Assembly (NCBI RefSeq): GCF_014202505.1
Contig: NZ_JACHGW010000002.1
Location: forward strand, 682,001 to 746,000
Source: Armatimonas rosea
GTDB lineage: Bacteria; Armatimonadota; Armatimonadia; Armatimonadales; Armatimonadaceae
Reading direction: 5' to 3'
DNA: 64,000 bases
Shown here: positions 1 to 64,000 of the stretch, in pieces
Numbering within the stretch: position 1 is the first letter of the stretch
How the letters are laid out: each line of letters begins with the position of its first letter
Program-made: the position numbers and the translations under genes
Notes under the pieces: model-generated
The model's database searches: none
Told to the model about the DNA's origin: nothing
Seen by the model: the letters and a program-made list of their open reading frames with translations, nothing else

Positions 1-1826
1 GCATGTTCCTCACTTCCATCGCCACGCTCCAGATTATTCTTGATCTTGCTATTCGTCCCAGTCAAACCAGCACGCAGATCCTTTAGTGCCGTTTGAAGCA
101 TTGCCTTCTCACTTGATTTGCGTCCCCGTTTGTTCGCATTAGCAGCCAGGACCAAACCATAATGTAGAATGACCAGCTCATCGAGAATGGGTATCGCAGC
201 CTCGGAGACAGACCTGGTTGTCTCTGCAAGATCCTCGGGCAGATCGCGCCAAAGCTCTGTGATGCCACGGATCTGCCCTTCTTCAGGAGCCAAATGAGAG
301 TACGAGGCGATCAGGTTGGTATCCACCGTGCGCCAGCGGGCTTGGTAGACCTCCGGCTGGAAGTACTCCTCCGACTCGCCCAGCGTCTCCCGGTTGCGGA
401 ACTTATGTAGCGCATCCCACAAATCGTTATCCCCGGTCGGTTGCCCGTTGCGCTTTGCATCCAGCGAGTAGCCATCCGACTCCACCTCGTAGAACCAGAC
501 ACGCTTTGTGCGTGGCATCTCCTCACGCTTGTGCTTCTGCCCCACCTTCTGAAAGATCAAAACTGACGTTTTTACCCCCGTATAGGGCTGGAACACCCCA
601 CCTGGGAGTGAGATCACCGCCTCCAGTTCGTGCTCAAAGAGCAACTGACGGCGCAACTCGCGGTGAGCTCCAGCCGAGCCAAATAGCACTCCCTCGGGAA
701 TGATCACCGCCGCACGGCCACCCGTCTCCAGCAGATCAAGTAGTAACCAGACAAAGAGCAGCTCTGTCTTATTGGTTAATGCAACTTTGTTTTTCTTACC
801 TGCCACCAGGAAGCGCTCGTGCAGATCTTCTTCATCAATGCTACCCGTGAACGGCGGATTAGCCAGTGCCAGGGAATACTCCGCCTGATCCATCAGCTTC
901 GGCCCTAGCGCATCACGCAGGACAATCTCCGGATTCTCGATGCCGTGGAGGATCAGGTTCATCCACCCGATTCGTACCATCGTCCGGTCATTGTCGTAGC
1001 CCACAAAGTTACGGCCTGCTAGCGACTGCTCCGTCCCGATTCCCCCCGTGTAACGGTGCGGCGTACCGTCCCACTCGTAGACCACGCTTTCCGAGTCTGA
1101 GGCTTGCACCAGCAAGTGCTGGATCGTGTTGATCAGAAAGCCACCCGAACCTGCGGCAGGGTCTACCACCCGCTGGCTTGGCTTCGGATCGAGCAACTCC
1201 ACCAGAAAGCGGATGATATGGCGTGGCGTGCGGAACTGCCCGTTCTTGCCAGACGTGCTGATCTCGCTGAGCAAGTGCTCGAAGATATCGCCCATCAAGT
1301 CCGCGTTGGCCCCACGCTTCCCCACCGCGTCAAAGAGTCGATTAACCATGCCAACTGCTTTGATTAGTGTGCTTGCCTTTTCAGGAGGAAGCCCAAAATA
1401 GGCATCTTCCAAATAACCGGCAACCCTTCGTTGGCTCTCGGCAGCTCCATTGCCCATTACCTCAAATGTCTCATCAAGGCGTCTCAACCATGGGAATACA
1501 TATTGACTTAAGAGGTCGTGCTCTGGGTCTTGAGAAAATACTGACCAGCGACATGAATTATGGCCAGGGCAAATCCCATCAACTACTTCCCCATCAAGAA
1601 TGGGATGGTGAGGCAACGTACAATTGCGACGTGAGCCGTACAATGAGGGCTTACCTTGTCCGCCTTTTTCAATCGGCTTGACTCGTTCATCGTCGAGTCC
1701 CTCCAAGCGCTTCAGAAGGATCAGATAGGTAATCTGCTCGATTGCCGTCAATGGGTTGGTCATCCCACTGGACCAAAACATCTCCCAAAGGTCATTGACC
1801 TGACTGCGTAGTTGTGGTGATAACAT
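1..1826 (-). CDS. hsdM: Type I restriction-modification DNA methyltransferase subunit HsdM (partial, runs off left edge)
   Basis: N6-adenine methyltransferase subunit of a type I restriction-modification system. I read the frame directly from the ATG at 1826; it stays open in the parts I translated, including the left edge, giving about 608 residues with the C-terminus missing. The N-terminus (MLSPQLRSQVNDLWEMFW) and following helices fit the HsdM_N domain. The SAM-binding motif DPAAGSGGF lies near residue 221 and the catalytic motif NPPF near residue 321. The last visible part is helical and lysine-rich, as expected for the HsdS-contacting C-terminus. It starts 11 bp after hsdR on the same strand, with AAGAAG as a possible ribosome binding site. 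No hsdS is visible; it should lie to the left. Confidence 0.93.
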   Translation of the reverse strand, partial: MLSPQLRSQVNDLWEMFWSSGMTNPLTAIEQITYLILLKRLEGLDDERVKPIEKGGQGKPSLYGSRRNCTLPHHPILDGEVVDGICPGHNSCRWSVFSQDPEHDLLSQYVFPWLRRLDETFEVMGNGAAESQRRVAGYLEDAYFGLPPEKASTLIKAVGMVNRLFDAVGKRGANADLMGDIFEHLLSEISTSGKNGQFRTPRHIIRFLVELLDPKPSQRVVDPAAGSGGFLINTIQHLLVQASDSESVVYEWDGTPHRYTGGIGTEQSLAGRNFVGYDNDRTMVRIGWMNLILHGIENPEIVLRDALGPKLMDQAEYSLALANPPFTGSIDEEDLHERFLVAGKKNKVALTNKTELLFVWLLLDLLETGGRAAVIIPEGVLFGSAGAHRELRRQLLFEHELEAVISLPGGVFQPYTGVKTSVLIFQKVGQKHKREEMPRTKRVWFYEVESDGYSLDAKRNGQPTGDNDLWDALHKFRNRETLGESEEYFQPEVYQARWRTVDTNLIASYSHLAPEEGQIRGITELWRDLPEDLAETTRSVSEAAIPILDELVILHYGLVLAANANKRGRKSSEKAMLQTALKDLRAGLTGTNSKIKNNLERGDGSEEH

Positions 1827-1837
1827 AATTCTTCTTT

Positions 1838-4570
1838 TTAGTTTCCATCGGCCAAGCGCTGTGCCAGGCTCAGGATCTCCTCTACACCACTGGCAGAGAA
1901 GAGGCGAGCCACCGGCCCGACCCGTGAGAACGGCGGCTGAGCCAAGTCGTCCTCGGAGAGCTGGGCTCCCTGGAGCACGGCATGGCGCACCGTACGGATG
2001 AACTGTACCTGGGTTGCCGTAAAGGTCGGATGATCCGCGATGAACGCATCAAACGCCGCCCGGATACGCTGCTCCCGCCCCGGTAGCCGATGAATTCCCA
2101 GGATATGGCGCAAGAGCGCCACCAGATCCGCATCCGGCTGCTCGTAGACCGTGCGCAGAGTCTCCTCCGTGATAAATAAGTCCGGCGAGTTCAACACCTC
2201 CGAGAGGCTCTCCTGCTCATCGTCGGTGAGTACCACCCCCTGGCGGAGCTTCTCCAGCGCGGGCACCTCCTCCACCAGAGTGCGGACATACGCCTCCACT
2301 TGCTCCTGATAGCGTGGTGCAAACGCCCCCTCACCCCCTGGCCCGTAGACAATCCAGCGCCGCTGTGCAATCGTATCGGGCAAGTTTAGCGTGATCATCT
2401 CGGACGATACCATCTGCCGAAAGACCATCAGAGGTGCAAAGACCTCACGGAGCTGCCGAAGCCGCCCCAGATCCAGCGCCCGCCAGAACCCCTCACTCAG
2501 CGCCCAGGTCCGAGTTGCCTCGACCGCTTGAACCTCGCGTAAGTTCGCGGGAAGCCGTGCTAAATCCTGCCGCACCAACTCCCGTAAGCGCTCGATCTCT
2601 TTAACCTCACCTGTCAGCCAGGCGACAGCGATCTGCTCCACCCGTAGCTCAAAGAGCATCACCGCAAGCTGCACATCGGAGAGGTAGCGCAAGAGCGGCG
2701 CAAGAGTACTCTGGAGAGTTGTGAGTGCCTCATGGGTAAGGGGATTCTCAAAGCCTGCCCCAGAGCTCCAGTGCGCCAGCTCATCGGCATGCACGCGGAT
2801 CACAGGCAGATCAGCAGGGAGCGCCGCCAGCATCTGAGCAAGACGTGCAATTGTCTCATCCCGCTCCGCGCCCGGTGAGAGTAAAGTGAGCTTTGTCAGT
2901 CGCGTGCGAAACAGCCGCACGGGAAGTGGCTCACTCACGTGCTCACGCTCCCCCGTGGGCTGCATCTTGAAGAAGGCGAAGTTATCCCAGTGATCAATTA
3001 TCAGGAAGTCCTCTTTGGCCTGCCCGTTGGCGGGATCGGTCCAGAGCCGGGTTCCTCGCCCGATCATCTGCCAGAACTTCACCTGGCTGTACACCGGCTT
3101 GGCAAACACCAGAGTCTGCACGGCGGGAATATCCACCCCCACATCGAGCATGTCCACCGAGATCGCCACACGCGGCATATCCCGGAACCGGAACTCATCG
3201 AGGAGCACCTCAGCCCGCTCCATGTGGCTGTCAATGATCTGGGCCATCCCCCGCGCCTGGAGGTTTGGATAGAGCCGATTGAAGCTCTCCCAGAGCCCCT
3301 TCGCGTGGTGGTGGCTCATCGCAAAGAAGATTGCCTTGGCGGGCAGAGTGCCCGTGGCATCCTTGCGACACTTGTCCATGAACTCGCGTACCATCGCATC
3401 ATTGGTACCCGTGTTACTAACCCTCCGCTCCAGCTCCGAGCCCTCGAAATCAATATCGCCGAGATCTACCCCTTGCTGCTGGAGCTGCTCCAGCACCTCC
3501 GGCGGCAGTGCCCCCGCCTTGATCCCCGTGATCTGGAACTTCGTCTTCGCCTCAAGCACCCGGTAGTTGACCAGATAGCCCTCCTCGACTGCTTTGCCGA
3601 AGGGGTAGTGGAACGTCGGCAGGCCATCTGGGCAGTTGAACAGCTCGAAGGTGTTGTGGTCTATAAAGTCCGTTGGGGTCGCTGTCAGCCCTAGCTGTAC
3701 GGCATCGAAGTGCTCAAAGAGAACTCGGTAGCGGTTGTAGATCGAGCGGTGGCTCTCATCCGCGATAATCAGATCGTAGTAACCCGTGGAGAGGCTCTGG
3801 TAGACCTGCATCATACTGGGATAGGTGGTCACATGGATACGCGCATCGGGGTCAACGGTACCGCCCTCAATCCGTGTCCGTGGCTCGTGGGGTAGGTATT
3901 CCTTAAAGGTTCCCAGCGCCTGACGCCCCAGTGAGCGACGATCCACCAAAAACAAAACCCGCTGTGCCCAGCGTGCCCGCAGAAGCACATCCACAATCGC
4001 CGCGGCCACACGTGTCTTGCCCGTGCCCGTCGCCATCACCAGCAAACACCGGCGCTGCCCACTCTCCAGCGCCTCGGTCACACGCTTCACTGCTTCCACC
4101 TGATAGGGCCGCCGGTAGCCCGCAATCGAAGTGGAGATGAAAACACCAGCAAGTGGCTGTTGGTACTGTCGCAGGAAACGCAGCCGCTGCAAGTCCTCCC
4201 GCGTGTGAAACCCGGATACGAGTCGGGGCGGTGAGTGTGGCCAGTCCCAGAACCAGATCTCCCGCCCATTGGTCAGGTAGAGAAACGGAACTATACCAAA
4301 GCGCTGCTGGGTGAGCTCAGCATACTCCCGCACCTGCTGTTGCCCCGCAATCGCATCGCGGCTAGAGCGCTTCGCCTCCACAATCGCCAGCGGCTGCTCC
4401 TTGTCATCTAAGAGCACATAGTCCGCAAAGCCACGTGTCTCCAGCTCTTCCGCTGAGTCTAAACTGCCCTTCAGCAAAAATTCTGTCACCGTGTTGCGGG
4501 GTGTAAGGTGCCAGCCACTCGCCGCAAGCAAGCGGTCTATCTGGTGCTGCCGTGTCTGTGCCTCGGTCAC
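1838..4570 (-). CDS. hsdR: Type I restriction endonuclease subunit HsdR
   Basis: ATP-dependent translocase/nuclease subunit of the type I restriction enzyme, 910 residues. The N-terminal nuclease domain shows a PD-(D/E)xK-like pattern: D50, then E65-A-K67. The SF2 motor follows, with Walker A ATGTGKT at 180-186, DESH at 271-274, TATPT at 296-300, and a motif V/VI region containing DVGVDIP and QMIGRGTR. The C-terminal third resembles the HsdR C-terminal domain that contacts HsdM and HsdS. It overlaps the upstream Fic gene by 4 bp (ATGA type) and is followed closely by hsdM, so the three are probably co-transcribed. All motor and nuclease residues I looked for are present, so it is probably functional. 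Confidence 0.95.
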   Translation of the reverse strand: MTEAQTRQHQIDRLLAASGWHLTPRNTVTEFLLKGSLDSAEELETRGFADYVLLDDKEQPLAIVEAKRSSRDAIAGQQQVREYAELTQQRFGIVPFLYLTNGREIWFWDWPHSPPRLVSGFHTREDLQRLRFLRQYQQPLAGVFISTSIAGYRRPYQVEAVKRVTEALESGQRRCLLVMATGTGKTRVAAAIVDVLLRARWAQRVLFLVDRRSLGRQALGTFKEYLPHEPRTRIEGGTVDPDARIHVTTYPSMMQVYQSLSTGYYDLIIADESHRSIYNRYRVLFEHFDAVQLGLTATPTDFIDHNTFELFNCPDGLPTFHYPFGKAVEEGYLVNYRVLEAKTKFQITGIKAGALPPEVLEQLQQQGVDLGDIDFEGSELERRVSNTGTNDAMVREFMDKCRKDATGTLPAKAIFFAMSHHHAKGLWESFNRLYPNLQARGMAQIIDSHMERAEVLLDEFRFRDMPRVAISVDMLDVGVDIPAVQTLVFAKPVYSQVKFWQMIGRGTRLWTDPANGQAKEDFLIIDHWDNFAFFKMQPTGEREHVSEPLPVRLFRTRLTKLTLLSPGAERDETIARLAQMLAALPADLPVIRVHADELAHWSSGAGFENPLTHEALTTLQSTLAPLLRYLSDVQLAVMLFELRVEQIAVAWLTGEVKEIERLRELVRQDLARLPANLREVQAVEATRTWALSEGFWRALDLGRLRQLREVFAPLMVFRQMVSSEMITLNLPDTIAQRRWIVYGPGGEGAFAPRYQEQVEAYVRTLVEEVPALEKLRQGVVLTDDEQESLSEVLNSPDLFITEETLRTVYEQPDADLVALLRHILGIHRLPGREQRIRAAFDAFIADHPTFTATQVQFIRTVRHAVLQGAQLSEDDLAQPPFSRVGPVARLFSASGVEEILSLAQRLADGN

Positions 4571-5709
4571 GAGCGTGCCTCCAGCGCAGCCAGGATCGGT
4601 ATGGCGACATAGACCTTCCCCCAGGAGCGCCCCGTCTTCTCGATCAGCACTCCCTCACGCTCCAGATACGCGATTACCTGCCGCGCCGTAGGATCGGAGA
4701 CCTCCAGCAGCTCCTGAACACGCAATGCGGTCACATAGGGATTATCAAAGAGCGCATCCAACAGCGCCACTGCCCGTGGCTTGGAGCGCAGCTTCTCCCG
4801 CAGCTCCTCGCGCAGCGCAAACAGCTTCCCTGCCTGCACCACACCCTTCTTGGCTGTGACCGCCACACCCTCCAGAAAGTACATGAGCCAGCCCCGCCAG
4901 TCTGCGTGTGTACGTACCCGCTGGAGCGAGTCGTAGTAGCCCTGGCGGTGCGCCTCGATGTACTCCGAGAGATAGAGCAGTGGCTGGTCCAAGCGCCCCC
5001 GCTCGATCAGAAACAACGTGATGAGCAATCGCCCTACACGACCATTGCCATCCAGAAACGGGTGGATCGCCTCGAACTGCTCGTGGAGCAAAGCGCACTG
5101 AATCAGCTCGGGGAGCGTGTCGCGCTCATGGGCAAAGCGCTCCCAGTCCGAGAGGCAGTCCATCAGGTGCTCAAGGGGCGGTGGCACATAGGCAGCCGTT
5201 GCCAGCGTGCTCCCCGGAGCCCCGATCCAGTTTTGAGAGCGCCGAAACTCACCAGGCGTTGCTACATTGCCGCGCACCCCCTCCAGTAGCTTGCCATGGA
5301 TCTCGCGTACCAAGCGGAGCGAAAGAGGCAGCTCTGAAAGCCGCTCTATACCGTACTCCAGCGCCGTGATGTAGTTACGCACCTCACGCAGGTCTTCCTC
5401 GACCGCCTGCCCAGGCTCTACTAGCTCATCCAGGAGCACATCGGCCACATCAGCACGTGTCCCCTCGATGCGCGACGACAGCACTGCCTCCCGCCGGACA
5501 TACGGTTGGATCAGCAAGTGAGGGTTAGGAAGCGTGCGTCCCAGCCCCGCCAGCTCCGAGAGGGCAGCATCCGCCCGTGAGAGCGCCAAGACCAGCACGG
5601 GATCGTAGACCAGCTCGGGCGGCAAGGGCGCGGGTACAAAAGCCGCGTAGCCCTGCGGCGTCTGAACAACCCGCCCCGCATCATCATGAGTATAGTCTGC
5701 CGGGTCCAT
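4567..5709 (-). CDS. Fic family protein with N-terminal inhibitory motif and C-terminal winged helix
   Basis: Fic-domain protein of 380 residues, probably an AMP- or NMP-transferase acting on a protein target. The core motif HPFLDGNGRVGR at 216-227 has every catalytic residue of the HxFx(D/E)GNGRxxR consensus. SSRIEG at 78-83 matches the (S/T)xxxE(G/N) inhibitory helix, here on the N-terminal side (class II), so activity should be autoinhibited. The C-terminal 70 residues look like a winged helix (VTALRVQELLEVSDPTARQV), suggesting DNA binding. It is the first gene of the fic-hsdR-hsdM operon and overlaps hsdR by 4 bp. Its target is unknown; the position suggests it regulates, or works alongside, the restriction system. 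Confidence 0.92.
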   Translation of the reverse strand: MDPADYTHDDAGRVVQTPQGYAAFVPAPLPPELVYDPVLVLALSRADAALSELAGLGRTLPNPHLLIQPYVRREAVLSSRIEGTRADVADVLLDELVEPGQAVEEDLREVRNYITALEYGIERLSELPLSLRLVREIHGKLLEGVRGNVATPGEFRRSQNWIGAPGSTLATAAYVPPPLEHLMDCLSDWERFAHERDTLPELIQCALLHEQFEAIHPFLDGNGRVGRLLITLFLIERGRLDQPLLYLSEYIEAHRQGYYDSLQRVRTHADWRGWLMYFLEGVAVTAKKGVVQAGKLFALREELREKLRSKPRAVALLDALFDNPYVTALRVQELLEVSDPTARQVIAYLEREGVLIEKTGRSWGKVYVAIPILAALEARS

Positions 5710-5927
5710 CTTTTAAAGAAAGATACCATGAATTTTGAAAGTGTACGACGCTTTGCAAAAAACTTGGAAAGTGCCCGAGAGGTTTTGTAGGTTCTGTAGC
5801 TTTGTGGTATAAGGAATCAGCGTAGGAAAGAGTCCTAAAAAATGGGTTCCTCCTTTCTCCAAAACTAAGGTACAAAACACACGCCGTTTTCTCTACGGGA
5901 AGGCACTTGTTGAGAAAAAATAGACCT
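5710..5927. other. AT-rich non-coding stretch between the Fic operon and a tRNA fragment
   Basis: No convincing gene. The stretch is clearly more AT-rich than the chromosome to its right. It should hold the promoter of the minus-strand Fic operon; a TATC-containing stretch lies about 20 bp before the Fic ATG, but no confident -35/-10 pair can be picked. The rest is probably the terminal part of an integrated element. Confidence 0.4.
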
Positions 5928-5973
5928 CTCCCTTTCACGGAGGAGACCAGGGGTTCGATCCCCCTACGGGCTA
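5928..5973 (+). pseudogene. 3' fragment of a tRNA-Glu(TTC) gene, probable attachment-site remnant
   Basis: The anticodon stem (5927-5931 with 5939-5943), loop CTTTCAC with anticodon TTC at 5934-5936, T stem (5949-5953 with 5961-5965) with loop TTCGATC, 3' acceptor strand ACGGGCT and discriminator A at 5973 are all present. The 5' acceptor strand (expected AGCCCGT) and the D arm are missing: the sequence before 5927 is AT-rich and unrelated. This is the form left when an integrase inserts an element into the 3' half of a tRNA gene, with the intact gene rebuilt at the far end, here left of the window. That history is inference. Confidence 0.75.
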
Positions 5974-6002
5974 TACTTTTTTCTAGCAGCGCCAAACACG
6001 AA

Positions 6003-6028
6003 AACCACCGAGAACCGGTGGTTTTTTT
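6003..6028. terminator. Rho-independent terminator downstream of the tRNA-Glu fragment, possibly bidirectional
   Basis: The stem AACCACCG / CGGTGGTT (6003-6010 with 6016-6023) has a 5-base loop and is followed by a T run on the plus strand. It probably terminated the original tRNA-Glu transcript. The A run on its left gives a weaker T run on the minus strand, so it may also serve cdsA. Confidence 0.8.
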
Positions 6029-6030
6029 GC

Positions 6031-6918
6031 TTATGGGCTAGGAGAAAAGAAAGTCGTCACCACTAAGACGACGGGCGGGGCGGTAAAGAGAAGGCTGTCG
6101 AAGCGGTCTAGGACACCGCCGTGGCCGGGGAGGAGTGCCCCGAAGTCCTTGATGCCGATCTCGCGCTTGAGCCCGGACTTGAAGAGGTCTCCCAAGGGGC
6201 CGAGGAGGCCGGCGAGCGCTCCGACGATCAGGCCTAGGATCGGGGAGCCTAGGAGTAAAGTGCCCACGCCCGTACCGACCAGCAGGCTCGCCAAGACGCC
6301 GCCGGCAAGGCCCTCCGTGGTCTTCTTGGGGGAGAGCCCCTCTGCCAGCTTGTGGTGGCCCGCGGCGCGCCCCACAAAATAGGCACCACTGTCCCCGGCC
6401 ATCGTGCAGGCAAGTGTCAGCAGAAGCAGGCGTGCGCCGCCATCGAGCTGGGGGAGAGCTCCTTGGGGGCCGTACCAGGGGCAGAGACGCAGGAGGGTAA
6501 CGCCTCCAAAAAGCGCGACATAGGCCCCACACAGGAGCCCGTAGGCAAGGTTCTTCCCCGGCTGGACCGGCCTACTGTGCGAGGCGACCCCGGTCTCCCA
6601 GAGGCTGGCCATGACCAGGGCACAGGCAAGGAGAAGCAGGAGGGGAAGCGGGGCGATCACAAGCCCCCTGCTCAGTGTCGGGCTGAGCTGAAAGACCGCC
6701 GCTGGAGTCAGTGCCCCCAGGAGCGAGAGGAGGGCATTGGGGTGGATGCTGAGCTGGGCATAGGCACGCTGGAGCTCCGACCGTGCGATCAGGGCAAGCA
6801 CGACCGTAAAGACCGCAAAGGGAAGCGCACCCCACAGACAGACCCCCACGAGGAGGGGAACCCCCACCGCCGCGGTCAGGAGTCGCTGGGCAAGCGACGT
6901 AAGATTAGGCTTTGACAT
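6031..6918 (-). CDS. cdsA: Phosphatidate cytidylyltransferase (CDP-diglyceride synthase)
   Basis: Integral membrane enzyme that makes CDP-diacylglycerol from phosphatidic acid and CTP, the entry step to phospholipid head-group synthesis. The C-terminal signature is clear: GPLGDLFKSGLKREIGIKD followed by LLPGHGGVLDRFDSLL. Several hydrophobic segments cover residues 10-200. I chose the ATG at 6918 (MSKPNLTSL, 295 residues) because GGAGG lies 7 bp upstream, while the longer frame would need a TTG start. The start lies inside the end of the upstream EEP-family gene, so translation is probably coupled. Confidence 0.93.
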   Translation of the reverse strand: MSKPNLTSLAQRLLTAAVGVPLLVGVCLWGALPFAVFTVVLALIARSELQRAYAQLSIHPNALLSLLGALTPAAVFQLSPTLSRGLVIAPLPLLLLLACALVMASLWETGVASHSRPVQPGKNLAYGLLCGAYVALFGGVTLLRLCPWYGPQGALPQLDGGARLLLLTLACTMAGDSGAYFVGRAAGHHKLAEGLSPKKTTEGLAGGVLASLLVGTGVGTLLLGSPILGLIVGALAGLLGPLGDLFKSGLKREIGIKDFGALLPGHGGVLDRFDSLLFTAPPVVLVVTTFFSPSP

Positions 6919-7756
6919 CGGTGTCCTCCGCAAACTCGACGAGGAGGGGATAGTGGTCCGAGGGATAGATATTCCCCCGGTGGTGGGTAAGTGTGGTCAC
7001 CCGTATCACAGCATCGGGGCGCTGCTGAGGCCGAAACAAGACCCGGTCCAGCCGTCCCATCCAGCGTAGCCGCCCCGTCCCCCCGTGGTAGGTCTTCTCC
7101 GGGCCGACCCGCTCCTGCGCCACCTCCCAGGCATCTACCAGAGGCGGGTAAGGAGTCTGTGTGAGCTCCGCCCCGAGGTGCTTGTAGGCAGCGGAGCGGG
7201 GGGCGGCATTGAAGTCTCCCAGGAGGATCTGGAGCGAGCCGTCCCAGTGGCTATCGAGCATGCGGCGCAGGATCTTGGCGGAGCGCAGGGGGGCCCAAGG
7301 GAGAAAGTCCAGGTGGGCGTTGTAGATGGTGAACGAGCGCCCGGTTGCCTTCACCTGGAGCTGGGTCCAGTTGACCACGCGCGGGAGCCAGGTTCCCCGC
7401 AGGATGCTTCCGGGCGAGTCGGGGGTGTGGGAGAGCCAGAAGGCACTGCCCGCCGACGCGGTAAAGTCATCGGTGCGGTAGAGGATCGCGCAGTGCTCGC
7501 CGTGACGAGGCCCTTTTCCGCGCTGAAAGACCCGAGGCAGGCGTGAGTGGCCGCTCTCCGGGCCCTCGACAACGCTAAACTCGGGGAGGGCGTGGCGTAG
7601 GTCGTGGAGCTGGGGCGGGGTGGCCTCCTGGAGCGCGATCACACCCGCGCCCTGGCGAATCACCTCCAGCACCAGCGGAAGCCGCGCCTCCCAGGAGCCC
7701 GCCGGGTTGACCGCTCCGGCGTAGAGCAGGTTGAGGGTCATGACGGTCAGCGCCAT
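6905..7756 (-). CDS. Endonuclease/exonuclease/phosphatase (EEP) family protein
   Basis: Mg-dependent hydrolase of the EEP fold (exonuclease III, DNase I and sphingomyelinase superfamily), 283 residues. Visible motifs are TLNLLYAG at the N-terminus (catalytic Asn), ALQEAT (metal-binding Glu), LLGDFNAAP (Asp/Asn pair) and YPSDHYPLLVEF at the C-terminus (catalytic Asp-His). There is no signal peptide, so it is probably cytoplasmic. The substrate cannot be read from the sequence. It overlaps the gene before it by 10 bp and cdsA after it by 14 bp. A second in-frame ATG five codons in is an alternative start. Confidence 0.88.
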   Translation of the reverse strand: MALTVMTLNLLYAGAVNPAGSWEARLPLVLEVIRQGAGVIALQEATPPQLHDLRHALPEFSVVEGPESGHSRLPRVFQRGKGPRHGEHCAILYRTDDFTASAGSAFWLSHTPDSPGSILRGTWLPRVVNWTQLQVKATGRSFTIYNAHLDFLPWAPLRSAKILRRMLDSHWDGSLQILLGDFNAAPRSAAYKHLGAELTQTPYPPLVDAWEVAQERVGPEKTYHGGTGRLRWMGRLDRVLFRPQQRPDAVIRVTTLTHHRGNIYPSDHYPLLVEFAEDTDVKA

Positions 7757-8577
7757 GACTCTTCGATCCGATCCCGCACAAAGGCGTAGTCATCGGGCTC
7801 GTCCACGTCGATCGAGATGCCCGGATGGGGGACCAAGACCGGAGCGACCGTGAACCCGAGCTGCTGCGACGTAAACCGGGCGAGCTGGCGCAGGGTGAGG
7901 AGATGGAGAAGCTCCACCCCGACCATGTAGACCAGCGCCAGCCGCCAGCCCAGGGCGAGAGTGGTGAGGAGGGCGTTCTTGCGGCCCGCGTAGAACTTGT
8001 TGATCTTCTCCTGGAGCTGGGGGAGCTTGAGGAGCAGGGGGTCTACCAGAAAGAGGTTCCCGTGGCAGATGGCGATATCGCGGTAGCGGTTGAAGGGCTT
8101 GGTGAAGTGGCGGTAGGGCCCTGTGTAGCAAGAGCGCGGCACCACCGCGATCGCGAGCTGGGCATCGCCCGTGCGCGCGCTCGTCCCCGCCTCCAGAAAG
8201 TCCTGGATCGCGGCGGGGGTGACCAGGGGAAGGTCGGCGGTGATAAAGAGGACACGCTTCGAGGTGGCGAAGTGCTCCAGCCCCAGGACAAGGCTCTCCA
8301 GGAAGGTCGTGCCGCCTTCGATGAGGGTAAGCGGGCTGTCGGTCTTGTTGAGCGAGGCGGCGAGCTCCTGCTGCAAGAGCGCACATGGCCCCTCGACACA
8401 GATGCGCCCCACCGCGGGGACACTCTGGAGCGCCTCCAGCACGTACTGGATCGAGGCTTTCCCGTGGTAGGGCAGGAGCGCCTTGTAGCCGGGGACATAG
8501 CCCTCAAAGAGGGGGATCTGGTTGATACCACTCGCGAGGACAACGACGTCCAGTTTGTTATTTTGAGGAGTAGTCAT
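7747..8577 (-). CDS. MobA-like NTP transferase family protein
   Basis: Nucleotidyltransferase-fold protein of 276 residues. VVVLASGINQI near the start corresponds to the glycine-rich nucleotide loop of MobA-like enzymes, with a conserved lysine in GYKALLPYHGK. ITADLPLVTP matches the metal-binding D-x-P region, and SIDVDEPDDYAFV near the C-terminus matches the family's terminal D-x-D motif. Such enzymes transfer a nucleotide to molybdopterin, sugar phosphates or other phosphates; no molybdenum cofactor genes are nearby, so a role in sugar- or lipid-linked nucleotide chemistry is equally possible. It overlaps the EEP gene by 10 bp. Confidence 0.85.
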   Translation of the reverse strand: MTTPQNNKLDVVVLASGINQIPLFEGYVPGYKALLPYHGKASIQYVLEALQSVPAVGRICVEGPCALLQQELAASLNKTDSPLTLIEGGTTFLESLVLGLEHFATSKRVLFITADLPLVTPAAIQDFLEAGTSARTGDAQLAIAVVPRSCYTGPYRHFTKPFNRYRDIAICHGNLFLVDPLLLKLPQLQEKINKFYAGRKNALLTTLALGWRLALVYMVGVELLHLLTLRQLARFTSQQLGFTVAPVLVPHPGISIDVDEPDDYAFVRDRIEESWR

Positions 8578-8647
8578 GGTCTTGCACCTGCGTTATTGTC
8601 TCCGCTTAGGGCAGGAAAAGAATCTGCTCTTCGACGGAAGCTACTGC

Positions 8648-10774
8648 CTAGTAGGGCCGGACGAGCTTGAGGGTTGCCTGAGTTTTTGTGTTGTTGGCGT
8701 TGGGATCGCCCAGGATGACGAAGATATCGGCGCCGTTGGAGCGTGAGCGCTGGGTGTAGGCAAGGTAAAGATTTGTTCCGTTGCGCGCTCCCACATTGGC
8801 GGCGTTGCCACTGCCGTTCTGGGAGATCAGGCGGGCGGAGAGGGTGCGGAGCGTGTCGAGACGAAACGTGCCCGTGGCGATTGCCTGGCGCGTCGTTGTC
8901 GTGCCGCGCTTCTGCTGGTTGTAGCTGGTGCTCACCGAGAGGGGCTTGCTGACCAGGAAGCCCTGTCCGAAGTTCAGATCGGTGGTGGGAAGCCCGCCTT
9001 GACGGCCCTGCCCCACACGCAGGCCGCCGCCCTGAAAGAGGGTTCGCTGGTTCCAGCCCAGCCCGATCCCCGTGGAGAAGTCCTTGTAGCGCGTGGTGGC
9101 GCTGTCCTCGCGTCGGCCTTGGCTGGCATCGAGGGAGAGGCTCGTTCCCTTGCGGGTCTGGACACTGGCGGTGCTGGTGAGGTTCTCGTAGAAGAACGCG
9201 CCGCTGGTGAGGCGATCCGCTTGGTTGTAGTCGAGCTTGAGGTCGTAGGAGAAGAGGCGGCCCCGGTCGAACTGGTTGTGGAGCCCCGTGCTGACCGACC
9301 AGCCCTGGCGGTCCTGGTTCTGGATAAGCCCGAGCGTGCTGATAAAGTCCGCGGAGAGCTGGGAGCGGATGAGGGTGTAGGAGGGCTTACCATTGGTGGC
9401 GCTGCTGTTGAGGTAGAGAACACTATCGCTCCCCTTGGGCTGCGCTCCCAGCCAGGACTGCGTGCGGCGGGCGTAGAACGTGTTGCGCCGGTCCTTGGCC
9501 AGCCAGCCGTAGGTGCCGTGTGCCCGTGCGACCCGGCTGGCGACAAGGCCGTAGAGATTGTCCGCTGTCCCCGAGACCCCGACCTCGCTGTAGAGCCCGA
9601 TCGCCTGCTTTAGGGAGAACGCCATGGCATCGCGGTCGGTCTTGGTGGAGCGTGCCTCCGAGGCGACAAGCCCAATCGACGTGGCACCGTCGCGTCCGAC
9701 CACCTTCATGCCGGTGTCGAACTGGGGGATGCGCTGGGAGTAGAACAGGTCTGCATCGGGGAGGAACTCGCTGCCCTCGGCAAAGAACGGGCGACGGTCC
9801 GCGACAAACTGCTCGTTGTAGGAGAAGTTGACACTGGCGACATTCTGCTCGATGGTCTGGAAGTCCGGGTTGATCGCCATCAGCCCGGTGAGCGTTGTCG
9901 AGAAGGGGTACTTAATGTCCAGCCCGACCCGCCCGCTCTCGCCGTTGGACTTCGCGGTGCCGATGGTGTAGGGCAGAAAGACCGGCTTGGGAGTCGCATC
10001 GGGCATGGGCTGCGCGAGGTGGATATCGGGGGCGTTCTGTGCCAGGAGAGAGAGAGACTGTGCCTCGGAGGGAACCGCGGGCCAGATGACAAAGTTGGGC
10101 TCACGGGCGAGCTGGCGGATGAGCTGCATCCCAAAGACCTTGGACTTGGTGGGGTGGCGCATCAGGCCAAAGGGAATCGCCAGCTCACAGGTCCAGCCAT
10201 CCGCGACCCGCTTGCTCGCCCCGCGCCAGTCGCCCGCCCAGGTGATGTTGTCCGCCGTCCCCCCTTCGAGCGTGTGGTAGAGCGTCCCTAGCGGGTTGAT
10301 GGAGAACGCCGAGAGCCCACGGTGCTGGTGCTGGCTGTCGATCAGCACGGTGATATGGTCGTCGCCGTAGACCGCTCCGCTGCCGCGCTGGGTCTCGCTG
10401 GCACGGATGAGCTCGGGGTGGGAGTCGTGGCAGTGGAAGGCGACATAGAGTGTCTTGCCATCGGTGGTCGCCCAGGCCTCGGTACGCTCACTCACCGGGG
10501 TGCTGCCGCCAAAGCGCGCAAAGCTCTCGACCCGGAGTGCGCCCTTCCAGCACGCATCGGAGAGGTCACCGTCGAGCTGGGGCACGGTCTTCGTGGTCGG
10601 AAGCGTGTGGCTCTTGCGTGGCCCCGGCCCCGCGAGAGCGGCAGTGGGCACCAGGAGGCTCAGGACGATTCCAAACACCGTTAGGACGGTAAAGTCTTGA
10701 GAGAAGCGAACGGCGGAGGCACGACGCCCCAGTGCCCCACGTTCACCGTGCGGGCTTGTCTTGGTAAGGTGCAT
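8648..10774 (-). CDS. Large secreted protein with CBM9-like N-terminal domain and DUF5916-like beta-barrel region
   Basis: Exported protein of 708 residues. A long basic N-region is followed by a hydrophobic segment (FTVLTVFGIVLSLLVPTAALA), a probable signal peptide. Residues about 60-250 look like a CBM9-type domain: PQLDGDLSDACWKGA, then TLYVAFHCHD, then YGDDHITVLIDSQ. The remainder has FSYNEQFVADRRPFFAEGSEF, typical of DUF5916 proteins, and many alternating strands to an aromatic C-terminus (LKLVRPY), compatible with an outer-membrane barrel. The role is unknown; carbohydrate-related binding or processing at the cell surface is a guess. It lies 4 bp after the beta-propeller gene. Confidence 0.75.
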   Translation of the reverse strand: MHLTKTSPHGERGALGRRASAVRFSQDFTVLTVFGIVLSLLVPTAALAGPGPRKSHTLPTTKTVPQLDGDLSDACWKGALRVESFARFGGSTPVSERTEAWATTDGKTLYVAFHCHDSHPELIRASETQRGSGAVYGDDHITVLIDSQHQHRGLSAFSINPLGTLYHTLEGGTADNITWAGDWRGASKRVADGWTCELAIPFGLMRHPTKSKVFGMQLIRQLAREPNFVIWPAVPSEAQSLSLLAQNAPDIHLAQPMPDATPKPVFLPYTIGTAKSNGESGRVGLDIKYPFSTTLTGLMAINPDFQTIEQNVASVNFSYNEQFVADRRPFFAEGSEFLPDADLFYSQRIPQFDTGMKVVGRDGATSIGLVASEARSTKTDRDAMAFSLKQAIGLYSEVGVSGTADNLYGLVASRVARAHGTYGWLAKDRRNTFYARRTQSWLGAQPKGSDSVLYLNSSATNGKPSYTLIRSQLSADFISTLGLIQNQDRQGWSVSTGLHNQFDRGRLFSYDLKLDYNQADRLTSGAFFYENLTSTASVQTRKGTSLSLDASQGRREDSATTRYKDFSTGIGLGWNQRTLFQGGGLRVGQGRQGGLPTTDLNFGQGFLVSKPLSVSTSYNQQKRGTTTTRQAIATGTFRLDTLRTLSARLISQNGSGNAANVGARNGTNLYLAYTQRSRSNGADIFVILGDPNANNTKTQATLKLVRPY

Positions 10775-10778
10775 TATT

Positions 10779-12053
10779 TTATTTGCTTTTCACGCAGTAG
10801 AGCGTGTTGGCAGTGCGGATCAGCAGCCGATCACCGGCCAGAGCGGGCGTAGCCATACACATGTCGTCGTCGGTGAGGCGGTTGGTCTGGAGGAGCTCGA
10901 AGGTATCCCCCGCTTTCAAGACATAGCAAACCCCGTCCTCGCTCAGGCAGTAGAGCTTGCCCCCGGCGGCCCACGGCGACGACGTAAACCCGGAGCCGAT
11001 CGGGAGGCGTGCTCGGTCGTAGAGCTGCTTGCCGGTCTTGGCATCGAAGGCACTGAACAAGCCTCGGTCATAGAGCACGTAGACGCGCCCCTCGTAGTAC
11101 AGCGGCGACGGGTTATACGGCCCGGCGGTGGGGTTCGACCACGCGATTGCCGTCGCACTTCCCGTAATATCGCCGCTGGCTCCGGGGCGGATGGCGTAGA
11201 GTGGGCGCAGCGAGTCCCCGACATAGCCGGAGCTCACAAAGAGCAGGCCATCACCGGTGGTCGGGGTGGGAATGGTGATACTGGACATCCCCTTGAGCGA
11301 CCAGAGCAGCTTGCCGTCTTGGGGATCGTAGCTCCGCACGGCGCGGGTGCCAGGGACCACCAGCTCGGTGCGCGGGCCGCTCTGCCAGACAAACGGAGTC
11401 GCCCAGTTACTCTTCTCGTCGCGCTCCACTTGCCAGAGGGGCTTTCCTGTCTTGGCATCCAAGGCCAGCAGCTCCGCGTGCTCGTCGTTGTCGTTGAGCA
11501 GAAAGAGCTTTCCCTGGTGCAAGACCGGCGAGGCCGCGTAGCCCCAGCCATTGCGCGTCTTGCGCGGCTCTAGCTTTTGCGACCAGAGCACCTTGCCCGA
11601 CTTGGCATCGAGCGTGAAGAGCCCGAGGCCGCCAAAGAGCGCATAGACCCGCTCGCCATCGGTGACCGGCGTCTCGGCACCGTAGCTGTTCTTGAGGTGG
11701 ACGGTCGTGGAGGGCGGGCCATGAAAGACGGTCTTTTCCCAGAGGAGCTTGCCGGTCGTCAGGCTCAGGCAGCTGACATTGAAGGAGTGCTCGTCCTTGG
11801 GGAGCTCCAGCCGCTCGCCACCAAAGTAGAGCCCTTTCCGGGGCTTCTCGCCCTCGCTCGGGCGGACAACGGCGGTGAGATAGACCCGGTCGCCCCAGAC
11901 AATCGGCGACGACCAGCTCTTGCCGGGGAGCGCGGTGCGCCAGGCGATATTCTCGGTCGCCGACCAGCGGGTGGGAAGCGCACGGCTCGCCCCGACTCCT
12001 GCGGCGTTGGGGCCACGAAACTGCGGCCAGTGGGGGGTGTTTTGGAGAGGCAT
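10779..12053 (-). CDS. PQQ-binding-like beta-propeller repeat protein
   Basis: Beta-propeller protein of 424 residues built from blades with the recurring pattern (x)3-GK-x-LW, for example TTGKLLWEKT, KSGKVLWSQK, KTGKPLWQVE and QDGKLLWSLK. These repeats fit the PQQ_2/YvrL-like family; binding of real PQQ is not implied. It starts with WPQFRGPNAAGVG, a motif seen in many planctomycete and verrucomicrobial propeller proteins. No clear signal peptide precedes it. It sits head to tail between the SGNH hydrolase (adjacent stop and start) and the DUF5916-like gene. Probably a scaffold or binding protein; ligand unknown. Confidence 0.88.
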   Translation of the reverse strand: MPLQNTPHWPQFRGPNAAGVGASRALPTRWSATENIAWRTALPGKSWSSPIVWGDRVYLTAVVRPSEGEKPRKGLYFGGERLELPKDEHSFNVSCLSLTTGKLLWEKTVFHGPPSTTVHLKNSYGAETPVTDGERVYALFGGLGLFTLDAKSGKVLWSQKLEPRKTRNGWGYAASPVLHQGKLFLLNDNDEHAELLALDAKTGKPLWQVERDEKSNWATPFVWQSGPRTELVVPGTRAVRSYDPQDGKLLWSLKGMSSITIPTPTTGDGLLFVSSGYVGDSLRPLYAIRPGASGDITGSATAIAWSNPTAGPYNPSPLYYEGRVYVLYDRGLFSAFDAKTGKQLYDRARLPIGSGFTSSPWAAGGKLYCLSEDGVCYVLKAGDTFELLQTNRLTDDDMCMATPALAGDRLLIRTANTLYCVKSK

Positions 12054-12584
12054 CTAGAAAATCCATTCCGCCAGCAAAGGCCGGGCGTAGTCGGTGAGGG
12101 CGAGGTAGGCGTCGTCGGTGAGGTGTAGGCCATCCTCAATAAAAAACTGTGCGAGGGGCGCGCCCTCGGGGAAGAAGACCGCGTTGCTCTCGACATAGAG
12201 ATCGCCGGGGGCTAGCTGTGCGCCAATCGCGGCGTTGAGCGAGTCGATCTGCTCCCACTTGCCGAGCTTCTGGGGGGCTTTGATGATCCCAAAGTAGGCT
12301 AGCCGCGCGTGTGGCACCTGCGCTTGGAGGGTCGCGCGGCAGGCCCACACGTTGGCGATAATCTCGTGATCGGGGACCTCCGCGTTGAGGTCGTTGCTCC
12401 CACAGTAGAAGAGCACGACGTCCGGCGGCTCCTCGGTGAGCACGGCGGCGAGGTGCTCGGCCCAGAACGTCGTGACAGTCCCCCCGATCGCGCGGTTGAC
12501 GACGCGGCAAGCCGGCGCGACAGCCAGGACACAGGCCCACTGCTCAAAGATCGAGCTTCCGACAACGAGGACAGTGGGCTGCAT
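12054..12584 (-). CDS. SGNH/GDSL-family hydrolase
   Basis: Small esterase/lipase-like protein of 176 residues. The block I serine is in VVGSSIFEQW, the block II glycine in AIGGTVT, the block III motif is YCGSNDLN, and block V DGLHLTDDAY supplies the catalytic Asp and His. All four blocks are intact, so it is probably an active acyl or acetyl esterase, for example a carbohydrate deacetylase. No signal peptide is seen. It starts 13 bp after the LLM oxidoreductase and its stop abuts the beta-propeller start, so it belongs to the same operon. Confidence 0.87.
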   Translation of the reverse strand: MQPTVLVVGSSIFEQWACVLAVAPACRVVNRAIGGTVTTFWAEHLAAVLTEEPPDVVLFYCGSNDLNAEVPDHEIIANVWACRATLQAQVPHARLAYFGIIKAPQKLGKWEQIDSLNAAIGAQLAPGDLYVESNAVFFPEGAPLAQFFIEDGLHLTDDAYLALTDYARPLLAEWIF

Positions 12585-12596
12585 CTCTTGCTGTGC

Positions 12597-13622
12597 CTAT
12601 CCATTGACCCGCGGTAGGACATCATCCCCGATGCGCCGGATCGCCCCAAGGACATTCTCATGCCCGACCATGGCCCCGTCGATCTGGATCGTCACCCGGT
12701 CGATCCCGCCGAGGTCATCGTTCACCCGCAGGATCTTCTCCGCGATATCTTTTGGAGAGCCCACCATCAAGGCCCCTTTCGGCCCACGGGAGTGCTCGAA
12801 CTGGAGCTTGGGCGAGCCGTTCCAGCCACGCTCGCGCCCGATCCGGCCAAAGACCACCTCGTAGCCCGGGTAGAGAGTCGCCGCGGCTTCGTCGGTGGTC
12901 TCGCCCACATAGCCAATCGTGTGGATGCTGACAGAGGGTTTTCCTGCGGCGTGTCCGGCGGCGCGCCAGGCCTCCCGGTAGAGCTCGACATAGGGCCGGA
13001 ACTGCGCGGGTTCGCCCCCGATAATCGCCACCACGAGAGGCAGGCCCAGGTTTCCGGCGCGCACAAACGATGCGGGGGTCCCCCCGACCCCAAGGCGGAT
13101 GGGGAGCTGGGTCTGAACGGGGCGCGGGAAGACCCCCTGCCCGGTGAGGGGTGCGCGGAACTTGCCGCTCCAGTGGGCCGTGACACTCTCTCGGAGCTGG
13201 AGGAGGAGCTCGAGCTTCTCCGTGAAGAGGGCATCGTAGTCCCGCAGGTCGAAGCCAAAGAGCGGGTAGGACTCGATAAACGACCCCCGCCCGACAATGA
13301 TCTCCGCCCGGCCCTGTGAGATCAGGTCGAGAGTCGCGAACTGCTGAAACACCCGCACGGGATCGTCGGAGCTGAGCACGGTCACCGCGCTGGTGAGCCG
13401 GAGGTGCTTGGTCTGGGCCGCGATCGCCGCCAGCACGACCGCGGGGCTTGAGGCGATGTAGTCCGGGCGGTGGTGCTCCCCGATCCCAATGACATGGAGC
13501 CCCTGCTGGTCGGCGAGCGCGGCGGCTTCGAGCAGCTGCTGCATGCGCTGCTCCTCACCGACGGGCAGCCCTGCGGCATCCAGGGAGGTCCCCACAAACG
13601 AATCTAGGCCAATCTCAATCAT
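12597..13622 (-). CDS. LLM-class flavin-dependent oxidoreductase
   Basis: Luciferase-like monooxygenase-family protein of 341 residues. The TIM-barrel signature runs IEIGLDSF, then GIGEHHRPDYIASSP, then LRLTSAVTVLSSDDPVRVFQQFATLDLIS, then GRAEIIVGRGSF. These are standard for enzymes using F420 or reduced FMN. The cofactor and substrate cannot be decided from sequence. It heads a minus-strand run of closely packed genes reaching cdsA. AGGGGA lies about 8 bp upstream of the ATG as a ribosome binding site. The divergent GH2 gene begins about 100 bp away. Confidence 0.9.
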   Translation of the reverse strand: MIEIGLDSFVGTSLDAAGLPVGEEQRMQQLLEAAALADQQGLHVIGIGEHHRPDYIASSPAVVLAAIAAQTKHLRLTSAVTVLSSDDPVRVFQQFATLDLISQGRAEIIVGRGSFIESYPLFGFDLRDYDALFTEKLELLLQLRESVTAHWSGKFRAPLTGQGVFPRPVQTQLPIRLGVGGTPASFVRAGNLGLPLVVAIIGGEPAQFRPYVELYREAWRAAGHAAGKPSVSIHTIGYVGETTDEAAATLYPGYEVVFGRIGRERGWNGSPKLQFEHSRGPKGALMVGSPKDIAEKILRVNDDLGGIDRVTIQIDGAMVGHENVLGAIRRIGDDVLPRVNG

Positions 13623-13709
13623 GTGCTGTCCCCTAATAACTGCTTCAGAGTTTAGAACAATTGTTATTTATCTGCAATGGTGCCGCACACAGAGCGGGGA
13701 CGAATCTTC

Positions 13710-13715
13710 TATAAT
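13710..13715 (+). promoter_or_regulatory. -10 element of the GH2 gene, probable leaderless start
   Basis: A perfect TATAAT ends 6 bp before the ATG at 13722, so transcription should begin at or very near the start codon. No ribosome binding site and no good -35 hexamer at 17 bp are present. Confidence 0.55.
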
Positions 13716-13721
13716 GCGTGT

Positions 13722-16094
13722 ATGAACCGTCTGTCTTTTGATCGTGGGTGGAAGTTTGCGCGCTTTGGGCTGATGCCCGAGGGAGGCTCCTTGCCCGAGC
13801 CCGAGGGACTGGAGCAACCAGGCTTCTCGGATGGGGCATGGCGAACCCTGGACCTGCCGCACGACTGGGGGATCGAGGGGCCGTTCCGCGGCGACCTGCC
13901 CAACGAGACCGGCAAGCTGCCTTGGGCGGGGATCGGGTGGTACCGCAAGACCCTGCCCGCACCGCCTGCCGGCAAGCGTGTCTACCTCGATTTTGATGGC
14001 GCGATGAGCCACCCCAAGGTCTATGTCAATGGCAAGCTCGCGGGGGAGTGGGCCTACGGCTACGCCAGCTTCCGGGTGGAGCTCACGCCCCACTTGAAGA
14101 GTTCGGGCACGAATCTGATCGCCGTGCGGCTGGACAACCCCCCGGACTCGTCGCGCTGGTACCCCGGCGGCGGCCTCTACCGCCATGTCTGGCTCGTGAC
14201 CGGCGAGCCCGTGCACCTGGCCCACAACGGGGTCTTTGTCTACACCACCGAGGTCAGCGCGGAGCGCGCGACCGTGGCGATTGAGGCGAGTGTCGAGGGC
14301 GGCATGGGCGAGCTTCGCCACGAGGTTCTCTGGAAGGGAAAAGTGGTCGCCAAGGCTGAGGGGCTCACGGCCCGTGTCGTGCTCACGCGACCGCAGCTCT
14401 GGAGCGGCGCGACCCCGAATCTCTACACGCTCAAGACCACGCTCTGGGTGGACGGTAAGCTCTCGGACACACAGCTCACGACATTTGGCGTGCGCAAGAT
14501 CGAGTGGAGCGGGGCCAAGGGCTTCTTGCTCAATGGCGAGCGTGTGACCCTCAACGGGGTCTGCAACCACCACGATCTCGGGCTCCTCGGCGGTGCGGTC
14601 CATGAGCGTGCGATCGAGCGCCAGCTGGAGATCTTGAAGGAGATGGGGTGCAACGCGATCCGCACCAGCCACAACCCGCCCGCCCCCGAGCTGCTCGATG
14701 CCTGCGACCGCCTGGGCTTTCTGGTGATCGACGAGGCCTTTGACTGCTGGCGTCAGGGCAAGAAACCCAACGACTACCACCGGGACTTCGACGCCTGGCA
14801 CGAGCGGGATATTGTCGCCTTTGTCCACCGCGATCGGAACCATCCCTGCGTGATCGCCTGGAGCAGCGGCAACGAGATCCCCGAGCAGGGCAACGCGGCG
14901 GGGGCGGCCCTCTCCCGCGAGCTCACCGCGCTCTTCCACCGCGAGGACCCGACCCGGCTCGTGGCGGCGGGATGCAACAATGGCAACGCGGGGAGCAATG
15001 GCTTCTCGGAGACGGTCGATCTGTTTGGCTACAACTACAAGCCGCACCTCTACGCCGCGTTTCGGGCGCGCTACCCCCGCCAGCCGCTCTTTGGCAGCGA
15101 GACTAGCTCGTGCGTGAGCAGCTACAGCGAGTACTTCTTCCCGGTCGAGAAGGACAAGAGCAAGGGCTTCTTCAACTTCCAGGTCAGCTCCTACGACCTC
15201 TACGCCCCCAGCTGGGCGATGAAGCCCGATATCGAGTGGGAGGGCTTGGATAAAAACCCGAGTGTCGCCGGGGAGTTTGTCTGGACCGGCTTTGACTACC
15301 TGGGCGAGCCCACCCCATTTAACTCCGACCGCACCAATGCCCTGAACTTCTCCGACCCCAAGGAGCGCGAGAAGGCCATGGCACTCTTTGAGAAGCTGGG
15401 CAACCATGCCCCGTCGCGCAGCTCCTACTTTGGGATCGTGGACCTGTGTGGCTTCAAAAAAGACCGCTTCTACCTCTACCAGGCCCGCTGGCGCCCGGAG
15501 CTTCCGATGGCACACTTGCTCCCGCACTGGAGCTGGCCGGGCCGCGAGGGGCAAGTCACCCCGGTGCATCTCTACACCAGCGGCGATGAGGCGGAGCTCT
15601 TTCTCAATGGCAAGTCGCTGGGGCGGAAGACACGCGCGCCCCTGACCTACCGGCTGGTCTGGGACGATGTTCTCTACGCGCCGGGCGAGCTCAAGGCAGT
15701 GGCCTACAAAGGTGGCAAGCCGTGGGCGGAGGCGGTGCAGCGCACGACCGGCCCCGCGGTGCAGCTCAAGCTGACCGCCGACCGCACCAAGCTCACGGAG
15801 GGCCGCGACCTGAGCTTTGTCACGGTGACAATTGTCGATGCCAAGGGCCAGCAGGTGCCCTCCGCCGACCACCTGCTACGCTTCACGCTCACCGGGAGCG
15901 CCGCCGAGCTCGCCGCGGTGGGAAATGGCGATGCCACCAACCCGCGCCGCTTCCAGACCACCGAGTACCCCGCGTTTCACGGCCTCGCGCTGGCGATTGT
16001 TCGCGCCAAGCACGACACCAAGGGCGAGGTCACGCTCCGGATAGAGGCCGCCGGGCTCAAGGGCGCGTCGGTCAAGGTGCGTGTTGGCGGGTAG
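13722..16094 (+). CDS. Glycoside hydrolase family 2 beta-galactosidase-like protein
   Basis: GH2 enzyme of 790 residues that should hydrolyse beta-linked galactosides or related sugars. The order is sugar-binding domain (residues about 1-180, DLPHDWGIEGPF), immunoglobulin-like domain, TIM barrel, then DUF4982/bacterial Ig-like modules. Barrel landmarks are GVCNHHDLGLLGGAV and IRTSHNPPAPELLDACDRLGF; the acid/base is E385 in SSGNEIPEQ and the nucleophile E460 in FGSETSS. No signal peptide is seen, so it is probably cytoplasmic or periplasmic by another route. I chose the ATG at 13722 because MNRLSFDRGWKFARFG is the usual GH2 N-terminus; the frame is open 15 codons further upstream. Confidence 0.93.
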   Translation: MNRLSFDRGWKFARFGLMPEGGSLPEPEGLEQPGFSDGAWRTLDLPHDWGIEGPFRGDLPNETGKLPWAGIGWYRKTLPAPPAGKRVYLDFDGAMSHPKVYVNGKLAGEWAYGYASFRVELTPHLKSSGTNLIAVRLDNPPDSSRWYPGGGLYRHVWLVTGEPVHLAHNGVFVYTTEVSAERATVAIEASVEGGMGELRHEVLWKGKVVAKAEGLTARVVLTRPQLWSGATPNLYTLKTTLWVDGKLSDTQLTTFGVRKIEWSGAKGFLLNGERVTLNGVCNHHDLGLLGGAVHERAIERQLEILKEMGCNAIRTSHNPPAPELLDACDRLGFLVIDEAFDCWRQGKKPNDYHRDFDAWHERDIVAFVHRDRNHPCVIAWSSGNEIPEQGNAAGAALSRELTALFHREDPTRLVAAGCNNGNAGSNGFSETVDLFGYNYKPHLYAAFRARYPRQPLFGSETSSCVSSYSEYFFPVEKDKSKGFFNFQVSSYDLYAPSWAMKPDIEWEGLDKNPSVAGEFVWTGFDYLGEPTPFNSDRTNALNFSDPKEREKAMALFEKLGNHAPSRSSYFGIVDLCGFKKDRFYLYQARWRPELPMAHLLPHWSWPGREGQVTPVHLYTSGDEAELFLNGKSLGRKTRAPLTYRLVWDDVLYAPGELKAVAYKGGKPWAEAVQRTTGPAVQLKLTADRTKLTEGRDLSFVTVTIVDAKGQQVPSADHLLRFTLTGSAAELAAVGNGDATNPRRFQTTEYPAFHGLALAIVRAKHDTKGEVTLRIEAAGLKGASVKVRVGG

Positions 16095-16095
16095 T

Positions 16096-16235
16096 CGCCG
16101 GGGATGTGCGGGGATTGGAAATCCCCGGCACAAGGAGAGGGAGCGCCCCGAGGGCGCGGAGAGCGCTTGTTTCTGCGCGTCCTCGGGACGCTCCTGTTCT
16201 CAGCCGGGGACTTTCAGCCCCCGGCAAATCCCCGG
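16096..16235. repeat. Composite palindromic REP-like element
   Basis: About 140 bp between convergent genes made of nested hairpins. The left end has GGGGATTGGAAATCCCCGGC (16110-16129); the right end has GCCGGGGACTTTCAGCCCCC (from 16203). An internal imperfect arm pair, GAGCGCCCCGAGG and CCTCGGGACGCTC, joins them. Both end hairpins carry TTGGAAA or TTTCA in the loop and a GCCGG edge. The element at 25415-25536 has the same layout. Confidence 0.65.
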
Positions 16236-18182
16236 CTAGTGCGGAAAGACCATGTACATCTGGTAGCCCGTGAGCATCCCGAAGATTCCCCAGAGGGTGG
16301 GGATGACGTAGTCGCCCAGGATCAGGCCCAGGAAGAACGGCAGGAGCTTGCGGTAGCCCCCGATGCCGGCGTAGCGCAGCGTGATGGTCTTGAGCGCCCA
16401 GGCGATCAGGAACGGGCACCACATGTACTCCATCGTGTTGGTCATCCCCACGGCGTAGCCCAGCGGGTGCAGGGGGAAGCCCGTGAGACGCTGGCGGATC
16501 AGGGAGATGCCGATCGCCACCAGCATCCCAAAGCCCGCACCGAGCAAACCGGGAATATCGGCGAGCAGGGGGGAGACCAGCAGGGAGACGGTCTGACGGG
16601 CGGGGCCGGTGGCCCCGTTCTGGAGCGCGGGGCGGACCTTGGCCGTCGCGGCGCCGTAGGTGTAGTAGATATCCAGGTGCGCCCAGAACGCCGCGACTGT
16701 CCCGACTACGGCGGCAAAGAGGAGGGGCTTGAGCAGGGCGCGGGGGGAGAGTCCGCCGCCCTGCGCCATCTTCAGCGCCTCGGCGGAGTGCGGCATCGGG
16801 TTGTCGCGCATGTCGTTCATCCAGCTGGTGTAGCCGATCAGCACGGTCGCCTCTTTGCCGGTGAGATGGTTCTGTCCAAAGACATCGGCAACAAACTGCC
16901 CATTGCCCCACATCGGAGCCCAGGCCCAGCCCGCGCCCGCCTCGCTGACTACCCGCGCGAGGGTGATGGCGCAGCAGGTGTAGAGCGCGACATAGACCAG
17001 CGACTGCCAGAAGCTCGCCCCCGCCGCCGTGAGAAAGAGGGTCAAGAAGAGCAGGCCCGCCCCGCCGCCTACCAGCGCGGTCTTGGGGCTCATGAGCTCG
17101 TCGTGGGGGGCCTCGTCGGGGAGGCGTCTCTCCAGCGACTCCAGCGCCTTCTTGAAGGGCTTGCGCGCCATCCACACCGAGAAGAGTGCGATCCCCACAA
17201 ACGCCCCGAGGCCCTGCTCTTTGATAAAGGGCATCCGGTTGGTCGGGCCGCTCCCGCCGCTCTCCGAGAGCCCGAGCCAGGTACTGCCAATAATCAGCGC
17301 TTTCTGCACCAGGTACATCACCCAGCAGGAGAAGCTCACCTCCAGCGAGAGGAGATAGGCGATCCCGATAATCGACGGATAGAACGCCAGGGTGAAGCGC
17401 CCGATCGCGCTAAAGGGGCGCTCGGTGAAGAGAGGGCCAAGCTCGTTGAAGCCCATCCCCGGCTTGAGGGCGATACTGGGCACCGAGGGATAGAGGAAGT
17501 TGAGGTAGTTGACACTCTCCAAGAGCCCTGCGACCACGACGCCCGCCCAGAAGAGGGGGTTCTTAAAGATCGGCGCGCGCCCTCCGTTCTCGGTGATCTC
17601 CAGCGGCAAGAGCACCAGCGGGAAGGTCAGGCGCTCCTCCTCGATCCACTGCTTGCGAAACAGAGACATGGCGCACAGCAGGGTCCAGAAGATCGTGATA
17701 ATAAACGCGCTCCAGGCGAGCACGGGGATCGCCCAGCCCTTGAGGTTTTCCGGGGTCCAGAGGCTGGTGTTGCCCCGGAAGAAGCCATTGAGCACGGCGG
17801 GGTCGCGGGGGACAAGCCACGTGGGGATATTGGGCCAGATATAGTCCTTGAACTTACTGCCCCCCGTGGCGTAGTTCTCGTAGAAGGGGGCAGGAATCTG
17901 GTTGATGAGGATCTGCACAAAGCCATAGCCCGCCGCACAGGTGCCCACGCAGAGCATGGCGTAGAGGGTGATGAGCTCTCTCTGGTTGAGTGCCCATCTC
18001 TTGGCAAACTTCAGAAAGGCGAGGTTGATGCAGACCAGCGCAAAGAGCATCACCAGCGGCCCACGCTGGAGCGCCGTCTGTGTCCAGAGGAGCGCCTGGG
18101 TGACCACGTAGGCATAGGTGCCGAAGTAGGCATTGACGAGTAGGAGAAGAGAGCCTAAGCCATAGAGGACTGTCTTGCGCAT
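16236..18182 (-). CDS. Polytopic membrane protein, DUF6785/DUF6784-like
   Basis: Integral membrane protein of 648 residues with roughly 12-14 hydrophobic segments. The motif RKQWIEEERLTFPLVLLPLE near residue 195, then NPLFWAG and PSIIGIAYLLSLEVSFSCW, resembles the DUF6785/DUF6784 group common in Armatimonadota and Planctomycetes; I recall this from memory and cannot check it. A transport role is plausible but unproven. It is preceded by a TACAAT box 8 bp before the ATG, and convergent with the GH2 gene across a palindromic element. OPT-type transporters have a similar layout, so a distant link is possible. Confidence 0.75.
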   Translation of the reverse strand: MRKTVLYGLGSLLLLVNAYFGTYAYVVTQALLWTQTALQRGPLVMLFALVCINLAFLKFAKRWALNQRELITLYAMLCVGTCAAGYGFVQILINQIPAPFYENYATGGSKFKDYIWPNIPTWLVPRDPAVLNGFFRGNTSLWTPENLKGWAIPVLAWSAFIITIFWTLLCAMSLFRKQWIEEERLTFPLVLLPLEITENGGRAPIFKNPLFWAGVVVAGLLESVNYLNFLYPSVPSIALKPGMGFNELGPLFTERPFSAIGRFTLAFYPSIIGIAYLLSLEVSFSCWVMYLVQKALIIGSTWLGLSESGGSGPTNRMPFIKEQGLGAFVGIALFSVWMARKPFKKALESLERRLPDEAPHDELMSPKTALVGGGAGLLFLTLFLTAAGASFWQSLVYVALYTCCAITLARVVSEAGAGWAWAPMWGNGQFVADVFGQNHLTGKEATVLIGYTSWMNDMRDNPMPHSAEALKMAQGGGLSPRALLKPLLFAAVVGTVAAFWAHLDIYYTYGAATAKVRPALQNGATGPARQTVSLLVSPLLADIPGLLGAGFGMLVAIGISLIRQRLTGFPLHPLGYAVGMTNTMEYMWCPFLIAWALKTITLRYAGIGGYRKLLPFFLGLILGDYVIPTLWGIFGMLTGYQMYMVFPH

Positions 18183-18190
18183 GGAGCCTT

Positions 18191-18196
18191 ATTGTA
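18191..18196 (-). promoter_or_regulatory. -10 element, probable leaderless start for the DUF6785-like gene
   Basis: TACAAT on the minus strand ends 8 bp before the ATG at 18182. The expected transcription start falls within about two bases of the start codon. Confidence 0.5.
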
Positions 18197-18274
18197 ACCT
18201 ATTTCGCCCAATTCCATTGGGCGAACCAACGACGCAGGGAAGGAATCCGAGCGGCTTGTAGGGAAGTGAGCCCC

Positions 18275-19507
18275 ATGCAAGCAAACGACACACTCCAGGT
18301 AGGGGTGGCAAAGCGCGTCATCACGCCCAACCCGCTCTTGCCGGTCTCCGGGGGGATGGGGCCGACCCGTCCGACTCGGGAGAAGCGGGGGGAGCTGATG
18401 GCACGGGCGCTCTATCTCCAGCGTGGGGCGACCAAGGTGGTCGTTGTGGGGCTGGACCTGCTGGGCTTTCCCGGTGTCCTAGGGGATCGGGTGCGTGCGC
18501 GTGTCCCGCAGGTGGCGCCACAGAACATTCTCATTGGCGCGACCCACACCCACAGCGCTCCAGACTGCTACGCCTTCCCCGATGGCCAGGGTGGCCACAC
18601 GGGAGACCTGGCCTTTATAGAGCGGGTCTGTGTCCTCGCTGCGGAGGCGATCAACGAGGCGGTCGCGGCGGCGCGACCCGCACTGCTCAAGATTGCCACG
18701 GGTGAGGCGCAGGGAAAGATCGCCTACAACTACTACGCCCCTGAGCTCTACGACCGGCGGATATCGGTGATCCAGGCGCTAACTCCCGAGGGCAAGACCC
18801 TGGCGACCCTGGTGAACTACGCGATCCACCCGGAGGTGCTGGGCAATAGTGTCGGTATCCTCAGCCCCGATCTGTGTGGGCCGCTGTGTGAGCGCCTGGA
18901 GGAACGGGCCGGCGGGATGGCACTCTTTATGAACGGAGCCCAAGGCGGCATGGTCACCGCCGACAACCGCAACCTAGACCGCCCCAAGGACCCGCTCAAG
19001 GGCTACTGGGAGGACTCCCGCACCTGGGACGAGTGCGTGCGGATCGGGACAACCATGGCCGATGAGGCGCTCCGGCTGGTGGGAAAGGCTCCCGTGCAAG
19101 TGCGGCCAGGGCTCCTCTGCCAGAGCAAGCAGGTGACATTTCCTGTCCAGTCCCCTGAGCTCTGGCAGGTGGTCTCCGCCTCGCCGCTCCACTACCCGCA
19201 TGGGAAAGACAAGACCATCCAGTCCCGAATCAACCTGGTGAATGTCGGGGACGCCCAGATCCTGACCATCCCCGGTGAGGCCCTGCCCAATATCGGCTTC
19301 TACCTCAAGCGAAAGATGCGCGGGGCACATAACCTGCTCTTTGGGCTCACCAACGATGCCTTTGGTTATATCCTGACGCCGGTGGACTTTCACAGCTTCC
19401 CGCGCTACGACTATGTCTCACGGACATCGCTGGGGGAGCAGACCGGGGAGATCCTGATCGAGAAGTGCCTGGAGCTGGTGCGGGAGAGCCCTATCCCCCG
19501 GGGCTAG
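18275..19507 (+). CDS. Neutral/alkaline ceramidase N-terminal-like protein
   Basis: Protein of 410 residues matching the N-terminal catalytic domain of neutral ceramidases. It begins with QVGVAKRVITPN, the usual start of this domain, and has IGATHTHSAPD with the paired zinc-ligand histidines, and NYAIHPEVLG further on. It lacks the C-terminal Ig-like domain and is much shorter than true ceramidases, so it belongs to the widespread uncharacterised short group whose substrate is unknown. ATG at 18275 is preferred over the GTG three codons earlier because AGGGAA is better spaced from it. Its stop overlaps the convergent coiled-coil gene in a shared CTAG. Confidence 0.85.
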   Translation: MQANDTLQVGVAKRVITPNPLLPVSGGMGPTRPTREKRGELMARALYLQRGATKVVVVGLDLLGFPGVLGDRVRARVPQVAPQNILIGATHTHSAPDCYAFPDGQGGHTGDLAFIERVCVLAAEAINEAVAAARPALLKIATGEAQGKIAYNYYAPELYDRRISVIQALTPEGKTLATLVNYAIHPEVLGNSVGILSPDLCGPLCERLEERAGGMALFMNGAQGGMVTADNRNLDRPKDPLKGYWEDSRTWDECVRIGTTMADEALRLVGKAPVQVRPGLLCQSKQVTFPVQSPELWQVVSASPLHYPHGKDKTIQSRINLVNVGDAQILTIPGEALPNIGFYLKRKMRGAHNLLFGLTNDAFGYILTPVDFHSFPRYDYVSRTSLGEQTGEILIEKCLELVRESPIPRG

Positions 19508-19842
19508 GCGACCGTCGCCTCGTTGCGCTCTTTGGCGGCGAGCTGGAGGGTCTGGGCGAGCTCACGGAGGCCACGCGATGCCGCCTCTTCTTCGTCGGTG
19601 GCGAGCTTGAGCTGGTCGACGCTCTCGCCCGTTCGCTCGTGGCGGGAGCGGACAAGGGCCATCTGGAGATCGACCGCACCACAGGCGAGGGCGTAGCGCA
19701 GGATCGCCTGGCGCAGGACTTGGTTCTCTGCCTTGAGCGCGTCGAGCTGCTGGCGCTCGGAGAAGTGGGTGCGTAGTGCTGCAACATCTCGCTGGAGGCG
19801 CTCCGCCTCCCTCTCAAGCTCACCCAATCGGTCTTCAATCAT
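19504..19842 (-). CDS. Small coiled-coil protein of unknown function
   Basis: Protein of 112 residues, almost entirely helical and charged. Residues 1-45 form a heptad-rich coiled coil (MIEDRLGELEREAERLQRDV), followed by a short hydrophobic turn with ILRYALACGAVDLQMALV, then a second amphipathic helix. No signal peptide, zinc site or DNA-binding motif is visible. It is divergent from the GGDEF/EAL gene and convergent with the ceramidase-like gene, overlapping it by 4 bp. The start codon is well placed and codon use is like its neighbours, so I take it as real. No family assigned. Confidence 0.7.
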   Translation of the reverse strand: MIEDRLGELEREAERLQRDVAALRTHFSERQQLDALKAENQVLRQAILRYALACGAVDLQMALVRSRHERTGESVDQLKLATDEEEAASRGLRELAQTLQLAAKERNEATVA

Positions 19843-19933
19843 AAACTGCCTAAATAGTTATTCCGCACTCGCCGATAATCTACTACTAAGGGAATTACTG
19901 GTTTCTGGTACAATTTGGTGCTAATTGGTTATT

Positions 19934-21904
19934 ATGCCTATGTTGCCTCGACGATTTCAACTGGATCATCAGCTCCGCTTTACCGCGCTTGAGGGCGCGA
20001 CGGAGAGTGCGCAGCTGGGCGATACCTTGCGCTCGGTCTGTAGCGCGCCGCTCTGGGAGCTCCTCCACGATGGCCTACGGCAGGCACTGACCACCCGCAC
20101 CCGCTTTACCTACGAGGCCGAGTTCCCCGACGAGGGCCGCCAAGTTGTGGAGATGGTTCCCACTCCCATGGGGGTGACAGTCACCATCCAGCCCGCCGTG
20201 GTCTTCTCACAGGGAGTCCCCGAGAGTGCTCCTGCGGCCTCCGCACCCGACCCCGCCGATGACTTTTTTCTCCGTGCCGCCGACATGCTCTGCCTGCTGG
20301 AGCCCGCGACAGGAACCCTGGTCCGCGCCAATCCCGCCTGGCATCAGGCACTTGGCTACCCTGCCGAGACGCTCACGGGGCGCAAGCTCTTTGAGCTGAT
20401 CCCCGACGAAGACCGGCTCGATGTCACGACCGCGCTGGCGCAGGTGGCCTCCGGGAGCTCCGCGCGCCTCGCGTGCCGGTTTCTCGGGGCCTCGGGGGAC
20501 TTTCACTACCTGAACTGGAGCCTCGCGCCCGGGGCACAGGGCGCTCCTGCCTACGGCGCCGCCCGCGACATCACCCAGAGCCGGGCAGTCGAGCTGGAGA
20601 TCCGCCGCCAGACCCACCGCGATAACCTCACCGACCTGCCCAATCGTAAGGCTATCGAGGAGGCGATCCTGCGCCTGCTGACATCGGGGGCCTACGGGGC
20701 GTTTGGTGTCCTGGTGCTGAACCTGGATGGCTTCAAGGTGGTCAACCAGGCACTGGGCACCGATGGCGGCGATCAGGCACTGCGGATTATCGCCCGGCGG
20801 CTGGGAGCCGCCCTGCGCGCCGAGGACATTATCGGGCGCCTGGAGGGGGATACCTTTGTGGCGCTCCTACCCGGCGTCGCCAATGAGGGCGATGCGGGCT
20901 CCGTGGCGCAGAAAGTTCTCAATGCCATCCAGACCCCCTTCTCGATTCGGGGCGAGGATGCCTGGCTCACGACCAGTATCGGGATTGTCCTAGCTCCGTA
21001 TCATGGCACCGATCCCCGCACCCTCCTGGAGCGTGCCGAGACCGCGATGTACCGTGCCAAGAAGGCGAGCCGCGGCAATGTCACCCTCTGGCGCGATGGC
21101 ATGACCCTCAGTGGGATTGAGCGCCTCGCTCTGGAGTCGCGGCTGGCACAGGCGGTGGATCGCGGCGAGATGCTCCTGCACTACCAGCCGCAGGTTGGCC
21201 TGGAGGACCGTTCGGATCCAACCACGGTCAAGCTGGTCGGCTTCGAGGCCCTGGCACGCTGGAACCACCAGCAGCTGGGCCTGATTCCCCCGGACACGTT
21301 TATCCCCATGGCCGAGGACTCGGGCTTGATCGTCCCGCTGGGGCAGTGGGTGATGCGTGAGGCGTTTGGTCAGGCCGCTCGCTGGCAGCACGTGGTCGCG
21401 GGTCTAGGGGTCTCGGTCAATCTCTCGGGCCGTCAGCTTGGGCAGAAAAACCTGATCGACCAGATCAAAGAGCTGCTCGTGGAGTCAAATGCGAACCCGG
21501 AACAGATGGATCTGGAGATCACGGAGAGCGACCTCTTGCAACAGGACGAGGCCAAGGTCAAGGATGTGCTCTATAAGATCAAGGACATGGGGCTCCAGCT
21601 CTCGGTGGACGACTTCGGGATGGGCTACACGAACTTTGGGCGTCTCGCCAAGCTCCCGGTGGATCGTATCAAGATCGACAAGAGCTTCGTGACCCATATC
21701 TGTGAGAGCACCGCCGATGAGGCTGTCGTGCGGGCGATGGTGGACATCTCGCGGACCCTGGGGATGAAGGTCGTGGCGGAGGGCGTGGAGACCCAGGCGC
21801 AGTTTGAGAAGCTCACCCAGATGGGCTGCGACATTATCCAGGGCTACCTCTTTGGAAAACCCCTCGCCGCCGCCGATGTCCCGCGCCTGCTCACCGCTCG
21901 CTAA
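19934..21904 (+). CDS. PAS-GGDEF-EAL protein, probable c-di-GMP phosphodiesterase
   Basis: Cytoplasmic signalling protein of 656 residues. An N-terminal region of about 100 residues is followed by a PAS domain (FLRAADMLCLLEPATGTLV, ALGYPAETLTGRKLF), GGDEF (about 220-385) and EAL (about 400-655). The GGDEF signature is degenerate: the core reads EGDTF, so cyclase activity is unlikely. The EAL domain keeps GFEALARW, NLSGRQL, EITESDL, VDDFGMGYTNF, KIDKSFV and VAEGVET, so phosphodiesterase activity is expected. ATG at 19934 is chosen over an upstream TTG. TACAAT at 19908-19913 gives a short leader. DUF2721 follows after 3 bp. Confidence 0.92.
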   Translation: MPMLPRRFQLDHQLRFTALEGATESAQLGDTLRSVCSAPLWELLHDGLRQALTTRTRFTYEAEFPDEGRQVVEMVPTPMGVTVTIQPAVVFSQGVPESAPAASAPDPADDFFLRAADMLCLLEPATGTLVRANPAWHQALGYPAETLTGRKLFELIPDEDRLDVTTALAQVASGSSARLACRFLGASGDFHYLNWSLAPGAQGAPAYGAARDITQSRAVELEIRRQTHRDNLTDLPNRKAIEEAILRLLTSGAYGAFGVLVLNLDGFKVVNQALGTDGGDQALRIIARRLGAALRAEDIIGRLEGDTFVALLPGVANEGDAGSVAQKVLNAIQTPFSIRGEDAWLTTSIGIVLAPYHGTDPRTLLERAETAMYRAKKASRGNVTLWRDGMTLSGIERLALESRLAQAVDRGEMLLHYQPQVGLEDRSDPTTVKLVGFEALARWNHQQLGLIPPDTFIPMAEDSGLIVPLGQWVMREAFGQAARWQHVVAGLGVSVNLSGRQLGQKNLIDQIKELLVESNANPEQMDLEITESDLLQQDEAKVKDVLYKIKDMGLQLSVDDFGMGYTNFGRLAKLPVDRIKIDKSFVTHICESTADEAVVRAMVDISRTLGMKVVAEGVETQAQFEKLTQMGCDIIQGYLFGKPLAAADVPRLLTAR

Positions 21905-21907
21905 GAG

Positions 21908-22321
21908 ATGGATATCTCCCTCACGACTCCCGCGCTGCTCTTTCCCGCGGTCTCGCTGATCTTGCTGGCCTACACCAATCGGTTTCTGGCGCTGGCCGCG
22001 CTCACCCGCAGCCTCTACGAGCGCTGGGGGGATACCCACGACCCGAAGATCCCGCCCCAGATCGAGAACCTCCGCTACCGGGTGCGTCTGATCCGCCGCA
22101 TGCAGACCCTGGGGGTGAGCGCGATCTTGCTGTGCGTCGTGGCGATGTTCTGCCTCTTTGAAAACTGGCTTCGCGCTGGTGCCTGGTTCTTCGGCGCGAG
22201 CCTGGTCGCCCTCAGCCTCTCCTTGACCATCTCCCTGCACGAGATTCAGCTCTCCGGGCGGGCTCTGGACATGCAGCTCGCCGATATGGAGGCCCCTGCC
22301 CCGCCTTCAAGTACGCTGTAG
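21908..22321 (+). CDS. DUF2721 family membrane protein
   Basis: Small membrane protein of 137 residues fitting DUF2721. The first helix is about residues 8-30 (ALLFPAVSLILLAYTNRFLAL), a charged loop follows with NLRYRVRLIRRMQTLG, and two more helices cover about 70-115. The function of the family is unknown. It starts 3 bp after the GGDEF/EAL stop, so the two are probably co-transcribed. Its 3' end overlaps the convergent PafA-like gene by 15 bp. Confidence 0.85.
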   Translation: MDISLTTPALLFPAVSLILLAYTNRFLALAALTRSLYERWGDTHDPKIPPQIENLRYRVRLIRRMQTLGVSAILLCVVAMFCLFENWLRAGAWFFGASLVALSLSLTISLHEIQLSGRALDMQLADMEAPAPPSSTL

Positions 22322-23782
22322 ACGGCTCGGTTGCACCAAGCGGTTCAGCGACTCCCAGGTTCCCGACAGAAAGCTCTTTAGTTCGGCGGTGTAGCACTCC
22401 CGTGGGTCGGGAAAGACGACCAGAGGAGAGATAAGGTTGCTCGCCTTCTGGTAGAGGCCATCCCAGTTGAGAAAGAGCCCCGACGAGAGCCCCTCTAGCT
22501 CGCTGAACGATGCGGAGACTTGGGTGCTGTGTAGGAGCTGTGCACGGGCTGCGGCGCGCGTGTTGGTGGGGGGCTTGAGGGGCTCACGGCCCTGCTGTGG
22601 CGCGATCCAGACCACATCGAGCGCGGAGTCGTCTGCCTGGGGAGAGAAGGCCCCCGCGAGGGACTCTTCTTCTCTCCCCCCCAGCCGGGAGAGCGCGAGC
22701 AGGACCGAGAAAAGATGCATGGCACCATCGTGGGTGGTGGGGATCTGTGCCTCCTCGAAGAAATCGGTGAGGAGCCGGAACTTGGTGCCGTAGTCGGTGA
22801 GCCCCGAGACTCCCTCCCAGCCCTCGGTGCGCAGGGCCTCCAGCACCCGGCGCCAGTACCGCAGGATCAGGCGGTCCTCGCTGTGCCTAAAGAGGGTCTC
22901 CTGCCTCTCCTCGCAGGCCTCCAGGCAGAGAAACTGGCACTCCAGCGCACTGTAGCCCTGCTCCAGCCCCACCAGCTTGTGGGCCGCAAAGAGGCGGTTG
23001 GTGCTGTCGAGGTCGGTGATAAAGTGGCGGGGATCGTAGCGGCGCAGGGGCTCGGGGAGGGGATGGCTCTCGGTGAGACGGATCATCGCCAGGGTCGCCC
23101 CGAACTGGAGCAGCATCCCGACCTCGGTGAGCAGAGGGTCGCCCCCGATTACCTGGAAGCGTCGAAGCAGGCTCTCGGGCTCGGACTTTCCACAGTGGTG
23201 CTCCTGGCTGTTCTTCACATAGGGCCGTCGCCCGAGCGACTCCGCCGCCAGGAGCTGGGTGGTGACGAGGCTACGGGGCGAGAGGAGAAAGGCGGGCTGT
23301 CCCTCACGAAAGGGCGTGTCCGGGTCGAGGCCGCCGCCTCCCGCGAGCAGAGCACGGGTGGCAAAGAAGGGGGCGAGGGCATGGGTGAGGCGCTCGGGGG
23401 AGAGAAACGTGAGGTAGTTCTCGTGGATACCGAGCGCGGTACGTGGCTGGCCCGGCAGATGACCGATCCCTAGTGTGGCCACACAGTCGATAAAGTACTC
23501 GCTGCCCGCATCGTGGAGGCGCCCCGAGAGCTCCGACCAGCGCAGGTGCTGGATGCGGGCGATCAGCTCGACCACGGAGGCGCACTCGGGGAAGGCGAAC
23601 TCGGGAAAGACATCCTCACGCGCTCCCCGGTCCAGGTAGACACGGCTACCGTCGCGGCGGAAGCCCAAGCGATCGAAGAGAACCTCACGGGGGGCAGCGA
23701 CCTGCTCCCCACTGGAGGTGTAGCGTCCCAGTGCCAGCTCGATCTCGGCACTTACAATGCGTTTGTCGTGTACCGTCTCCAT
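22307..23782 (-). CDS. PafA/Dop-family (Pup ligase/deamidase-like) protein
   Basis: Protein of 491 residues with the glutamine-synthetase-like fold of Pup ligase PafA and depupylase Dop. The E-x-E ATP/metal motif is SAEIELALG near the N-terminus. GSRVYLDRGAREDVFPEFAF matches the PafA/Dop segment carrying the catalytic Asp, and PEC follows. IHENYLTF matches the family HENY motif, and RFQVIGGDPLLTEVGMLLQF the nucleotide-binding region. No long insert follows the catalytic Asp, so it lacks the Dop-loop and is more PafA-like. The start METVHDKRIV at 23782 sits 5 bp after TAAAAT. No Pup, proteasome or Mpa gene is in this window. Ligase versus amidase is undecided. Confidence 0.82.
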   Translation of the reverse strand: METVHDKRIVSAEIELALGRYTSSGEQVAAPREVLFDRLGFRRDGSRVYLDRGAREDVFPEFAFPECASVVELIARIQHLRWSELSGRLHDAGSEYFIDCVATLGIGHLPGQPRTALGIHENYLTFLSPERLTHALAPFFATRALLAGGGGLDPDTPFREGQPAFLLSPRSLVTTQLLAAESLGRRPYVKNSQEHHCGKSEPESLLRRFQVIGGDPLLTEVGMLLQFGATLAMIRLTESHPLPEPLRRYDPRHFITDLDSTNRLFAAHKLVGLEQGYSALECQFLCLEACEERQETLFRHSEDRLILRYWRRVLEALRTEGWEGVSGLTDYGTKFRLLTDFFEEAQIPTTHDGAMHLFSVLLALSRLGGREEESLAGAFSPQADDSALDVVWIAPQQGREPLKPPTNTRAAARAQLLHSTQVSASFSELEGLSSGLFLNWDGLYQKASNLISPLVVFPDPRECYTAELKSFLSGTWESLNRLVQPSRLQRT

Positions 23783-23787
23783 GGAAC

Positions 23788-23793
23788 ATTTTA
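23788..23793 (-). promoter_or_regulatory. -10 element, probable leaderless start for the PafA/Dop-like gene
   Basis: TAAAAT on the minus strand ends 5 bp before the ATG at 23782, with no ribosome binding site between. This spacing supports the ATG at 23782 over the longer frame. Confidence 0.45.
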
Positions 23794-23821
23794 CCAAGCG
23801 CCCCAAAGAGTCGGCAAGCGC

Positions 23822-24547
23822 TTAGGAGGGCAAAGGCTGTGTGTAGTCCACCATGCGCTCGAAGCCACACTCATCGTAGGTGCGCTCGAAGACAGGCTGG
23901 AGGTCGATTTCCAGGTCGGGATGGGTCTCGTCGAGTGGCACGAGAACAGTCGGAAGTCTCTCTTGGATCGTCCAGGCCACGGCCTGAAAGCGCTGTCCAT
24001 AGCCGCCTCGGTGTAGGCTCGCCGCGTAGTCGAAAGCACCAAACCGTGCCCTGAGGCCACTCTGAGACGCGGCCAGTGTGTACTCGCCTGCGCGTAGCAA
24101 GTCAATCTCCAGCAAATGTACCTCGCTCTCCAGAAGCGTTTTTTGTTTGGCAAGGTACTCGTCGCGCCCTCGGCCTGCGGATTTATTGGAGTGGCTAAGT
24201 AGCTCGATCACGGTAAGCACACGCCGCTCCGGTGTGTTGTGGGAGTGAATCTCGATGAAGAGCTGGCGTACGGGAACCCCATCCTCGATCCAGTCCATAA
24301 ACTTGGAGGGTATTTCAGCGAGAGTTGCTCCCTCTGAAGGAGGCCCACCATGCCCAATGGCAACATCTGCCTCGAAGTGGCGAATACCTTCTTCGACAAC
24401 CAGGCGTTCTTCCATCCGAGCGGAAAAGCCTTGGGGAAGCTTGCGGTTAATCTCCGCACGCAGACAAAAGAGAAAAGCATTGTGAACGTCTGGCCAGAGA
24501 CTCCGACGCTCCAAATAGGGGTCCATTCCAGGAAACGGCGAGGGCAT
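23822..24547 (-). CDS. DUF4058 family protein (first copy)
   Basis: Protein of 241 residues with the DUF4058 hallmark MPSPFPGMDPYLE at its N-terminus, then LVVEEGIRHFEADVAI and LFIEIHSHNTPERRVLTVIE. The E-x-H/E-I and E-L-L-S pattern with K165-like lysine in YLAKQKTLLES is reminiscent of restriction-endonuclease-like folds such as Uma2/DUF820, but no function is established. ATG at 24547 is chosen because MPSPFPG is the family start and GGAGTG lies upstream. It is downstream of, and paralogous to, the next gene. Length is typical of the family. Confidence 0.88.
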   Translation of the reverse strand: MPSPFPGMDPYLERRSLWPDVHNAFLFCLRAEINRKLPQGFSARMEERLVVEEGIRHFEADVAIGHGGPPSEGATLAEIPSKFMDWIEDGVPVRQLFIEIHSHNTPERRVLTVIELLSHSNKSAGRGRDEYLAKQKTLLESEVHLLEIDLLRAGEYTLAASQSGLRARFGAFDYAASLHRGGYGQRFQAVAWTIQERLPTVLVPLDETHPDLEIDLQPVFERTYDECGFERMVDYTQPLPS

Positions 24548-24621
24548 AGCAAACACTCCTTTCACCATTTTATCGCTTCAATCACGAGCCGCTTCCAGCG
24601 CCTTGAGCCACCGTCCGAAAC

Positions 24622-25398
24622 TCACGGGAGACGTTCTGTGAGCCATGCCCTTGTTTCCTTGTCTACACCGGGTTCAGGGAGCCGGGAGTAGTCTACCAGC
24701 TCAGAGAAGCGGCCTTCGTCGTAGGCACGGGGCAGGAGAGGCTGGAGGTCTATCACGAGGTCGGGGTGCGGGTCTTCGAGGGGGATGAGAACGCCTGGAA
24801 GCTCGTGGGGGAGCTGCCAGGCGACCATCTGGAAGCGCCGTCCGTCGCGGGCGCGGTGCAGGCTGGCGGCGTAGTCGTAGCGTCCAAAGCGCTCTTTGAG
24901 GCTGGCTTCCGAGACCGCAAGGGTGTGCGGCCCGGCTCGAAGCAAGTCTATTTCCAGCAGGTGAATCTCGCTGGAGAGGAGATTTTTCTGTTTGCCAAGA
25001 TACTCATCGCGGCCCTTACCAGGAAGCTTGTTGGCATAGCTGAGCAGCTCGACCACCGCGACCACACGCCGCTGGGAGCCTTCGCGGGTCTGTATCTCGA
25101 TAAAGGTCTCTCGAAAGGGCTCACTCTCCTCAATGGCCCACTCCATCGCGAGTTTTGCGGGAGACTCGGCAATGGTCACGCCGCTCGACGGTGGGCCACT
25201 CTGCCCTACGGAGACATCAGCGACAACGTGACGAATGCCTTCTTCCACCACGAGGCGCTCCTCCAGACGCGAGGCAAATCCCGGTGGGAGCTGCTGGTTG
25301 ATAGCCGCGTTGAGGCAGTAGATAAAGGCGTTGTGGAACGCGGGCCAAAGCTCAGGGGCCTCCAAAAACGGGTCCATTCCGGGAAACGGCGAGGGCAT
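24622..25398 (-). CDS. DUF4058 family protein (second copy)
   Basis: Protein of 258 residues, a tandem paralogue of the gene at 23822. It starts MPSPFPGMDPFLEAPELWPAF and shares LVVEEGIRHVVADVSVGQ, FIEIQTREGSQRRVVAVVEL and GKGRDEYLGKQKNLLSSEIH with its neighbour. The first bases upstream of both starts are near-identical, with the same GGAGTGTTTGC ribosome-binding segment. The two are separated by 74 bp. Its leader is interrupted by a palindromic element, described separately. Function unknown. Confidence 0.88.
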   Translation of the reverse strand: MPSPFPGMDPFLEAPELWPAFHNAFIYCLNAAINQQLPPGFASRLEERLVVEEGIRHVVADVSVGQSGPPSSGVTIAESPAKLAMEWAIEESEPFRETFIEIQTREGSQRRVVAVVELLSYANKLPGKGRDEYLGKQKNLLSSEIHLLEIDLLRAGPHTLAVSEASLKERFGRYDYAASLHRARDGRRFQMVAWQLPHELPGVLIPLEDPHPDLVIDLQPLLPRAYDEGRFSELVDYSRLPEPGVDKETRAWLTERLP

Positions 25399-25414
25399 GG
25401 CAAACACTCCTTGA

Positions 25415-25536
25415 TTTCCGGAGGTTGAAACCTCCGGCTTAAGAGGACGACGCCCGCCTCCGCGGGCAATAGATTCGGCTGGCTACGCAGGTAGCCGTCG
25501 CCCTCTTAAGCCGGAAGACTCGTTCTTCCGGCACAT
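25415..25536. repeat. Palindromic REP-like element flanked by a 17-bp direct repeat
   Basis: A multi-hairpin element. CCGGAGGTTGAAACCTCCGG is at 25418-25437; long arms GCTTAAGAGG and CCTCTTAAGC close the centre; inside are CCCGCCTCCGCGGGC and GGCTGGCTACGCAGGTAGCC; and CCGGAAGACTCGTTCTTCCGG-type hairpin closes the right end. The 17-bp sequence TGGCAAACACTCCTTGA stands on both sides (25398-25414 and 25537-25553). The right copy continues into sequence that resembles the leader of the first DUF4058 gene, suggesting insertion into an ancestral leader. Confidence 0.7.
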
Positions 25537-25593
25537 TGGCAAACACTCCTTGAACTATTCTACCGCTTTCCGGCTCAGGGGCTGAGGGGGAAG

Positions 25594-25599
25594 TATAAT
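25594..25599 (+). promoter_or_regulatory. -10 element, probable leaderless start for recD2
   Basis: TATAAT ends 7 bp before the ATG at 25607. The spacer (AGCTGCG) has no purine-rich ribosome binding site. Confidence 0.5.
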
Positions 25600-25606
25600 A
25601 GCTGCG

Positions 25607-28600
25607 ATGGCATTTACCCCCCGAACCCGAGAAGAAGCGGAGAGCTACCGCCCCAACGAAGTGCTGGAGTGCACGATCGAGCGTGTGACCTACCACAACG
25701 AAGAGAATGGCTACGCGGTGCTCAAGGTCCTGCCCGCCGATGCTCGCGATAAAGTCAAGGCCGATGTGATTCCGGTGCTGGGCAACTTCTCCAACCCGGT
25801 AGTGGGCGAGAGCCTGCGTATCTTTGGCTGGTGGGACAAGCACCCCCAGCACGGCAAGCAGTTCAAGGCCGTCCGCTACGAAGTCATGCGCCCCGCCACC
25901 GCTGCCGCGATTGAGAAGTACCTTGGCTCGGGGATGATCAAGGGGATCGGGCCCAAGGCGGCGCAGTGGATGGTCAAGAAGTTCGGGGTCAAGACCCTGG
26001 AGGTGATTGAGCACCACCCGGACAAGCTCCAGGAAGTCAAGGGGATCGGGGAGAAGAAGGCGCTGATGATCCAGGCGGGCTTTATCGCCCAAAAAGAGAT
26101 CGCCGCCATCATGGAGTTTCTGATCGGCCACGGGATCACGCCCACCTACGCGGTCAAGATCTACAAGTACTACAAAGAGCGGGCTATCGAGCAGGTGGAG
26201 CAGAACCCCTACCAGCTCGCCACGGATATCTGGGGAATCGGCTTTCGCAGCGCCGACAAGATCGCGCTCAACCTCGGGATCACCTACGACGCGCCCCGTC
26301 GCTTGGAGGCGGGGATGGTCTATATCCTCAACAACGAGATGGAGAGCGGGGGCCACTGCTACCTGCCCCAGCGCGAGCTGATCGAGAAGGCCGCCGAGAA
26401 CCTCTACATCAAGTCCGCCGACGATCTCCCCGAGCACGACCAAGCCCACGAGAAAGCCCAGCTTGGGCAGAAGCTAGAGCCGGTTCTCGCCGACCTGATC
26501 CAGCGCGGTTTGTTAGTAGCGGAGACCATCGAGCTGATGGGTCACGAAGAGACCGCGATCTACACCCCCAGTTTCCACACCACGGAGAAAGCGGTCGCGG
26601 ACAGGATTCACCAGCTCCTCAACTCCCCGTGGCGCAACCGCCCCAAGCCCGCCGAGATCGACAAGATCCTCGAGAGCCTCCCCGGCCACGAAAAGCTCTC
26701 CGAGGAGCAAGACATGGCCGTCCGCCGGGCTTTAAGTGAGAGCGTCTTGGTGCTCACTGGTGGCCCTGGTTGCGGCAAGACTTTCACCACGAACTTTATT
26801 GTCCAGGCGCTGGAGAAGCTGGGGCGGCGGATTCAGATCGCGGCACCGACGGGGCGTGCGGCGAAGCGGGCGGCGGAGGTCTCGGGGCGGGAGGCGAAGA
26901 CGATCCACCGTTTGCTGGTCTTCGACCCGGAGAAGAAGGGCTTCAAGCACGGGCCGGGCGAGCCGCTGGAGCTCGATGTGCTGGTGATCGATGAGTCGTC
27001 GATGCTGGACCTGATGCTCACCCACAACACGATCCGCGCCATCCCCGACGGTGCCCAGATTATCTTTGTGGGCGATGTCGACCAGCTCCCCAGTGTCGGG
27101 CCGGGCAATGTGCTCAACGATCTGATCCAGTCTGGGCGGGTCCCCGTGGCGCGACTGACTCAGGTCTTCCGGCAGGCGGCGGCGAGCAAGATCATCACCA
27201 ATGCCCACGCGATCAACAAGGGGAAAGTCCCCGAGCTCCTGCCGCCTAGCGAGGCGAAAAACGGCGCGGACTGTGTCTTTATCGAGGTGGACGAGACCGA
27301 GGAGCTGCTGCAAAAGATCAAGGGAATTGTCGCCAAGAGCCTGCCGAACCTAGGCTTCAAGGCCGACGAGATCACGGTCCTCTCCCCGATGCAGCGCGGT
27401 ATGGTCGGGGTGCGCAACCTCAACGAGGAGCTGCAGAAGATCATCAACCCGCCCCATGCGGAGAAAAAAGAGCACCCACGCGGCGGCATGATCCTGCGCG
27501 AGGGCGACCGGGTGATGCAGCGGCGCAACAACTACGATAAGAATGTCTTCAACGGCGATGTCGGGCACATTGAGACGATCAATACCGAAGATCAAATGCT
27601 CATTGTGGACTATCCCGAAGGTCCTGTTGAGTACGAATTTGCCGAAACAGATGAGTTAAATCATGCCTTCAGTCTCACGACGCATAAGTGCCTGCATCCC
27701 GATGAGCGCATCCGAACGCAGCGTGGCCTGATCCCGATACGCGACATTCAAGCGGGTGATCTGGTGCAGACGGGCTTCGGCCAAAAGCGACCCGTGGTAG
27801 CACGTTTCGAGACAGGCGAGCGGCCCATTGTCGTCCTGAAAACGCGCTCCGGGCAGACGCTTCGAGTCTCACCGGAGCACCCGCTCTGGGCGATTCCAAG
27901 TGGCGAAAGCGCTGCTCTCTGGCGGACTGCGGGCGAGCTAGGAGTCGGCGATACTCTGGCGTTAGACCGCACGGTCTGGGAGAGTGCTAAAGAGCCAGAG
28001 CTCCCCGAAGTCGTTCCGCTCGTGGGGCGACCAAATGCCGAACTTCCCCGGGTGCCGTCTCAGATGGACGCAGAGCTGGCGTATCTACTTGGCCTGATTG
28101 TTGGCGACGGTTCGTACCGCGATCAGAAAGACGGAACGGTTGATCTGACCAGCATGGACACAGAGATTCAGGAAGCTTACGAGAAAACGCTGACAAGCTA
28201 CGGCTTGCGTGTGTGCCGCTACGCTCCCAAGGGGAGCCGGGCGATTCGCCTCTATGTTGTCTCGCGTGCGTTTCGAGCATGGCTTCTGGAGCTGGGGCTG
28301 GACTACGTCTCTGCAAGTGCGAAGCATATCCCCGAGATTATCTTCCGCGCCTCGACAAAATCCCGTGCGGCGTTTCTCCGTGGGCTTTTCGACACCGACG
28401 GTAGTGCAGGCAAGGAGGGCGGTAGTAATCGCTCCGTCCGTCTGGTCACAGCATCCCCGGAGCTTGCCGATGGGGTGCAGCAGCTCTTGCTCTCGCTAGG
28501 AATTGTCTCGAACCGTCGCCACTCCGCTGTTGCCGTGATGCTTGAGGTCAGCGGCCCCTCCCTGCCTGTTCTTGCCGAGCGTATCGGGTTTGGACTGGGC

Positions 28601-29302
28601 TACAAACAAGAGCGCTTGGAGAAGCTGGTGGCAAGCCAGGGAGAGGTTGGCAAGACAAACCGCGATACGATTCCCTTTGGTGTGTCGCTGGCGGAAGAGC
28701 TCTGGGGCGTCTTGAAGAAGCGCAACTGCCCGGAAGTGGCTCGCCTACGCTCGATCCTCTCCCGTGTCCGTCACGGAGTACTGCAGATGAGCTATCGGCA
28801 CTTGGGTGAGTGCCTGGCCTACCTGGAGCAAGAAGGCTTGCCAACTCCACCACGTGCTTGCCAGACGCTACGCCTGCACCACTACTTTGACCCACTGATA
28901 CGTGTCGAAAAGACGAGCGAAGTGGTTGATATGGTGGATATTGAAGTGGAAGGCATTCACTCGTTTGTGGCAGGAAGTGGCATGATTTGCCATAATTCCC
29001 AGGGTTCAGAATACCCTGCTTGTGTGATTATTTGCCATAATACGCACTATATGATGCTCCAACGTAACTTAGTATACACTGCTTTGACACGTGCAAAGAA
29101 ATTTGCGGTGATTATTGGGACGAAATGGGCGCTGAAGCGCTCCGTTACAAATAAGCATGTCCAGCCGCGCTACACAAGGCTCTCGCAGCGGCTTCAGAAT
29201 CTGGTTGAGGGACTGGGGACGAGCGGGCTACCTGGAGCGGCGAAGGCAGGGAAAGAGACGCGGGAGTTGCCTACGCCACCGATGCCTGGGCGGCTATTTT
29301 AG
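25607..29302 (+). CDS. recD2: RecD2-type ATP-dependent DNA helicase, interrupted by an intein
   Basis: SF1B 5'-3' helicase of the RecD2/YrrC type, involved in replication-fork and mismatch-related repair. The precursor is 1231 residues; removing the 436-residue intein leaves 795, near the usual size. The N-terminal OB-like region (LECTIERVTYHNEENGYAVL) is followed by helix-hairpin-helix repeats (GIGPKAAQWMVKKFGV, GIGEKKALMIQAG), Walker A TGGPGCGKTFTT near residue 385, DESS motif II (VLVIDESSMLD), and motif III VGDVDQLPSVGPG. The intein sits exactly in the C-terminal motif SLTTHK/SQGSEYP, inside helicase motif V/VI territory, so splicing is needed for activity. Motif VI is RNLVYTALTRAKK. Confidence 0.95.
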   Translation: MAFTPRTREEAESYRPNEVLECTIERVTYHNEENGYAVLKVLPADARDKVKADVIPVLGNFSNPVVGESLRIFGWWDKHPQHGKQFKAVRYEVMRPATAAAIEKYLGSGMIKGIGPKAAQWMVKKFGVKTLEVIEHHPDKLQEVKGIGEKKALMIQAGFIAQKEIAAIMEFLIGHGITPTYAVKIYKYYKERAIEQVEQNPYQLATDIWGIGFRSADKIALNLGITYDAPRRLEAGMVYILNNEMESGGHCYLPQRELIEKAAENLYIKSADDLPEHDQAHEKAQLGQKLEPVLADLIQRGLLVAETIELMGHEETAIYTPSFHTTEKAVADRIHQLLNSPWRNRPKPAEIDKILESLPGHEKLSEEQDMAVRRALSESVLVLTGGPGCGKTFTTNFIVQALEKLGRRIQIAAPTGRAAKRAAEVSGREAKTIHRLLVFDPEKKGFKHGPGEPLELDVLVIDESSMLDLMLTHNTIRAIPDGAQIIFVGDVDQLPSVGPGNVLNDLIQSGRVPVARLTQVFRQAAASKIITNAHAINKGKVPELLPPSEAKNGADCVFIEVDETEELLQKIKGIVAKSLPNLGFKADEITVLSPMQRGMVGVRNLNEELQKIINPPHAEKKEHPRGGMILREGDRVMQRRNNYDKNVFNGDVGHIETINTEDQMLIVDYPEGPVEYEFAETDELNHAFSLTTHKCLHPDERIRTQRGLIPIRDIQAGDLVQTGFGQKRPVVARFETGERPIVVLKTRSGQTLRVSPEHPLWAIPSGESAALWRTAGELGVGDTLALDRTVWESAKEPELPEVVPLVGRPNAELPRVPSQMDAELAYLLGLIVGDGSYRDQKDGTVDLTSMDTEIQEAYEKTLTSYGLRVCRYAPKGSRAIRLYVVSRAFRAWLLELGLDYVSASAKHIPEIIFRASTKSRAAFLRGLFDTDGSAGKEGGSNRSVRLVTASPELADGVQQLLLSLGIVSNRRHSAVAVMLEVSGPSLPVLAERIGFGLGYKQERLEKLVASQGEVGKTNRDTIPFGVSLAEELWGVLKKRNCPEVARLRSILSRVRHGVLQMSYRHLGECLAYLEQEGLPTPPRACQTLRLHHYFDPLIRVEKTSEVVDMVDIEVEGIHSFVAGSGMICHNSQGSEYPACVIICHNTHYMMLQRNLVYTALTRAKKFAVIIGTKWALKRSVTNKHVQPRYTRLSQRLQNLVEGLGTSGLPGAAKAGKETRELPTPPMPGRLF
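27689..28996 (+). mobile_element. Intein with LAGLIDADG homing endonuclease, in RecD2
   Basis: In-frame intein of 436 residues (precursor residues 695-1130). It starts with Cys in CLHPDERIRTQRGLIPIRDI (block A) and has RVSPEHPLW (block B, catalytic His). It ends with GIHSFVAGSGMICHN (blocks F and G; penultimate His, terminal Asn). The +1 extein residue is Ser. The two endonuclease motifs LLGLIVGDG and LRGLFDTDG both keep their acidic residues, so the homing endonuclease may be active. Insertion is between HK and SQGSEYP of the helicase motif, a conserved site of the type favoured by inteins. Confidence 0.95.
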
Positions 29303-29305
29303 CGT

Positions 29306-29779
29306 TTAAATCCAGGTGCTGGGAACGTGGAATTCACCATCGCCTGCCAGAATCTGCAGGAGGTTGATCTGCCCCGAGTGGTAGGCCATGTTGCGGTACG
29401 CGCCGATCATCAGCCCCTTGCCTGTACGTTGCCCACGGCGGGTCGGGAATAGGCTCTCGAAGAGGGAATCATGAGACACGCGGATCACTGCGGCCAGCTC
29501 AGCACAGCTCGCTTGGAGTCGAGCACGGGCCTCGGTAGGACTCGTTGGTGTGACCTCATCGGCGAGGGACGGCACAGCCGTATCCCCACGTAAGAGCGCG
29601 GCGAAGGCGCGATTGACCGCTATGCACTCAGCAGCTTGCTCCAGAGCGGATCGGGTGGGCGCGGAGCTAGGTAGCTGTGGCTGCCAGTTGAGCCGATCCG
29701 GGGCAGTGGTTTCGATGTAGTGTGCTAGGGAGTCACCAATAAGCTCAATCTGCTCAGCAAGGAGTTCTTGTGCGGTCAT
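29306..29779 (-). CDS. DinB-like (DUF664-type) protein
   Basis: Four-helix-bundle protein of 157 residues of the DinB/YfiT superfamily. The C-terminal AYRNMAYHSGQINLLQIL contains the H-x3-Q pattern that supplies metal-binding His in this family; an N-terminal helix has LIGDSLAHYIE. DinB-type proteins may act as metal-dependent thiol transferases or have other roles; none can be assigned. The ATG at 29779 is chosen because TACAAT ends 5 bp upstream, and the longer frame would overlap this box. Convergent with recD2. Confidence 0.82.
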   Translation of the reverse strand: MTAQELLAEQIELIGDSLAHYIETTAPDRLNWQPQLPSSAPTRSALEQAAECIAVNRAFAALLRGDTAVPSLADEVTPTSPTEARARLQASCAELAAVIRVSHDSLFESLFPTRRGQRTGKGLMIGAYRNMAYHSGQINLLQILAGDGEFHVPSTWI

Positions 29780-29784
29780 GTAGG

Positions 29785-29790
29785 ATTGTA
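29785..29790 (-). promoter_or_regulatory. -10 element, probable leaderless start for the DinB-like gene
   Basis: TACAAT on the minus strand ends 5 bp before the ATG at 29779. There is no room for a leader or ribosome binding site. Confidence 0.55.
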
Positions 29791-29841
29791 GCACAGCTAC
29801 CTGTTTTAGCGAATGTGAGATTTGGGCGATAAGGCTTTGCC

Positions 29842-30570
29842 ATGAGCCGAGTTGTCTATATCCACGCCAATGCCGAGGGAATTCCCTTCGCCCCCACCAG
29901 CTACGCCGCCTGGGACGGCTTCACAAAGCTCGGCTACGATGTGCGTCTTTACCAGTCTGAGGAACTAGAGAGCCTGCCGCGGGTGCGGGAGGTGATTGTG
30001 GTCGGGGGGATCGGGCTGGTGCACAAGGCGCTGGCACGGGTTGGAGCGCCGCTTCCTGACGAACTGAATATCCCGGAGGCGCTGCTTGCCTTTGCCGGGC
30101 GGCAGGTCTGGGAGACGACACTGGGAGTGGCGCGCAAGCCGGAGAGCTGGCCGCTCTTTGTGAAACCGCTGCATGAGGCCAAGCTCTTTGTGGGGCACGT
30201 GATCCGTGACTGGCCGGACCTGATTGTCGCCGCCGGGTGCGACTCGGACCTGCCCGTGCTCGCCCAAGAGCCCGTGAATTTTGTCTCTGAGTGGCGGGTG
30301 TATGTGCGCTACGGGAAGATTCTGGGGCTGGGGCACTACAAAGACGATCCGCTGATCTTCCCCGATCCCGCCGTGGTCCGCGCCGCCATCGCCGCGTGGG
30401 GGGATGCTGCTCCTGCAGGCTACGGCATCGACTTCGGGATCACCGACGACGGCAAGACGTTGCTTGTTGAGGTCAACGACGGGCACTCGCTGGGCAACTA
30501 CAACCTGCGCCCGGTCGAGTACGCCAAGCTTCTTCAAGCCCGCTGGGACGAAATGGCAAACGCCACCTAG
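29842..30570 (+). CDS. ATP-grasp domain protein, R2K clade
   Basis: Cytoplasmic protein of 242 residues resembling the R2K-type ATP-grasp family (formerly DUF4343). The first half has a Rossmann-like pre-ATP-grasp region (WDGFTKLGYDVRLYQSEEL, VIVVGGIGLVHKAL). The ATP-grasp half shows WPLFVKPLHEAKLF (ATP-binding Lys), LAQEPVNFVSEWRVYV (metal and substrate side) and LLVEVNDGHSLGNY (catalytic Glu/Asn). It should ligate a carboxylate to an amine or thiol; substrates are unknown, and proteins in this clade are often linked to peptide or amino-acid modification. No obvious partner gene lies next to it. Confidence 0.85.
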   Translation: MSRVVYIHANAEGIPFAPTSYAAWDGFTKLGYDVRLYQSEELESLPRVREVIVVGGIGLVHKALARVGAPLPDELNIPEALLAFAGRQVWETTLGVARKPESWPLFVKPLHEAKLFVGHVIRDWPDLIVAAGCDSDLPVLAQEPVNFVSEWRVYVRYGKILGLGHYKDDPLIFPDPAVVRAAIAAWGDAAPAGYGIDFGITDDGKTLLVEVNDGHSLGNYNLRPVEYAKLLQARWDEMANAT

Positions 30571-30576
30571 GTGGGG

Positions 30577-30595
30577 CGGGGCCTTTCAGGCCCCG
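30577..30595. repeat. Solo REP-like hairpin
   Basis: A perfect 7-bp stem, CGGGGCC and GGCCCCG, encloses TTTCA and is followed by GCGGG. It has the same TTTCA loop as the end hairpins of the larger elements at 16096 and 25415. It sits between convergent genes and has no T run, so a terminator role is only possible. Confidence 0.5.
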
Positions 30596-30603
30596 GCGGG
30601 CGG

Positions 30604-31557
30604 TTAGTCGTTAAACAATTCGCTGACGGAGTCGCCGGTCCAGATGCGGCGGATGGCCTCGGCGAAGAGGTGCGAGACGGAGATAACCGTGGTTTTTTCG
30701 GTGCGCTTCTCCGGGGAGAGGGGGATGGTGTCGGTGATGATGAGCTCTTTGATCTCGGGGCGGGAGAGGCGCTGGACGGCGGGTCCGGCGAGCACAGCGT
30801 GGGTGCAGGCGACATAGATCTCGGGGTTGGCACCGCTGGCGATTAGCATGTCGATGATCTCATTGATCGAGCCCCCCGTGGAGATCATGTCGTCGTAGAC
30901 AATACACGTCTTGCCCTTCACATCACCTGCGAGGCCGCTAATCTCCGCGATCCCGTGGCCGGGGCGGAACTTGTAGCCCACCGCCAGCGGGCAGTGCAGG
31001 CGCGAGGCGATCTTGCGCACTTTCTTCACTCGGCCTTCGTCGGGCGAGACCACAACCGTGTTTTCGAGGTTCTTGGTCGCTAAATAATCACTGATGGCCC
31101 CGATGGCGGTGAGGTGATCGACGGGGATATCAAAGAAGCCCTGGATCGCATCGGCGTGCAGGTCCATGGCGACAATGCGGTCCGCGCCCGCGGTCACCAA
31201 TAGGTTGGCGATCAGCTTGGCAGTGATGGGCTCACGGGGACGGTCCTTCTTCTCCTGGCGGGCGTAGCCGTAGTAGGGTAGCACCACCGAGATGCTATTG
31301 GCACTGGCGCGCTTGAGCGCATCGAGCAGGATCAGCAGCTCCAGCAAGTTCGCATCGATGGGCGCACAGGTCGGCTGGAGCACAAAGGCGTCCGTACCGC
31401 GCACCGAGTCCTCGAACTTGATGTAGATCTCGGAGTCCGGGAAGCGCGTGATCTTGAGCGGACCGAGCTCAATACCCAGGTTCTGGGCGACAGCGGTGGC
31501 GAGCTCGGGGTGCGCGGTTCCGGAGAACAGCGCCATGGGGGGGCGAAGGGCAGACAT
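30604..31557 (-). CDS. prs: Ribose-phosphate pyrophosphokinase (PRPP synthetase)
   Basis: Makes PRPP from ribose 5-phosphate and ATP for nucleotide, histidine and tryptophan synthesis. 317 residues, the normal length. Landmarks are ITRFPDSEIYIKFEDSVRG near the N-terminus, YYGYARQEKKDRPREPITAKL (flexible loop with ATP-binding residues), VVSPDEGRVKKVRK, and the PRPP loop CIVYDDMISTGGS. All catalytic residues I can judge are present. TACAAT ends 9 bp before the ATG, giving a minimal leader or none. Downstream is a palindromic hairpin. Confidence 0.96.
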   Translation of the reverse strand: MSALRPPMALFSGTAHPELATAVAQNLGIELGPLKITRFPDSEIYIKFEDSVRGTDAFVLQPTCAPIDANLLELLILLDALKRASANSISVVLPYYGYARQEKKDRPREPITAKLIANLLVTAGADRIVAMDLHADAIQGFFDIPVDHLTAIGAISDYLATKNLENTVVVSPDEGRVKKVRKIASRLHCPLAVGYKFRPGHGIAEISGLAGDVKGKTCIVYDDMISTGGSINEIIDMLIASGANPEIYVACTHAVLAGPAVQRLSRPEIKELIITDTIPLSPEKRTEKTTVISVSHLFAEAIRRIWTGDSVSELFND

Positions 31558-31566
31558 ACGGAGGCT

Positions 31567-31572
31567 ATTGTA
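31567..31572 (-). promoter_or_regulatory. -10 element of prs, minimal or no leader
   Basis: TACAAT on the minus strand ends 9 bp before the prs ATG at 31557; transcription would begin about 0-4 bases from the start codon. Confidence 0.45.
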
Positions 31573-31606
31573 CCGCTAGAAACGCCCCACGCCGCCGCGG
31601 GGCGTA

Positions 31607-32104
31607 CTATCTTTTGCTTCGGGCGTGTGCAAAGAAATGTTGGACGAGAAAGCCGTAGACAATGCAGGCAGGTAGCAGGCCTCCGACAAACAGCACCTTC
31701 CAGAGCAGGCCGACCTGGGGCTCTGCCAGAAAGTGACGGGCATCGAGCAGATCGCAGGTGAGGGAGTAGCCGATGGTTAGCAAGAGAGGAACACGTGCGC
31801 GGCGGAACGCTTGGAGCTGGAACTTGAGTATCCCGGTGGGCTCCGCAGGGACGGCATCTGTGGCGCGGTAGCGCCGGGCCGAGCGGGCGATACTCCCATG
31901 GATAGGAACCAGGCAAAAGAGAACAAAACTCAAGATTACTAAGTTGCGTCCCAGCTCCGGCTCGACAAGCGCCGCGACAGCGTACCAGTAGGCACCCGCG
32001 GCGATGTTATGGAAGGTCAGCAGCAGGTACTGGAGGAAGTAGTGGTAGCGCTCTTGCGGGGTGAGCAGCGCGTAAAACTCATCTTGTTTGCCGAAAGGGA
32101 GCAT
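31607..32104 (-). CDS. Small polytopic membrane protein, unknown function
   Basis: Protein of 165 residues starting MLPFGKQDEFYALLTPQERYHYF. Hydrophobic segments lie near residues 25-45, 55-75, 110-130 and 140-160, so four membrane passes are likely; a charged loop (SIARSARRYRATDAV) separates the pairs. I chose the ATG at 32104 instead of the longer frame because that frame would overlap the next gene upstream by 46 bp, and because AAGGAAA precedes this ATG and a TACAAT box lies at 32130-32135. No family recognised. Confidence 0.72.
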   Translation of the reverse strand: MLPFGKQDEFYALLTPQERYHYFLQYLLLTFHNIAAGAYWYAVAALVEPELGRNLVILSFVLFCLVPIHGSIARSARRYRATDAVPAEPTGILKFQLQAFRRARVPLLLTIGYSLTCDLLDARHFLAEPQVGLLWKVLFVGGLLPACIVYGFLVQHFFAHARSKR

Positions 32105-32127
32105 GGGGCGAGAGGTTTCCTTGGAGC

Positions 32128-33081
32128 CTATTGTACCGCGTGTGCCTCTTTCCCCTCCGTGCTTACCTGCCACAGAGCACCCTTCCAGAGATAGAAAATC
32201 GTCTTTCCATCCGGGGCAAACCGGGGCTGCTCAAACGACCCTTTTTCCGCCGGGCCAGCCAGCCCGAGAGGCCGGAACCCCGAGCCATCGCGCTGGAGCA
32301 GGCAGAGGTCGTAGTGGAATGGGTTGGCCTTGTCGGAGATAAGGACAAACTGCTTGCCATCGGCGGAGAGGCTGGGGTCACCGACAAAGCTCCCCCCGGT
32401 CTCGTCGGCCTTTCCCCCGAAGAGCTCACGTGGGGGCTGCTTGCCCTCCGCATCGACCTCAAAAAGCGCCTCTCGGCTTCCGCCTAGGTCATCAGTGGGA
32501 ACCTGCGCGGCGAAGATCACAGAGCGGCTGTCGGGGGTGAACTGGACGCCACTGACTTCACGGTACTTGCTGTGGGTGAGCTGACGAAGCTCCGTGCCAT
32601 CGCGGCGGATGGTCCAGACATCGGATTCTATCCAAGAGACGCCGGTGGGGGAGAGGGGATTGTTTTTCGGGCGAGCAAAGACCAGCTTCTGACCGTCGGG
32701 GGAGAAGCGTGGCTTAAACTCGCTGAAGGCATCGTCGTGGGTGAGCCGCCGGACACTCTTGCCATCGAGTGAGGCCAGCCAGAGGTCCGACTCCGCGGAG
32801 TACGCCACGGCCTTTCCCTCGGGCGAGAGCGCGGGGTAGGCCAAGCTGCGCGGGAAGCCGGGGGTATCGACTGTGGTGCGCTTGCCGGTTGCGAGCTCTA
32901 GGACCGAGAGAGGGCTGTTGAGGGCGAACACCGCCCGCTTGCCGTCGGCGCTGAGGTCGTAGGTGAGCTCACGGGCAAGGACATAGCGGCTGGGCTTGCA
33001 GGTACTCACTGCAAGTACCATCACTACCAGAGTGCAGAACGCGCCAAAGAAGCCGAGCCGCCGCTTGTCTTGGCGGCTCAT
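32128..33081 (-). CDS. Secreted TolB/PD40-type beta-propeller protein, possible lipoprotein
   Basis: Protein of 317 residues. The N-terminus has a basic patch and a hydrophobic stretch (FFGAFCTLVVMVLAVSTC), a signal peptide with a cysteine that could be lipidated, though Thr at -1 makes the lipobox weak. The remainder is WD40-like/PD40 repeats with the usual FSPDGQKLVFA and LSPEGKAVAYSAESDLWL units, forming about six blades like the TolB propeller. Probably binds a ligand or partner in the periplasm; no TolB partner genes are nearby. Confidence 0.82.
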   Translation of the reverse strand: MSRQDKRRLGFFGAFCTLVVMVLAVSTCKPSRYVLARELTYDLSADGKRAVFALNSPLSVLELATGKRTTVDTPGFPRSLAYPALSPEGKAVAYSAESDLWLASLDGKSVRRLTHDDAFSEFKPRFSPDGQKLVFARPKNNPLSPTGVSWIESDVWTIRRDGTELRQLTHSKYREVSGVQFTPDSRSVIFAAQVPTDDLGGSREALFEVDAEGKQPPRELFGGKADETGGSFVGDPSLSADGKQFVLISDKANPFHYDLCLLQRDGSGFRPLGLAGPAEKGSFEQPRFAPDGKTIFYLWKGALWQVSTEGKEAHAVQ

Positions 33082-33107
33082 GGAGGCATCTTCGCGATCT
33101 CTAGGAA

Positions 33108-33854
33108 CTATAGCCCGACCCCGCGCACGGCGACCGTGGCTCGTGCCTGGGCGACGGGCTTCAGCACGATCTCATCCAAATTCACGTGCCAGGGGCGTGT
33201 GACGGCAAAGACCACGACATCTGCCACATCGTCGGCGGTGAGCGGCGTGAGGCCGTCGTAGACCTTGGCGGCACGCTCTTTGTCACCGAAGAAGCGCACC
33301 TCGGAGAACTCGGTCTCGACCATGCCGGGCGCGATATCGGTAACCCGCACGGGGGTGCCGTTGAGCTCTAGCCGCAGGGTCTCGGTGACCGCGCGGGCGG
33401 CGTGCTTGACAGCGCAGTAGCCGGCGCCGTTGGGGTAGGTCTCGCGGCCGGCGATACTGGTGATATTGACGATATGCCCTTTGCCGGCGTGGAGCTTGGG
33501 AAGCAGGGCGCGGGTGACACGCATCAGGCCCATGACATTGGTCTGGTACATCTGCAGCCAGTCGTCGTCGCGGGCCTGGGCAAGCGGCTCCAGCCCAATC
33601 GCACCGCCCGCATTGTTGACGAGGACGTGGATGGCATCGGGGACGGTCGCGCAGAACGCCTCGACCGAGGCGGTATCGGCGACATCGAGGACGTGTGCGG
33701 CGCCGCCCAGCTCCGCGGCAAGGGCCTCGATACGGTCGGTGCGTCGTGCGCCCAAGATCACAGAGTAGCCCGCCGTGGCGAGCTGTCGTGCGGTCGCCGC
33801 CCCGATCCCACTGGAGGCACCGGTGACGACCGCGATTTTTGTTTCGGATGTCAT
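33108..33854 (-). CDS. SDR-family NAD(P)-dependent oxidoreductase
   Basis: Classical short-chain dehydrogenase of 248 residues. TGASSGIG at the N-terminus binds the cofactor, VNNAGG is the structural NAG motif, and YCAVK supplies the catalytic Tyr and Lys. The ARR after the second strand suggests NADP. It resembles the YdfG/serine-dehydrogenase-like group that acts on small hydroxy compounds. [15 protein letters not shown] is taken as the start because TACAAT ends 6 bp upstream; the longer frame adds an unlikely N-terminus. Divergent from the pseudopilin gene. Confidence 0.93.
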
Positions 33855-33860
33855 GTGTGC

Positions 33861-33866
33861 ATTGTA
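33861..33866 (-). promoter_or_regulatory. -10 element, probable leaderless start for the SDR gene
   Basis: TACAAT on the minus strand ends 6 bp before the ATG at 33854. The pseudopilin promoter faces the other way in the same 46-bp gap (TACACT at 33875-33880). Confidence 0.5.
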
Positions 33867-33900
33867 TCCTGCGATACACTGGAGAAACGGAGGGTTTCCT

Positions 33901-34533
33901 ATGCGTCGTGGCTTTACTTTAATCGAGCTCCTGGTCGTGATCGCGATCATTGCGATCCTTGCTGCGATTCTCTTTCCTGTCTTTGCCCAAGCCCGCGCCA
34001 AGGCCCGCCAGACCGTCTGCATGAGCAACATGCGTCAGATCGGGCTGGGGGTGCGGATGTACCTCCAGGACAACGACGATATCTTCTTTGCCTACGACCA
34101 GGGGGGAGTGGGCTGGACCATCCCGCGCTCTGCCTGGGACGAGAAGCAGGACTTTCTCCTGCGTCCCTACCTCAAGAACACCGGCATCCTCAACTGCCCC
34201 GAAGAGAAGGTCAGCACCATCAACGGCCAGAGCGTGCGCTTCCCCCAGTATGCCATGAACGACCTGCTCAACCGCGCCCCAGATACTGTCGCTCCCGATG
34301 GCGGCTCGACCGTGGGACCGCTCACCCGGAGCGAGACCGCGGTGGAGACCATGACTCTCTTGATGTGGGAGCACAACAACCCCGCGGTCCACTGCGAGAC
34401 CTGGTCGAGCTCACCGGGGCACTGGGAGTCCGCGCACCACAAGGGCTTCAACGGGCTCTTCTGCGACGGTCACGTCAAGCGCATGAGTTTGGGGACGCTG
34501 AAAGACTCCATGCTCACCTACTGGGAAGACTAA
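33901..34533 (+). CDS. Prepilin-like protein with N-terminal methylation site and H-x9-DG-type C-terminus
   Basis: Pseudopilin of 210 residues. [20 protein letters not shown] is a type III signal with the prepilin peptidase site (G before FTLIE) and the conserved Glu5. The hydrophobic helix is followed by an [10 protein letters not shown] segment and a mixed globular domain. The C-terminal [18 protein letters not shown] is the DG-x-H signature seen in the very large pseudopilin families of Planctomycetes, Armatimonadota and Lentisphaerae (DUF1559-like). GGAGGG lies 9 bp upstream of the ATG. It has no secretion-system genes around it, so it is an orphan member. Confidence 0.92.
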
Positions 34534-34535
34534 AA

Positions 34536-34573
34536 CCCCCTTCGCAGGCGGAACGCCGGTTCGTCGAAGGGGG
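34536..34573. terminator. Hairpin between convergent genes, weak bidirectional terminator
   Basis: The stem CCCCCTTCG / CGAAGGGGG (34536-34544 with 34565-34573) has a second inner hairpin GGCG/CGCC. The T run is poor on the plus strand; the minus strand has TTTT after the stem, so it more likely ends the minus-strand gene. Confidence 0.5.
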
Positions 34574-35578
34574 TCACGGCGCTGTCGCCGTGGGGAGATG
34601 CCACTCGGTGAGCTCTACTTGGAAGCACGCGCCATCGGGGATCACAAAGGCGGGCCCGTGCTCACCCCGGACGATGAGTTGGTTCTGGTCGGGGAGGAGC
34701 GTGAGCTCACTGCCTTCCACGGGCACCCCATTGAGCCAGACCGACTCGGGGGACTTGCCCTCAAAGACAAGCTGGGCGGTGCGCGGCTCGCTATCGCCCA
34801 GGACCGTGGTCTCCTGGAGCTCGGTGTGTCCGATGAGCGCGCCTGCGTGGGTGAGCTCCCAGCGAGGGCCGAGCCAAGTCGTGTTTTCCCGTAGCCAGAG
34901 GTGCGGGGCGAGGGCCTCCGGGACCGCGATCACCTGAGAGACGCCGACAGCAAAGACGGCAGGTGTCTCGCCAAAGGCAACCAGGGCTGCCTCGCCGGGG
35001 CCGGCATTGAAGACCGAGACCTCACGCTCCTCGCCGGGCTTGCCGGTGACAAACACGCGGGCACCGGGGAAGGGATCGGGGCGGAGCTGGGCCGTGAGGA
35101 GCGTGGCATCGGACTTGACCAGCCCGGCGTAGGCACCCAGGTAGTTCTCCGCGGGCCCGAGGGGGAAGTCGTGCGCCCAGAGCAGAGTCTCCTCGGCGGC
35201 GATCTCGCGCTCGTCAAAGGCGGGAAAGACACTGCCGACCATCGCCTTGTCCGTGGGGTTGTGGGCGAGGAGTAGAGAGCCCTGCTGCTTGGTGCGCCAC
35301 TCCGACGCCACCAATCCGCCGTAGGCACGCAGCCCCTCGTGAAAGGTCCCTGCGCGTAGCGGCTCCCCAAAGGCGGCGGCAAAGAGTGCCAGGGGCCGGA
35401 GCGCCCAGAGCTCACCGGCGTTCTCGACCCGACAGACCACCTCACGCGCACCCTGCGCCCAGGCACGGCGGACTGCTGTGGGGGAGGCCGGCACCAGCGT
35501 GGCGGAGTCGCGGCGGGCGAGCCCAAGGGCATCGGCAAGCGGGGCGAGGGTGGGGGGAACACAGACAAAAAGAGGCAT
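34574..35578 (-). CDS. Protein of unknown function
   Basis: 334 residues, no recognised family. The first 60 residues look like a small alpha/beta region (MPLFVCVPPTLAPLADALGL); the middle and C-terminal parts are strand-rich with pattern-like segments (GPRWELTHAGALIGHTELQE, SVWLNGVPVEGSELTLLPDQNQLIVRGEHGPAFVI), compatible with beta-sandwich or galactose-binding-like modules. No signal peptide or membrane segment is visible. Codon use is like its neighbours and the start is well defined, so I treat it as a real gene. Divergent from the TPR gene. Confidence 0.65.
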   Translation of the reverse strand: MPLFVCVPPTLAPLADALGLARRDSATLVPASPTAVRRAWAQGAREVVCRVENAGELWALRPLALFAAAFGEPLRAGTFHEGLRAYGGLVASEWRTKQQGSLLLAHNPTDKAMVGSVFPAFDEREIAAEETLLWAHDFPLGPAENYLGAYAGLVKSDATLLTAQLRPDPFPGARVFVTGKPGEEREVSVFNAGPGEAALVAFGETPAVFAVGVSQVIAVPEALAPHLWLRENTTWLGPRWELTHAGALIGHTELQETTVLGDSEPRTAQLVFEGKSPESVWLNGVPVEGSELTLLPDQNQLIVRGEHGPAFVIPDGACFQVELTEWHLPTATAP

Positions 35579-35639
35579 GGCGTCGCAAGTATACCCGCTG
35601 AGTTTTTTGGTTAGATTTGCCGATACTTACGGAAGTAGT

Positions 35640-37778
35640 ATGGCAAAAGGTGTTCTCAAAGATATTAAGCAGCCTCCCAGTCTCTGGCAACGTCTGCTCG
35701 GTGGGTTTAAGGCGGCGCGGCTAACCAAGGCGGAGAGCCCCGCACTGACGCCGGAGGCGGTGACCTCCTACTACGCTGCACTCGTGGGAAAGACACCTCA
35801 GCCCAGTCTTGCTCGGGTGGCGCGCGCCCTGCTCTGGGCCGATATCAAGGCGCGTCAGTTTCACTCCCTCTGCAAAGACTGGTACCCCCTCGCCGCGGAG
35901 ACCTTCCCCGATGACGAGCGCTGTGCGTTCTATGTTGCGGCCCTCTACTACCATGGTTTCTTAACCCCCGACTCCAGCCAGCTGGAGAAGGTCCTGAGTG
36001 GGCTGATGAAGGTAACCTGGCGGGACTCGGGCTACTGGAGTAAGCTCGACCTGCCGCGCACCGAGCTCCTCAAGCGCCTGACCGATGCCATCGCCGACGA
36101 TGAGATTCGGATCACGCCGGAGCGCTTGCCCGTGCTGGAGGCGGCCTTCGATGCGACCTCACTAACCGATGAGCAGCGCATCACGACCGCGCGCTGGCTG
36201 GGAGTGGCCTACCGGGCCAGCGGCCGCAGCGACGACCGCGCGGAGATTATCTACCGCTATCTGTTCTTGAATGTCCCCGACGACGACGAGAACAACGAGT
36301 ACCTGGCGAATCTCTTTGCCGGGCGTGGTCTCGATGATGCCAATGCCTGCGCGGTCTACTCGCGGATGGTGACGATCGCCGATAAACGAGGGGATCAGTC
36401 GTCGAAAGCACAGTGGAGCCTGAAGCTCTCTAACACGTACATTGCCCAGAACCGCCTGGGAGCCGAGGCGATCATGCCGCTCCAGGCCGCGCTGAGTGTC
36501 AGGCCGGGGGATCGGCTCTTGGAGGCGGCGCTGGCCTACTCCGTGGGGCGGAGCGATCTGGTCTTGCTGGAGCCCTCGCTCATCAAGCACATGGAGACCG
36601 CGATCGCCTTTGAGTCCGAGTTCGTCCCGCACTTTACGGAGCGGCAGTGGCAGTGGTCGGTGGTGCCGCGCGCACTCGCCCTGGCATGGGGACAGAGTGG
36701 ACGCCGCGACTCTCTGGCGCTGTTTATCTATGCCCGTGCTTGTGAGCTCTGCCCCGAGGAAAAGGTCCTGTGGAACTACTACGCCGTGGCGCTTGTCGAG
36801 GCCAAGGACTACTCCCGCAAGGTGATTCCTATCTACGAGCGGGCGCACCAGGCCAACAAAGACGACAACGAGCTGGCGCTGGCGCTGGCGACGGCCTACC
36901 AAGAGAACCGGGTCCACGATGGGGCAGACCGACGAAAGGCGCTGGTCCTCTGGGAGAATCTGTACCGCCAAGGGAGCGTCACCTTGGAGATCCTCACCGC
37001 CCTGACCGAGGCCTACCTGCGTGAGGAGCGCCTGAGCGACACGGCTCTGGAGCTCTTGCAGAAGATGTCCCGACAGGGAAGTACGGTTCCCGGGCCCCTC
37101 TTGCTCCGGGTCGCCCAGGAGTGGAAGTCGCGGGGGGACCTCACCACCGCACTGCGCTGGTACCAGGAGGCCGAGCATGCCATGCCCGACCACTTCTTGA
37201 CTCTTCTGGAGTACGGCCTCTTGCTCAAAGAGCAGTTCAGCGACTTCACGGGAGCGGTCAATGTCCTGGCACGCGCGGTGATCTTGCCCGTGGGAGCCAA
37301 GAACCTAGAGGCACACCTCGCCCTCGCCGAGAGCCTTCTGGCTCTGGAAAAGCGCGAAGATGCCCGGCGCATCTTCCAGATTATTATCGAGCGCATCGAC
37401 CCCAACCATACCCAGACTCTCCTGCACCTTGCTCGCCTCAACCTCAAGTTTGAGGAGAAAGGCATGCTGCGCGCCGAGACCTACTACGAGCGCGCGGCAA
37501 ATGTTGAGCCGGAAAACCCTGAGACCTACCTGCAGATGGTGGAGCTCTACCGGGCACAGGGCAATACGAAGATGGAGCAGTGGGCTCTAGAGCAGTATCT
37601 CAAGCTTGGGCCGGGCGACTCCCAGAGCTACCGAGCCCTCGCCAATCTCTATATTCGTCGCGGTGAATTTGACAAGGCTGAGAGTGCGCTACGCCAGGTA
37701 ATTGCACTAGGGCAGGCCGACCGCGATGTCTACACTTTACTGGGTGACGTGATCCAGCAAGCCCGCCGCGCTGTCTAG
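35640..37778 (+). CDS. TPR-repeat protein, about 712 residues
   Basis: Long helical protein with tetratricopeptide-type repeats, for example NPETYLQMVELYRAQGNTKM, SQSYRALANLYIRRGEFDKA and AHLALAESLLALEKREDARR near the C-terminus. No signal peptide or catalytic domain is visible. The frame is open further upstream, but MAKGVLKDIKQPPSLWQRLL at 35640 is the natural start because the upstream extension is low-complexity and overlaps the divergent gene. Located upstream of the exopolysaccharide operon; a role as a scaffold in assembly or secretion is possible but unsupported. Confidence 0.8.
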   Translation: MAKGVLKDIKQPPSLWQRLLGGFKAARLTKAESPALTPEAVTSYYAALVGKTPQPSLARVARALLWADIKARQFHSLCKDWYPLAAETFPDDERCAFYVAALYYHGFLTPDSSQLEKVLSGLMKVTWRDSGYWSKLDLPRTELLKRLTDAIADDEIRITPERLPVLEAAFDATSLTDEQRITTARWLGVAYRASGRSDDRAEIIYRYLFLNVPDDDENNEYLANLFAGRGLDDANACAVYSRMVTIADKRGDQSSKAQWSLKLSNTYIAQNRLGAEAIMPLQAALSVRPGDRLLEAALAYSVGRSDLVLLEPSLIKHMETAIAFESEFVPHFTERQWQWSVVPRALALAWGQSGRRDSLALFIYARACELCPEEKVLWNYYAVALVEAKDYSRKVIPIYERAHQANKDDNELALALATAYQENRVHDGADRRKALVLWENLYRQGSVTLEILTALTEAYLREERLSDTALELLQKMSRQGSTVPGPLLLRVAQEWKSRGDLTTALRWYQEAEHAMPDHFLTLLEYGLLLKEQFSDFTGAVNVLARAVILPVGAKNLEAHLALAESLLALEKREDARRIFQIIIERIDPNHTQTLLHLARLNLKFEEKGMLRAETYYERAANVEPENPETYLQMVELYRAQGNTKMEQWALEQYLKLGPGDSQSYRALANLYIRRGEFDKAESALRQVIALGQADRDVYTLLGDVIQQARRAV

Positions 37779-38079
37779 TGAGACGGTGCGGAATTCTGCA
37801 TTCTAGGGGGCAGTGTTGCTCTCTGGAGGTGCTAACTCCCTCAGCCTGTGTTACAATGCCCCCGAGTGTGCGTCCTGGAACGGTGCCACAGGTTAGGGGT
37901 AGTAAAGGGAATCAGGCCTGGGAACTCTTGGCAGTTTCCTTCCGTAGATAGCCGTTGTGCCAGTATAAAATCCCTCTTTGTGCTCGTTCCAACCGGTACC
38001 TCTCTTCTCTCCCACTCGGTGCGGAGCTGAGAGTTTAGGGCGGTTCTCGGCAGTGGGCATCTAGTTTTTAGGAAAGCGT
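37779..38079 (+). promoter_or_regulatory. 300-bp leader before the exopolysaccharide operon
   Basis: No gene seen. There is a TACAAT at 37852-37857 and a TATAAA at 37964-37969, either of which could be a -10 box. The hairpin GGGAACT / AGTTTCC (37920-37939) and the arms CCTGTG / CACAGG (37845-37892) show potential RNA structure. I compared it by eye with cobalamin and c-di-GMP riboswitch cores and found no match. The Wzc-type gene begins at 38080 after GGAAAGCG. Confidence 0.4.
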
Positions 38080-40287
38080 ATGCAAGAGCAAACTGACTTC
38101 TCGGCTGAGGGAACCTCCTCAATCTCCCTCCGCGAATACGGCGATATTCTGCGGCGGCGACGTGCCATCATCCTGCAGACCTTCGTCATTGTCTTGGTGG
38201 CGGGAGTGCTGATTACCCTCTTTCAGCCCTTGGTCTACCAGGCGAGCTCCCGTATCTTGTTGGAGCCACCGTCGTACTTGATCAACACGGTCAACAACGA
38301 CCCTCTGGCAGAGCTCTTCAAGCTGAACTCACCGTACTCCCCGGCAACCCAGGTGGAGCTTCTCAAGAGCAATGCTCTCAAGAAGAAGGCCAGCGAGCGG
38401 ATGACCAATGGGAAGTCGCTCACACCGTTTACCGTGACCCCTGTTGAGGGCGGGACATCGATTGTCGAGGTTGTGGCCGAGGGCGATGATCCCAATGCCG
38501 TGGCGGAGACGGCGACTAATATTCTCAAGGCCTATATCGAAGATGTCGATGCCAGTGGCAAGAAAAAGCTGGAGAATGTCTACGACGAAGCCAAGAAGAA
38601 CCGTGAGAAATGGCTCCTGACAAAGAACAAGGCCGAGAAAGATCTTTTGGACTACCAAAAGAAAAACAAGATCTCGGAGTATAAGATCCAGGCCGAGTCT
38701 AACCAGAAGCAGCTGGGCGAGCTAAGCCAGATGTACCAGAAGCAGCTCACCGAGATCACCAACCTCACGACTCGAATCGGGGAGATCGAGGGCTACATGG
38801 CCCGCAGCAGCAAGACCCGCCCCGAGCTTCTCAGTATCGAGCAAGATCTTGGCTGGCAGGGGATCAAGAAGACAATCGCCGATAAAGAGGCCGCCTTTGC
38901 CATTCTGAAGGCGGATGCCGATGTCAATAACGATGTCTTTATCGCGGCCAAGTCAGAGCTTGATAGTCTGAAGAAGTACCGGGATGCCTACGAGAAGAGC
39001 TTTAAGCTCATGAATACGCGGCGCGATCCCACCTACGAGAGCTTCGATGCCGAGCTTAAGCATGCCCAGATCGACCTTGCCAGTATTCGCCGTGCAGCGG
39101 AGCCAAACCGGATAGAGATCGAGCGAATCAAGGCGAACCTGAACCTCGTGCCTGACTTTGCAAATACGATCGCGGAAAAGCAGCAGGCTCGTGAGTTTGC
39201 CAATGAGCAGATTCGCTACTTCACCACGAAGATGCAGGATATCGAGCTGCGCAAGAATGCAAAGGTCGAGACCAGCCGTGTGATCGAAGAAGCCCAGGTG
39301 CCGGGAAGCCCGATTCGTCCCAATAAGCCGCAGAATATTATGTTCGCTGGCCTGCTGGGAGTGTTCCTAGGGCTCTGTCTTGCGCTGCTCCAGGAGCTCC
39401 TGGATGACCGCATCAACAGTCCTGAGGAGGCGGAGCGTGTGCTGCGCCTGCCTAACCTGGGGCACGTGCCGCTTGTTGAGGAAGAGGGCCTGCGCCTCAT
39501 CCGCGATATTAGCACCTTCTCGCCCTTGATGGAGTCGTATCGTAGCCTGCGAACCAATATCAACTTTGCGGCTGTGGGAAGTACGCTCAAGAGCATTGTG
39601 GTGACCTCCTCCGTGCCCGCGGAAGGGAAATCGACCACGGCTGCAAACTTGGCCATGGCCATGGCGCTCGATGGCAAGCGTGTGATTATCGTCGATGCGG
39701 ACCTTCGCCGCCCAAGCCTTCACAAGCTCTTCCGCCTGGAGTCGTCTCCAGGGTTGACCGATGTCTTGGTTGGTACCCACGAGATTGAGGATGTCATTCG
39801 CCCCAGTGGTGTGGACAACGTCAGTGTGATTGCCGCGGGCTCGCCGCCTCCTAACCCTGCGGAGCTCTTAGGCTCGGCGCGGATGGTGGAGCTCATAGCG
39901 CAGCTTGAGGCAATCTCCGATATCGTCCTCTTCGACTCCCCGCCTGCTCTGGCGGTTGCGGATGGTGTCGTTCTGGCCGCTCGTACAAATGGCGTACTGC
40001 TTGTCATTGGCTATGGTGAGACTAAGAAAACCAATACACGCAAGGCCGTTGAGCAGCTACGTCGCGCCAATGCTAAGGTTCTTGGGACGGTGCTCAACCG
40101 AATTGAAGGGCCAAGCTCGGGCTACTACTATGGCAAGTACTATGTCCCCGCATCGGTGGAGAGCACGAAGACCAAGCGTGGTGTGTCTGAGCCGGTCGCG
40201 CGTGGAATTGAGGGAGCAATGGACTCCAGTGATAAGGTAGAAGTGAACACTTTAGGGAATAACTCGGGGAAGGGTCAGGACTCATGA
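38080..40287 (+). CDS. Polysaccharide biosynthesis tyrosine autokinase (Wzc/BY-kinase type)
   Basis: Inner-membrane co-polymerase and tyrosine kinase of 735 residues controlling chain length and export of exopolysaccharide. Wzz domain with a first membrane segment (IILQTFVIVLVAGVLITL) and a second at about 425 (IMFAGLLGVFLGLCLALL) bound a long periplasmic coiled coil, with the GNVR-like region before the second. The cytoplasmic kinase has Walker A SVPAEGKSTTAANLA, Walker A' VIIVDADLRRP, and DIVLFDSPPALAVAD. The tail is Tyr-rich (GYYYGKYYV), the usual autophosphorylation cluster. It overlaps the export gene by 4 bp and leads the operon. Confidence 0.94.
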   Translation: MQEQTDFSAEGTSSISLREYGDILRRRRAIILQTFVIVLVAGVLITLFQPLVYQASSRILLEPPSYLINTVNNDPLAELFKLNSPYSPATQVELLKSNALKKKASERMTNGKSLTPFTVTPVEGGTSIVEVVAEGDDPNAVAETATNILKAYIEDVDASGKKKLENVYDEAKKNREKWLLTKNKAEKDLLDYQKKNKISEYKIQAESNQKQLGELSQMYQKQLTEITNLTTRIGEIEGYMARSSKTRPELLSIEQDLGWQGIKKTIADKEAAFAILKADADVNNDVFIAAKSELDSLKKYRDAYEKSFKLMNTRRDPTYESFDAELKHAQIDLASIRRAAEPNRIEIERIKANLNLVPDFANTIAEKQQAREFANEQIRYFTTKMQDIELRKNAKVETSRVIEEAQVPGSPIRPNKPQNIMFAGLLGVFLGLCLALLQELLDDRINSPEEAERVLRLPNLGHVPLVEEEGLRLIRDISTFSPLMESYRSLRTNINFAAVGSTLKSIVVTSSVPAEGKSTTAANLAMAMALDGKRVIIVDADLRRPSLHKLFRLESSPGLTDVLVGTHEIEDVIRPSGVDNVSVIAAGSPPPNPAELLGSARMVELIAQLEAISDIVLFDSPPALAVADGVVLAARTNGVLLVIGYGETKKTNTRKAVEQLRRANAKVLGTVLNRIEGPSSGYYYGKYYVPASVESTKTKRGVSEPVARGIEGAMDSSDKVEVNTLGNNSGKGQDS

Positions 40288-41507
40288 GGTTAGGGATGCT
40301 CTGTGGGAGCTTAGTAGCGCTTGGTGTACTCATGGGGGGAGGGGCACAGGTGGCTCTGGCACGTGAGCCCGTGTTGCTCCAGCAGGAGAAGCTGGCCGAC
40401 GACTATCGTGTATCGCCGGGAGATGTCATTGGGATCACGGTTCTGCGGCATCCGGAGTTTACGCTGAGTGCCCAGGTGCTCCCCGATGGGACCTTTGCCT
40501 TTCCTATCCTGGGGCGTCTCAAGGCTGCTGGCAAGACCCGTGAGCAGATCAGTGCCGATATTACCAAGGGGCTCAAAGATAAGCGTCAGCTTGTCAAGCC
40601 CGATGTGACCGTGAACATTCTGCAGCAGACCGCTCGTGAAATCACCGTGCTGGGAGCGGTGCGTGGCGCGGGAAAGCTTGTCTTAAAAGACAACTGGACT
40701 GTCTTGGACGCACTTGGAGCAGCAGGAGGCGTGGGCGCGGTGGGAGCTGCTAACACAGACCGCTTTGAGTTCTACCGCGCCGAGCTTTTCCGCGACACAC
40801 AGGTAATCAGCCTCGACCTAGCAAAAGTCTATGCCAACGATCCCTCAGCGAACATCTTATTAAAAAATGAGGACAAGATCTATGTCGTGATCAAGCCGCG
40901 GACAGAGGTCTATGTCACCGTGATCGGTGAGGTTGGTCAGGGGCGTGGCGGCTCCATCGATCTACCCAAGGATCGCTCCATTATCACCTTACTCAACGAC
41001 ATGGGGGGCGTGACGGATAATGCAGCTCTCTCCAAGGCAACCCTATTGCGTAAGTCAGAGGTCATAAAGCTCGATCTACGAGGGTACAAGAAAGGGTCAT
41101 TAACAAATAATGTTCTCTTAGAAGCGGGGGATATCCTAACAATCCCTCGTATTGAGGAACACTATAAGGTTAATGGTCCTCTCGGTAAAGGGGGAGGTGA
41201 GCTCCCTTACCCTGATGATCGTACTCTAACATTGTTTGAAGCACTAACTCAGCAAGGAATTCCTACGTCGGGAGCAGACTTAAAGAAGGTAAAGTTGACC
41301 CGTACCGAAAATGGGGTGACGACGACTCAGGACTACAACGTGGAGAAGATGCTAAAAGGGGATCGTTCTCAAGATCCTACCCTTCGCCCAAACGATGAGG
41401 TTTTTGTCCCTGCAGTCGATAGCTCAAAGCGCCGTATGGGAACTCAAGAGTACCTGAGTCTGCTTGGTATCTTGCCGAGTTTATACTTTCTCTTAAGAGG
41501 TCGCTAA
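40284..41507 (+). CDS. Polysaccharide export protein (Wza type, SLBB domains)
   Basis: Periplasmic/outer-membrane export component of 407 residues. An N-terminal signal (GSLVALGVLMGGGAQVALA) is followed by the Poly_export domain (YRVSPGDVIGITVLRHPEFT), then two SLBB domains. It partners with the tyrosine autokinase just upstream. It ends with a short hydrophobic stretch (YLSLLGILPSLYFLLRGR) that could be the membrane anchor. Base composition turns noticeably AT-richer in the last third, from about 41080 on, suggesting recombination within the gene. No lipobox cysteine is seen in the signal. Confidence 0.9.
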   Translation: MRLGMLCGSLVALGVLMGGGAQVALAREPVLLQQEKLADDYRVSPGDVIGITVLRHPEFTLSAQVLPDGTFAFPILGRLKAAGKTREQISADITKGLKDKRQLVKPDVTVNILQQTAREITVLGAVRGAGKLVLKDNWTVLDALGAAGGVGAVGAANTDRFEFYRAELFRDTQVISLDLAKVYANDPSANILLKNEDKIYVVIKPRTEVYVTVIGEVGQGRGGSIDLPKDRSIITLLNDMGGVTDNAALSKATLLRKSEVIKLDLRGYKKGSLTNNVLLEAGDILTIPRIEEHYKVNGPLGKGGGELPYPDDRTLTLFEALTQQGIPTSGADLKKVKLTRTENGVTTTQDYNVEKMLKGDRSQDPTLRPNDEVFVPAVDSSKRRMGTQEYLSLLGILPSLYFLLRGR

Positions 41508-41528
41508 TTCTAAGTTAGTCCGGTATTT

Positions 41529-41573
41529 AAATATAGGAAGTGATTGGTGATTTTTCGGTCACTTCCTATATTT
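41529..41573. terminator. Perfect 15-bp inverted repeat before the polymerase-like gene
   Basis: AAATATAGGAAGTGA (41529-41543) pairs with TCACTTCCTATATTT (41559-41573) around a 15-base loop. It lies in the gap between the export gene and the polymerase-like gene. There is only a short T run, so it could be a weak terminator or attenuator, or an operator-like palindrome. Confidence 0.55.
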
Positions 41574-41589
41574 GATCAGAGAGTATTTC

Positions 41590-43107
41590 ATGTTAAGTTT
41601 AAAGCAATTGTTGAGCCACGGACTGAGTAAAATTGGTACTTTTGGTTCGCGTATTGCTCTTACGAATTTTCTCTTGATGTCTCCCGTACTGATGGGGAGT
41701 TTTAGCGAGCTGGCTCGTGCAGGGGATTCTCTAAGCCTCCCTGTTCACTATGCTCTTGCGATATTGATTTTTGCCATTATCTGGGCAACTTTGGAGTTCT
41801 CTGTTTCCATTGGTACGGTTATTATGCTGGTTTATCTTGCCGATATGGGCTGGATTCGCCGTGCTTTAATTCCATCGACGGGTTATATATCAAATGATCC
41901 CATTACACTGATTAGTACATTTGTATCGCTTTTATATTTTTTGAGGTTGGTTGTCCTTCGGAAAATTCCGATTAATACTGCAATTTCGAAGACTCTTTTG
42001 CCTCTTGTGATTATAATGTTTCTTGAGGTTGTTAACCCTCTGCAGGGTGGGATTGCAGTTGGTTTATCGGGTCTCATATTCCGATTGGGGCCATTGTTGT
42101 GGTACTATGTAGGCAAGATGCGTGGTAGTAGGCAGATGGCCTCGCTATTGTTTTTTGTAATGGTTTTAGTTTCTGTTTTTGAAATTATAATCGGTAATCG
42201 ACAGTGGTTTGGTGGGTTTAGTGAGGTGGAGAAATTTTGGATTGCATCTGGTGGTGGTACGCAATCTGCTGGTAAAGGGTATTTTAGGCCTTTTGGAACA
42301 TTCCTGTCATTTTCTGAATATGTTGTGGTAATTGTGATTGGAGCCGGTTTGTGTTGGGTTTCTTTCCTACAAAAGAAATATATTTATATAGTGCCATTTA
42401 TTGCTTTGTTTGTCACTTTATTTGTTTCTTCTTCTCGTGGCGGTATGGTTTCAATTTTTCTTGTGATGGTCGTTATGTGGGCAATCCAAGGTAAGAATTA
42501 TCGTGCCTGGCTACCTCGCCTCGCCTTCGCTGTTGTTGTTGCTTTATGGGGAATCACTTTTGGTTTAGAGAGAGTAAAAGAAGTTGAAGTTGATGATAAG
42601 ACACAGATATTGGTAAATCATCAAATCAAAGGACTTTCTGATCCGCTTGGCAAAGATTCTACCGGCGGGCTCCACGTCGGGCTAATTACATCTGGGATTT
42701 TACAGGGTTTTCGTGTTCCTACTGGAATTGGCTTGGGAGCAGGTACTCTTGGAGCCTCTAAGTTTGGGGCCGGTGGTGGATCCAGCGAGACGGATGTATC
42801 GGATATGTTTGCTTCCCTAGGGTTTATCGGCGGGATCTTGTATGTTGTTTTATGTATCCGTATTTTTATAGGCATTTCTAAATATTGGCATGATTCAAGA
42901 GATGTTTTAGCACTAAGTACTCTCGCCTTAATGACTGCTTGTAATGGTCGATGGTCCTCCGGTGGGCATTATGCACAGTCAATGTTCTTTTGGTTGATCA
43001 TTGGTACGATGGATAAGATTATTTTTGAATATTATTTCATGAACAAGAAATCGAATCCTGATAATGAGCGTCGGTCTGAAATTCTTAAGGCAGGCGCTAG
43101 CTCGTAA
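41590..43107 (+). CDS. O-antigen polymerase-like membrane protein
   Basis: Hydrophobic protein of 505 residues with about 11-12 membrane segments and a large loop after the middle (about residues 320-400, LERVKEVEVDDKTQIL), typical of Wzy-type polymerases. FVSSSRGGMVSIFL and a TGIGLGAGTLG segment fit the O-antigen ligase/polymerase superfamily. Sequence identity in such proteins is low, so the exact role is inferred from topology and from the operon. Codons are AT-rich compared with the flanking operon. ATG at 41590 is chosen; a TTG lies six codons upstream. The GT4 gene starts at its stop codon. Confidence 0.75.
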   Translation: MLSLKQLLSHGLSKIGTFGSRIALTNFLLMSPVLMGSFSELARAGDSLSLPVHYALAILIFAIIWATLEFSVSIGTVIMLVYLADMGWIRRALIPSTGYISNDPITLISTFVSLLYFLRLVVLRKIPINTAISKTLLPLVIIMFLEVVNPLQGGIAVGLSGLIFRLGPLLWYYVGKMRGSRQMASLLFFVMVLVSVFEIIIGNRQWFGGFSEVEKFWIASGGGTQSAGKGYFRPFGTFLSFSEYVVVIVIGAGLCWVSFLQKKYIYIVPFIALFVTLFVSSSRGGMVSIFLVMVVMWAIQGKNYRAWLPRLAFAVVVALWGITFGLERVKEVEVDDKTQILVNHQIKGLSDPLGKDSTGGLHVGLITSGILQGFRVPTGIGLGAGTLGASKFGAGGGSSETDVSDMFASLGFIGGILYVVLCIRIFIGISKYWHDSRDVLALSTLALMTACNGRWSSGGHYAQSMFFWLIIGTMDKIIFEYYFMNKKSNPDNERRSEILKAGASS

Positions 43108-44297
43108 TGGTTGACGGTAGTACAAAAGTCAAGGTTCTTTATCTAGATCATACGGCAAAATGGTCGGGTGGAGAGATTGCTCTTTATAGGACTTTGAGTG
43201 CACTCGATCGAAGCGTTGTTGAGCCTAATGTCCTACTACCCATGCCGGGAGAGTTTGCTAGTCGTCTGCAATCCGTGGGGGTTACAACGGAGATCGATCC
43301 CATTGATGAGAAGATCCTAGAGATTCGTAAAGATAGCTTGGGGAAACGGTCTCTCCGCGATGTTGGAGTTGCTTCTTCCTACATCCGATATTCCCTCCGA
43401 ATTGCGAAACGCGCAAAAGCGAAAAAAATGGATTTGATCCATTGTAACTCGTTAAAATCAGATTTTTATGGAGCAGTTGCAGGGAAAATCGCACGGGTTC
43501 CTGTCGTATGGCATGTACGCGATTATATCGATTCTTCATATCTACCCTCGAAGGTTGCAACTCTCTTTCAGAAGTTTGCTCAGAAAATTCCAAATGGAGT
43601 GATCACAAACTCAAAAAGTACCGAGTTAGGTCTTTTCCCTAAAGGTGCTGGACGTCAGCTCTCTCGCGTTGTCTATGATGGGCTGATGGAGAGTGAACTT
43701 CAGTCTGCTTGTCCTACTCTTTTTACGGAGTGGAGAGACGCTAAACCTAAGATTGGTTTACTGGGACGGATTGTTGCCTGGAAAGGGCAACATGTCTTTA
43801 TCGATGCAGCTAGGGAACTGAAAAATCGTGGCATCGAGGCGCAATACCAGATTATTGGTGCCCCTCTTTTTGGGGAGGCTGACTATGAGGCTAAGATAAA
43901 AAAACAGGCGGAACCCTTGGGGAGCCAAATGGAGTTTCTAGGGTTTCGAAGTGATGTGCCTGCACTGCTGCGCCAGCTTGACATACTCGCTCACTGCAGT
44001 ATCTCTCCGGAGCCATTTGGCCAGGTGGTAGTGGAAGGGATGGCAGAAGGGTTACCTGTGGTCGCAAGTGATGGGGGAGGCGTGGTGGAGATTATTGAGC
44101 AAGGGGTACACGGGATTCGGACTCCGATGGGGGATGCTGTTGCCCTTGCAGATGCACTCCAGGATCTGTTGCTGCACCCTGAGAAGGCTAGCATGCTGGG
44201 GCGCTCGGCACATGCGCGGGTTCGGGAAAAATTTACTGCCGCTCACTCTGCACGTGGGGTAGAATCGTTCTACCAAGAGCTTCTTGGAAGAAAATAG
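43107..44297 (+). CDS. Glycosyltransferase family 4 protein (first)
   Basis: GT-B-fold glycosyltransferase of 396 residues. The N-terminal domain begins VLYLDHTAKWSGGEIALYR, with the GGxE nucleotide-loop pattern. The C-terminal domain shows PKIGLLGRIVAWKGQHVFI and the E-x7-E sugar-nucleotide signature EPFGQVVVEGMAEGLPVVA, followed by GGVVEIIE. It transfers a sugar during repeat-unit assembly on the cytoplasmic side. The gene is AT-rich like the polymerase and overlaps it by 1 bp. Donor and acceptor unknown. Confidence 0.9.
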   Translation: MVDGSTKVKVLYLDHTAKWSGGEIALYRTLSALDRSVVEPNVLLPMPGEFASRLQSVGVTTEIDPIDEKILEIRKDSLGKRSLRDVGVASSYIRYSLRIAKRAKAKKMDLIHCNSLKSDFYGAVAGKIARVPVVWHVRDYIDSSYLPSKVATLFQKFAQKIPNGVITNSKSTELGLFPKGAGRQLSRVVYDGLMESELQSACPTLFTEWRDAKPKIGLLGRIVAWKGQHVFIDAARELKNRGIEAQYQIIGAPLFGEADYEAKIKKQAEPLGSQMEFLGFRSDVPALLRQLDILAHCSISPEPFGQVVVEGMAEGLPVVASDGGGVVEIIEQGVHGIRTPMGDAVALADALQDLLLHPEKASMLGRSAHARVREKFTAAHSARGVESFYQELLGRK

Positions 44298-44314
44298 GCT
44301 AGAGGAAGAAAAGC

Positions 44315-45460
44315 GTGCGGATTGCAATTGTCCATGATGACCTGACCCAGCGAGGGGGAGCGGAGCGTGTGGTCGAGGCAATGCACGAGATCTGGCCCGA
44401 CGCGCCTGTCTTTACGTCTGTGTACGATCCCAAGGGCACGTTTTCGTCCTTTGCCAAGATGGATATACGTACCTCGTTTATGCAAAAAATCCCTTTGGCT
44501 TCCCAGGCACGGTACAACAAGCTCTTTCTACCCTTGTATCCCCTTGCATTTGAGACCCTTGATCTGCGTGGCTATGACGTTGTGGTCTCAAGCTCGACAC
44601 GATTTGCGCATGGTATCTTAACAACACCTGAGACCTGTCACTTGTGCTACTGCCACTCTCCGTCCCGGTTTGCATGGCGCTATCATGAGTACATTACCGA
44701 GGGAGACTTTGGAAGACTCTCGAAAATTGCGTTGCAACCTCTGATTCATCGCATTCGCCTCTGGGATTATATTGCTGCTCAGCGAATAGAGTGCTATATT
44801 GCGAACTCCTTTAATATATCGAGGAGAATTCGTAAGGTATATGGTCGTGATTCTGATGTTGTCTACCCTCCTGTAGATATTGCACGTTTTAGAGTGGAGG
44901 CTAACCCGAAAAATGACTATTTGCTTATTGTGTCACGGTTGCTGTCCTACAAGAAAATCGATATTGCAATAGAAGCCTGTAACCGTCTGAAAATTCCCCT
45001 GAAAATTGTGGGTTTAGGCCCCGATATGGGCCGACTGAAAGCGATGGCTGGACCCACGATCGAGCTCCTTGGGCGGCTACCTGATGGCGGGCAGCTCGCC
45101 GAGCTCTATTCTAACTGCCGTGCCTTTCTCTTTCCCGGTGAGGAAGATTTTGGGATCGCCCCCGTGGAGGCAATGGCATCGGGGAGGCCGGTGATTGCGT
45201 ACCGCGCAGGAGGGGCGATTGAGACGGTGATCGAAGGACGAACCGGGCTGTTCTTTGATGAGCCCACCCCAGAGGCCGTTTGTGATGCCATCACGCGCTT
45301 GGAGAAGCTCTCGCTGGATCCTGCCCAAATCTGTGCCCACGCAGAGACCTTCAGCAAAGATGCCTTCCAGCGGCGACTTTCGGTCTTAGTGGAGCGCCGT
45401 CTCGTGGAGCACCGTGCGCGCTATGAGTGCATCTCGCCCAAGCACGGAGAGCAGGCGTGA
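44315..45460 (+). CDS. Glycosyltransferase family 4 protein (second)
   Basis: GT-B-fold glycosyltransferase of 381 residues. It starts RIAIVHDDLTQRGGAERVVE with a GGAE motif, then DVVVSSSTRFAHGI, with the C-terminal domain carrying LLIVSRLLSYKKIDIAIEA and the E-x7-E signature PGEEDFGIAPVEAMASGRPV, then GGAIETV. The start codon is GTG, with GAGGAAG 8-10 bp upstream. It resembles WbaZ-like mannosyltransferases in its opening (TQRGGAERVVEAMHEIWPDA) but that is only a hint. Composition returns to high GC near its 3' end. Confidence 0.9.
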   Translation: MRIAIVHDDLTQRGGAERVVEAMHEIWPDAPVFTSVYDPKGTFSSFAKMDIRTSFMQKIPLASQARYNKLFLPLYPLAFETLDLRGYDVVVSSSTRFAHGILTTPETCHLCYCHSPSRFAWRYHEYITEGDFGRLSKIALQPLIHRIRLWDYIAAQRIECYIANSFNISRRIRKVYGRDSDVVYPPVDIARFRVEANPKNDYLLIVSRLLSYKKIDIAIEACNRLKIPLKIVGLGPDMGRLKAMAGPTIELLGRLPDGGQLAELYSNCRAFLFPGEEDFGIAPVEAMASGRPVIAYRAGGAIETVIEGRTGLFFDEPTPEAVCDAITRLEKLSLDPAQICAHAETFSKDAFQRRLSVLVERRLVEHRARYECISPKHGEQA

Positions 45461-45473
45461 GTAGGGTGCGGGA

Positions 45474-47327
45474 ATGAGCCAGGCACCGGACCCTTGGGAG
45501 CGGCGTGAGGTCGAACGGGCAAGGTTTCGTAAGAAGCAAGGCGAGCCACGTGATCTCTTCGATGAGCTGCAACGCAATCAGCGCCCGCTCGGACTATTGT
45601 TCTTCTTGGCGCTCTTGTTACTGGCTGAGGTGCCTCTGATCGAGGCGCGTGGCCGACTCTATCTCTCGATGGGCGCGACCATTGGTCTGCTCTTCGTGCT
45701 GGCATCTTGTCGTGACTATAGCGAGCCACTGATCCATTTTTTTAAACGTTTGCCAAACATCGTGTGGCTGGTCGGCTTACTCTATGGAATGGCTAGTTTC
45801 TTCTGGGCACCTAACACAACTGTTGCGACAGGGGAGCTCGTTCGGCTGCTGGCGGGTGCAGGGGCCTATCTAGTTGCTGCCTATACCTTAAAAGATCGTC
45901 GAGAGCTTGGGGTTGTGCTAGGAGGGGTGATCTGTCTGGGGTGTGGGATCGCCCTCTACGATATTGCACACTTCGCTCAGAAGACAGGGCTGCAGTCCGG
46001 GCATTTTTCGGCCAATAACCTCAGTATCCTCGGGACCCACGAGAGCGTTGGCTCTCTGCTTGCTCTGCTCTTACCTCTTGCGCTGACACTGGGGCTGTCT
46101 CGGGCGATTGAGGAGCGTGGGCGTCTCCTCGCCCAAGCTGCATCCCTGGTTCTAGGATTTGCCTGGATCATGGTGCGCTGCCGCTCTGCCTGGCTAGGGG
46201 GGATCGTTGCCCTGCTGGTGATGGGCTTTCTAGTGTGGCGCTACCCCCTCTCTGAGCGCACGACAAAACGGCAGGGGCGGCAGTCGTGGAAAGAAAATCT
46301 CACCTCCCCGTTGGTGCTGGTGGTGGCTGCTCTGGTGGTGATGGCACTCGTGGGAGGGGTTGCACCTCTGCTCTCTCGTCGTGCGGCTGCACTGATCAAC
46401 CCCTTGGAGGATGGCTCACTAGGGGTTCGCTTGGTCATGTGGAAGGGCGCCCTCCAGATGCTCTCGCTCAAGCCTGTCTTGGGGTGGGGACTGGGAGGCT
46501 ACTTAATCCTCCAGGGACGCTGGACACACCTCGGTGATGCGCCGGAGCAAGTCCTGCTCTACGGGACAGGGCACCAGAATATCGCGCACAACTACTACCT
46601 TCAGTGGGCTGCTGAGACCGGGGGTATTGGGCTGCTGCTCTTTGTGCTGACCATGTTTTGCCTCTTGGGCTATGCAGCAAAGGCTCTACCACGGCTTGCA
46701 CAGGGCTGGGAGAAGACACTGCTGATTGCCTGCTTTGCGACACTGCTGGGAGCACTGGCCGAGGTGGCAGGCTCACCCGCCTTTCAGTTCTGTGGTGTCT
46801 GGGCGATCTTCTGGACCCTGGCGGGGATTCTCTTGGCGAGTGCTCGCTTGGCTGATCCTGAGCCCAAGCTACAGCGTGAGCTGCCAACACTCGGCGCGGG
46901 AGCGGTCTTTGCTGTCCTTGTCTGTGCGGGAGGGCTCTGGCTTGGAAAGCGTGTGTGGGACCCAAGAGGAGAGCCACGCGGTGTCTTTCAGCTTGTCGAG
47001 CAGAGTAAGGGCCCCTACCATCCTGGAGAGACGCTGCGCTGGCGTGCCCTCTATCGCACAAGCCAGGGCGCTGAGCTTCCTACTCATCCTGGCACGGAGT
47101 GGGTCGCCCCTGTTTGGTTTGAGCAGGCTCCTGGTTCGGTGCCGCGCCCGGTTCAGAGCCAGGAGTGGGCCCTGCACCGTGTGGCTAAAGACACCACAAC
47201 AGGCTACTCCGAGCTATCCCTACGCCTCCCACCCGCCGAGACAGGGATGGTGCAAGTGCAAGCTGTCTACCAGGACTCCTTTGGGCGCACCTACTCCGCA
47301 TCGCGTGTCGCCGACGTGACAAAATAA
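45474..47327 (+). CDS. O-antigen ligase family membrane protein
   Basis: Membrane protein of 617 residues with about 12 hydrophobic segments and a periplasmic loop containing WGLGGYLILQGRW and HNYYLQWAAETGGIGLLLF, the Wzy_C/O-antigen ligase motif. The C-terminal about 130 residues after the last segment form a soluble domain (RVWDPRGEPRGVFQLVEQSK onward), an unusual extension for this family. The final DVTK lies before the terminator. High GC, unlike the polymerase-like gene. Either of the two could polymerise the repeat unit; which does which is not clear. Confidence 0.85.
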   Translation: MSQAPDPWERREVERARFRKKQGEPRDLFDELQRNQRPLGLLFFLALLLLAEVPLIEARGRLYLSMGATIGLLFVLASCRDYSEPLIHFFKRLPNIVWLVGLLYGMASFFWAPNTTVATGELVRLLAGAGAYLVAAYTLKDRRELGVVLGGVICLGCGIALYDIAHFAQKTGLQSGHFSANNLSILGTHESVGSLLALLLPLALTLGLSRAIEERGRLLAQAASLVLGFAWIMVRCRSAWLGGIVALLVMGFLVWRYPLSERTTKRQGRQSWKENLTSPLVLVVAALVVMALVGGVAPLLSRRAAALINPLEDGSLGVRLVMWKGALQMLSLKPVLGWGLGGYLILQGRWTHLGDAPEQVLLYGTGHQNIAHNYYLQWAAETGGIGLLLFVLTMFCLLGYAAKALPRLAQGWEKTLLIACFATLLGALAEVAGSPAFQFCGVWAIFWTLAGILLASARLADPEPKLQRELPTLGAGAVFAVLVCAGGLWLGKRVWDPRGEPRGVFQLVEQSKGPYHPGETLRWRALYRTSQGAELPTHPGTEWVAPVWFEQAPGSVPRPVQSQEWALHRVAKDTTTGYSELSLRLPPAETGMVQVQAVYQDSFGRTYSASRVADVTK

Positions 47328-47354
47328 AACAGAGGCACAGGTGCCTCTGTTTTT
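47326..47354. terminator. Bidirectional terminator between the exopolysaccharide operon and the fasciclin gene
   Basis: The 13-bp stem AAAACAGAGGCAC / GTGCCTCTGTTTT (47326-47353), with T runs on both strands, ends the convergent transcripts. Confidence 0.88.
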
Positions 47355-47372
47355 GGGACGAGAGCTCGTGGT

Positions 47373-48131
47373 CTAAGGCTCTTGGAGAGGGGCCTCGATC
47401 GGGTGTATCCAGCCGTTGCTAGCTGCGATATCGTTCTGGGACACGAGGATATTGTTGATGGTCAGTATCCCGTTTTTATTGTGCACTGTCACCTTGTCAC
47501 CAGACAGAGTCTCGAGTGTCGTACCGTCTTTGAGCGCCAAGAGCTCGCTGATCTTATAGCGGCCCGAGACGGTGTGGCGCTTGATCAGGGAGACCAGAGC
47601 ACTCTTGTTGCTGGGATCCTTGAGCTGTGCAAGCTGTGTAGCACTCAGCAGGCTGAGGCCCGAGTTGCTCGGTGCAAAGAACGTATAGGGGTGATCCTCA
47701 CGCAGGAGGTTGACCTGCTCTGCGGAGTCGATCAGCCGGACGGTCTCAGAGAAGTCCTCGGGCTTGCTCTTGAGGACATCGTAGATGGGCTGATTGCTGG
47801 CCCCGGCAATCATGGCTCCATTGAGCCCACTGGCTGCTCCACCGGCCGCCGCTCCGACGGCGCGTGAGTCCAGGATGGTGGAGTAGGCACCAAGGCCAAG
47901 GAGCCCCAGGGCCACGCCTGTGATGGCATTTCGGTTTGTTAGCCCTTTGATGCCTAGAAAACTGCCGCTATTGTCGCTGTTGCCACTAAGATACCCATCG
48001 GCTGGCTGACCACCCGAAGGAGGCTGAACCGAGCCTAGGGCTGTCTGGCCCCGCATGGGGATCTGACTGGCGACTAGTCCCGCGATGGCGAGGGCTGCGG
48101 TTAGACGAAGAGCTCGCTCTTGATACTTCAT
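47373..48131 (-). CDS. Fasciclin-domain protein (first), membrane-anchored or secreted
   Basis: Protein of 252 residues with a basic N-terminus and a hydrophobic segment (LRLTAALAIAGLVASQIPMRG), a signal peptide or anchor. A glycine- and alanine-rich linker follows. The fasciclin (FAS1) domain is at about residues 115-250: DVLKSKPEDFSETVRLID, YTFFAPSNSGLSLL, then LKDGTTLETLSGDKVTVHNK, ILTINNILVSQNDI and NGWIHPIEAPL. FAS1 domains mediate adhesion. It faces the exopolysaccharide operon and is followed by its paralogue. Confidence 0.9.
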   Translation of the reverse strand: MKYQERALRLTAALAIAGLVASQIPMRGQTALGSVQPPSGGQPADGYLSGNSDNSGSFLGIKGLTNRNAITGVALGLLGLGAYSTILDSRAVGAAAGGAASGLNGAMIAGASNQPIYDVLKSKPEDFSETVRLIDSAEQVNLLREDHPYTFFAPSNSGLSLLSATQLAQLKDPSNKSALVSLIKRHTVSGRYKISELLALKDGTTLETLSGDKVTVHNKNGILTINNILVSQNDIAASNGWIHPIEAPLQEP

Positions 48132-48215
48132 TTCCTTCTCCCATTAAAACTGGGGAGTCTGTAACTCCAGTTTGTATCTTCGGAAAAAGAGAATGCAAAT
48201 ATCAGGCCAGAACGC

Positions 48216-48250
48216 AAAAAAACCGATAGCAGAAAAGCTACCGGTTTTTT
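48216..48250 (-). terminator. Terminator of the second fasciclin gene
   Basis: The stem AAACCGATAGC / GCTACCGGTTT, with one mismatch, around AGAAAA; a T run follows on the minus strand. Plus-strand T runs are also present. Confidence 0.85.
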
Positions 48251-48272
48251 CGTGTTTTTTGTTGACTAGAGA

Positions 48273-48959
48273 CTAGTCTTGGGCCGCGACCACACCATTG
48301 GCAGAGAGAACCCAGCCATTGCTTGCAGGATACTCATTGCTCAGGATCTCGATCCCATTGACCGTCAGCTTGTCACCCTCAAGCTTGAGGACGAGCGGAT
48401 CGCCCGAGAGGGACTGTAGGGTCTTGCCCTGGCTGGCGGCATCCTTCAGGCGCTGTAGGTTGTAGCTACCTGCCACCGTGATGGAGTCCAGGAACTTCTT
48501 GGCCTCATCGCTGCCCGCTGCCTCACCCAGAAGGCCAACCTTGTTTGCACCAAGAGCCTTAGCAAGGGCGCTGTTGGTCGGGGCGAAGATGGTCAGGGAA
48601 CCCTGGCTGAACTTATCAACAGAACCCGAGTTGCGAATAAGCTTCGCGAGGTCGCTGAAGTCAGGGGTGCCGCTGATGACTTCGTAGATGCTCGAGGCCG
48701 CGCCCGGAAGGCCAGCTCCCTTGATCGTAGCACCACCGCTGGTCTTGCCTGCGTTGACGATGGCACCGTAGACGGCTCCAACAAGAACACCACCTACCGC
48801 AGCACCCCCTGCACCCTTGAGGGTCAGGAGACCATTACCATTATCTACATAGCCGTCCGCAGCCAGGCTGACTGAAGGACGAGCCGGGATCTGCGTGGCC
48901 ACCACACCGACGATTGCGAAGGCCATGGCCATACGAATAAAGCGATTCTTAAACTTCAT
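48273..48959 (-). CDS. Fasciclin-domain protein (second)
   Basis: Protein of 228 residues, a paralogue of the gene at 47373. The signal is KFKNRFIRMAMAFAIVGVVATQIPARP, close to its neighbour's ASQIPMRG. The FAS1 domain shows YEVISGTPDFSDLAKLI, LTIFAPTNSALAKAL and KTLQSLSGDPLVLKLEGDKL, ending EYPASNGWVLSANGVV. The ATG at 48959 is chosen because CAGGAGC sits 6 bp upstream; the frame is open further upstream without a signal. A TATACT at 49083-49088 could be the -10 box, giving a leader of about 120 bases. Confidence 0.9.
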   Translation of the reverse strand: MKFKNRFIRMAMAFAIVGVVATQIPARPSVSLAADGYVDNGNGLLTLKGAGGAAVGGVLVGAVYGAIVNAGKTSGGATIKGAGLPGAASSIYEVISGTPDFSDLAKLIRNSGSVDKFSQGSLTIFAPTNSALAKALGANKVGLLGEAAGSDEAKKFLDSITVAGSYNLQRLKDAASQGKTLQSLSGDPLVLKLEGDKLTVNGIEILSNEYPASNGWVLSANGVVAAQD

Positions 48960-49185
48960 GCTTTGCTCCTGAAAATCAGTGCCCGATAGGACGTTGATCC
49001 AAACCACAGGGGGAGACGAAAACCCCTGGAAATCTATACAGAGGGGACTCGCCGAGGCGAAGGGACACCCTCACACAGGGACAGTATACCCTAGAAAATA
49101 AATTTTGACGCGCAATTCAGGAAAAAAAATAGAGAGGGCAAGATTCGTACCAAAGCGATCCCAGGGCAGTGGGTACTATAGGAGC

Positions 49186-49578
49186 ATGCCTGATCAAATC
49201 CGAACTGCACAGATTGTCGGGGTGGACCCGGAGACGCTTGAGGTGAGCCCGCACTTCCCAGGGACCTACGGCTTCTATGTGCGACTCTCCTGTGACCCTG
49301 GCCCGGAGTGGGCCGCCGAGCTTGAGGGGATCTACACTGCCGCTGTCCGCGCTTCCAAGCCCCCTGTGGTCTTTCGCGGTGATACCCTCTGCATCTTCTA
49401 TCTCCCCGCCTACACCACTGAGCTGCCCGAGTACCTGGCATTCCTCACGGAGATCGTCGCCCAGGCCAATGCCGCTGTCGAGCGCCGAAATGCCGTGCTC
49501 CCTGACGATAGTGAAACACGCGAGACATTTCGCCAGCAGCTCCAGTCCCTGGCACTTACCTACCGACAAACACGATAA
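49186..49578 (+). CDS. Small cytoplasmic protein of unknown function
   Basis: 130 residues, starting MPDQIRTAQIVGVDPETLEV. The order of predicted strands and helices (TYGFYVRLSCDPGPEWAAEL, TLCIFYLPAYTTELPEYLAF, a C-terminal helix with EIVAQANAAVERRN) suggests a single alpha/beta domain. No signal peptide and no motif I recognise. GGAG lies just before the ATG and a TACTAT at 49174-49179 could be its -10. It is followed by the peroxiredoxin after 25 bp and is probably co-transcribed. Possibly a regulator or accessory of the redox pair; that is guesswork. Confidence 0.65.
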   Translation: MPDQIRTAQIVGVDPETLEVSPHFPGTYGFYVRLSCDPGPEWAAELEGIYTAAVRASKPPVVFRGDTLCIFYLPAYTTELPEYLAFLTEIVAQANAAVERRNAVLPDDSETRETFRQQLQSLALTYRQTR

Positions 49579-49603
49579 AATATCCCTTGGAGGAACCCAG
49601 AGA

Positions 49604-50176
49604 ATGCTTTCCCTTATACCTATCTTTCTGCTTGCGCAGGAGATCTCCGCCAAGCCCCTTGTGCAAGGCGATCCCCAGCCCCCGGTCGCCGCCAAGCCTG
49701 CCGACCCCGCCCTCGCGCTGATCGGCAAGAAGGCCCCCGAGTTTACGCTACCCGATCAGAACGACAAGCCTGTCGTCCTCAAAGACGCATTGAAGGCCAA
49801 GAAATGGGTTGTACTGGCGTTCTACCCCGCCGACATGACCGCGGGCTGCACCCTGCAGAACAAGTCCTACACCGCAGGAAAAGACAAGTTCGCTCCGCTC
49901 AATGCCCAGGTCTACACGATCTCGACTCAAGACACCAAGAGTAAGCAGAAGTTCTGCGAGCGCGATGCCCTCACCAACACGCTCCTCTCCGATGTGGGGG
50001 CGAGAGTGACCGAGGCCTATGGAGTGCTCAACAAAGAGCGTGGCGTGGCACGGCGCGTGACGTTTTATATCAACCCTAAAGGCCGCATTGTCGCAGTCGA
50101 TACCAAGATCAATGTGAAGAACGCCGCCGACGATACCGTGGCGATGCTGCAGAAGCTCCAGGAGGAAAAACACTAA
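49604..50176 (+). CDS. Exported BCP-type peroxiredoxin
   Basis: Peroxiredoxin of 190 residues. A short hydrophobic signal (MLSLIPIFLLAQEISAKPL) precedes the mature part; GKKAPEFTLPDQNDKPV is the usual N-terminus of the BCP/PrxQ group, and the peroxidatic Cys is in FYPADMTAGCTLQNKS. The helical resolving Cys, normally five residues later, is replaced by Lys; another Cys occurs at KQKFCERDAL. Either that Cys or an external thiol must complete the cycle. The thioredoxin-like gene starting at its stop codon (TAATG) is a natural reductant. Confidence 0.87.
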   Translation: MLSLIPIFLLAQEISAKPLVQGDPQPPVAAKPADPALALIGKKAPEFTLPDQNDKPVVLKDALKAKKWVVLAFYPADMTAGCTLQNKSYTAGKDKFAPLNAQVYTISTQDTKSKQKFCERDALTNTLLSDVGARVTEAYGVLNKERGVARRVTFYINPKGRIVAVDTKINVKNAADDTVAMLQKLQEEKH

Positions 50177-50610
50177 TGCCCGGTCCCGCTCCCATCGACC
50201 CCGCTGGCCTGAAGGCCGTTGTCGCAAAGAACAAAGGGAAGGTTGTCGTGGTGAACTTCTGGGCCTCCTGGTGCGTGCCCTGCAAGCAGGAGTTCCCCGA
50301 TCTAGTTGCGGCTGTCAAGGCAGCCGGCGCAACGCTCATCACGGTTGCCTGCGACACGCCTCAAGACGCCGCGACTAAGTCTGCCAAGTTTTTGACGACC
50401 CAGGGCGCGACTGCCAATGCGTTCTTCAACAAGGCCAACACCGATATCGCCGCCTACCTAAAGTGGCTAGAGCCCAAGGCCCCGCCGACGTCCCCGATCC
50501 CGCGTACCTATGTCTTTAGCCCCACGGGCAAGCTGGTCAAGGCGATGTCTGGCAAGCACGATGCCGCCGCCTTTACCGCCGAGATCACCGCCGCCAAGGC
50601 CGCTAAGTAG
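50176..50610 (+). CDS. TlpA-like thioredoxin-fold protein
   Basis: Thioredoxin-fold protein of 144 residues with the active site WASWCVPCKQEF and the cis-Pro region PIPRTYVFSPTGKLV. It resembles TlpA/ResA but begins MPGPAPIDPAGLKAVV without a signal peptide, so it is probably cytoplasmic as annotated, unless a downstream export route exists. Starts 1 bp inside the peroxiredoxin stop (TAATG), so the two are translated together. Likely reduces a disulfide, perhaps of the peroxiredoxin. Confidence 0.87.
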   Translation: MPGPAPIDPAGLKAVVAKNKGKVVVVNFWASWCVPCKQEFPDLVAAVKAAGATLITVACDTPQDAATKSAKFLTTQGATANAFFNKANTDIAAYLKWLEPKAPPTSPIPRTYVFSPTGKLVKAMSGKHDAAAFTAEITAAKAAK

Positions 50611-50616
50611 CTTTAC

Positions 50617-50649
50617 GCCCCCACCCGATAATTCGGGAGGGGGCTTTTT
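50617..50649 (+). terminator. Rho-independent terminator after the peroxiredoxin-thioredoxin pair
   Basis: GCCCCC-CCCGA / TTCGGG-GGGGGC stem (50617-50644) with one A-A mismatch, followed by TTTTT at 50645-50649. It runs to the start codon of the next small gene. Confidence 0.9.
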
Positions 50650-50895
50650 ATGTTTATTGGGCTACAAGTTCTCTTCTCCTGGCTTGTCGGAGGTACGTTA
50701 ATCTACCAAGGAGCAAAGGCCTTTCGGAAAGACAAAAAGAGAGCTCTCGCCTGGTTGGGGCTAGGGGCTCTTTCGTTGCTCTGGTTTCCTTGGGTGTGCT
50801 GGGACGAGGACCGGCGAACCTGTACGGACTCTGAGGGAACCTACCTGATCTCTACGAAAGACTGGAATGCTGGAGAGCGGTGCAAAGAGCGGTAG
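50650..50895 (+). CDS. Small membrane protein, unknown function
   Basis: 81 residues: two hydrophobic segments (FIGLQVLFSWLVGGTLIY and LAWLGLGALSLLWFPWVCW) flank KAFRKDKKR, then a short polar tail with two Cys pairs-like positions (CWDEDRRTC). It starts exactly after the upstream terminator, which is unusual, and no promoter is visible in the gap, so expression is doubtful. The start codon may instead be further in. No family recognised. Confidence 0.45.
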   Translation: MFIGLQVLFSWLVGGTLIYQGAKAFRKDKKRALAWLGLGALSLLWFPWVCWDEDRRTCTDSEGTYLISTKDWNAGERCKER

Positions 50896-50897
50896 TG

Positions 50898-51974
50898 CTA
50901 GACCGGGTTCTGCAGTAGAACTTCCAGGACTGCCTCCAAGGGGGCCGTCGCCAGGGCGATCGCGGTGTCGCAGACGCCGTAGTACAGATAGATCAGGCCG
51001 TCTTTGACGACATTGCCCGTGGGGAAGATAACATTGGGGATGTAGAGCCCGAAGCGCTCATAGTAGTGCTCTGGCTCCATCAAGGGCTCTTTGGTGCGTG
51101 CGAGAACCTTGGTGGGATCGTCGAGATCCAGCAACAAGGCGCCCATGCGATAGACCACGCGCTTCACCGAGGCGTCTATGGTCTCGACACCGTGGTAGAA
51201 CACCAGCCAGCCCGCTTCGGTGCGTAGGGGGGGAGTCGAGCCGCCGATGCGGTTGTCTTCCCAGGCGAACTCTGGCTTGGCGAGAAGCTGTGTGTCGGTC
51301 CAGTGGTGGAGGTCGTCGGAGAACGAGATCCACATCGCCGGGCCAGGTGTGCCAAATGCATCGCCGACCCAGTGGAGCGGGCGGCGTAGCATCGCATAAC
51401 GTCCGTTGAGCTTCTCAGGGAAGAGAATCACATCGCGGTCGTCGGTGTCCTCAGGGGTGGCCCAGCAGAGGTGCTCCCAGTTCACGCGGTCTTTCGAGAC
51501 GGCGATCCCGGAGCGCGTGAGATTATCGGGTCTGCCCCCAATGACATTTTTTGAGCCCTGGTACGCGGTGACAGGCGGCGAGGGGATGCCAGGAAACTCA
51601 GACTCATGCGACTCGGGGACGCCGACGCCCGTGGGATGGCTGCTCCAGGCATAGGGGCGGTAGGCGTAGGTCATGACGTAGGTGCCATCGAGCTTGACCA
51701 CGCGCGGGTCTTGGACACTCCCAAAGGCGCAACCTGCCTGCTCGGGGGTGAAGACGGGCTCCGGGCTCACCAGCCGAAAGTTGACGCCATCGTCGGACTC
51801 TTGGAGGCCAATGTAGCAGTGGAACGGCCGCAGCTGTCCCGCAGCCCGCTCCCAGAGATAGAACTTTCCGTCATCGTCGAGGAGCACGCCGGGATTGAAG
51901 ACACAGGCTCGGCGCCAGAGCTCTTCACCCGGCACGATGATCGGATTGGCAGGGTGCCGGGTGAAGAGGCTCAT
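50898..51974 (-). CDS. Glycosidase, GH130-like
   Basis: Five-bladed beta-propeller glycosidase/phosphorylase of 358 residues. The pattern NPGVLLDDDGKFYLWERA, GSVQDPRVVKLDGTYVMTYAY and LRTEAGWLVFYHGVET fits GH130 (mannoside phosphorylases), where the DPR and YHGV motifs carry catalytic residues. It lacks a signal peptide. Its ATG overlaps the last base of the fabF stop, so it is translationally coupled to the fatty-acid operon, an odd partnership. Substrate unknown; beta-mannosides are the usual ones. Confidence 0.88.
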   Translation of the reverse strand: MSLFTRHPANPIIVPGEELWRRACVFNPGVLLDDDGKFYLWERAAGQLRPFHCYIGLQESDDGVNFRLVSPEPVFTPEQAGCAFGSVQDPRVVKLDGTYVMTYAYRPYAWSSHPTGVGVPESHESEFPGIPSPPVTAYQGSKNVIGGRPDNLTRSGIAVSKDRVNWEHLCWATPEDTDDRDVILFPEKLNGRYAMLRRPLHWVGDAFGTPGPAMWISFSDDLHHWTDTQLLAKPEFAWEDNRIGGSTPPLRTEAGWLVFYHGVETIDASVKRVVYRMGALLLDLDDPTKVLARTKEPLMEPEHYYERFGLYIPNVIFPTGNVVKDGLIYLYYGVCDTAIALATAPLEAVLEVLLQNPV

Positions 51975-53212
51975 CAGACTTTCTTAAAGACGAGGACAGC
52001 GTTGTGGCCGCCGAAGCCGAAGTTGTTACAGACTGCTACATCCACATTCATCTTACGGGCGACACCGGGAACACAGTCCACGATACAGTCCGGGTCGGGG
52101 GTCTCGTAGTTGATGGTGGGGGGGACGAGGCTCTCGGCGATGGAGAGGACGGTGGCGGCGGCCTCGATCCCACCCGCGCCGCCCAGCAAGTGGCCGGTCA
52201 TGGACTTGGTCGCACAGACCGCGAGGCTGTCGAAGTGATCCCCAAAGACCGAGCGGAGCGCAGCGACCTCAGCCTTGTCCCCGAGCGGTGTCGAGGTGGC
52301 GTGGGCATTGACGTGCTGCACCTGCTCGGGCTCGATCCCCGCGTTCTTGAGGGCGTAGCTGACCGCACGCGCGACTCCGTTGCCATCGGGCGGGGGGGAG
52401 CTCATGTGGTAGGCATCGCCGGTCATGCCGTAGCCTACCAGCTCGGCGTAGATATGGGCACCGCGCGCCTCAGCGTGCTCCAGGGTCTCTAGGATCATGA
52501 TCCCCGCACCCTCCCCGATCACAAAGCCGGAGCGGTTGGCATCGAAGGGGCGCGATGCTGCCGTGGGGTTGTCGTTGAAGTTGGAGGCCATGGCCTTCAT
52601 GTTGGAGAAGCCCGCGATAGAGACGGGCACGACACCTGCCTCCGCACCACCGGTAATCATCACATCGGCGGCACCACGGCGCAGGATCTCCAGGCTATCG
52701 CCGAGGGCATGGGCGCTGGAGGCGCAGGCGGTCGTGGTACAGGAGTTGGGGCCCTTGGCACCGGTGAGGATCGAGACGTGCCCCGAGGCCATGTTCCCGA
52801 TCATCATGGGCACCAGAAACGGGGAGACGCGACTGGGGCCTTTCTCGACTAAGATGCGCACCTGGTCCTCGAGCGTCTGGAGGCCACCGATCCCGGAGCC
52901 AATCACGACTCCCACGCGCTCGGCGTTCTGCTCCGTCACGCTCAGGCCGGCGTCTTCCAGCGCCATCAGCGACGCGGCGACGGCAAACTGGACAAAGCGG
53001 TCCATACGCCGGGCTTCTTTGCTTGTCACGTAGGCTGTCGGGTCGAAGCCCTTGACCTCCGCGGCGATCTTGACATCGAAACCCTCGGTATCAAAGAGCG
53101 TGATCGGCCCGACTCCACAGACCCCTGCGGTGAGGTTCTGCCAGTAGGCATCCTTCCCGATGCCGAGCGGGGTCACCGCTCCTATACCCGTAACGACAAT
53201 GCGCTTATTCAC
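51974..53212 (-). CDS. fabF: Beta-ketoacyl-ACP synthase II
   Basis: Elongating condensing enzyme of type II fatty-acid synthesis, 412 residues from a GTG start (VNKRIVVTGIGAVTPLG). The nucleophile Cys is in TTTACASSAHALG, the two histidines in NAHATSTPLGD and KSMTGHLLGGAGG. I chose the GTG at 53212 because it gives the standard length; the longer ATG frame would run into the intergenic hairpin. It is separated from acpP by 71 bp carrying a terminator-like hairpin, and overlaps the GH130-like gene by 1 bp. Confidence 0.96.
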   Translation of the reverse strand: MNKRIVVTGIGAVTPLGIGKDAYWQNLTAGVCGVGPITLFDTEGFDVKIAAEVKGFDPTAYVTSKEARRMDRFVQFAVAASLMALEDAGLSVTEQNAERVGVVIGSGIGGLQTLEDQVRILVEKGPSRVSPFLVPMMIGNMASGHVSILTGAKGPNSCTTTACASSAHALGDSLEILRRGAADVMITGGAEAGVVPVSIAGFSNMKAMASNFNDNPTAASRPFDANRSGFVIGEGAGIMILETLEHAEARGAHIYAELVGYGMTGDAYHMSSPPPDGNGVARAVSYALKNAGIEPEQVQHVNAHATSTPLGDKAEVAALRSVFGDHFDSLAVCATKSMTGHLLGGAGGIEAAATVLSIAESLVPPTINYETPDPDCIVDCVPGVARKMNVDVAVCNNFGFGGHNAVLVFKKV

Positions 53213-53226
53213 GTATTTGGGATACC

Positions 53227-53271
53227 ATAAAAAACAAACAGCGGCATGGGACCTTGGTCCCATACCGCTGT
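53227..53271 (-). terminator. Terminator-like hairpin between acpP and fabF
   Basis: ACAGCGG/CCGCTGT and ATGGGACC/GGTCCCAT form a long stem (53238-53271) with a bulged base on each side, followed on the minus strand by a T-rich run. It ends just before the fabF start region, so it may be a partial terminator that lowers fabF relative to acpP. Confidence 0.8.
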
Positions 53272-53283
53272 ATAACGGGGAAA

Positions 53284-53520
53284 TTAACCCTTGGTTTTCT
53301 CTTCGATGTAGTCGATTGCCTGCTGGACGGTGGTGATCTTCTCCGCGGACTCGTCGGGGATCTCGATATCGAACTCTTCTTCGAGGCCCATGACCAGCTC
53401 CACCACATCGAGGGAGTCGGCTCCCAGATCATCCACAAAGGAAGCTTCCGGAGTGACTTCTTTCTCGTCGACTTCCAACTGCTCCACCACAACCTTCTTC
53501 ACACGCTCAAATGTAGACAT
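53284..53520 (-). CDS. acpP: Acyl carrier protein
   Basis: 78 residues, acidic, helical. The 4'-phosphopantetheine attachment motif is [21 protein letters not shown], with Ser in DSL. Carries growing acyl chains for fatty-acid synthesis. It follows fabG by 32 bp and precedes the fabF hairpin. Standard length and no oddities. Confidence 0.97.
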
Positions 53521-53552
53521 TTCCTTATGCTCCTCAATAAAAGCCTGGGGCG

Positions 53553-54305
53553 CTAGACGGTTAATCCGCCATCCACGGTTAGTGTCTGCCCCGTTATGTA
53601 CGATGCGGCCTCCGACGCTAGAAACGCCACGGCCGCGCCCACGTCCTCCGCCGAGCCGAAGCGGCCCAGTGGAATTTTCTCTAAAAGCTTCTCTCGCGAG
53701 TCGCCCGAGACGAAATCAGTCATCTGGGTATCGATAAAGCCCGGCGCGACTGCGTTTACCGTGATATTGCGTGAGGCTAGCTCCCGCGCCACGCTCTTGG
53801 TAAACCCGATCATACCCGCTTTCGACGCGGAATAATTCGCTTGTCCGGGGCTTCCCACCTGCCCATTGACCGAAGTAATATTGATGATGCGCCCATACCG
53901 TTGCTTGAGCATGAGCTTGGCCGCGGCACGGGTGCACAGAAACGTCCCCTTCAGGTTCGCGTCCAGCACGCCGTCCCAGTCGTCCTCGCTCATCCGCAAG
54001 AGTAGGGTATCGCGTGTGATTCCCGCATTGTTGACTAAGATATCCACCCGCCCGAGCTGCTCTTTGACGGTGGCAAAGAGGCTCTCCACGGAGGCGGCAT
54101 CGCTCACATCGCACTGGATCGCCAAGGCGGTGCGGCCGGTCTCGCGCACGGCGTCTGCGACCGCCTCGGCATCGGCGATATTGGTACGCGCGGTGATGGC
54201 GATATCAGCTCCCGCTTGGGCGAGCGCCAGCGCGATCCCGCGCCCGATCCCACGGCCCCCCCGTCCGGCACCGGTGACAATCGCGATCTTTCCTTCTAGG
54301 CTCAT
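53553..54305 (-). CDS. fabG: 3-oxoacyl-ACP reductase
   Basis: NADPH-dependent SDR of 250 residues that reduces beta-ketoacyl-ACP. NNAGITRD and [11 protein letters not shown] carry the catalytic Asn, Tyr and Lys; the C-terminus [12 protein letters not shown] is the FabG hallmark. The nucleotide loop reads [15 protein letters not shown], three residues longer than the usual TGASRGIG; the extra RGG-like insertion could affect cofactor binding or be a variant of this lineage. It overlaps fabD by 4 bp. Confidence 0.95.
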
Positions 54306-55228
54306 ACGTTCAGTCCCTCAACCGCGGCGGCCAGGCTCGCGCTATCGCCCACCGAGAAGACTACGGCCTCGGGCGCGATTCGCTTGATCAGGCCTGCCAG
54401 CACCTTCCCACTGCCGCACTCGATAAAGTGGGTGTAGCCGTCGGCGGTTAGCTTTTGGATGGTCTCGGTCCAGCGCACGGGCCCCGCCACTTGCGCAACC
54501 AGGTTGGCCTTGACTTCGTCGGCGCTGCTCTCGTAGCCCGCCGTGACATTGGCAATAATCGGAAGGGCGGGGGCGGAGATCGCTGCGGCCTCGATCACTG
54601 GCTTGAGTGCCGCTGCCGCAGACTCCATCAGCGGCGAGTGGAACGCACCGGAGACTTCGAGGGGGAGAACCCGCTTGGCACCGCGCTCTTTTAGTAGCGG
54701 CGCGACCGTGGCAAGCGCCTCTGCCTCACCGGAGATAACTACCTGACCGGGGCAGTTGTCGTTGGCGGGGACAACAATGCCCTCAACACTGTCACAGACT
54801 TCCTTCACAACGCCGGCATCCAGCCCGAGGACGGCGGCCATGGAGCCGGGGTTCTGCGCGGCGGCAGTGGCCATGGCGAGGGCGCGCTGCTGGACGAGCT
54901 TGGCACCCGTGGCGAGATCGAGCGCTCCGGCGGCAACCAGCGCGGCGTACTCCCCGACCGAGTGACCGGCCACCGCGGAAGGCTCTAGGCCCGCCTCACG
55001 GCACGCGGCGAGCGCGGCGACACTGGTGGCAAAGAGGCAGGGCTGAGTGTTCTTGGTCTCTTTGAGCGCCGCCTCGGGGCCCTCGAAGCAGAGGGTAGAG
55101 ATCGCCTCTCCACAGGCAGCATCAACCGCCTCGAACGCGGCACGTGCGGCGGCAGAGCTCTCAAACAGGCTATGGCCCATTCCGACTGCCTGGGCACCCT
55201 GGCCGGGAAAAACAAAGACGAGCTTCAT
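54302..55228 (-). CDS. fabD: Malonyl-CoA:ACP transacylase
   Basis: Loads malonyl groups onto ACP, 308 residues. FVFPGQGAQAVGMG at the start, the catalytic Ser in VAGHSVGEYAAL, the catalytic His in the SGAFHSPLM segment, and the C-terminal FIECGSGKVLAGLI are all as expected. It overlaps fabH upstream and fabG downstream by 4 bp each, so the operon is translationally coupled. Confidence 0.96.
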   Translation of the reverse strand: MKLVFVFPGQGAQAVGMGHSLFESSAAARAAFEAVDAACGEAISTLCFEGPEAALKETKNTQPCLFATSVAALAACREAGLEPSAVAGHSVGEYAALVAAGALDLATGAKLVQQRALAMATAAAQNPGSMAAVLGLDAGVVKEVCDSVEGIVVPANDNCPGQVVISGEAEALATVAPLLKERGAKRVLPLEVSGAFHSPLMESAAAALKPVIEAAAISAPALPIIANVTAGYESSADEVKANLVAQVAGPVRWTETIQKLTADGYTHFIECGSGKVLAGLIKRIAPEAVVFSVGDSASLAAAVEGLNV

Positions 55229-56250
55229 GGCTTGAGCTTACCCCAGCGGATCACATTGGCACCCCAGGCGAGCCCGGCACCAAAGCCGATGGTGACCACA
55301 ATATCCCCCTCGGCGACTCGGCCGTCCATCCAGGCCTCGTAGAGTGCCAGCGGCACCGAGGCGGCGCTGGTGTTGCCGTAGCGGTCGATATTGACCGCGA
55401 CTTTCTTGCTGATGGTCCCATCGCTCTCGACCAGGCCCATGCGCTCGGCGGCGGCTTGGATGATGCGGATATTGGCCTGGTGGGGAACCAGCATATCGAC
55501 ATCGCTCTCGGTGAGGCCGGCGCGCTGGAGTGCCTTGAGCGCGGTCTCGCCCATGACCTTGACACCAAAGCGAAACACCGCCTTGCCGTCCATGTGCGCT
55601 GTGTTTTCTTTGCCCGCGAGCAGCTCGGGGGTCATGGGGTGGCGGCTTCCGCCGGCGGGGAGGTTGAGCAGGCACGCGCCGCTCCCATCCGCCCCGAGGT
55701 CCGATGCCAGCAAGCCACTCTCATCGTCGCTGGGCTGCAGCAGCACCGCGCCCGCGGCATCGCCAAAGAGGATACAGGTGGCGCGGTCTTCCCAGTTGAC
55801 CACGCTGGTCATCTTCTCGGCCCCGACCACCAACACATTCTTGGCGCGCCCGGTCTCGACAAACTGCGCCCCGATATCCAGCCCGTGGGCAAAGCCTGCG
55901 CAGGCGACCGAGATATCAAAGGCCGTGGTCTGGGAGGCCCCTAGGCCGGTCTGGACCAGCATCGCGGTGGCAGGGAAGTTATTGAAGTCGGGGGTGCAGG
56001 TGGCGACAAGGATGACATCGAGCTGGTCGGCCGTGATGCCTGCGCGGTCCAGAGCCTCCTGGGCCGCCTTGATCGCCATGTCCGAGGTCGCTTCATTATC
56101 TGCAGCGATCCGCCGCTCCCGAATCCCGGTGCGCTGGACAATCCACTCATCGTTCGTGTCGACAATCTTAGAGAGATCGTCGTTGGTCATTACCCGCTCG
56201 GGAGTGTACTTACCAATTCCTGCAATCGTGGCCCGCCGCAGCGTCCTCAT
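55225..56250 (-). CDS. fabH: Beta-ketoacyl-ACP synthase III
   Basis: Initiation condensing enzyme of 341 residues joining acetyl-CoA to malonyl-ACP. The Cys nucleophile is in DISVACAGFAHGLDIG, His in LVPHQANIRIIQ, and Asn in VNIDRYGNTSAASVP. The N-terminus RATIAGIGKYTPERVMTN is typical. It overlaps plsX and fabD by 4 bp on each side. Confidence 0.96.
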   Translation of the reverse strand: MRTLRRATIAGIGKYTPERVMTNDDLSKIVDTNDEWIVQRTGIRERRIAADNEATSDMAIKAAQEALDRAGITADQLDVILVATCTPDFNNFPATAMLVQTGLGASQTTAFDISVACAGFAHGLDIGAQFVETGRAKNVLVVGAEKMTSVVNWEDRATCILFGDAAGAVLLQPSDDESGLLASDLGADGSGACLLNLPAGGSRHPMTPELLAGKENTAHMDGKAVFRFGVKVMGETALKALQRAGLTESDVDMLVPHQANIRIIQAAAERMGLVESDGTISKKVAVNIDRYGNTSAASVPLALYEAWMDGRVAEGDIVVTIGFGAGLAWGANVIRWGKLKP

Positions 56251-57269
56251 TCTTTGGGCATTCCTTCTAGGGCGGATTTTACCGCATTTACATAGCCAGA
56301 GCGCACTGCCTGTGTGGCGAGCCGGAGCCCACTGAAGATCGCGCGGGCATTGGAGCGGCCATGGGCGATGAGGGAGAGCCCATTGACCCCCAGGAGCGGG
56401 GCACCACCGTACTCGGCGTAGTCACCCGCCGCGATCAGCTTCTTCAGGGCGGACTTAAGCACGGCCCGCTCGCCGTCGGTCTGGGCCTCAGCGAGAGTGC
56501 GCTGGACATGGACAATGGCGAGCTTGCCCATTCCCTCGGCGGCCTTGAGCAGGATATTTCCCTCGAACCCATCGGCGACAATGACATCGACTCCGCCCTC
56601 AAAGAGGTGGTTGCTCTCGATATTTCCGACGAAGTTAATAGGGAGCGCTTGGAGGAGGGGGCGTGCTTTCTTGACCAGCTCGTTGCCCTTGGTGTCTTCC
56701 TCGCCGTTGGAGAGCAGGGCGACACTCGGGGAGGAGATTCCCATGACACGCTCGGCGTAGAGTGCCCCGAGGAGAGCGAAGTCGGCGAGGTGGGAGGGCT
56801 GGCAGTCGACATTGGAGCCCGCATCCACGAGCAGGCAGTGACGGCCGGTCTCGGTGGGGAGGAGGGAGGCGATGGGGGGGCGGCTGATGCCGGGAAGGCG
56901 CTCGATAATCAGCAGCGCCGCCAGCATACAGGCACCGGTATTGCCTGCGGAGAGGGTGGCCTGTGCCTCGCCGTTCTTGACGAGCTTGGCACAGAGGGCG
57001 ATGGAGGACTCGGGCTTTTTCCGAATCGCCTCCATGGGATGCTCCTCCATGGTAACCACTTGAGGAGCATGCACAATGGGCAGGCGCGTGTCTCCGTCCG
57101 CGTCACAGGCGACCAGCTCCGCCGCGATGACCTGTGCGTCACCGACAAGCAGAACTCGTACGCCCTCTCCGATTTCGGAGCGGACAAAGTCTACTGCACC
57201 ACGAACGACCTCCGCCGGGGCATGGTCACCACCGACGGCATCGAGCGCTATCGAGATCATCTCGGGCAA
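56247..57269 (-). CDS. plsX: Phosphate acyltransferase
   Basis: Converts acyl-ACP to acyl-phosphate for phospholipid synthesis, 340 residues. The N-terminus ISIALDAVGGDHAPAEVVRG and the middle SAGNTGACMLAALLIIERLPG and VDAGSNVDCQPSHL are PlsX hallmarks. Start ATG at 57269; 36 bp after rpmF. The normal arrangement rpmF-plsX-fabH-fabD-fabG-acpP-fabF is complete; no FapR gene is present. Confidence 0.96.
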   Translation of the reverse strand: MPEMISIALDAVGGDHAPAEVVRGAVDFVRSEIGEGVRVLLVGDAQVIAAELVACDADGDTRLPIVHAPQVVTMEEHPMEAIRKKPESSIALCAKLVKNGEAQATLSAGNTGACMLAALLIIERLPGISRPPIASLLPTETGRHCLLVDAGSNVDCQPSHLADFALLGALYAERVMGISSPSVALLSNGEEDTKGNELVKKARPLLQALPINFVGNIESNHLFEGGVDVIVADGFEGNILLKAAEGMGKLAIVHVQRTLAEAQTDGERAVLKSALKKLIAAGDYAEYGGAPLLGVNGLSLIAHGRSNARAIFSGLRLATQAVRSGYVNAVKSALEGMPKE

Positions 57270-57305
57270 GGGCAGGCTTCCCGACTCAAACCGTTAATAG
57301 AGAGC

Positions 57306-57497
57306 CTACGCCTCGGCTTCCGCCTTGGGGGTCAGCCACTGGCGTCCGTTGTAGTAGCCACAGCTAGCACAGATGTAGTGCGAGCGCGCCATCTCGTTGC
57401 AGCGCTTGCAGTAGGTCAGGGTGGGGGGAGTGAGCTTGTAGTGCGTGCGGCGCTTGGCCTGACGGGTGCTCGAATGTCGTCGCTTTGGCAGGGGCAT
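57306..57497 (-). CDS. rpmF: Ribosomal protein L32
   Basis: 63-residue ribosomal protein MPLPKRRHSSTRQAKRRTHY-, with the zinc-ribbon pair YCKRC and ICASC. Both CxxC motifs are complete, so the zinc-containing form is present. First gene of the operon, as in many bacteria. The promoter is at 57568-57596. Confidence 0.96.
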   Translation of the reverse strand: MPLPKRRHSSTRQAKRRTHYKLTPPTLTYCKRCNEMARSHYICASCGYYNGRQWLTPKAEAEA

Positions 57498-57567
57498 GGT
57501 TGCTGTCCTTAATCTAAAAAAAGAAATCGTTAGGGATCGGCAATTTCTGCCGTCACACAGAAATGCG

Positions 57568-57596
57568 AGTATACCGCCCGTTCGCTATTTTCGCCA
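57568..57596 (-). promoter_or_regulatory. Promoter of the rpmF-fab operon
   Basis: TATACT (-10, 57568-57573) and TGGCGA (-35, 57591-57596) are separated by 17 bp on the minus strand. The -10 is good and the -35 weak. It leaves a leader of about 60 bases before rpmF, unlike the leaderless genes elsewhere. Confidence 0.6.
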
Positions 57597-57647
57597 CTTT
57601 TTTCTCTTGGGAACTATTTGCGGGTGAGGGCTCGTAACTAAGTCACG

Positions 57648-58499
57648 ATGAACTTTGCGAAACAAAGTGCCTCCACGCCTCAGGAGCGACGTGAGGCGAC
57701 ACGGCGGGTCTTTCTGAAGCTCTGTGTGGGAGCGGCTGCCACGGTGCTGGCCGAGGGGCTCTCGGAGCCCTTTGGGGTCGAGGCGGTTGCCCATGAGCTG
57801 ATCCTCCCCGGCCTTCCCAAGACACTCGATGGGCTCCGTGTGGCCCAGCTCACCGACCCGCACCGGGGCAACCTGACCCCCGATGCGGTGATTCAAGCCG
57901 CAGTGCGCCGCGCCGCCGCCTGGAAGCCCGACCTGGTGGTGCTCACGGGCGACTATGTCCGCTGGGACCCGGTCGATACCCATGCCTTTGCGCGGATGCT
58001 CGCTCCTCTTAAGCCACGCCTGGGGATCGCGGGAGTGTTGGGGAACCACGACTACCAGGACCCTCGGCGTGTCGCGCAGCTCCTGACCGACATCGCAGGG
58101 GTACGTATGCTCCGCAACGCGAGTGAGGAGCTCGCTCCGGGCCTGCACCTGGCGGGGATTGAGGATACCTGGCGGGGCTCGCCCGACCCCACCAAGGCCC
58201 TGAAAAACGTCCCCGACAATGCCGCGCTTCTTTTCTTAACGCACAACCCGGTCGGGGTGCGCTTTGTCTCGGACCGGCCCTGTCTTGCGCTTGCGGGGCA
58301 CACCCACGGTGGCCAGTTCCGTGTCCCGGGGATCGCGCCGCACTTCCCTCCTGGCATGGAGGGCTTCCATCAGATCGACGGCTGGGGAACCTACGACAAG
58401 GCCCGGCTCTATGTCAGCCGCGGCGTCGGCTGCACCGCCTACCCCATCCGCCTCAACTGCCCCCCCGAGGTAACCCTCTTCACGCTCCGGGCCGCCTAG
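57648..58499 (+). CDS. Exported metallophosphoesterase
   Basis: Calcineurin-like phosphoesterase of 283 residues. Metal motifs: LTDPHRG (D-x-H), GDYVRWD, GNHDYQD, THNPVG and GHTHGGQ. All five are intact. The N-terminus carries a twin-arginine-like signal (EATRRVFLKLCVGAAATVL), suggesting Tat export. It resembles YkuE/YaeI-type enzymes acting on phospholipid or UDP-sugar phosphates; substrate unknown. Start at 57648 follows a gap with the oppositely directed rpmF promoter. Convergent with the ankyrin gene, overlapping by 20 bp. Confidence 0.9.
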   Translation: MNFAKQSASTPQERREATRRVFLKLCVGAAATVLAEGLSEPFGVEAVAHELILPGLPKTLDGLRVAQLTDPHRGNLTPDAVIQAAVRRAAAWKPDLVVLTGDYVRWDPVDTHAFARMLAPLKPRLGIAGVLGNHDYQDPRRVAQLLTDIAGVRMLRNASEELAPGLHLAGIEDTWRGSPDPTKALKNVPDNAALLFLTHNPVGVRFVSDRPCLALAGHTHGGQFRVPGIAPHFPPGMEGFHQIDGWGTYDKARLYVSRGVGCTAYPIRLNCPPEVTLFTLRAA

Positions 58500-59931
58500 C
58501 CGCCTCCAGAAGCACGCGGCAGGCAGCGCGGCCTGCGTCCGTGGCCCTGTAGCGTCCCTCGGTATCGCTGGCATAGAAGCTCTCTTCGGTAGACTCCCCA
58601 AGCCGGGCGAACACTGCCTTTACCTCGGGATCGTCGCACTCCTCCTGCCAGCGCTGGTGCTCTTGCCACTTTGTCAGCCGGGCGTAGTCCAGCGGCGTTC
58701 TCCCGGTGCTATCCTGTATCTCGGGATCGGCTCCAAGCTGGAGGAGCAGAGCGGTCAGCTCCCCATAGCCCCGCTCGACAGCGTTGTGAAGCAGTGTCTC
58801 TTTGCGCTCGTCTTTGTACTGGTAGAGCAGATTCAGGGGGAGCCCTTCCTGAGCGAGCCGTTTCACCACCGCCACCCGGTTTGCACAGACCGCACGCATG
58901 AGCGCATCGACGCCGCCCTCGGCGTGGAGCGTCTCGGCGCGGGCTCCCGCTTGCAGGAGGGCCTCCACAATCGCGAGCTGCCCCTCACCTGCTGCGTTCA
59001 TCAGGGGCGTGTAGCCGTGGCCATCCACTTGCTCCGTGTCGGCTCCCGCGGCCAGGAGGCGCTGTACCAGTGCCAGGTTGTCTGTGCTACAAGCGCTGGC
59101 AAGGCCGGTCGAGGCGCAGGCACCCGCTGCCTCCAGGAGCGCAACAAGCTCGATATCGCCGTGGCCGGCGGCAAAACCCATCGGTGTCAGAGCACGGGAG
59201 CTCTGGTCCTGTGCTAGAGCCGCCTCGGGATCGGCACCGGCGTCCAGGAGCGCTTGGACGGTCTCTCGCCACTGGTGGGGCTCGCGTTGGGCACGAAACT
59301 CCTCCATGACCTTGCTGTAGAGACCCAGCTCCCCGTGAGCCGTTGCCAGGTGGAGCGGAGTGGCCTCGTGCAGCCTGCGGGCATTGGGATCGGCTCCTGC
59401 CGCCAGCAAGAGCCGCACCGACTCCGCATCGCCGCGCTGGGCAGCAAGGTGCAGGGGTGTCCCCAGAATGTAGAAAACATGGGGATTGGCTCCGTACTCC
59501 AGTAGTTTCCCCACCCCTGCGGAGCCCCGTGTGGCAGCGGTGTGGAGGGCGGTCTTTCCGCTCTCATCGGCGTGGTTGGGATCGGCACCTGCCTCTAGGA
59601 GCAATCCGGCAAGATCGACTGCACCGTGAGGATGGTCCAAGGCTAGCATTAACATCGAGCGAGTTTCTCGTTTGGGCAGAAAGTCGGAAAAATCCTCGTG
59701 GCCTGGGTAGAGCTCCCGAATATCGACCGTACAGAGTCGGTCAAAGAGTGGCTCCTTCTTCTCGGCGGGGGAGCCTGCCTCCAGCCACTTCCAGCGCTGC
59801 CCCGTGAAGAGGCGCCAGTGGTGCGACGCAGTTGCGCTGGGATCGGCACCAGCAGCGAGGGCTGTCTTCACTCCCTCTAGGTCGCCAAAGTACATGTGAA
59901 AGAAAAGGTCGTCGTTGAGCGTTCGTTCCAT
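58480..59931 (-). CDS. Ankyrin-repeat protein
   Basis: Protein of 483 residues with about ten ankyrin repeats, for example GKTALHTAATRGSAGVGKLL, GTPLHLAAQRGDAESVRLLL, and GYTPLMNAAGEGQLAIVEAL. No signal peptide or catalytic domain. Such proteins are often in toxin-immunity or binding roles, but nothing points to one here. TATAAT ends 5 bp before the ATG. The last 50 residues (QRWQEECDDPEVKAVFARL) are a charged helical tail. Confidence 0.9.
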   Translation of the reverse strand: MERTLNDDLFFHMYFGDLEGVKTALAAGADPSATASHHWRLFTGQRWKWLEAGSPAEKKEPLFDRLCTVDIRELYPGHEDFSDFLPKRETRSMLMLALDHPHGAVDLAGLLLEAGADPNHADESGKTALHTAATRGSAGVGKLLEYGANPHVFYILGTPLHLAAQRGDAESVRLLLAAGADPNARRLHEATPLHLATAHGELGLYSKVMEEFRAQREPHQWRETVQALLDAGADPEAALAQDQSSRALTPMGFAAGHGDIELVALLEAAGACASTGLASACSTDNLALVQRLLAAGADTEQVDGHGYTPLMNAAGEGQLAIVEALLQAGARAETLHAEGGVDALMRAVCANRVAVVKRLAQEGLPLNLLYQYKDERKETLLHNAVERGYGELTALLLQLGADPEIQDSTGRTPLDYARLTKWQEHQRWQEECDDPEVKAVFARLGESTEESFYASDTEGRYRATDAGRAACRVLLEAARRPGA

Positions 59932-59936
59932 GCAAG

Positions 59937-59942
59937 ATTATA
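59937..59942 (-). promoter_or_regulatory. -10 element, probable leaderless start for the ankyrin gene
   Basis: TATAAT on the minus strand ends 5 bp before the ATG at 59931. Confidence 0.55.
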
Positions 59943-60002
59943 TCGTCTCCTATCCCTTGAGGAAGGTTGACAAGCGCCCCTGCCCAGTGGTAGGGTTCTG
60001 GC

Positions 60003-62216
60003 ATGCCGTTTGTTGTTCCCGTGGCACTCTATGCCACACTTGCTCGCTCCCCCCAAGCCGACCAGACTGCCTTGCTGGCAGGGGTCACGGAGCTGATCGC
60101 TCCTGGGGCCATTCCAGGGCCACTCGCCGTCTTTGGGGAGAATGCCTTTGTGGTGGTGGCGGGGCGCGAGGGCAAGTACCGCCTGCCTCTGATCGCCGCG
60201 AGCCGCTTTGAGCGGGGGAAAGTGGTCGCCATTGGCCATGATGGCTTTCTGGGGCGTGAGGCGCTGGCCAACTTTGACAACACGCAGTTTCTTCTCAATA
60301 GTGTCCGCTGGGTAAACGCAAGCCCCGGTGCCGCTGTCGCGGTGGTGGAGAAGCCACAAGTTGCCGATGTCTTGGAGAAGGCGGGGATGAAGGTGGTGCG
60401 CCTGACCACCACCCAGCTCCAAGGACAGCTGGAGTCCCCAGACTTCGATGCCGTGGTGATGGATGCGACCGCTCTGGATGGCAAGGCGGGCGAGCGCATG
60501 GGGCAGGCACTGACGATCTTTGTGCGCAGTGGGGGAGGGATCGTGATGGACTCCCTCGGTTGGGGCTGGCTCCAGACCCACCCCAACCAGACCCTCAGTG
60601 GTACCCACGGGGGCAACAAGCTCTTTGCACGCCTGGGGATCGCCTGGGCCGATGGCTTCTTTGACAAGACCAGCGCCAAGGGCTGGAAGACCGACACGGG
60701 CTCACTGGAGTATCTCCACGCACGCACCGCTCTCGCGGCTCTCCAGCGACATGCAGAAGGCACCACGCCCCTCGCCGCCGAGGACCTTGCCCAGGTGGGG
60801 CAGACCCTCACGAGTGCGGTCGGGGCTCTTCCTAGTGATGAGCCGCGCTTCCTGCCACAGATCGCCGCCCTGACCAAGCGCTTTGCCGCCAATGTCCCCT
60901 TTCCTATCGGCCTAGACCAGCCCGTGGCACGCCTGAGTGCAGTCCTAGAGCAAAGCGCCATGCGCCGCGCTCCCGCCGACCGCCAGCCCGCGCATATCTC
61001 GTCGGGGAACTTCCCAGGCGGTGTTCCCTTTGACGCCCCGCGCTTGGAGAGTGTCTCGGTCGCGGTCGATACCGGGGTTCCGGGTTGGCATGGGACGGGC
61101 CTCTACGCCGCGCCCGGAGTGCCGATCACGGTGAGCCTGCCGCCGGAGCTGGCGGGCAAGGGGCTCTCGGTGCGGATCGGGTGTCACGACGATACCCTCT
61201 GGCATCTGGAGAAGTGGGAGCGCTTCCCAGAGGTGACCGTGAGCCGCCGCTTGGTGCAGCCGACTCTGAAGCTCGCCAGCGCCTTTGGGGGGAGTGTCTA
61301 TATCGAGGTTCCCGAAGGGGTTTCCAAGGGCAGTGTCGTGGTGCAGGTCTCGGGAGCCGTGGCCGCTCCGCGCTTCGTGCGCGGGACAACCTCCCTCGCC
61401 GACTGGCGCAGCCGCCTGCGCATGGCACCCGGCCCGTGGGCCGAGCTCGAAGGCAAGAGCGTCATTCTCTCCGTTCCCTCCAGTGTGGTGCGTGGCCTCG
61501 ATGACCCCGAGGCACTGATGACCTACTGGGACGAGGTCGCGGACCTGGCCGCAGAGCTCTACCAGATCCCCAAGAACCGCCCCCGCCCCGAGCGCTACGT
61601 CGTGGACAAGCAGATCAGCGCGGGCTACATGCACTCTGGCTACCCGATCATGACCTACACCGATGAGATCGCGCGGCGGTTTGTGGAGCTGAGCGTGCTA
61701 CGCGGCAAGAGCGGGGAGCCGAACTGGGGCTTCTACCACGAGCTGGGCCACAACCACCAGCGCGCGTGGTGGACCTGGGAGGGCTGTGGCGAGGTGACCA
61801 ACAACCTCTTCTCGCTCTATGCCTGCGAGAAGCTCAACGGGGATAGGCAGGGCCACCCTGGAATGTCACCCAAGGCGACCCACGACCGTCTACAGGCCTA
61901 CCTGGCCGCAGGCGCTCCCTACGAGAAGTGGAAGGACGATCCCTTTCTGGCGCTGACCCTCTTTGTGCAGCTACGAGATGCCTTTGGCTGGGAGCCTTTT
62001 AAGAAAGTCTTTGTGGAGTACGAGAAGGCGACCAAGGACGCGCTTCCCCGCACCGATGAGCAGAAGCGGGATCAGTTCCTGGTGCGCTTCTCCCGCGCGG
62101 TCAATAAAAACCTAGGGCCGTTCTTCACCGCTTGGGGAGTTCCCACGAGCGAGGCAGCCCGCAATCAGGTCGCCCGCCTGCCGCGCTGGATGCCTAAGGA
62201 CTGGCCCAAGAAGTAG
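60003..62216 (+). CDS. M60-family (enhancin-like) metallopeptidase
   Basis: Protein of 737 residues. Residues about 20-330 form a Rossmann-like or DUF-type region with alternating strands and helices (FVVVAGREGKYRLPLIAAS, GGIVMDSLGWGWLQTHPNQT), as in TRPM8-channel-associated-factor-like proteins. A beta-sandwich segment precedes the peptidase, whose zinc motif is FYHELGHNHQRAWWTWEG (HExxH), with E-V-T-N-N following as in M60 enzymes, which often cleave mucin-type glycoproteins. A short N-terminal hydrophobic stretch may be a signal. Active-site residues are intact. Confidence 0.88.
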   Translation: MPFVVPVALYATLARSPQADQTALLAGVTELIAPGAIPGPLAVFGENAFVVVAGREGKYRLPLIAASRFERGKVVAIGHDGFLGREALANFDNTQFLLNSVRWVNASPGAAVAVVEKPQVADVLEKAGMKVVRLTTTQLQGQLESPDFDAVVMDATALDGKAGERMGQALTIFVRSGGGIVMDSLGWGWLQTHPNQTLSGTHGGNKLFARLGIAWADGFFDKTSAKGWKTDTGSLEYLHARTALAALQRHAEGTTPLAAEDLAQVGQTLTSAVGALPSDEPRFLPQIAALTKRFAANVPFPIGLDQPVARLSAVLEQSAMRRAPADRQPAHISSGNFPGGVPFDAPRLESVSVAVDTGVPGWHGTGLYAAPGVPITVSLPPELAGKGLSVRIGCHDDTLWHLEKWERFPEVTVSRRLVQPTLKLASAFGGSVYIEVPEGVSKGSVVVQVSGAVAAPRFVRGTTSLADWRSRLRMAPGPWAELEGKSVILSVPSSVVRGLDDPEALMTYWDEVADLAAELYQIPKNRPRPERYVVDKQISAGYMHSGYPIMTYTDEIARRFVELSVLRGKSGEPNWGFYHELGHNHQRAWWTWEGCGEVTNNLFSLYACEKLNGDRQGHPGMSPKATHDRLQAYLAAGAPYEKWKDDPFLALTLFVQLRDAFGWEPFKKVFVEYEKATKDALPRTDEQKRDQFLVRFSRAVNKNLGPFFTAWGVPTSEAARNQVARLPRWMPKDWPKK

Positions 62217-62229
62217 CTCGCCTCGTTTT

Positions 62230-62367
62230 AGATCGCCCCCGTTGGAGGGGGGCGTCTATCTGTCCTCGTACCTCGGACACAAAGGCCTTTGGCCATAATT
62301 TGGAATGGGCGGAGCCCTTTGTGTCGCGCAGCGACAGTAAGACGCCCCCCTCCAACGGGGGCGATCT
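62230..62367. repeat. Long inverted repeat with perfect 28-bp arms
   Basis: The 28-bp arms at 62230-62257 and 62340-62367 are exact reverse complements; an inner imperfect pairing includes ACACAAAGG and CCTTTGTGT-type segments. It fills most of the gap between the convergent M60 and LigB genes. It differs in sequence from the REP-like elements at 16096 and 25415, but is like them in position. It could be a MITE-like remnant or a very strong bidirectional terminator. Confidence 0.75.
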
Positions 62368-62379
62368 CAACGAGCCAAC

Positions 62380-63198
62380 CTACTCGTACGCGGCGACGAG
62401 CATCCCGAAGTAGGTGGGGGCTTCGTAGGAGAGGAGCTCGCCGGTGAGCGGAGTGTGCCCGAGAGCGCCCGCCAGGATGATGGTCTGCCAGAACGCGTCC
62501 ACCTTGGCCTCTTCCAGAAAGGCCTCGTCCCAGTCCAGCAGGCTCCCGAGGTCCTCGGCGACCACCGCTGCGCACATCTGGCCATCGTGCTCCGCGCTCA
62601 CGGGGGAGAAGCCGTAGGGGCCATTGGGGTCGTGCGCGTGGCCCTGGTCGCACGAGGCGATTAGCGCGATCCGCTTCTCGGTCTCCGCGGCGCACTGGGC
62701 GAGCACGACACCAAAGCGCACGAGAGTCTCCCGGGGCAGGCCTCGGTTGGGGGCGACGACAACGGTCTGGGGGCGCGGGCTGGTGAGCGGGTGGGCGGTG
62801 AACCAGAGCGGGATCACGACTCCCCAGTCCAGTGGCAAGACCGCTTTCTCCTTGCCCTCCTCCCCGACCAGCCGCACGAGGGGAATCGGCACCTGCTCGC
62901 ACGTCTGGATCACGGCTTCGGTGAACTCCAGGTCGTTGGTAAAGGCTGCCTTGATGTGCTTGCCGTCGGGTTCTCCCACGATCCCTGCCGCGTGCCGTGT
63001 TCCCCCGATCGAGAGCGCCCCCTCCACGACAATCCCGTGGGGCGTGAGGACAATCACCGTGTCGATCTTGGCCGCGGCGAAGCGCCGCCCGAGCTCCTGC
63101 ATCGCGGCGCGGGTCTTGGCCATGAGCGCCGGGTTGTCGGTGAGCTGGGGGACGATCTCCCCACCGTGGGGGGCGATAGCGGCAAAAACAAGGGGCAT
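62380..63198 (-). CDS. Class III extradiol dioxygenase, LigB-like
   Basis: Protein of 272 residues of the LigB/MEMO superfamily. FAAIAPHGGEIVPQL near the N-terminus holds the first metal His; VIVLTPHGIVVEG and SCDQGHAHDPNGPYGFSP carry further His ligands. It could cleave aromatic rings or, like MEMO1, have another role; no dioxygenase partner or AmmeMemoRadiSam neighbours are visible. TAGAAT ends 6 bp before the ATG at 63198, so translation may be leaderless. Confidence 0.82.
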   Translation of the reverse strand: MPLVFAAIAPHGGEIVPQLTDNPALMAKTRAAMQELGRRFAAAKIDTVIVLTPHGIVVEGALSIGGTRHAAGIVGEPDGKHIKAAFTNDLEFTEAVIQTCEQVPIPLVRLVGEEGKEKAVLPLDWGVVIPLWFTAHPLTSPRPQTVVVAPNRGLPRETLVRFGVVLAQCAAETEKRIALIASCDQGHAHDPNGPYGFSPVSAEHDGQMCAAVVAEDLGSLLDWDEAFLEEAKVDAFWQTIILAGALGHTPLTGELLSYEAPTYFGMLVAAYE

Positions 63199-63204
63199 GC
63201 ACCT

Positions 63205-63210
63205 ATTCTA
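63205..63210 (-). promoter_or_regulatory. -10 element, probable leaderless start for the LigB-like gene
   Basis: TAGAAT on the minus strand ends 6 bp before the ATG at 63198, with no ribosome binding site in the spacer. Confidence 0.45.
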
Positions 63211-63275
63211 CCTGGGAGCGCTATGGATGCAGGGGATATACTACAGCCTGATACCGTCGGGGTGAGGAGGTTTTC

Positions 63276-64000
63276 ATGGAATTCTCACGAAGAGTAGCTC
63301 TGGTTGCTCTCACAGGGCTCGTCCAGCTCCCTTTTGCCGTTGCCACGCAGCAGTCTACGGAGACATGGCTCACTGATGACCCACGCCTTCAGCAAAAAGT
63401 GTCGGTGTACGAGCTGGATATCCTGACCGGAGAGCTCGTGCAGTCCTTGGCAAAACAGACAGGGATCGCTCTGGCTTGCTCCCCAAAGAACCGGGCCTCG
63501 GGCGTCCCTCTAAGCTGCCTCTTCGCCGAGGGCACCATCTTTGCATTGATGCAGAGCTTGGCGTCCGCACTGTCCTACAGAAACGCACCTTTCGCTTTCC
63601 GACGGGAGAAGGTGGGGGGAACATATTGCTACACACTGGAGCGATCTGGGGCCAACCGCGATCACGTGGATGTTCTACAGCGCAAGATGCACGATGCGTT
63701 CAAGGCCTACCTAAACCAGCAAATTCAGTACGCACAAAACCACGAGGATGCGGAGATCGAGGCAGAGCTAAAGCAGTCTCTCCCTAAGATGCAGGCACAG
63801 CCACTACGTCTCCGTCAAGGGGAGCTTAGTGCGGCACCGATAATGGACGCTAAGACGGCACGAATGCTCCGGTTCTTCGTCACCTGCCTCCCCGACCCGA
63901 CGGCAGTGGATGCCATCCTAAAAGGAGAACCCTTCGAGATTGCCAGTGCCCAGCTCTCCCCGGCTCTACGCGAGCAGCTCCCTCTCTTTGGTGAGCGGAG
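63276..64000 (+). CDS. Secreted protein of unknown function (partial, runs off right edge)
   Basis: I translated this frame directly from the ATG at 63276; it is open to the window edge, about 241 codons. GGTGAGGAGG lies 7 bp upstream. The N-terminus MEFSRRVALVALTGLVQLPF looks like a signal peptide. The following VYELDILTGELVQSLAKQTG, LACSPKNRASGVPLSCLF and ALMQSLASAL fit the pattern of a secretin/TonB short N-terminal (STN-like) domain. The rest is helical with no motif I recognise. TATACT upstream could be its -10. Confidence 0.6.
   Translation, partial: MEFSRRVALVALTGLVQLPFAVATQQSTETWLTDDPRLQQKVSVYELDILTGELVQSLAKQTGIALACSPKNRASGVPLSCLFAEGTIFALMQSLASALSYRNAPFAFRREKVGGTYCYTLERSGANRDHVDVLQRKMHDAFKAYLNQQIQYAQNHEDAEIEAELKQSLPKMQAQPLRLRQGELSAAPIMDAKTARMLRFFVTCLPDPTAVDAILKGEPFEIASAQLSPALREQLPLFGER

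Follow-up and report, generated by a model that had tools for sequence, protein, structure and literature searches.

A recD2 gene interrupted in frame

The window, as we call the whole 64,000-nucleotide stretch of Armatimonas rosea DNA analysed here, contains on its forward strand a 1231-codon open reading frame that runs without interruption from 25607 to 29302. Its product was assigned to RecD2 by NCBIfam (TIGR01448 helicase_RecD2, 3.2e-241, 802 bits, above the cut-off) and carries the domains OB_YrrC, HHH_RecD2, AAA_19/30, SH3_13 and UvrD_C_2, identifying the host protein as an SF1B helicase of the RecD2 type. The RecD2 portion comprises residues 1-694 and 1131-1231 of the precursor, which together give a protein of 694 + 101 = 795 amino acids. 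Between them lies an in-frame segment of 436 residues that begins with Cys, ends in MICHN and is followed by Ser. This segment separates SLTTHK from SQGSEYP at a point (HK/SQG) that we take, from general knowledge of SF1B helicases, to be motif V. The features are as follows:

25607-29302, forward strand: recD2 open reading frame, encoding the intein-containing precursor of 1231 amino acids
25607-27688, forward strand: N-extein, RecD2 residues 1-694, ending in SLTTHK
26756-26782, forward strand: Walker A region GGPGCGK/T, empty in the window; the junction 26779/26780 is the second-intein site of a congener (G001, below)
27689-28996, forward strand: class 1 intein of the LAGLIDADG type, 436 amino acids, precursor residues 695-1130
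27689-27748, forward strand: block A with the nucleophile Cys1, invariant across all relatives
27851-27895, forward strand: block B, with S61-P-E-H64 in the TxxH position
28085-28111, forward strand: first LAGLIDADG motif LLGLIVGDG (intein residues 133-141), catalytic D140; lost in the sister allele
28376-28402, forward strand: second LAGLIDADG motif LRGLFDTDG (intein residues 230-238), catalytic D237; DTDG has become DTNE in the sister allele
28919-28972, forward strand: block F, with D417 and H424
28973-28996, forward strand: block G, ending in H435-N436
28997-29299, forward strand: C-extein of 101 amino acids, the +1 Ser followed by QGSEYP (the remainder of helicase motif V) and the motif VI region

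Two candidate junctions for a second intein in the window RecD2, IICHNT (C-extein) and LTHNT (motif II), were rejected, since relatives are uninterrupted there (VFHNQH and AIHTQH). Adjoining recD2 on the reverse strand (23822-25407) is a pair of similar, neighbouring genes that carry MPSPFPGMDP close to the start and are DUF4058-like by eye; at least one of them is also present in the sister species.

Anatomy and predicted fold of the insertion

An earlier note on this DNA had placed an intein with an intact homing endonuclease inside this helicase motif of RecD2. The translated reading frame bears this out in full: the boundaries are exact to the base, the length, the terminal residues and the +1 Ser are as described, and both LAGLIDADG motifs retain their acidic residues (D140 and D237), as expected of an endonuclease of this type. 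The residues of a class 1 intein are all present (C1, S61xxH64, D417, H424, H435-N436 and the +1 Ser), the one deviation being the Ser in block B in place of the usual Thr. Pfam recognized LAGLIDADG_3 (1.6e-23, in two stretches), Intein_splicing (4.5e-11, above the cut-off) and Hom_end, NCBIfam likewise grouped the segment with inteins and LAGLIDADG endonucleases, and the matches among PDB sequences were PI-PkoII, PI-SceI and V-ATPase inteins. As judged from sequence, the match to the family and the anatomy are far beyond chance.

A structure of the intein predicted by AlphaFold2 using nine same-site sequences reached a pLDDT of 88.1 and a pTM of 0.89, with both endonuclease half-domains folded. 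The solved structure closest to this model was the TliVMA intein (Z 31.8 over 321 residues); the Mtu RecA splicing domain matched its Hint fold (Z 20, rmsd 1.6-1.7 over ~130 residues), and I-Tsp061I and I-DmoI were among the structure matches to the endonuclease fold. TliVMA, PI-PkoII, PI-PfuI and PI-SceI likewise combine a Hint splicing fold with a two-motif LAGLIDADG endonuclease (Z about 20-32), but they differ in host protein and insertion site and are only ~20% identical to the RecD2 intein.

From the invariant residues and the fold, we propose that the 1231-residue precursor is translated and that splicing would then proceed through an N-S shift at Cys1, transesterification at Ser+1 and cyclization of Asn436 aided by His435, yielding the ligated 795-residue RecD2. 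Before splicing, motif V would be split and the helicase presumably inactive. The excised intein would be expected to cut intein-free recD2 alleles at the conserved HK/SQG codons and to be copied in by recombination. We favour, with a probability of about 0.92, the reading that motif V of a chromosomal RecD2 is occupied by a mobile class 1 intein whose LAGLIDADG homing endonuclease is apparently intact.

Empty and filled sites among Armatimonadota

Searching 291 Armatimonadota genomes with the RecD2 helicase core, we found the HK/SQG site uninterrupted in ~75 RecD2 genes (a hand count from the results table) and split in three: in the window genome, in a member of the same genus represented by a Lac Pavin metagenome-assembled genome (G001, record JAPLCP010000113) and in a member of another family of the same order (G017, JAFAZD010000102). 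The empty sites read HK/SQG in every case inspected, and RecD2 of D. radiodurans (3e1s) aligns unbroken across the site as VHRAQGSE, so that the insertion is precise with respect to intein-free homologues, as in class 1 inteins. Within the phylum these counts agree with the earlier note's impression that RecD2 inteins are uncommon; the host genomes are few and mostly metagenome-assembled, and a contig scan with two short peptide patterns found RecD2 inteins in only two Armatimonadetes records.

The three filled sites differ in the state of the endonuclease. The G017 allele (441 amino acids) is 47% identical to the window intein and keeps both DOD (LAGLIDADG) motifs. The G001 allele has only 243 amino acids: it has lost the first motif along with most of the corresponding half, and its second motif reads LRGLFDTNE. 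All splicing residues are kept in this decayed allele, and its Hint part is still predicted confidently. The neighbours on the G001 contig are those of the window (the MPSPFPGMDP gene, recD2 and prs), and we therefore regard the two recD2 genes as orthologous.

These comparisons bear on the suggestion that the segment is a normal, non-splicing domain of a RecD2 subfamily. Its open reading frame would suit such a domain, but the exact insertion between HK and SQG, the absence of the segment from all the uninterrupted relatives and the retention of every splicing residue even where the endonuclease has decayed make this reading hardly credible; the comparison with intein-free RecD2 proposed in the earlier note thus went against it.

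Excess divergence of the intein within the genus

The G001 and window inteins were compared over their ungapped first 104 codons, where they are 76% identical with a dS of about 1.1-1.2 (values above 1 being near saturation). By contrast, the exteins are 97-99% identical as protein, with a dS of 0.33-0.76, and the neighbouring prs has a dS of 0.51. Third positions differ at 51 of 104 codons in the intein versus ~178 of 795 in the exteins (p = 3e-8), corresponding to a divergence of 0.49-0.50 for the intein and 0.18-0.34 for the surrounding gene. Since the intein is more diverged than the gene around it, acquisition is suggested over plain vertical descent, and on the simplest reading of these sequences at least one of the two lineages would have acquired its intein from an outside source. 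A faster rate of change within the intein may also account for such an excess. When the flanks were inspected for a co-conversion tract, third-position divergence was higher in the C-extein (0.337), with no decay away from the junction.

The same data weigh on the idea that, in the window species, a working splicing domain accompanies an endonuclease that is already inactive, the intein being a fixed, vertically inherited passenger. The decayed allele of the sister species indicates that loss is under way in this genus, and motifs alone cannot reveal endonuclease activity. Against this, both catalytic Asp residues remain, the model shows two folded half-domains, and the excess divergence points to acquisition; we consider the passenger reading rather unlikely.

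A homing intein with an apparently intact endonuclease, the reading we prefer, also finds indirect signs in the patchy distribution and the excess divergence. Swithers et al., 2009 (PMC2814812) described the homing cycle and a preference for conserved sites, and the pattern in RecD2 agrees with both. After fixation, the endonuclease may decay, as in the sister species, and may be lost altogether, as in a phage mini-intein at the same site (see below). The states themselves are observed as sequence, and their order, from full-length through decay to mini-intein, is the one we infer. One genus and its relatives thus offer, for a single site, a comparison of alleles that are empty, full-length or decaying, and in phage also endonuclease-less: an unusually complete homing-cycle series at HK/SQG.

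A regulatory role was weighed as well, in which splicing conditional on redox state, metal or DNA damage would make the intein a switch for RecD2. The catalytic motif of a repair helicase is a setting in which regulatory roles are discussed (PMC5874633), and conditional splicing is reported for DnaB (PMC7360933). However, we saw no sign of selection to keep the intein, which the ~75 relatives do without, and homing together with the difficulty of excision is enough to explain insertion in a conserved motif (PMC2814812). We judge such a switch quite improbable.

Phage helicases with related inteins in motif V

The earlier note mentions neither the second intein site in RecD2 of the sister species nor the phage helicases that have related inteins at this motif. 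The best phage matches of the window intein occupy this same position in motif V of other SF1B helicases, namely PIF1/AAA_30 and Dda-like proteins: an intein in the helicase of Pectobacterium phage phiTE (GHK/C...HN/CQG), one in the gut phage fragment MT839817 (SHK/C...SN/SQG) and those of three IMG/VR contigs (L114, L117 and L118). The LAGLIDADG intein of the Certrevirus phages CB7 and phiTE (CB7_80, PMC7344957) belongs to the same clade and occupies the same HK/(C/S)QG point, but its host is a phage Dda/PIF1-like helicase, the +1 residue in phiTE is Cys, and it is 28% identical to the RecD2 intein; its presence in the helicase was noted previously (PMC7344957).

In a tree with 19 comparison inteins from GyrA, MutS, DnaB, RadA, SpoVR, SufB, IspG, RNR and others, built on an accurate alignment with the longest branch left out, the seven full-length HK/SQG inteins formed one side of a branch with support of 99/98 (97/96 in a smaller set). 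When the Walker A phage intein, whose branch is very long, was included, the same-site sequences were split in the best tree, and a single clade was not rejected (p-AU 0.286). By BLAST, an Armatimonadota MutS intein scored equal to the phage relatives. The plasmid matches among those listed were ~22-24% identical, and the one that was translated lies within a plasmid gene resembling RecA.

These results suggest a lineage that is probably tied to SF1B motif V. More tentatively, and at somewhat less than even odds, the lineage may be dedicated to this motif and move among chromosomal RecD2 of bacteria and the RecD2 and Dda-like helicases of phages. A single endonuclease specificity would then serve several helicase families via the shared protein motif, and phages would carry the element into Armatimonadota.

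A second intein site in RecD2

RecD2 of G001 carries a second intein, of 297 amino acids, in Walker A (GGPGCGK/C...HN/TFTT; L048:3365-4255). An intein occupies the same place in a further genome (G006, L050:3368-4570), in a gene whose frame is broken; the breaks fall in both intein and extein and look like sequencing error. Both sites are filled in the RecD2 (TIGR01448, 583 bits) encoded by a 258-kb viral contig (L106, IMGVR_UViG_3300005965_000002), which has a 353-residue intein with endonuclease in Walker A and a 153-residue mini-intein without endonuclease at HK/SQG. Inteins thus use two distinct RecD2 sites both in a bacterium and in a phage; together with the series of states at HK/SQG, this brings movement of a homing element between helicases of phages and bacteria within reach of a direct test. 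A common family for the motif V inteins and those in Walker A of G001 and L106 was unsupported (32 and 35 bits), and a quick look at recD2_1/recD2_2 of virus Rctr197k as a possible intein-split gene revealed no intein.

The P-loop inteins of DnaB, UvrD/PcrA, RecA and RadA (PMC5874633) likewise interrupt catalytic motifs, in ATPases of replication and repair, whereas the window intein lies in motif V; the P-loop type does occur in RecD2 of G001. The element itself is canonical throughout and of a well-known kind. Our search of the open literature (subscription papers and intein databases lay outside it) returned no report of a RecD2 intein, and motif V of RecD2 appears to be a host site undescribed there. 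The apparent novelty lies in the host gene and its insertion site, in the use of two sites by both bacterium and phage, and in the probable SF1B motif V lineage.

Other inteins in Armatimonadota

Two further inteins were seen in the window's own genome. One, of 371 amino acids, lies in IspG/GcpE directly before the conserved C of the GC(I/V)VNGPGE iron-sulfur motif (VVHN/CIVNGPGE; L002:1501-2613, G000:C3). The other, of 415 amino acids and the LAGLIDADG type, lies in Walker A of DnaB (GK/C...HN/T; L003:967-2211, G000:C2), a well-known intein site. A Hint domain near the end of a 3936-residue open frame with RHS repeats (L141, G000:C14:4402-4806, reverse strand) is more suggestive of autoprocessing than of an intein. 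In Armatimonadota, inteins were seen in numerous genes (L009, L010, L012, L013, L055 and L124): SufB, SpoVR, an AAA/R3H-type ATPase, RadA and MutS, with several more in GyrA.
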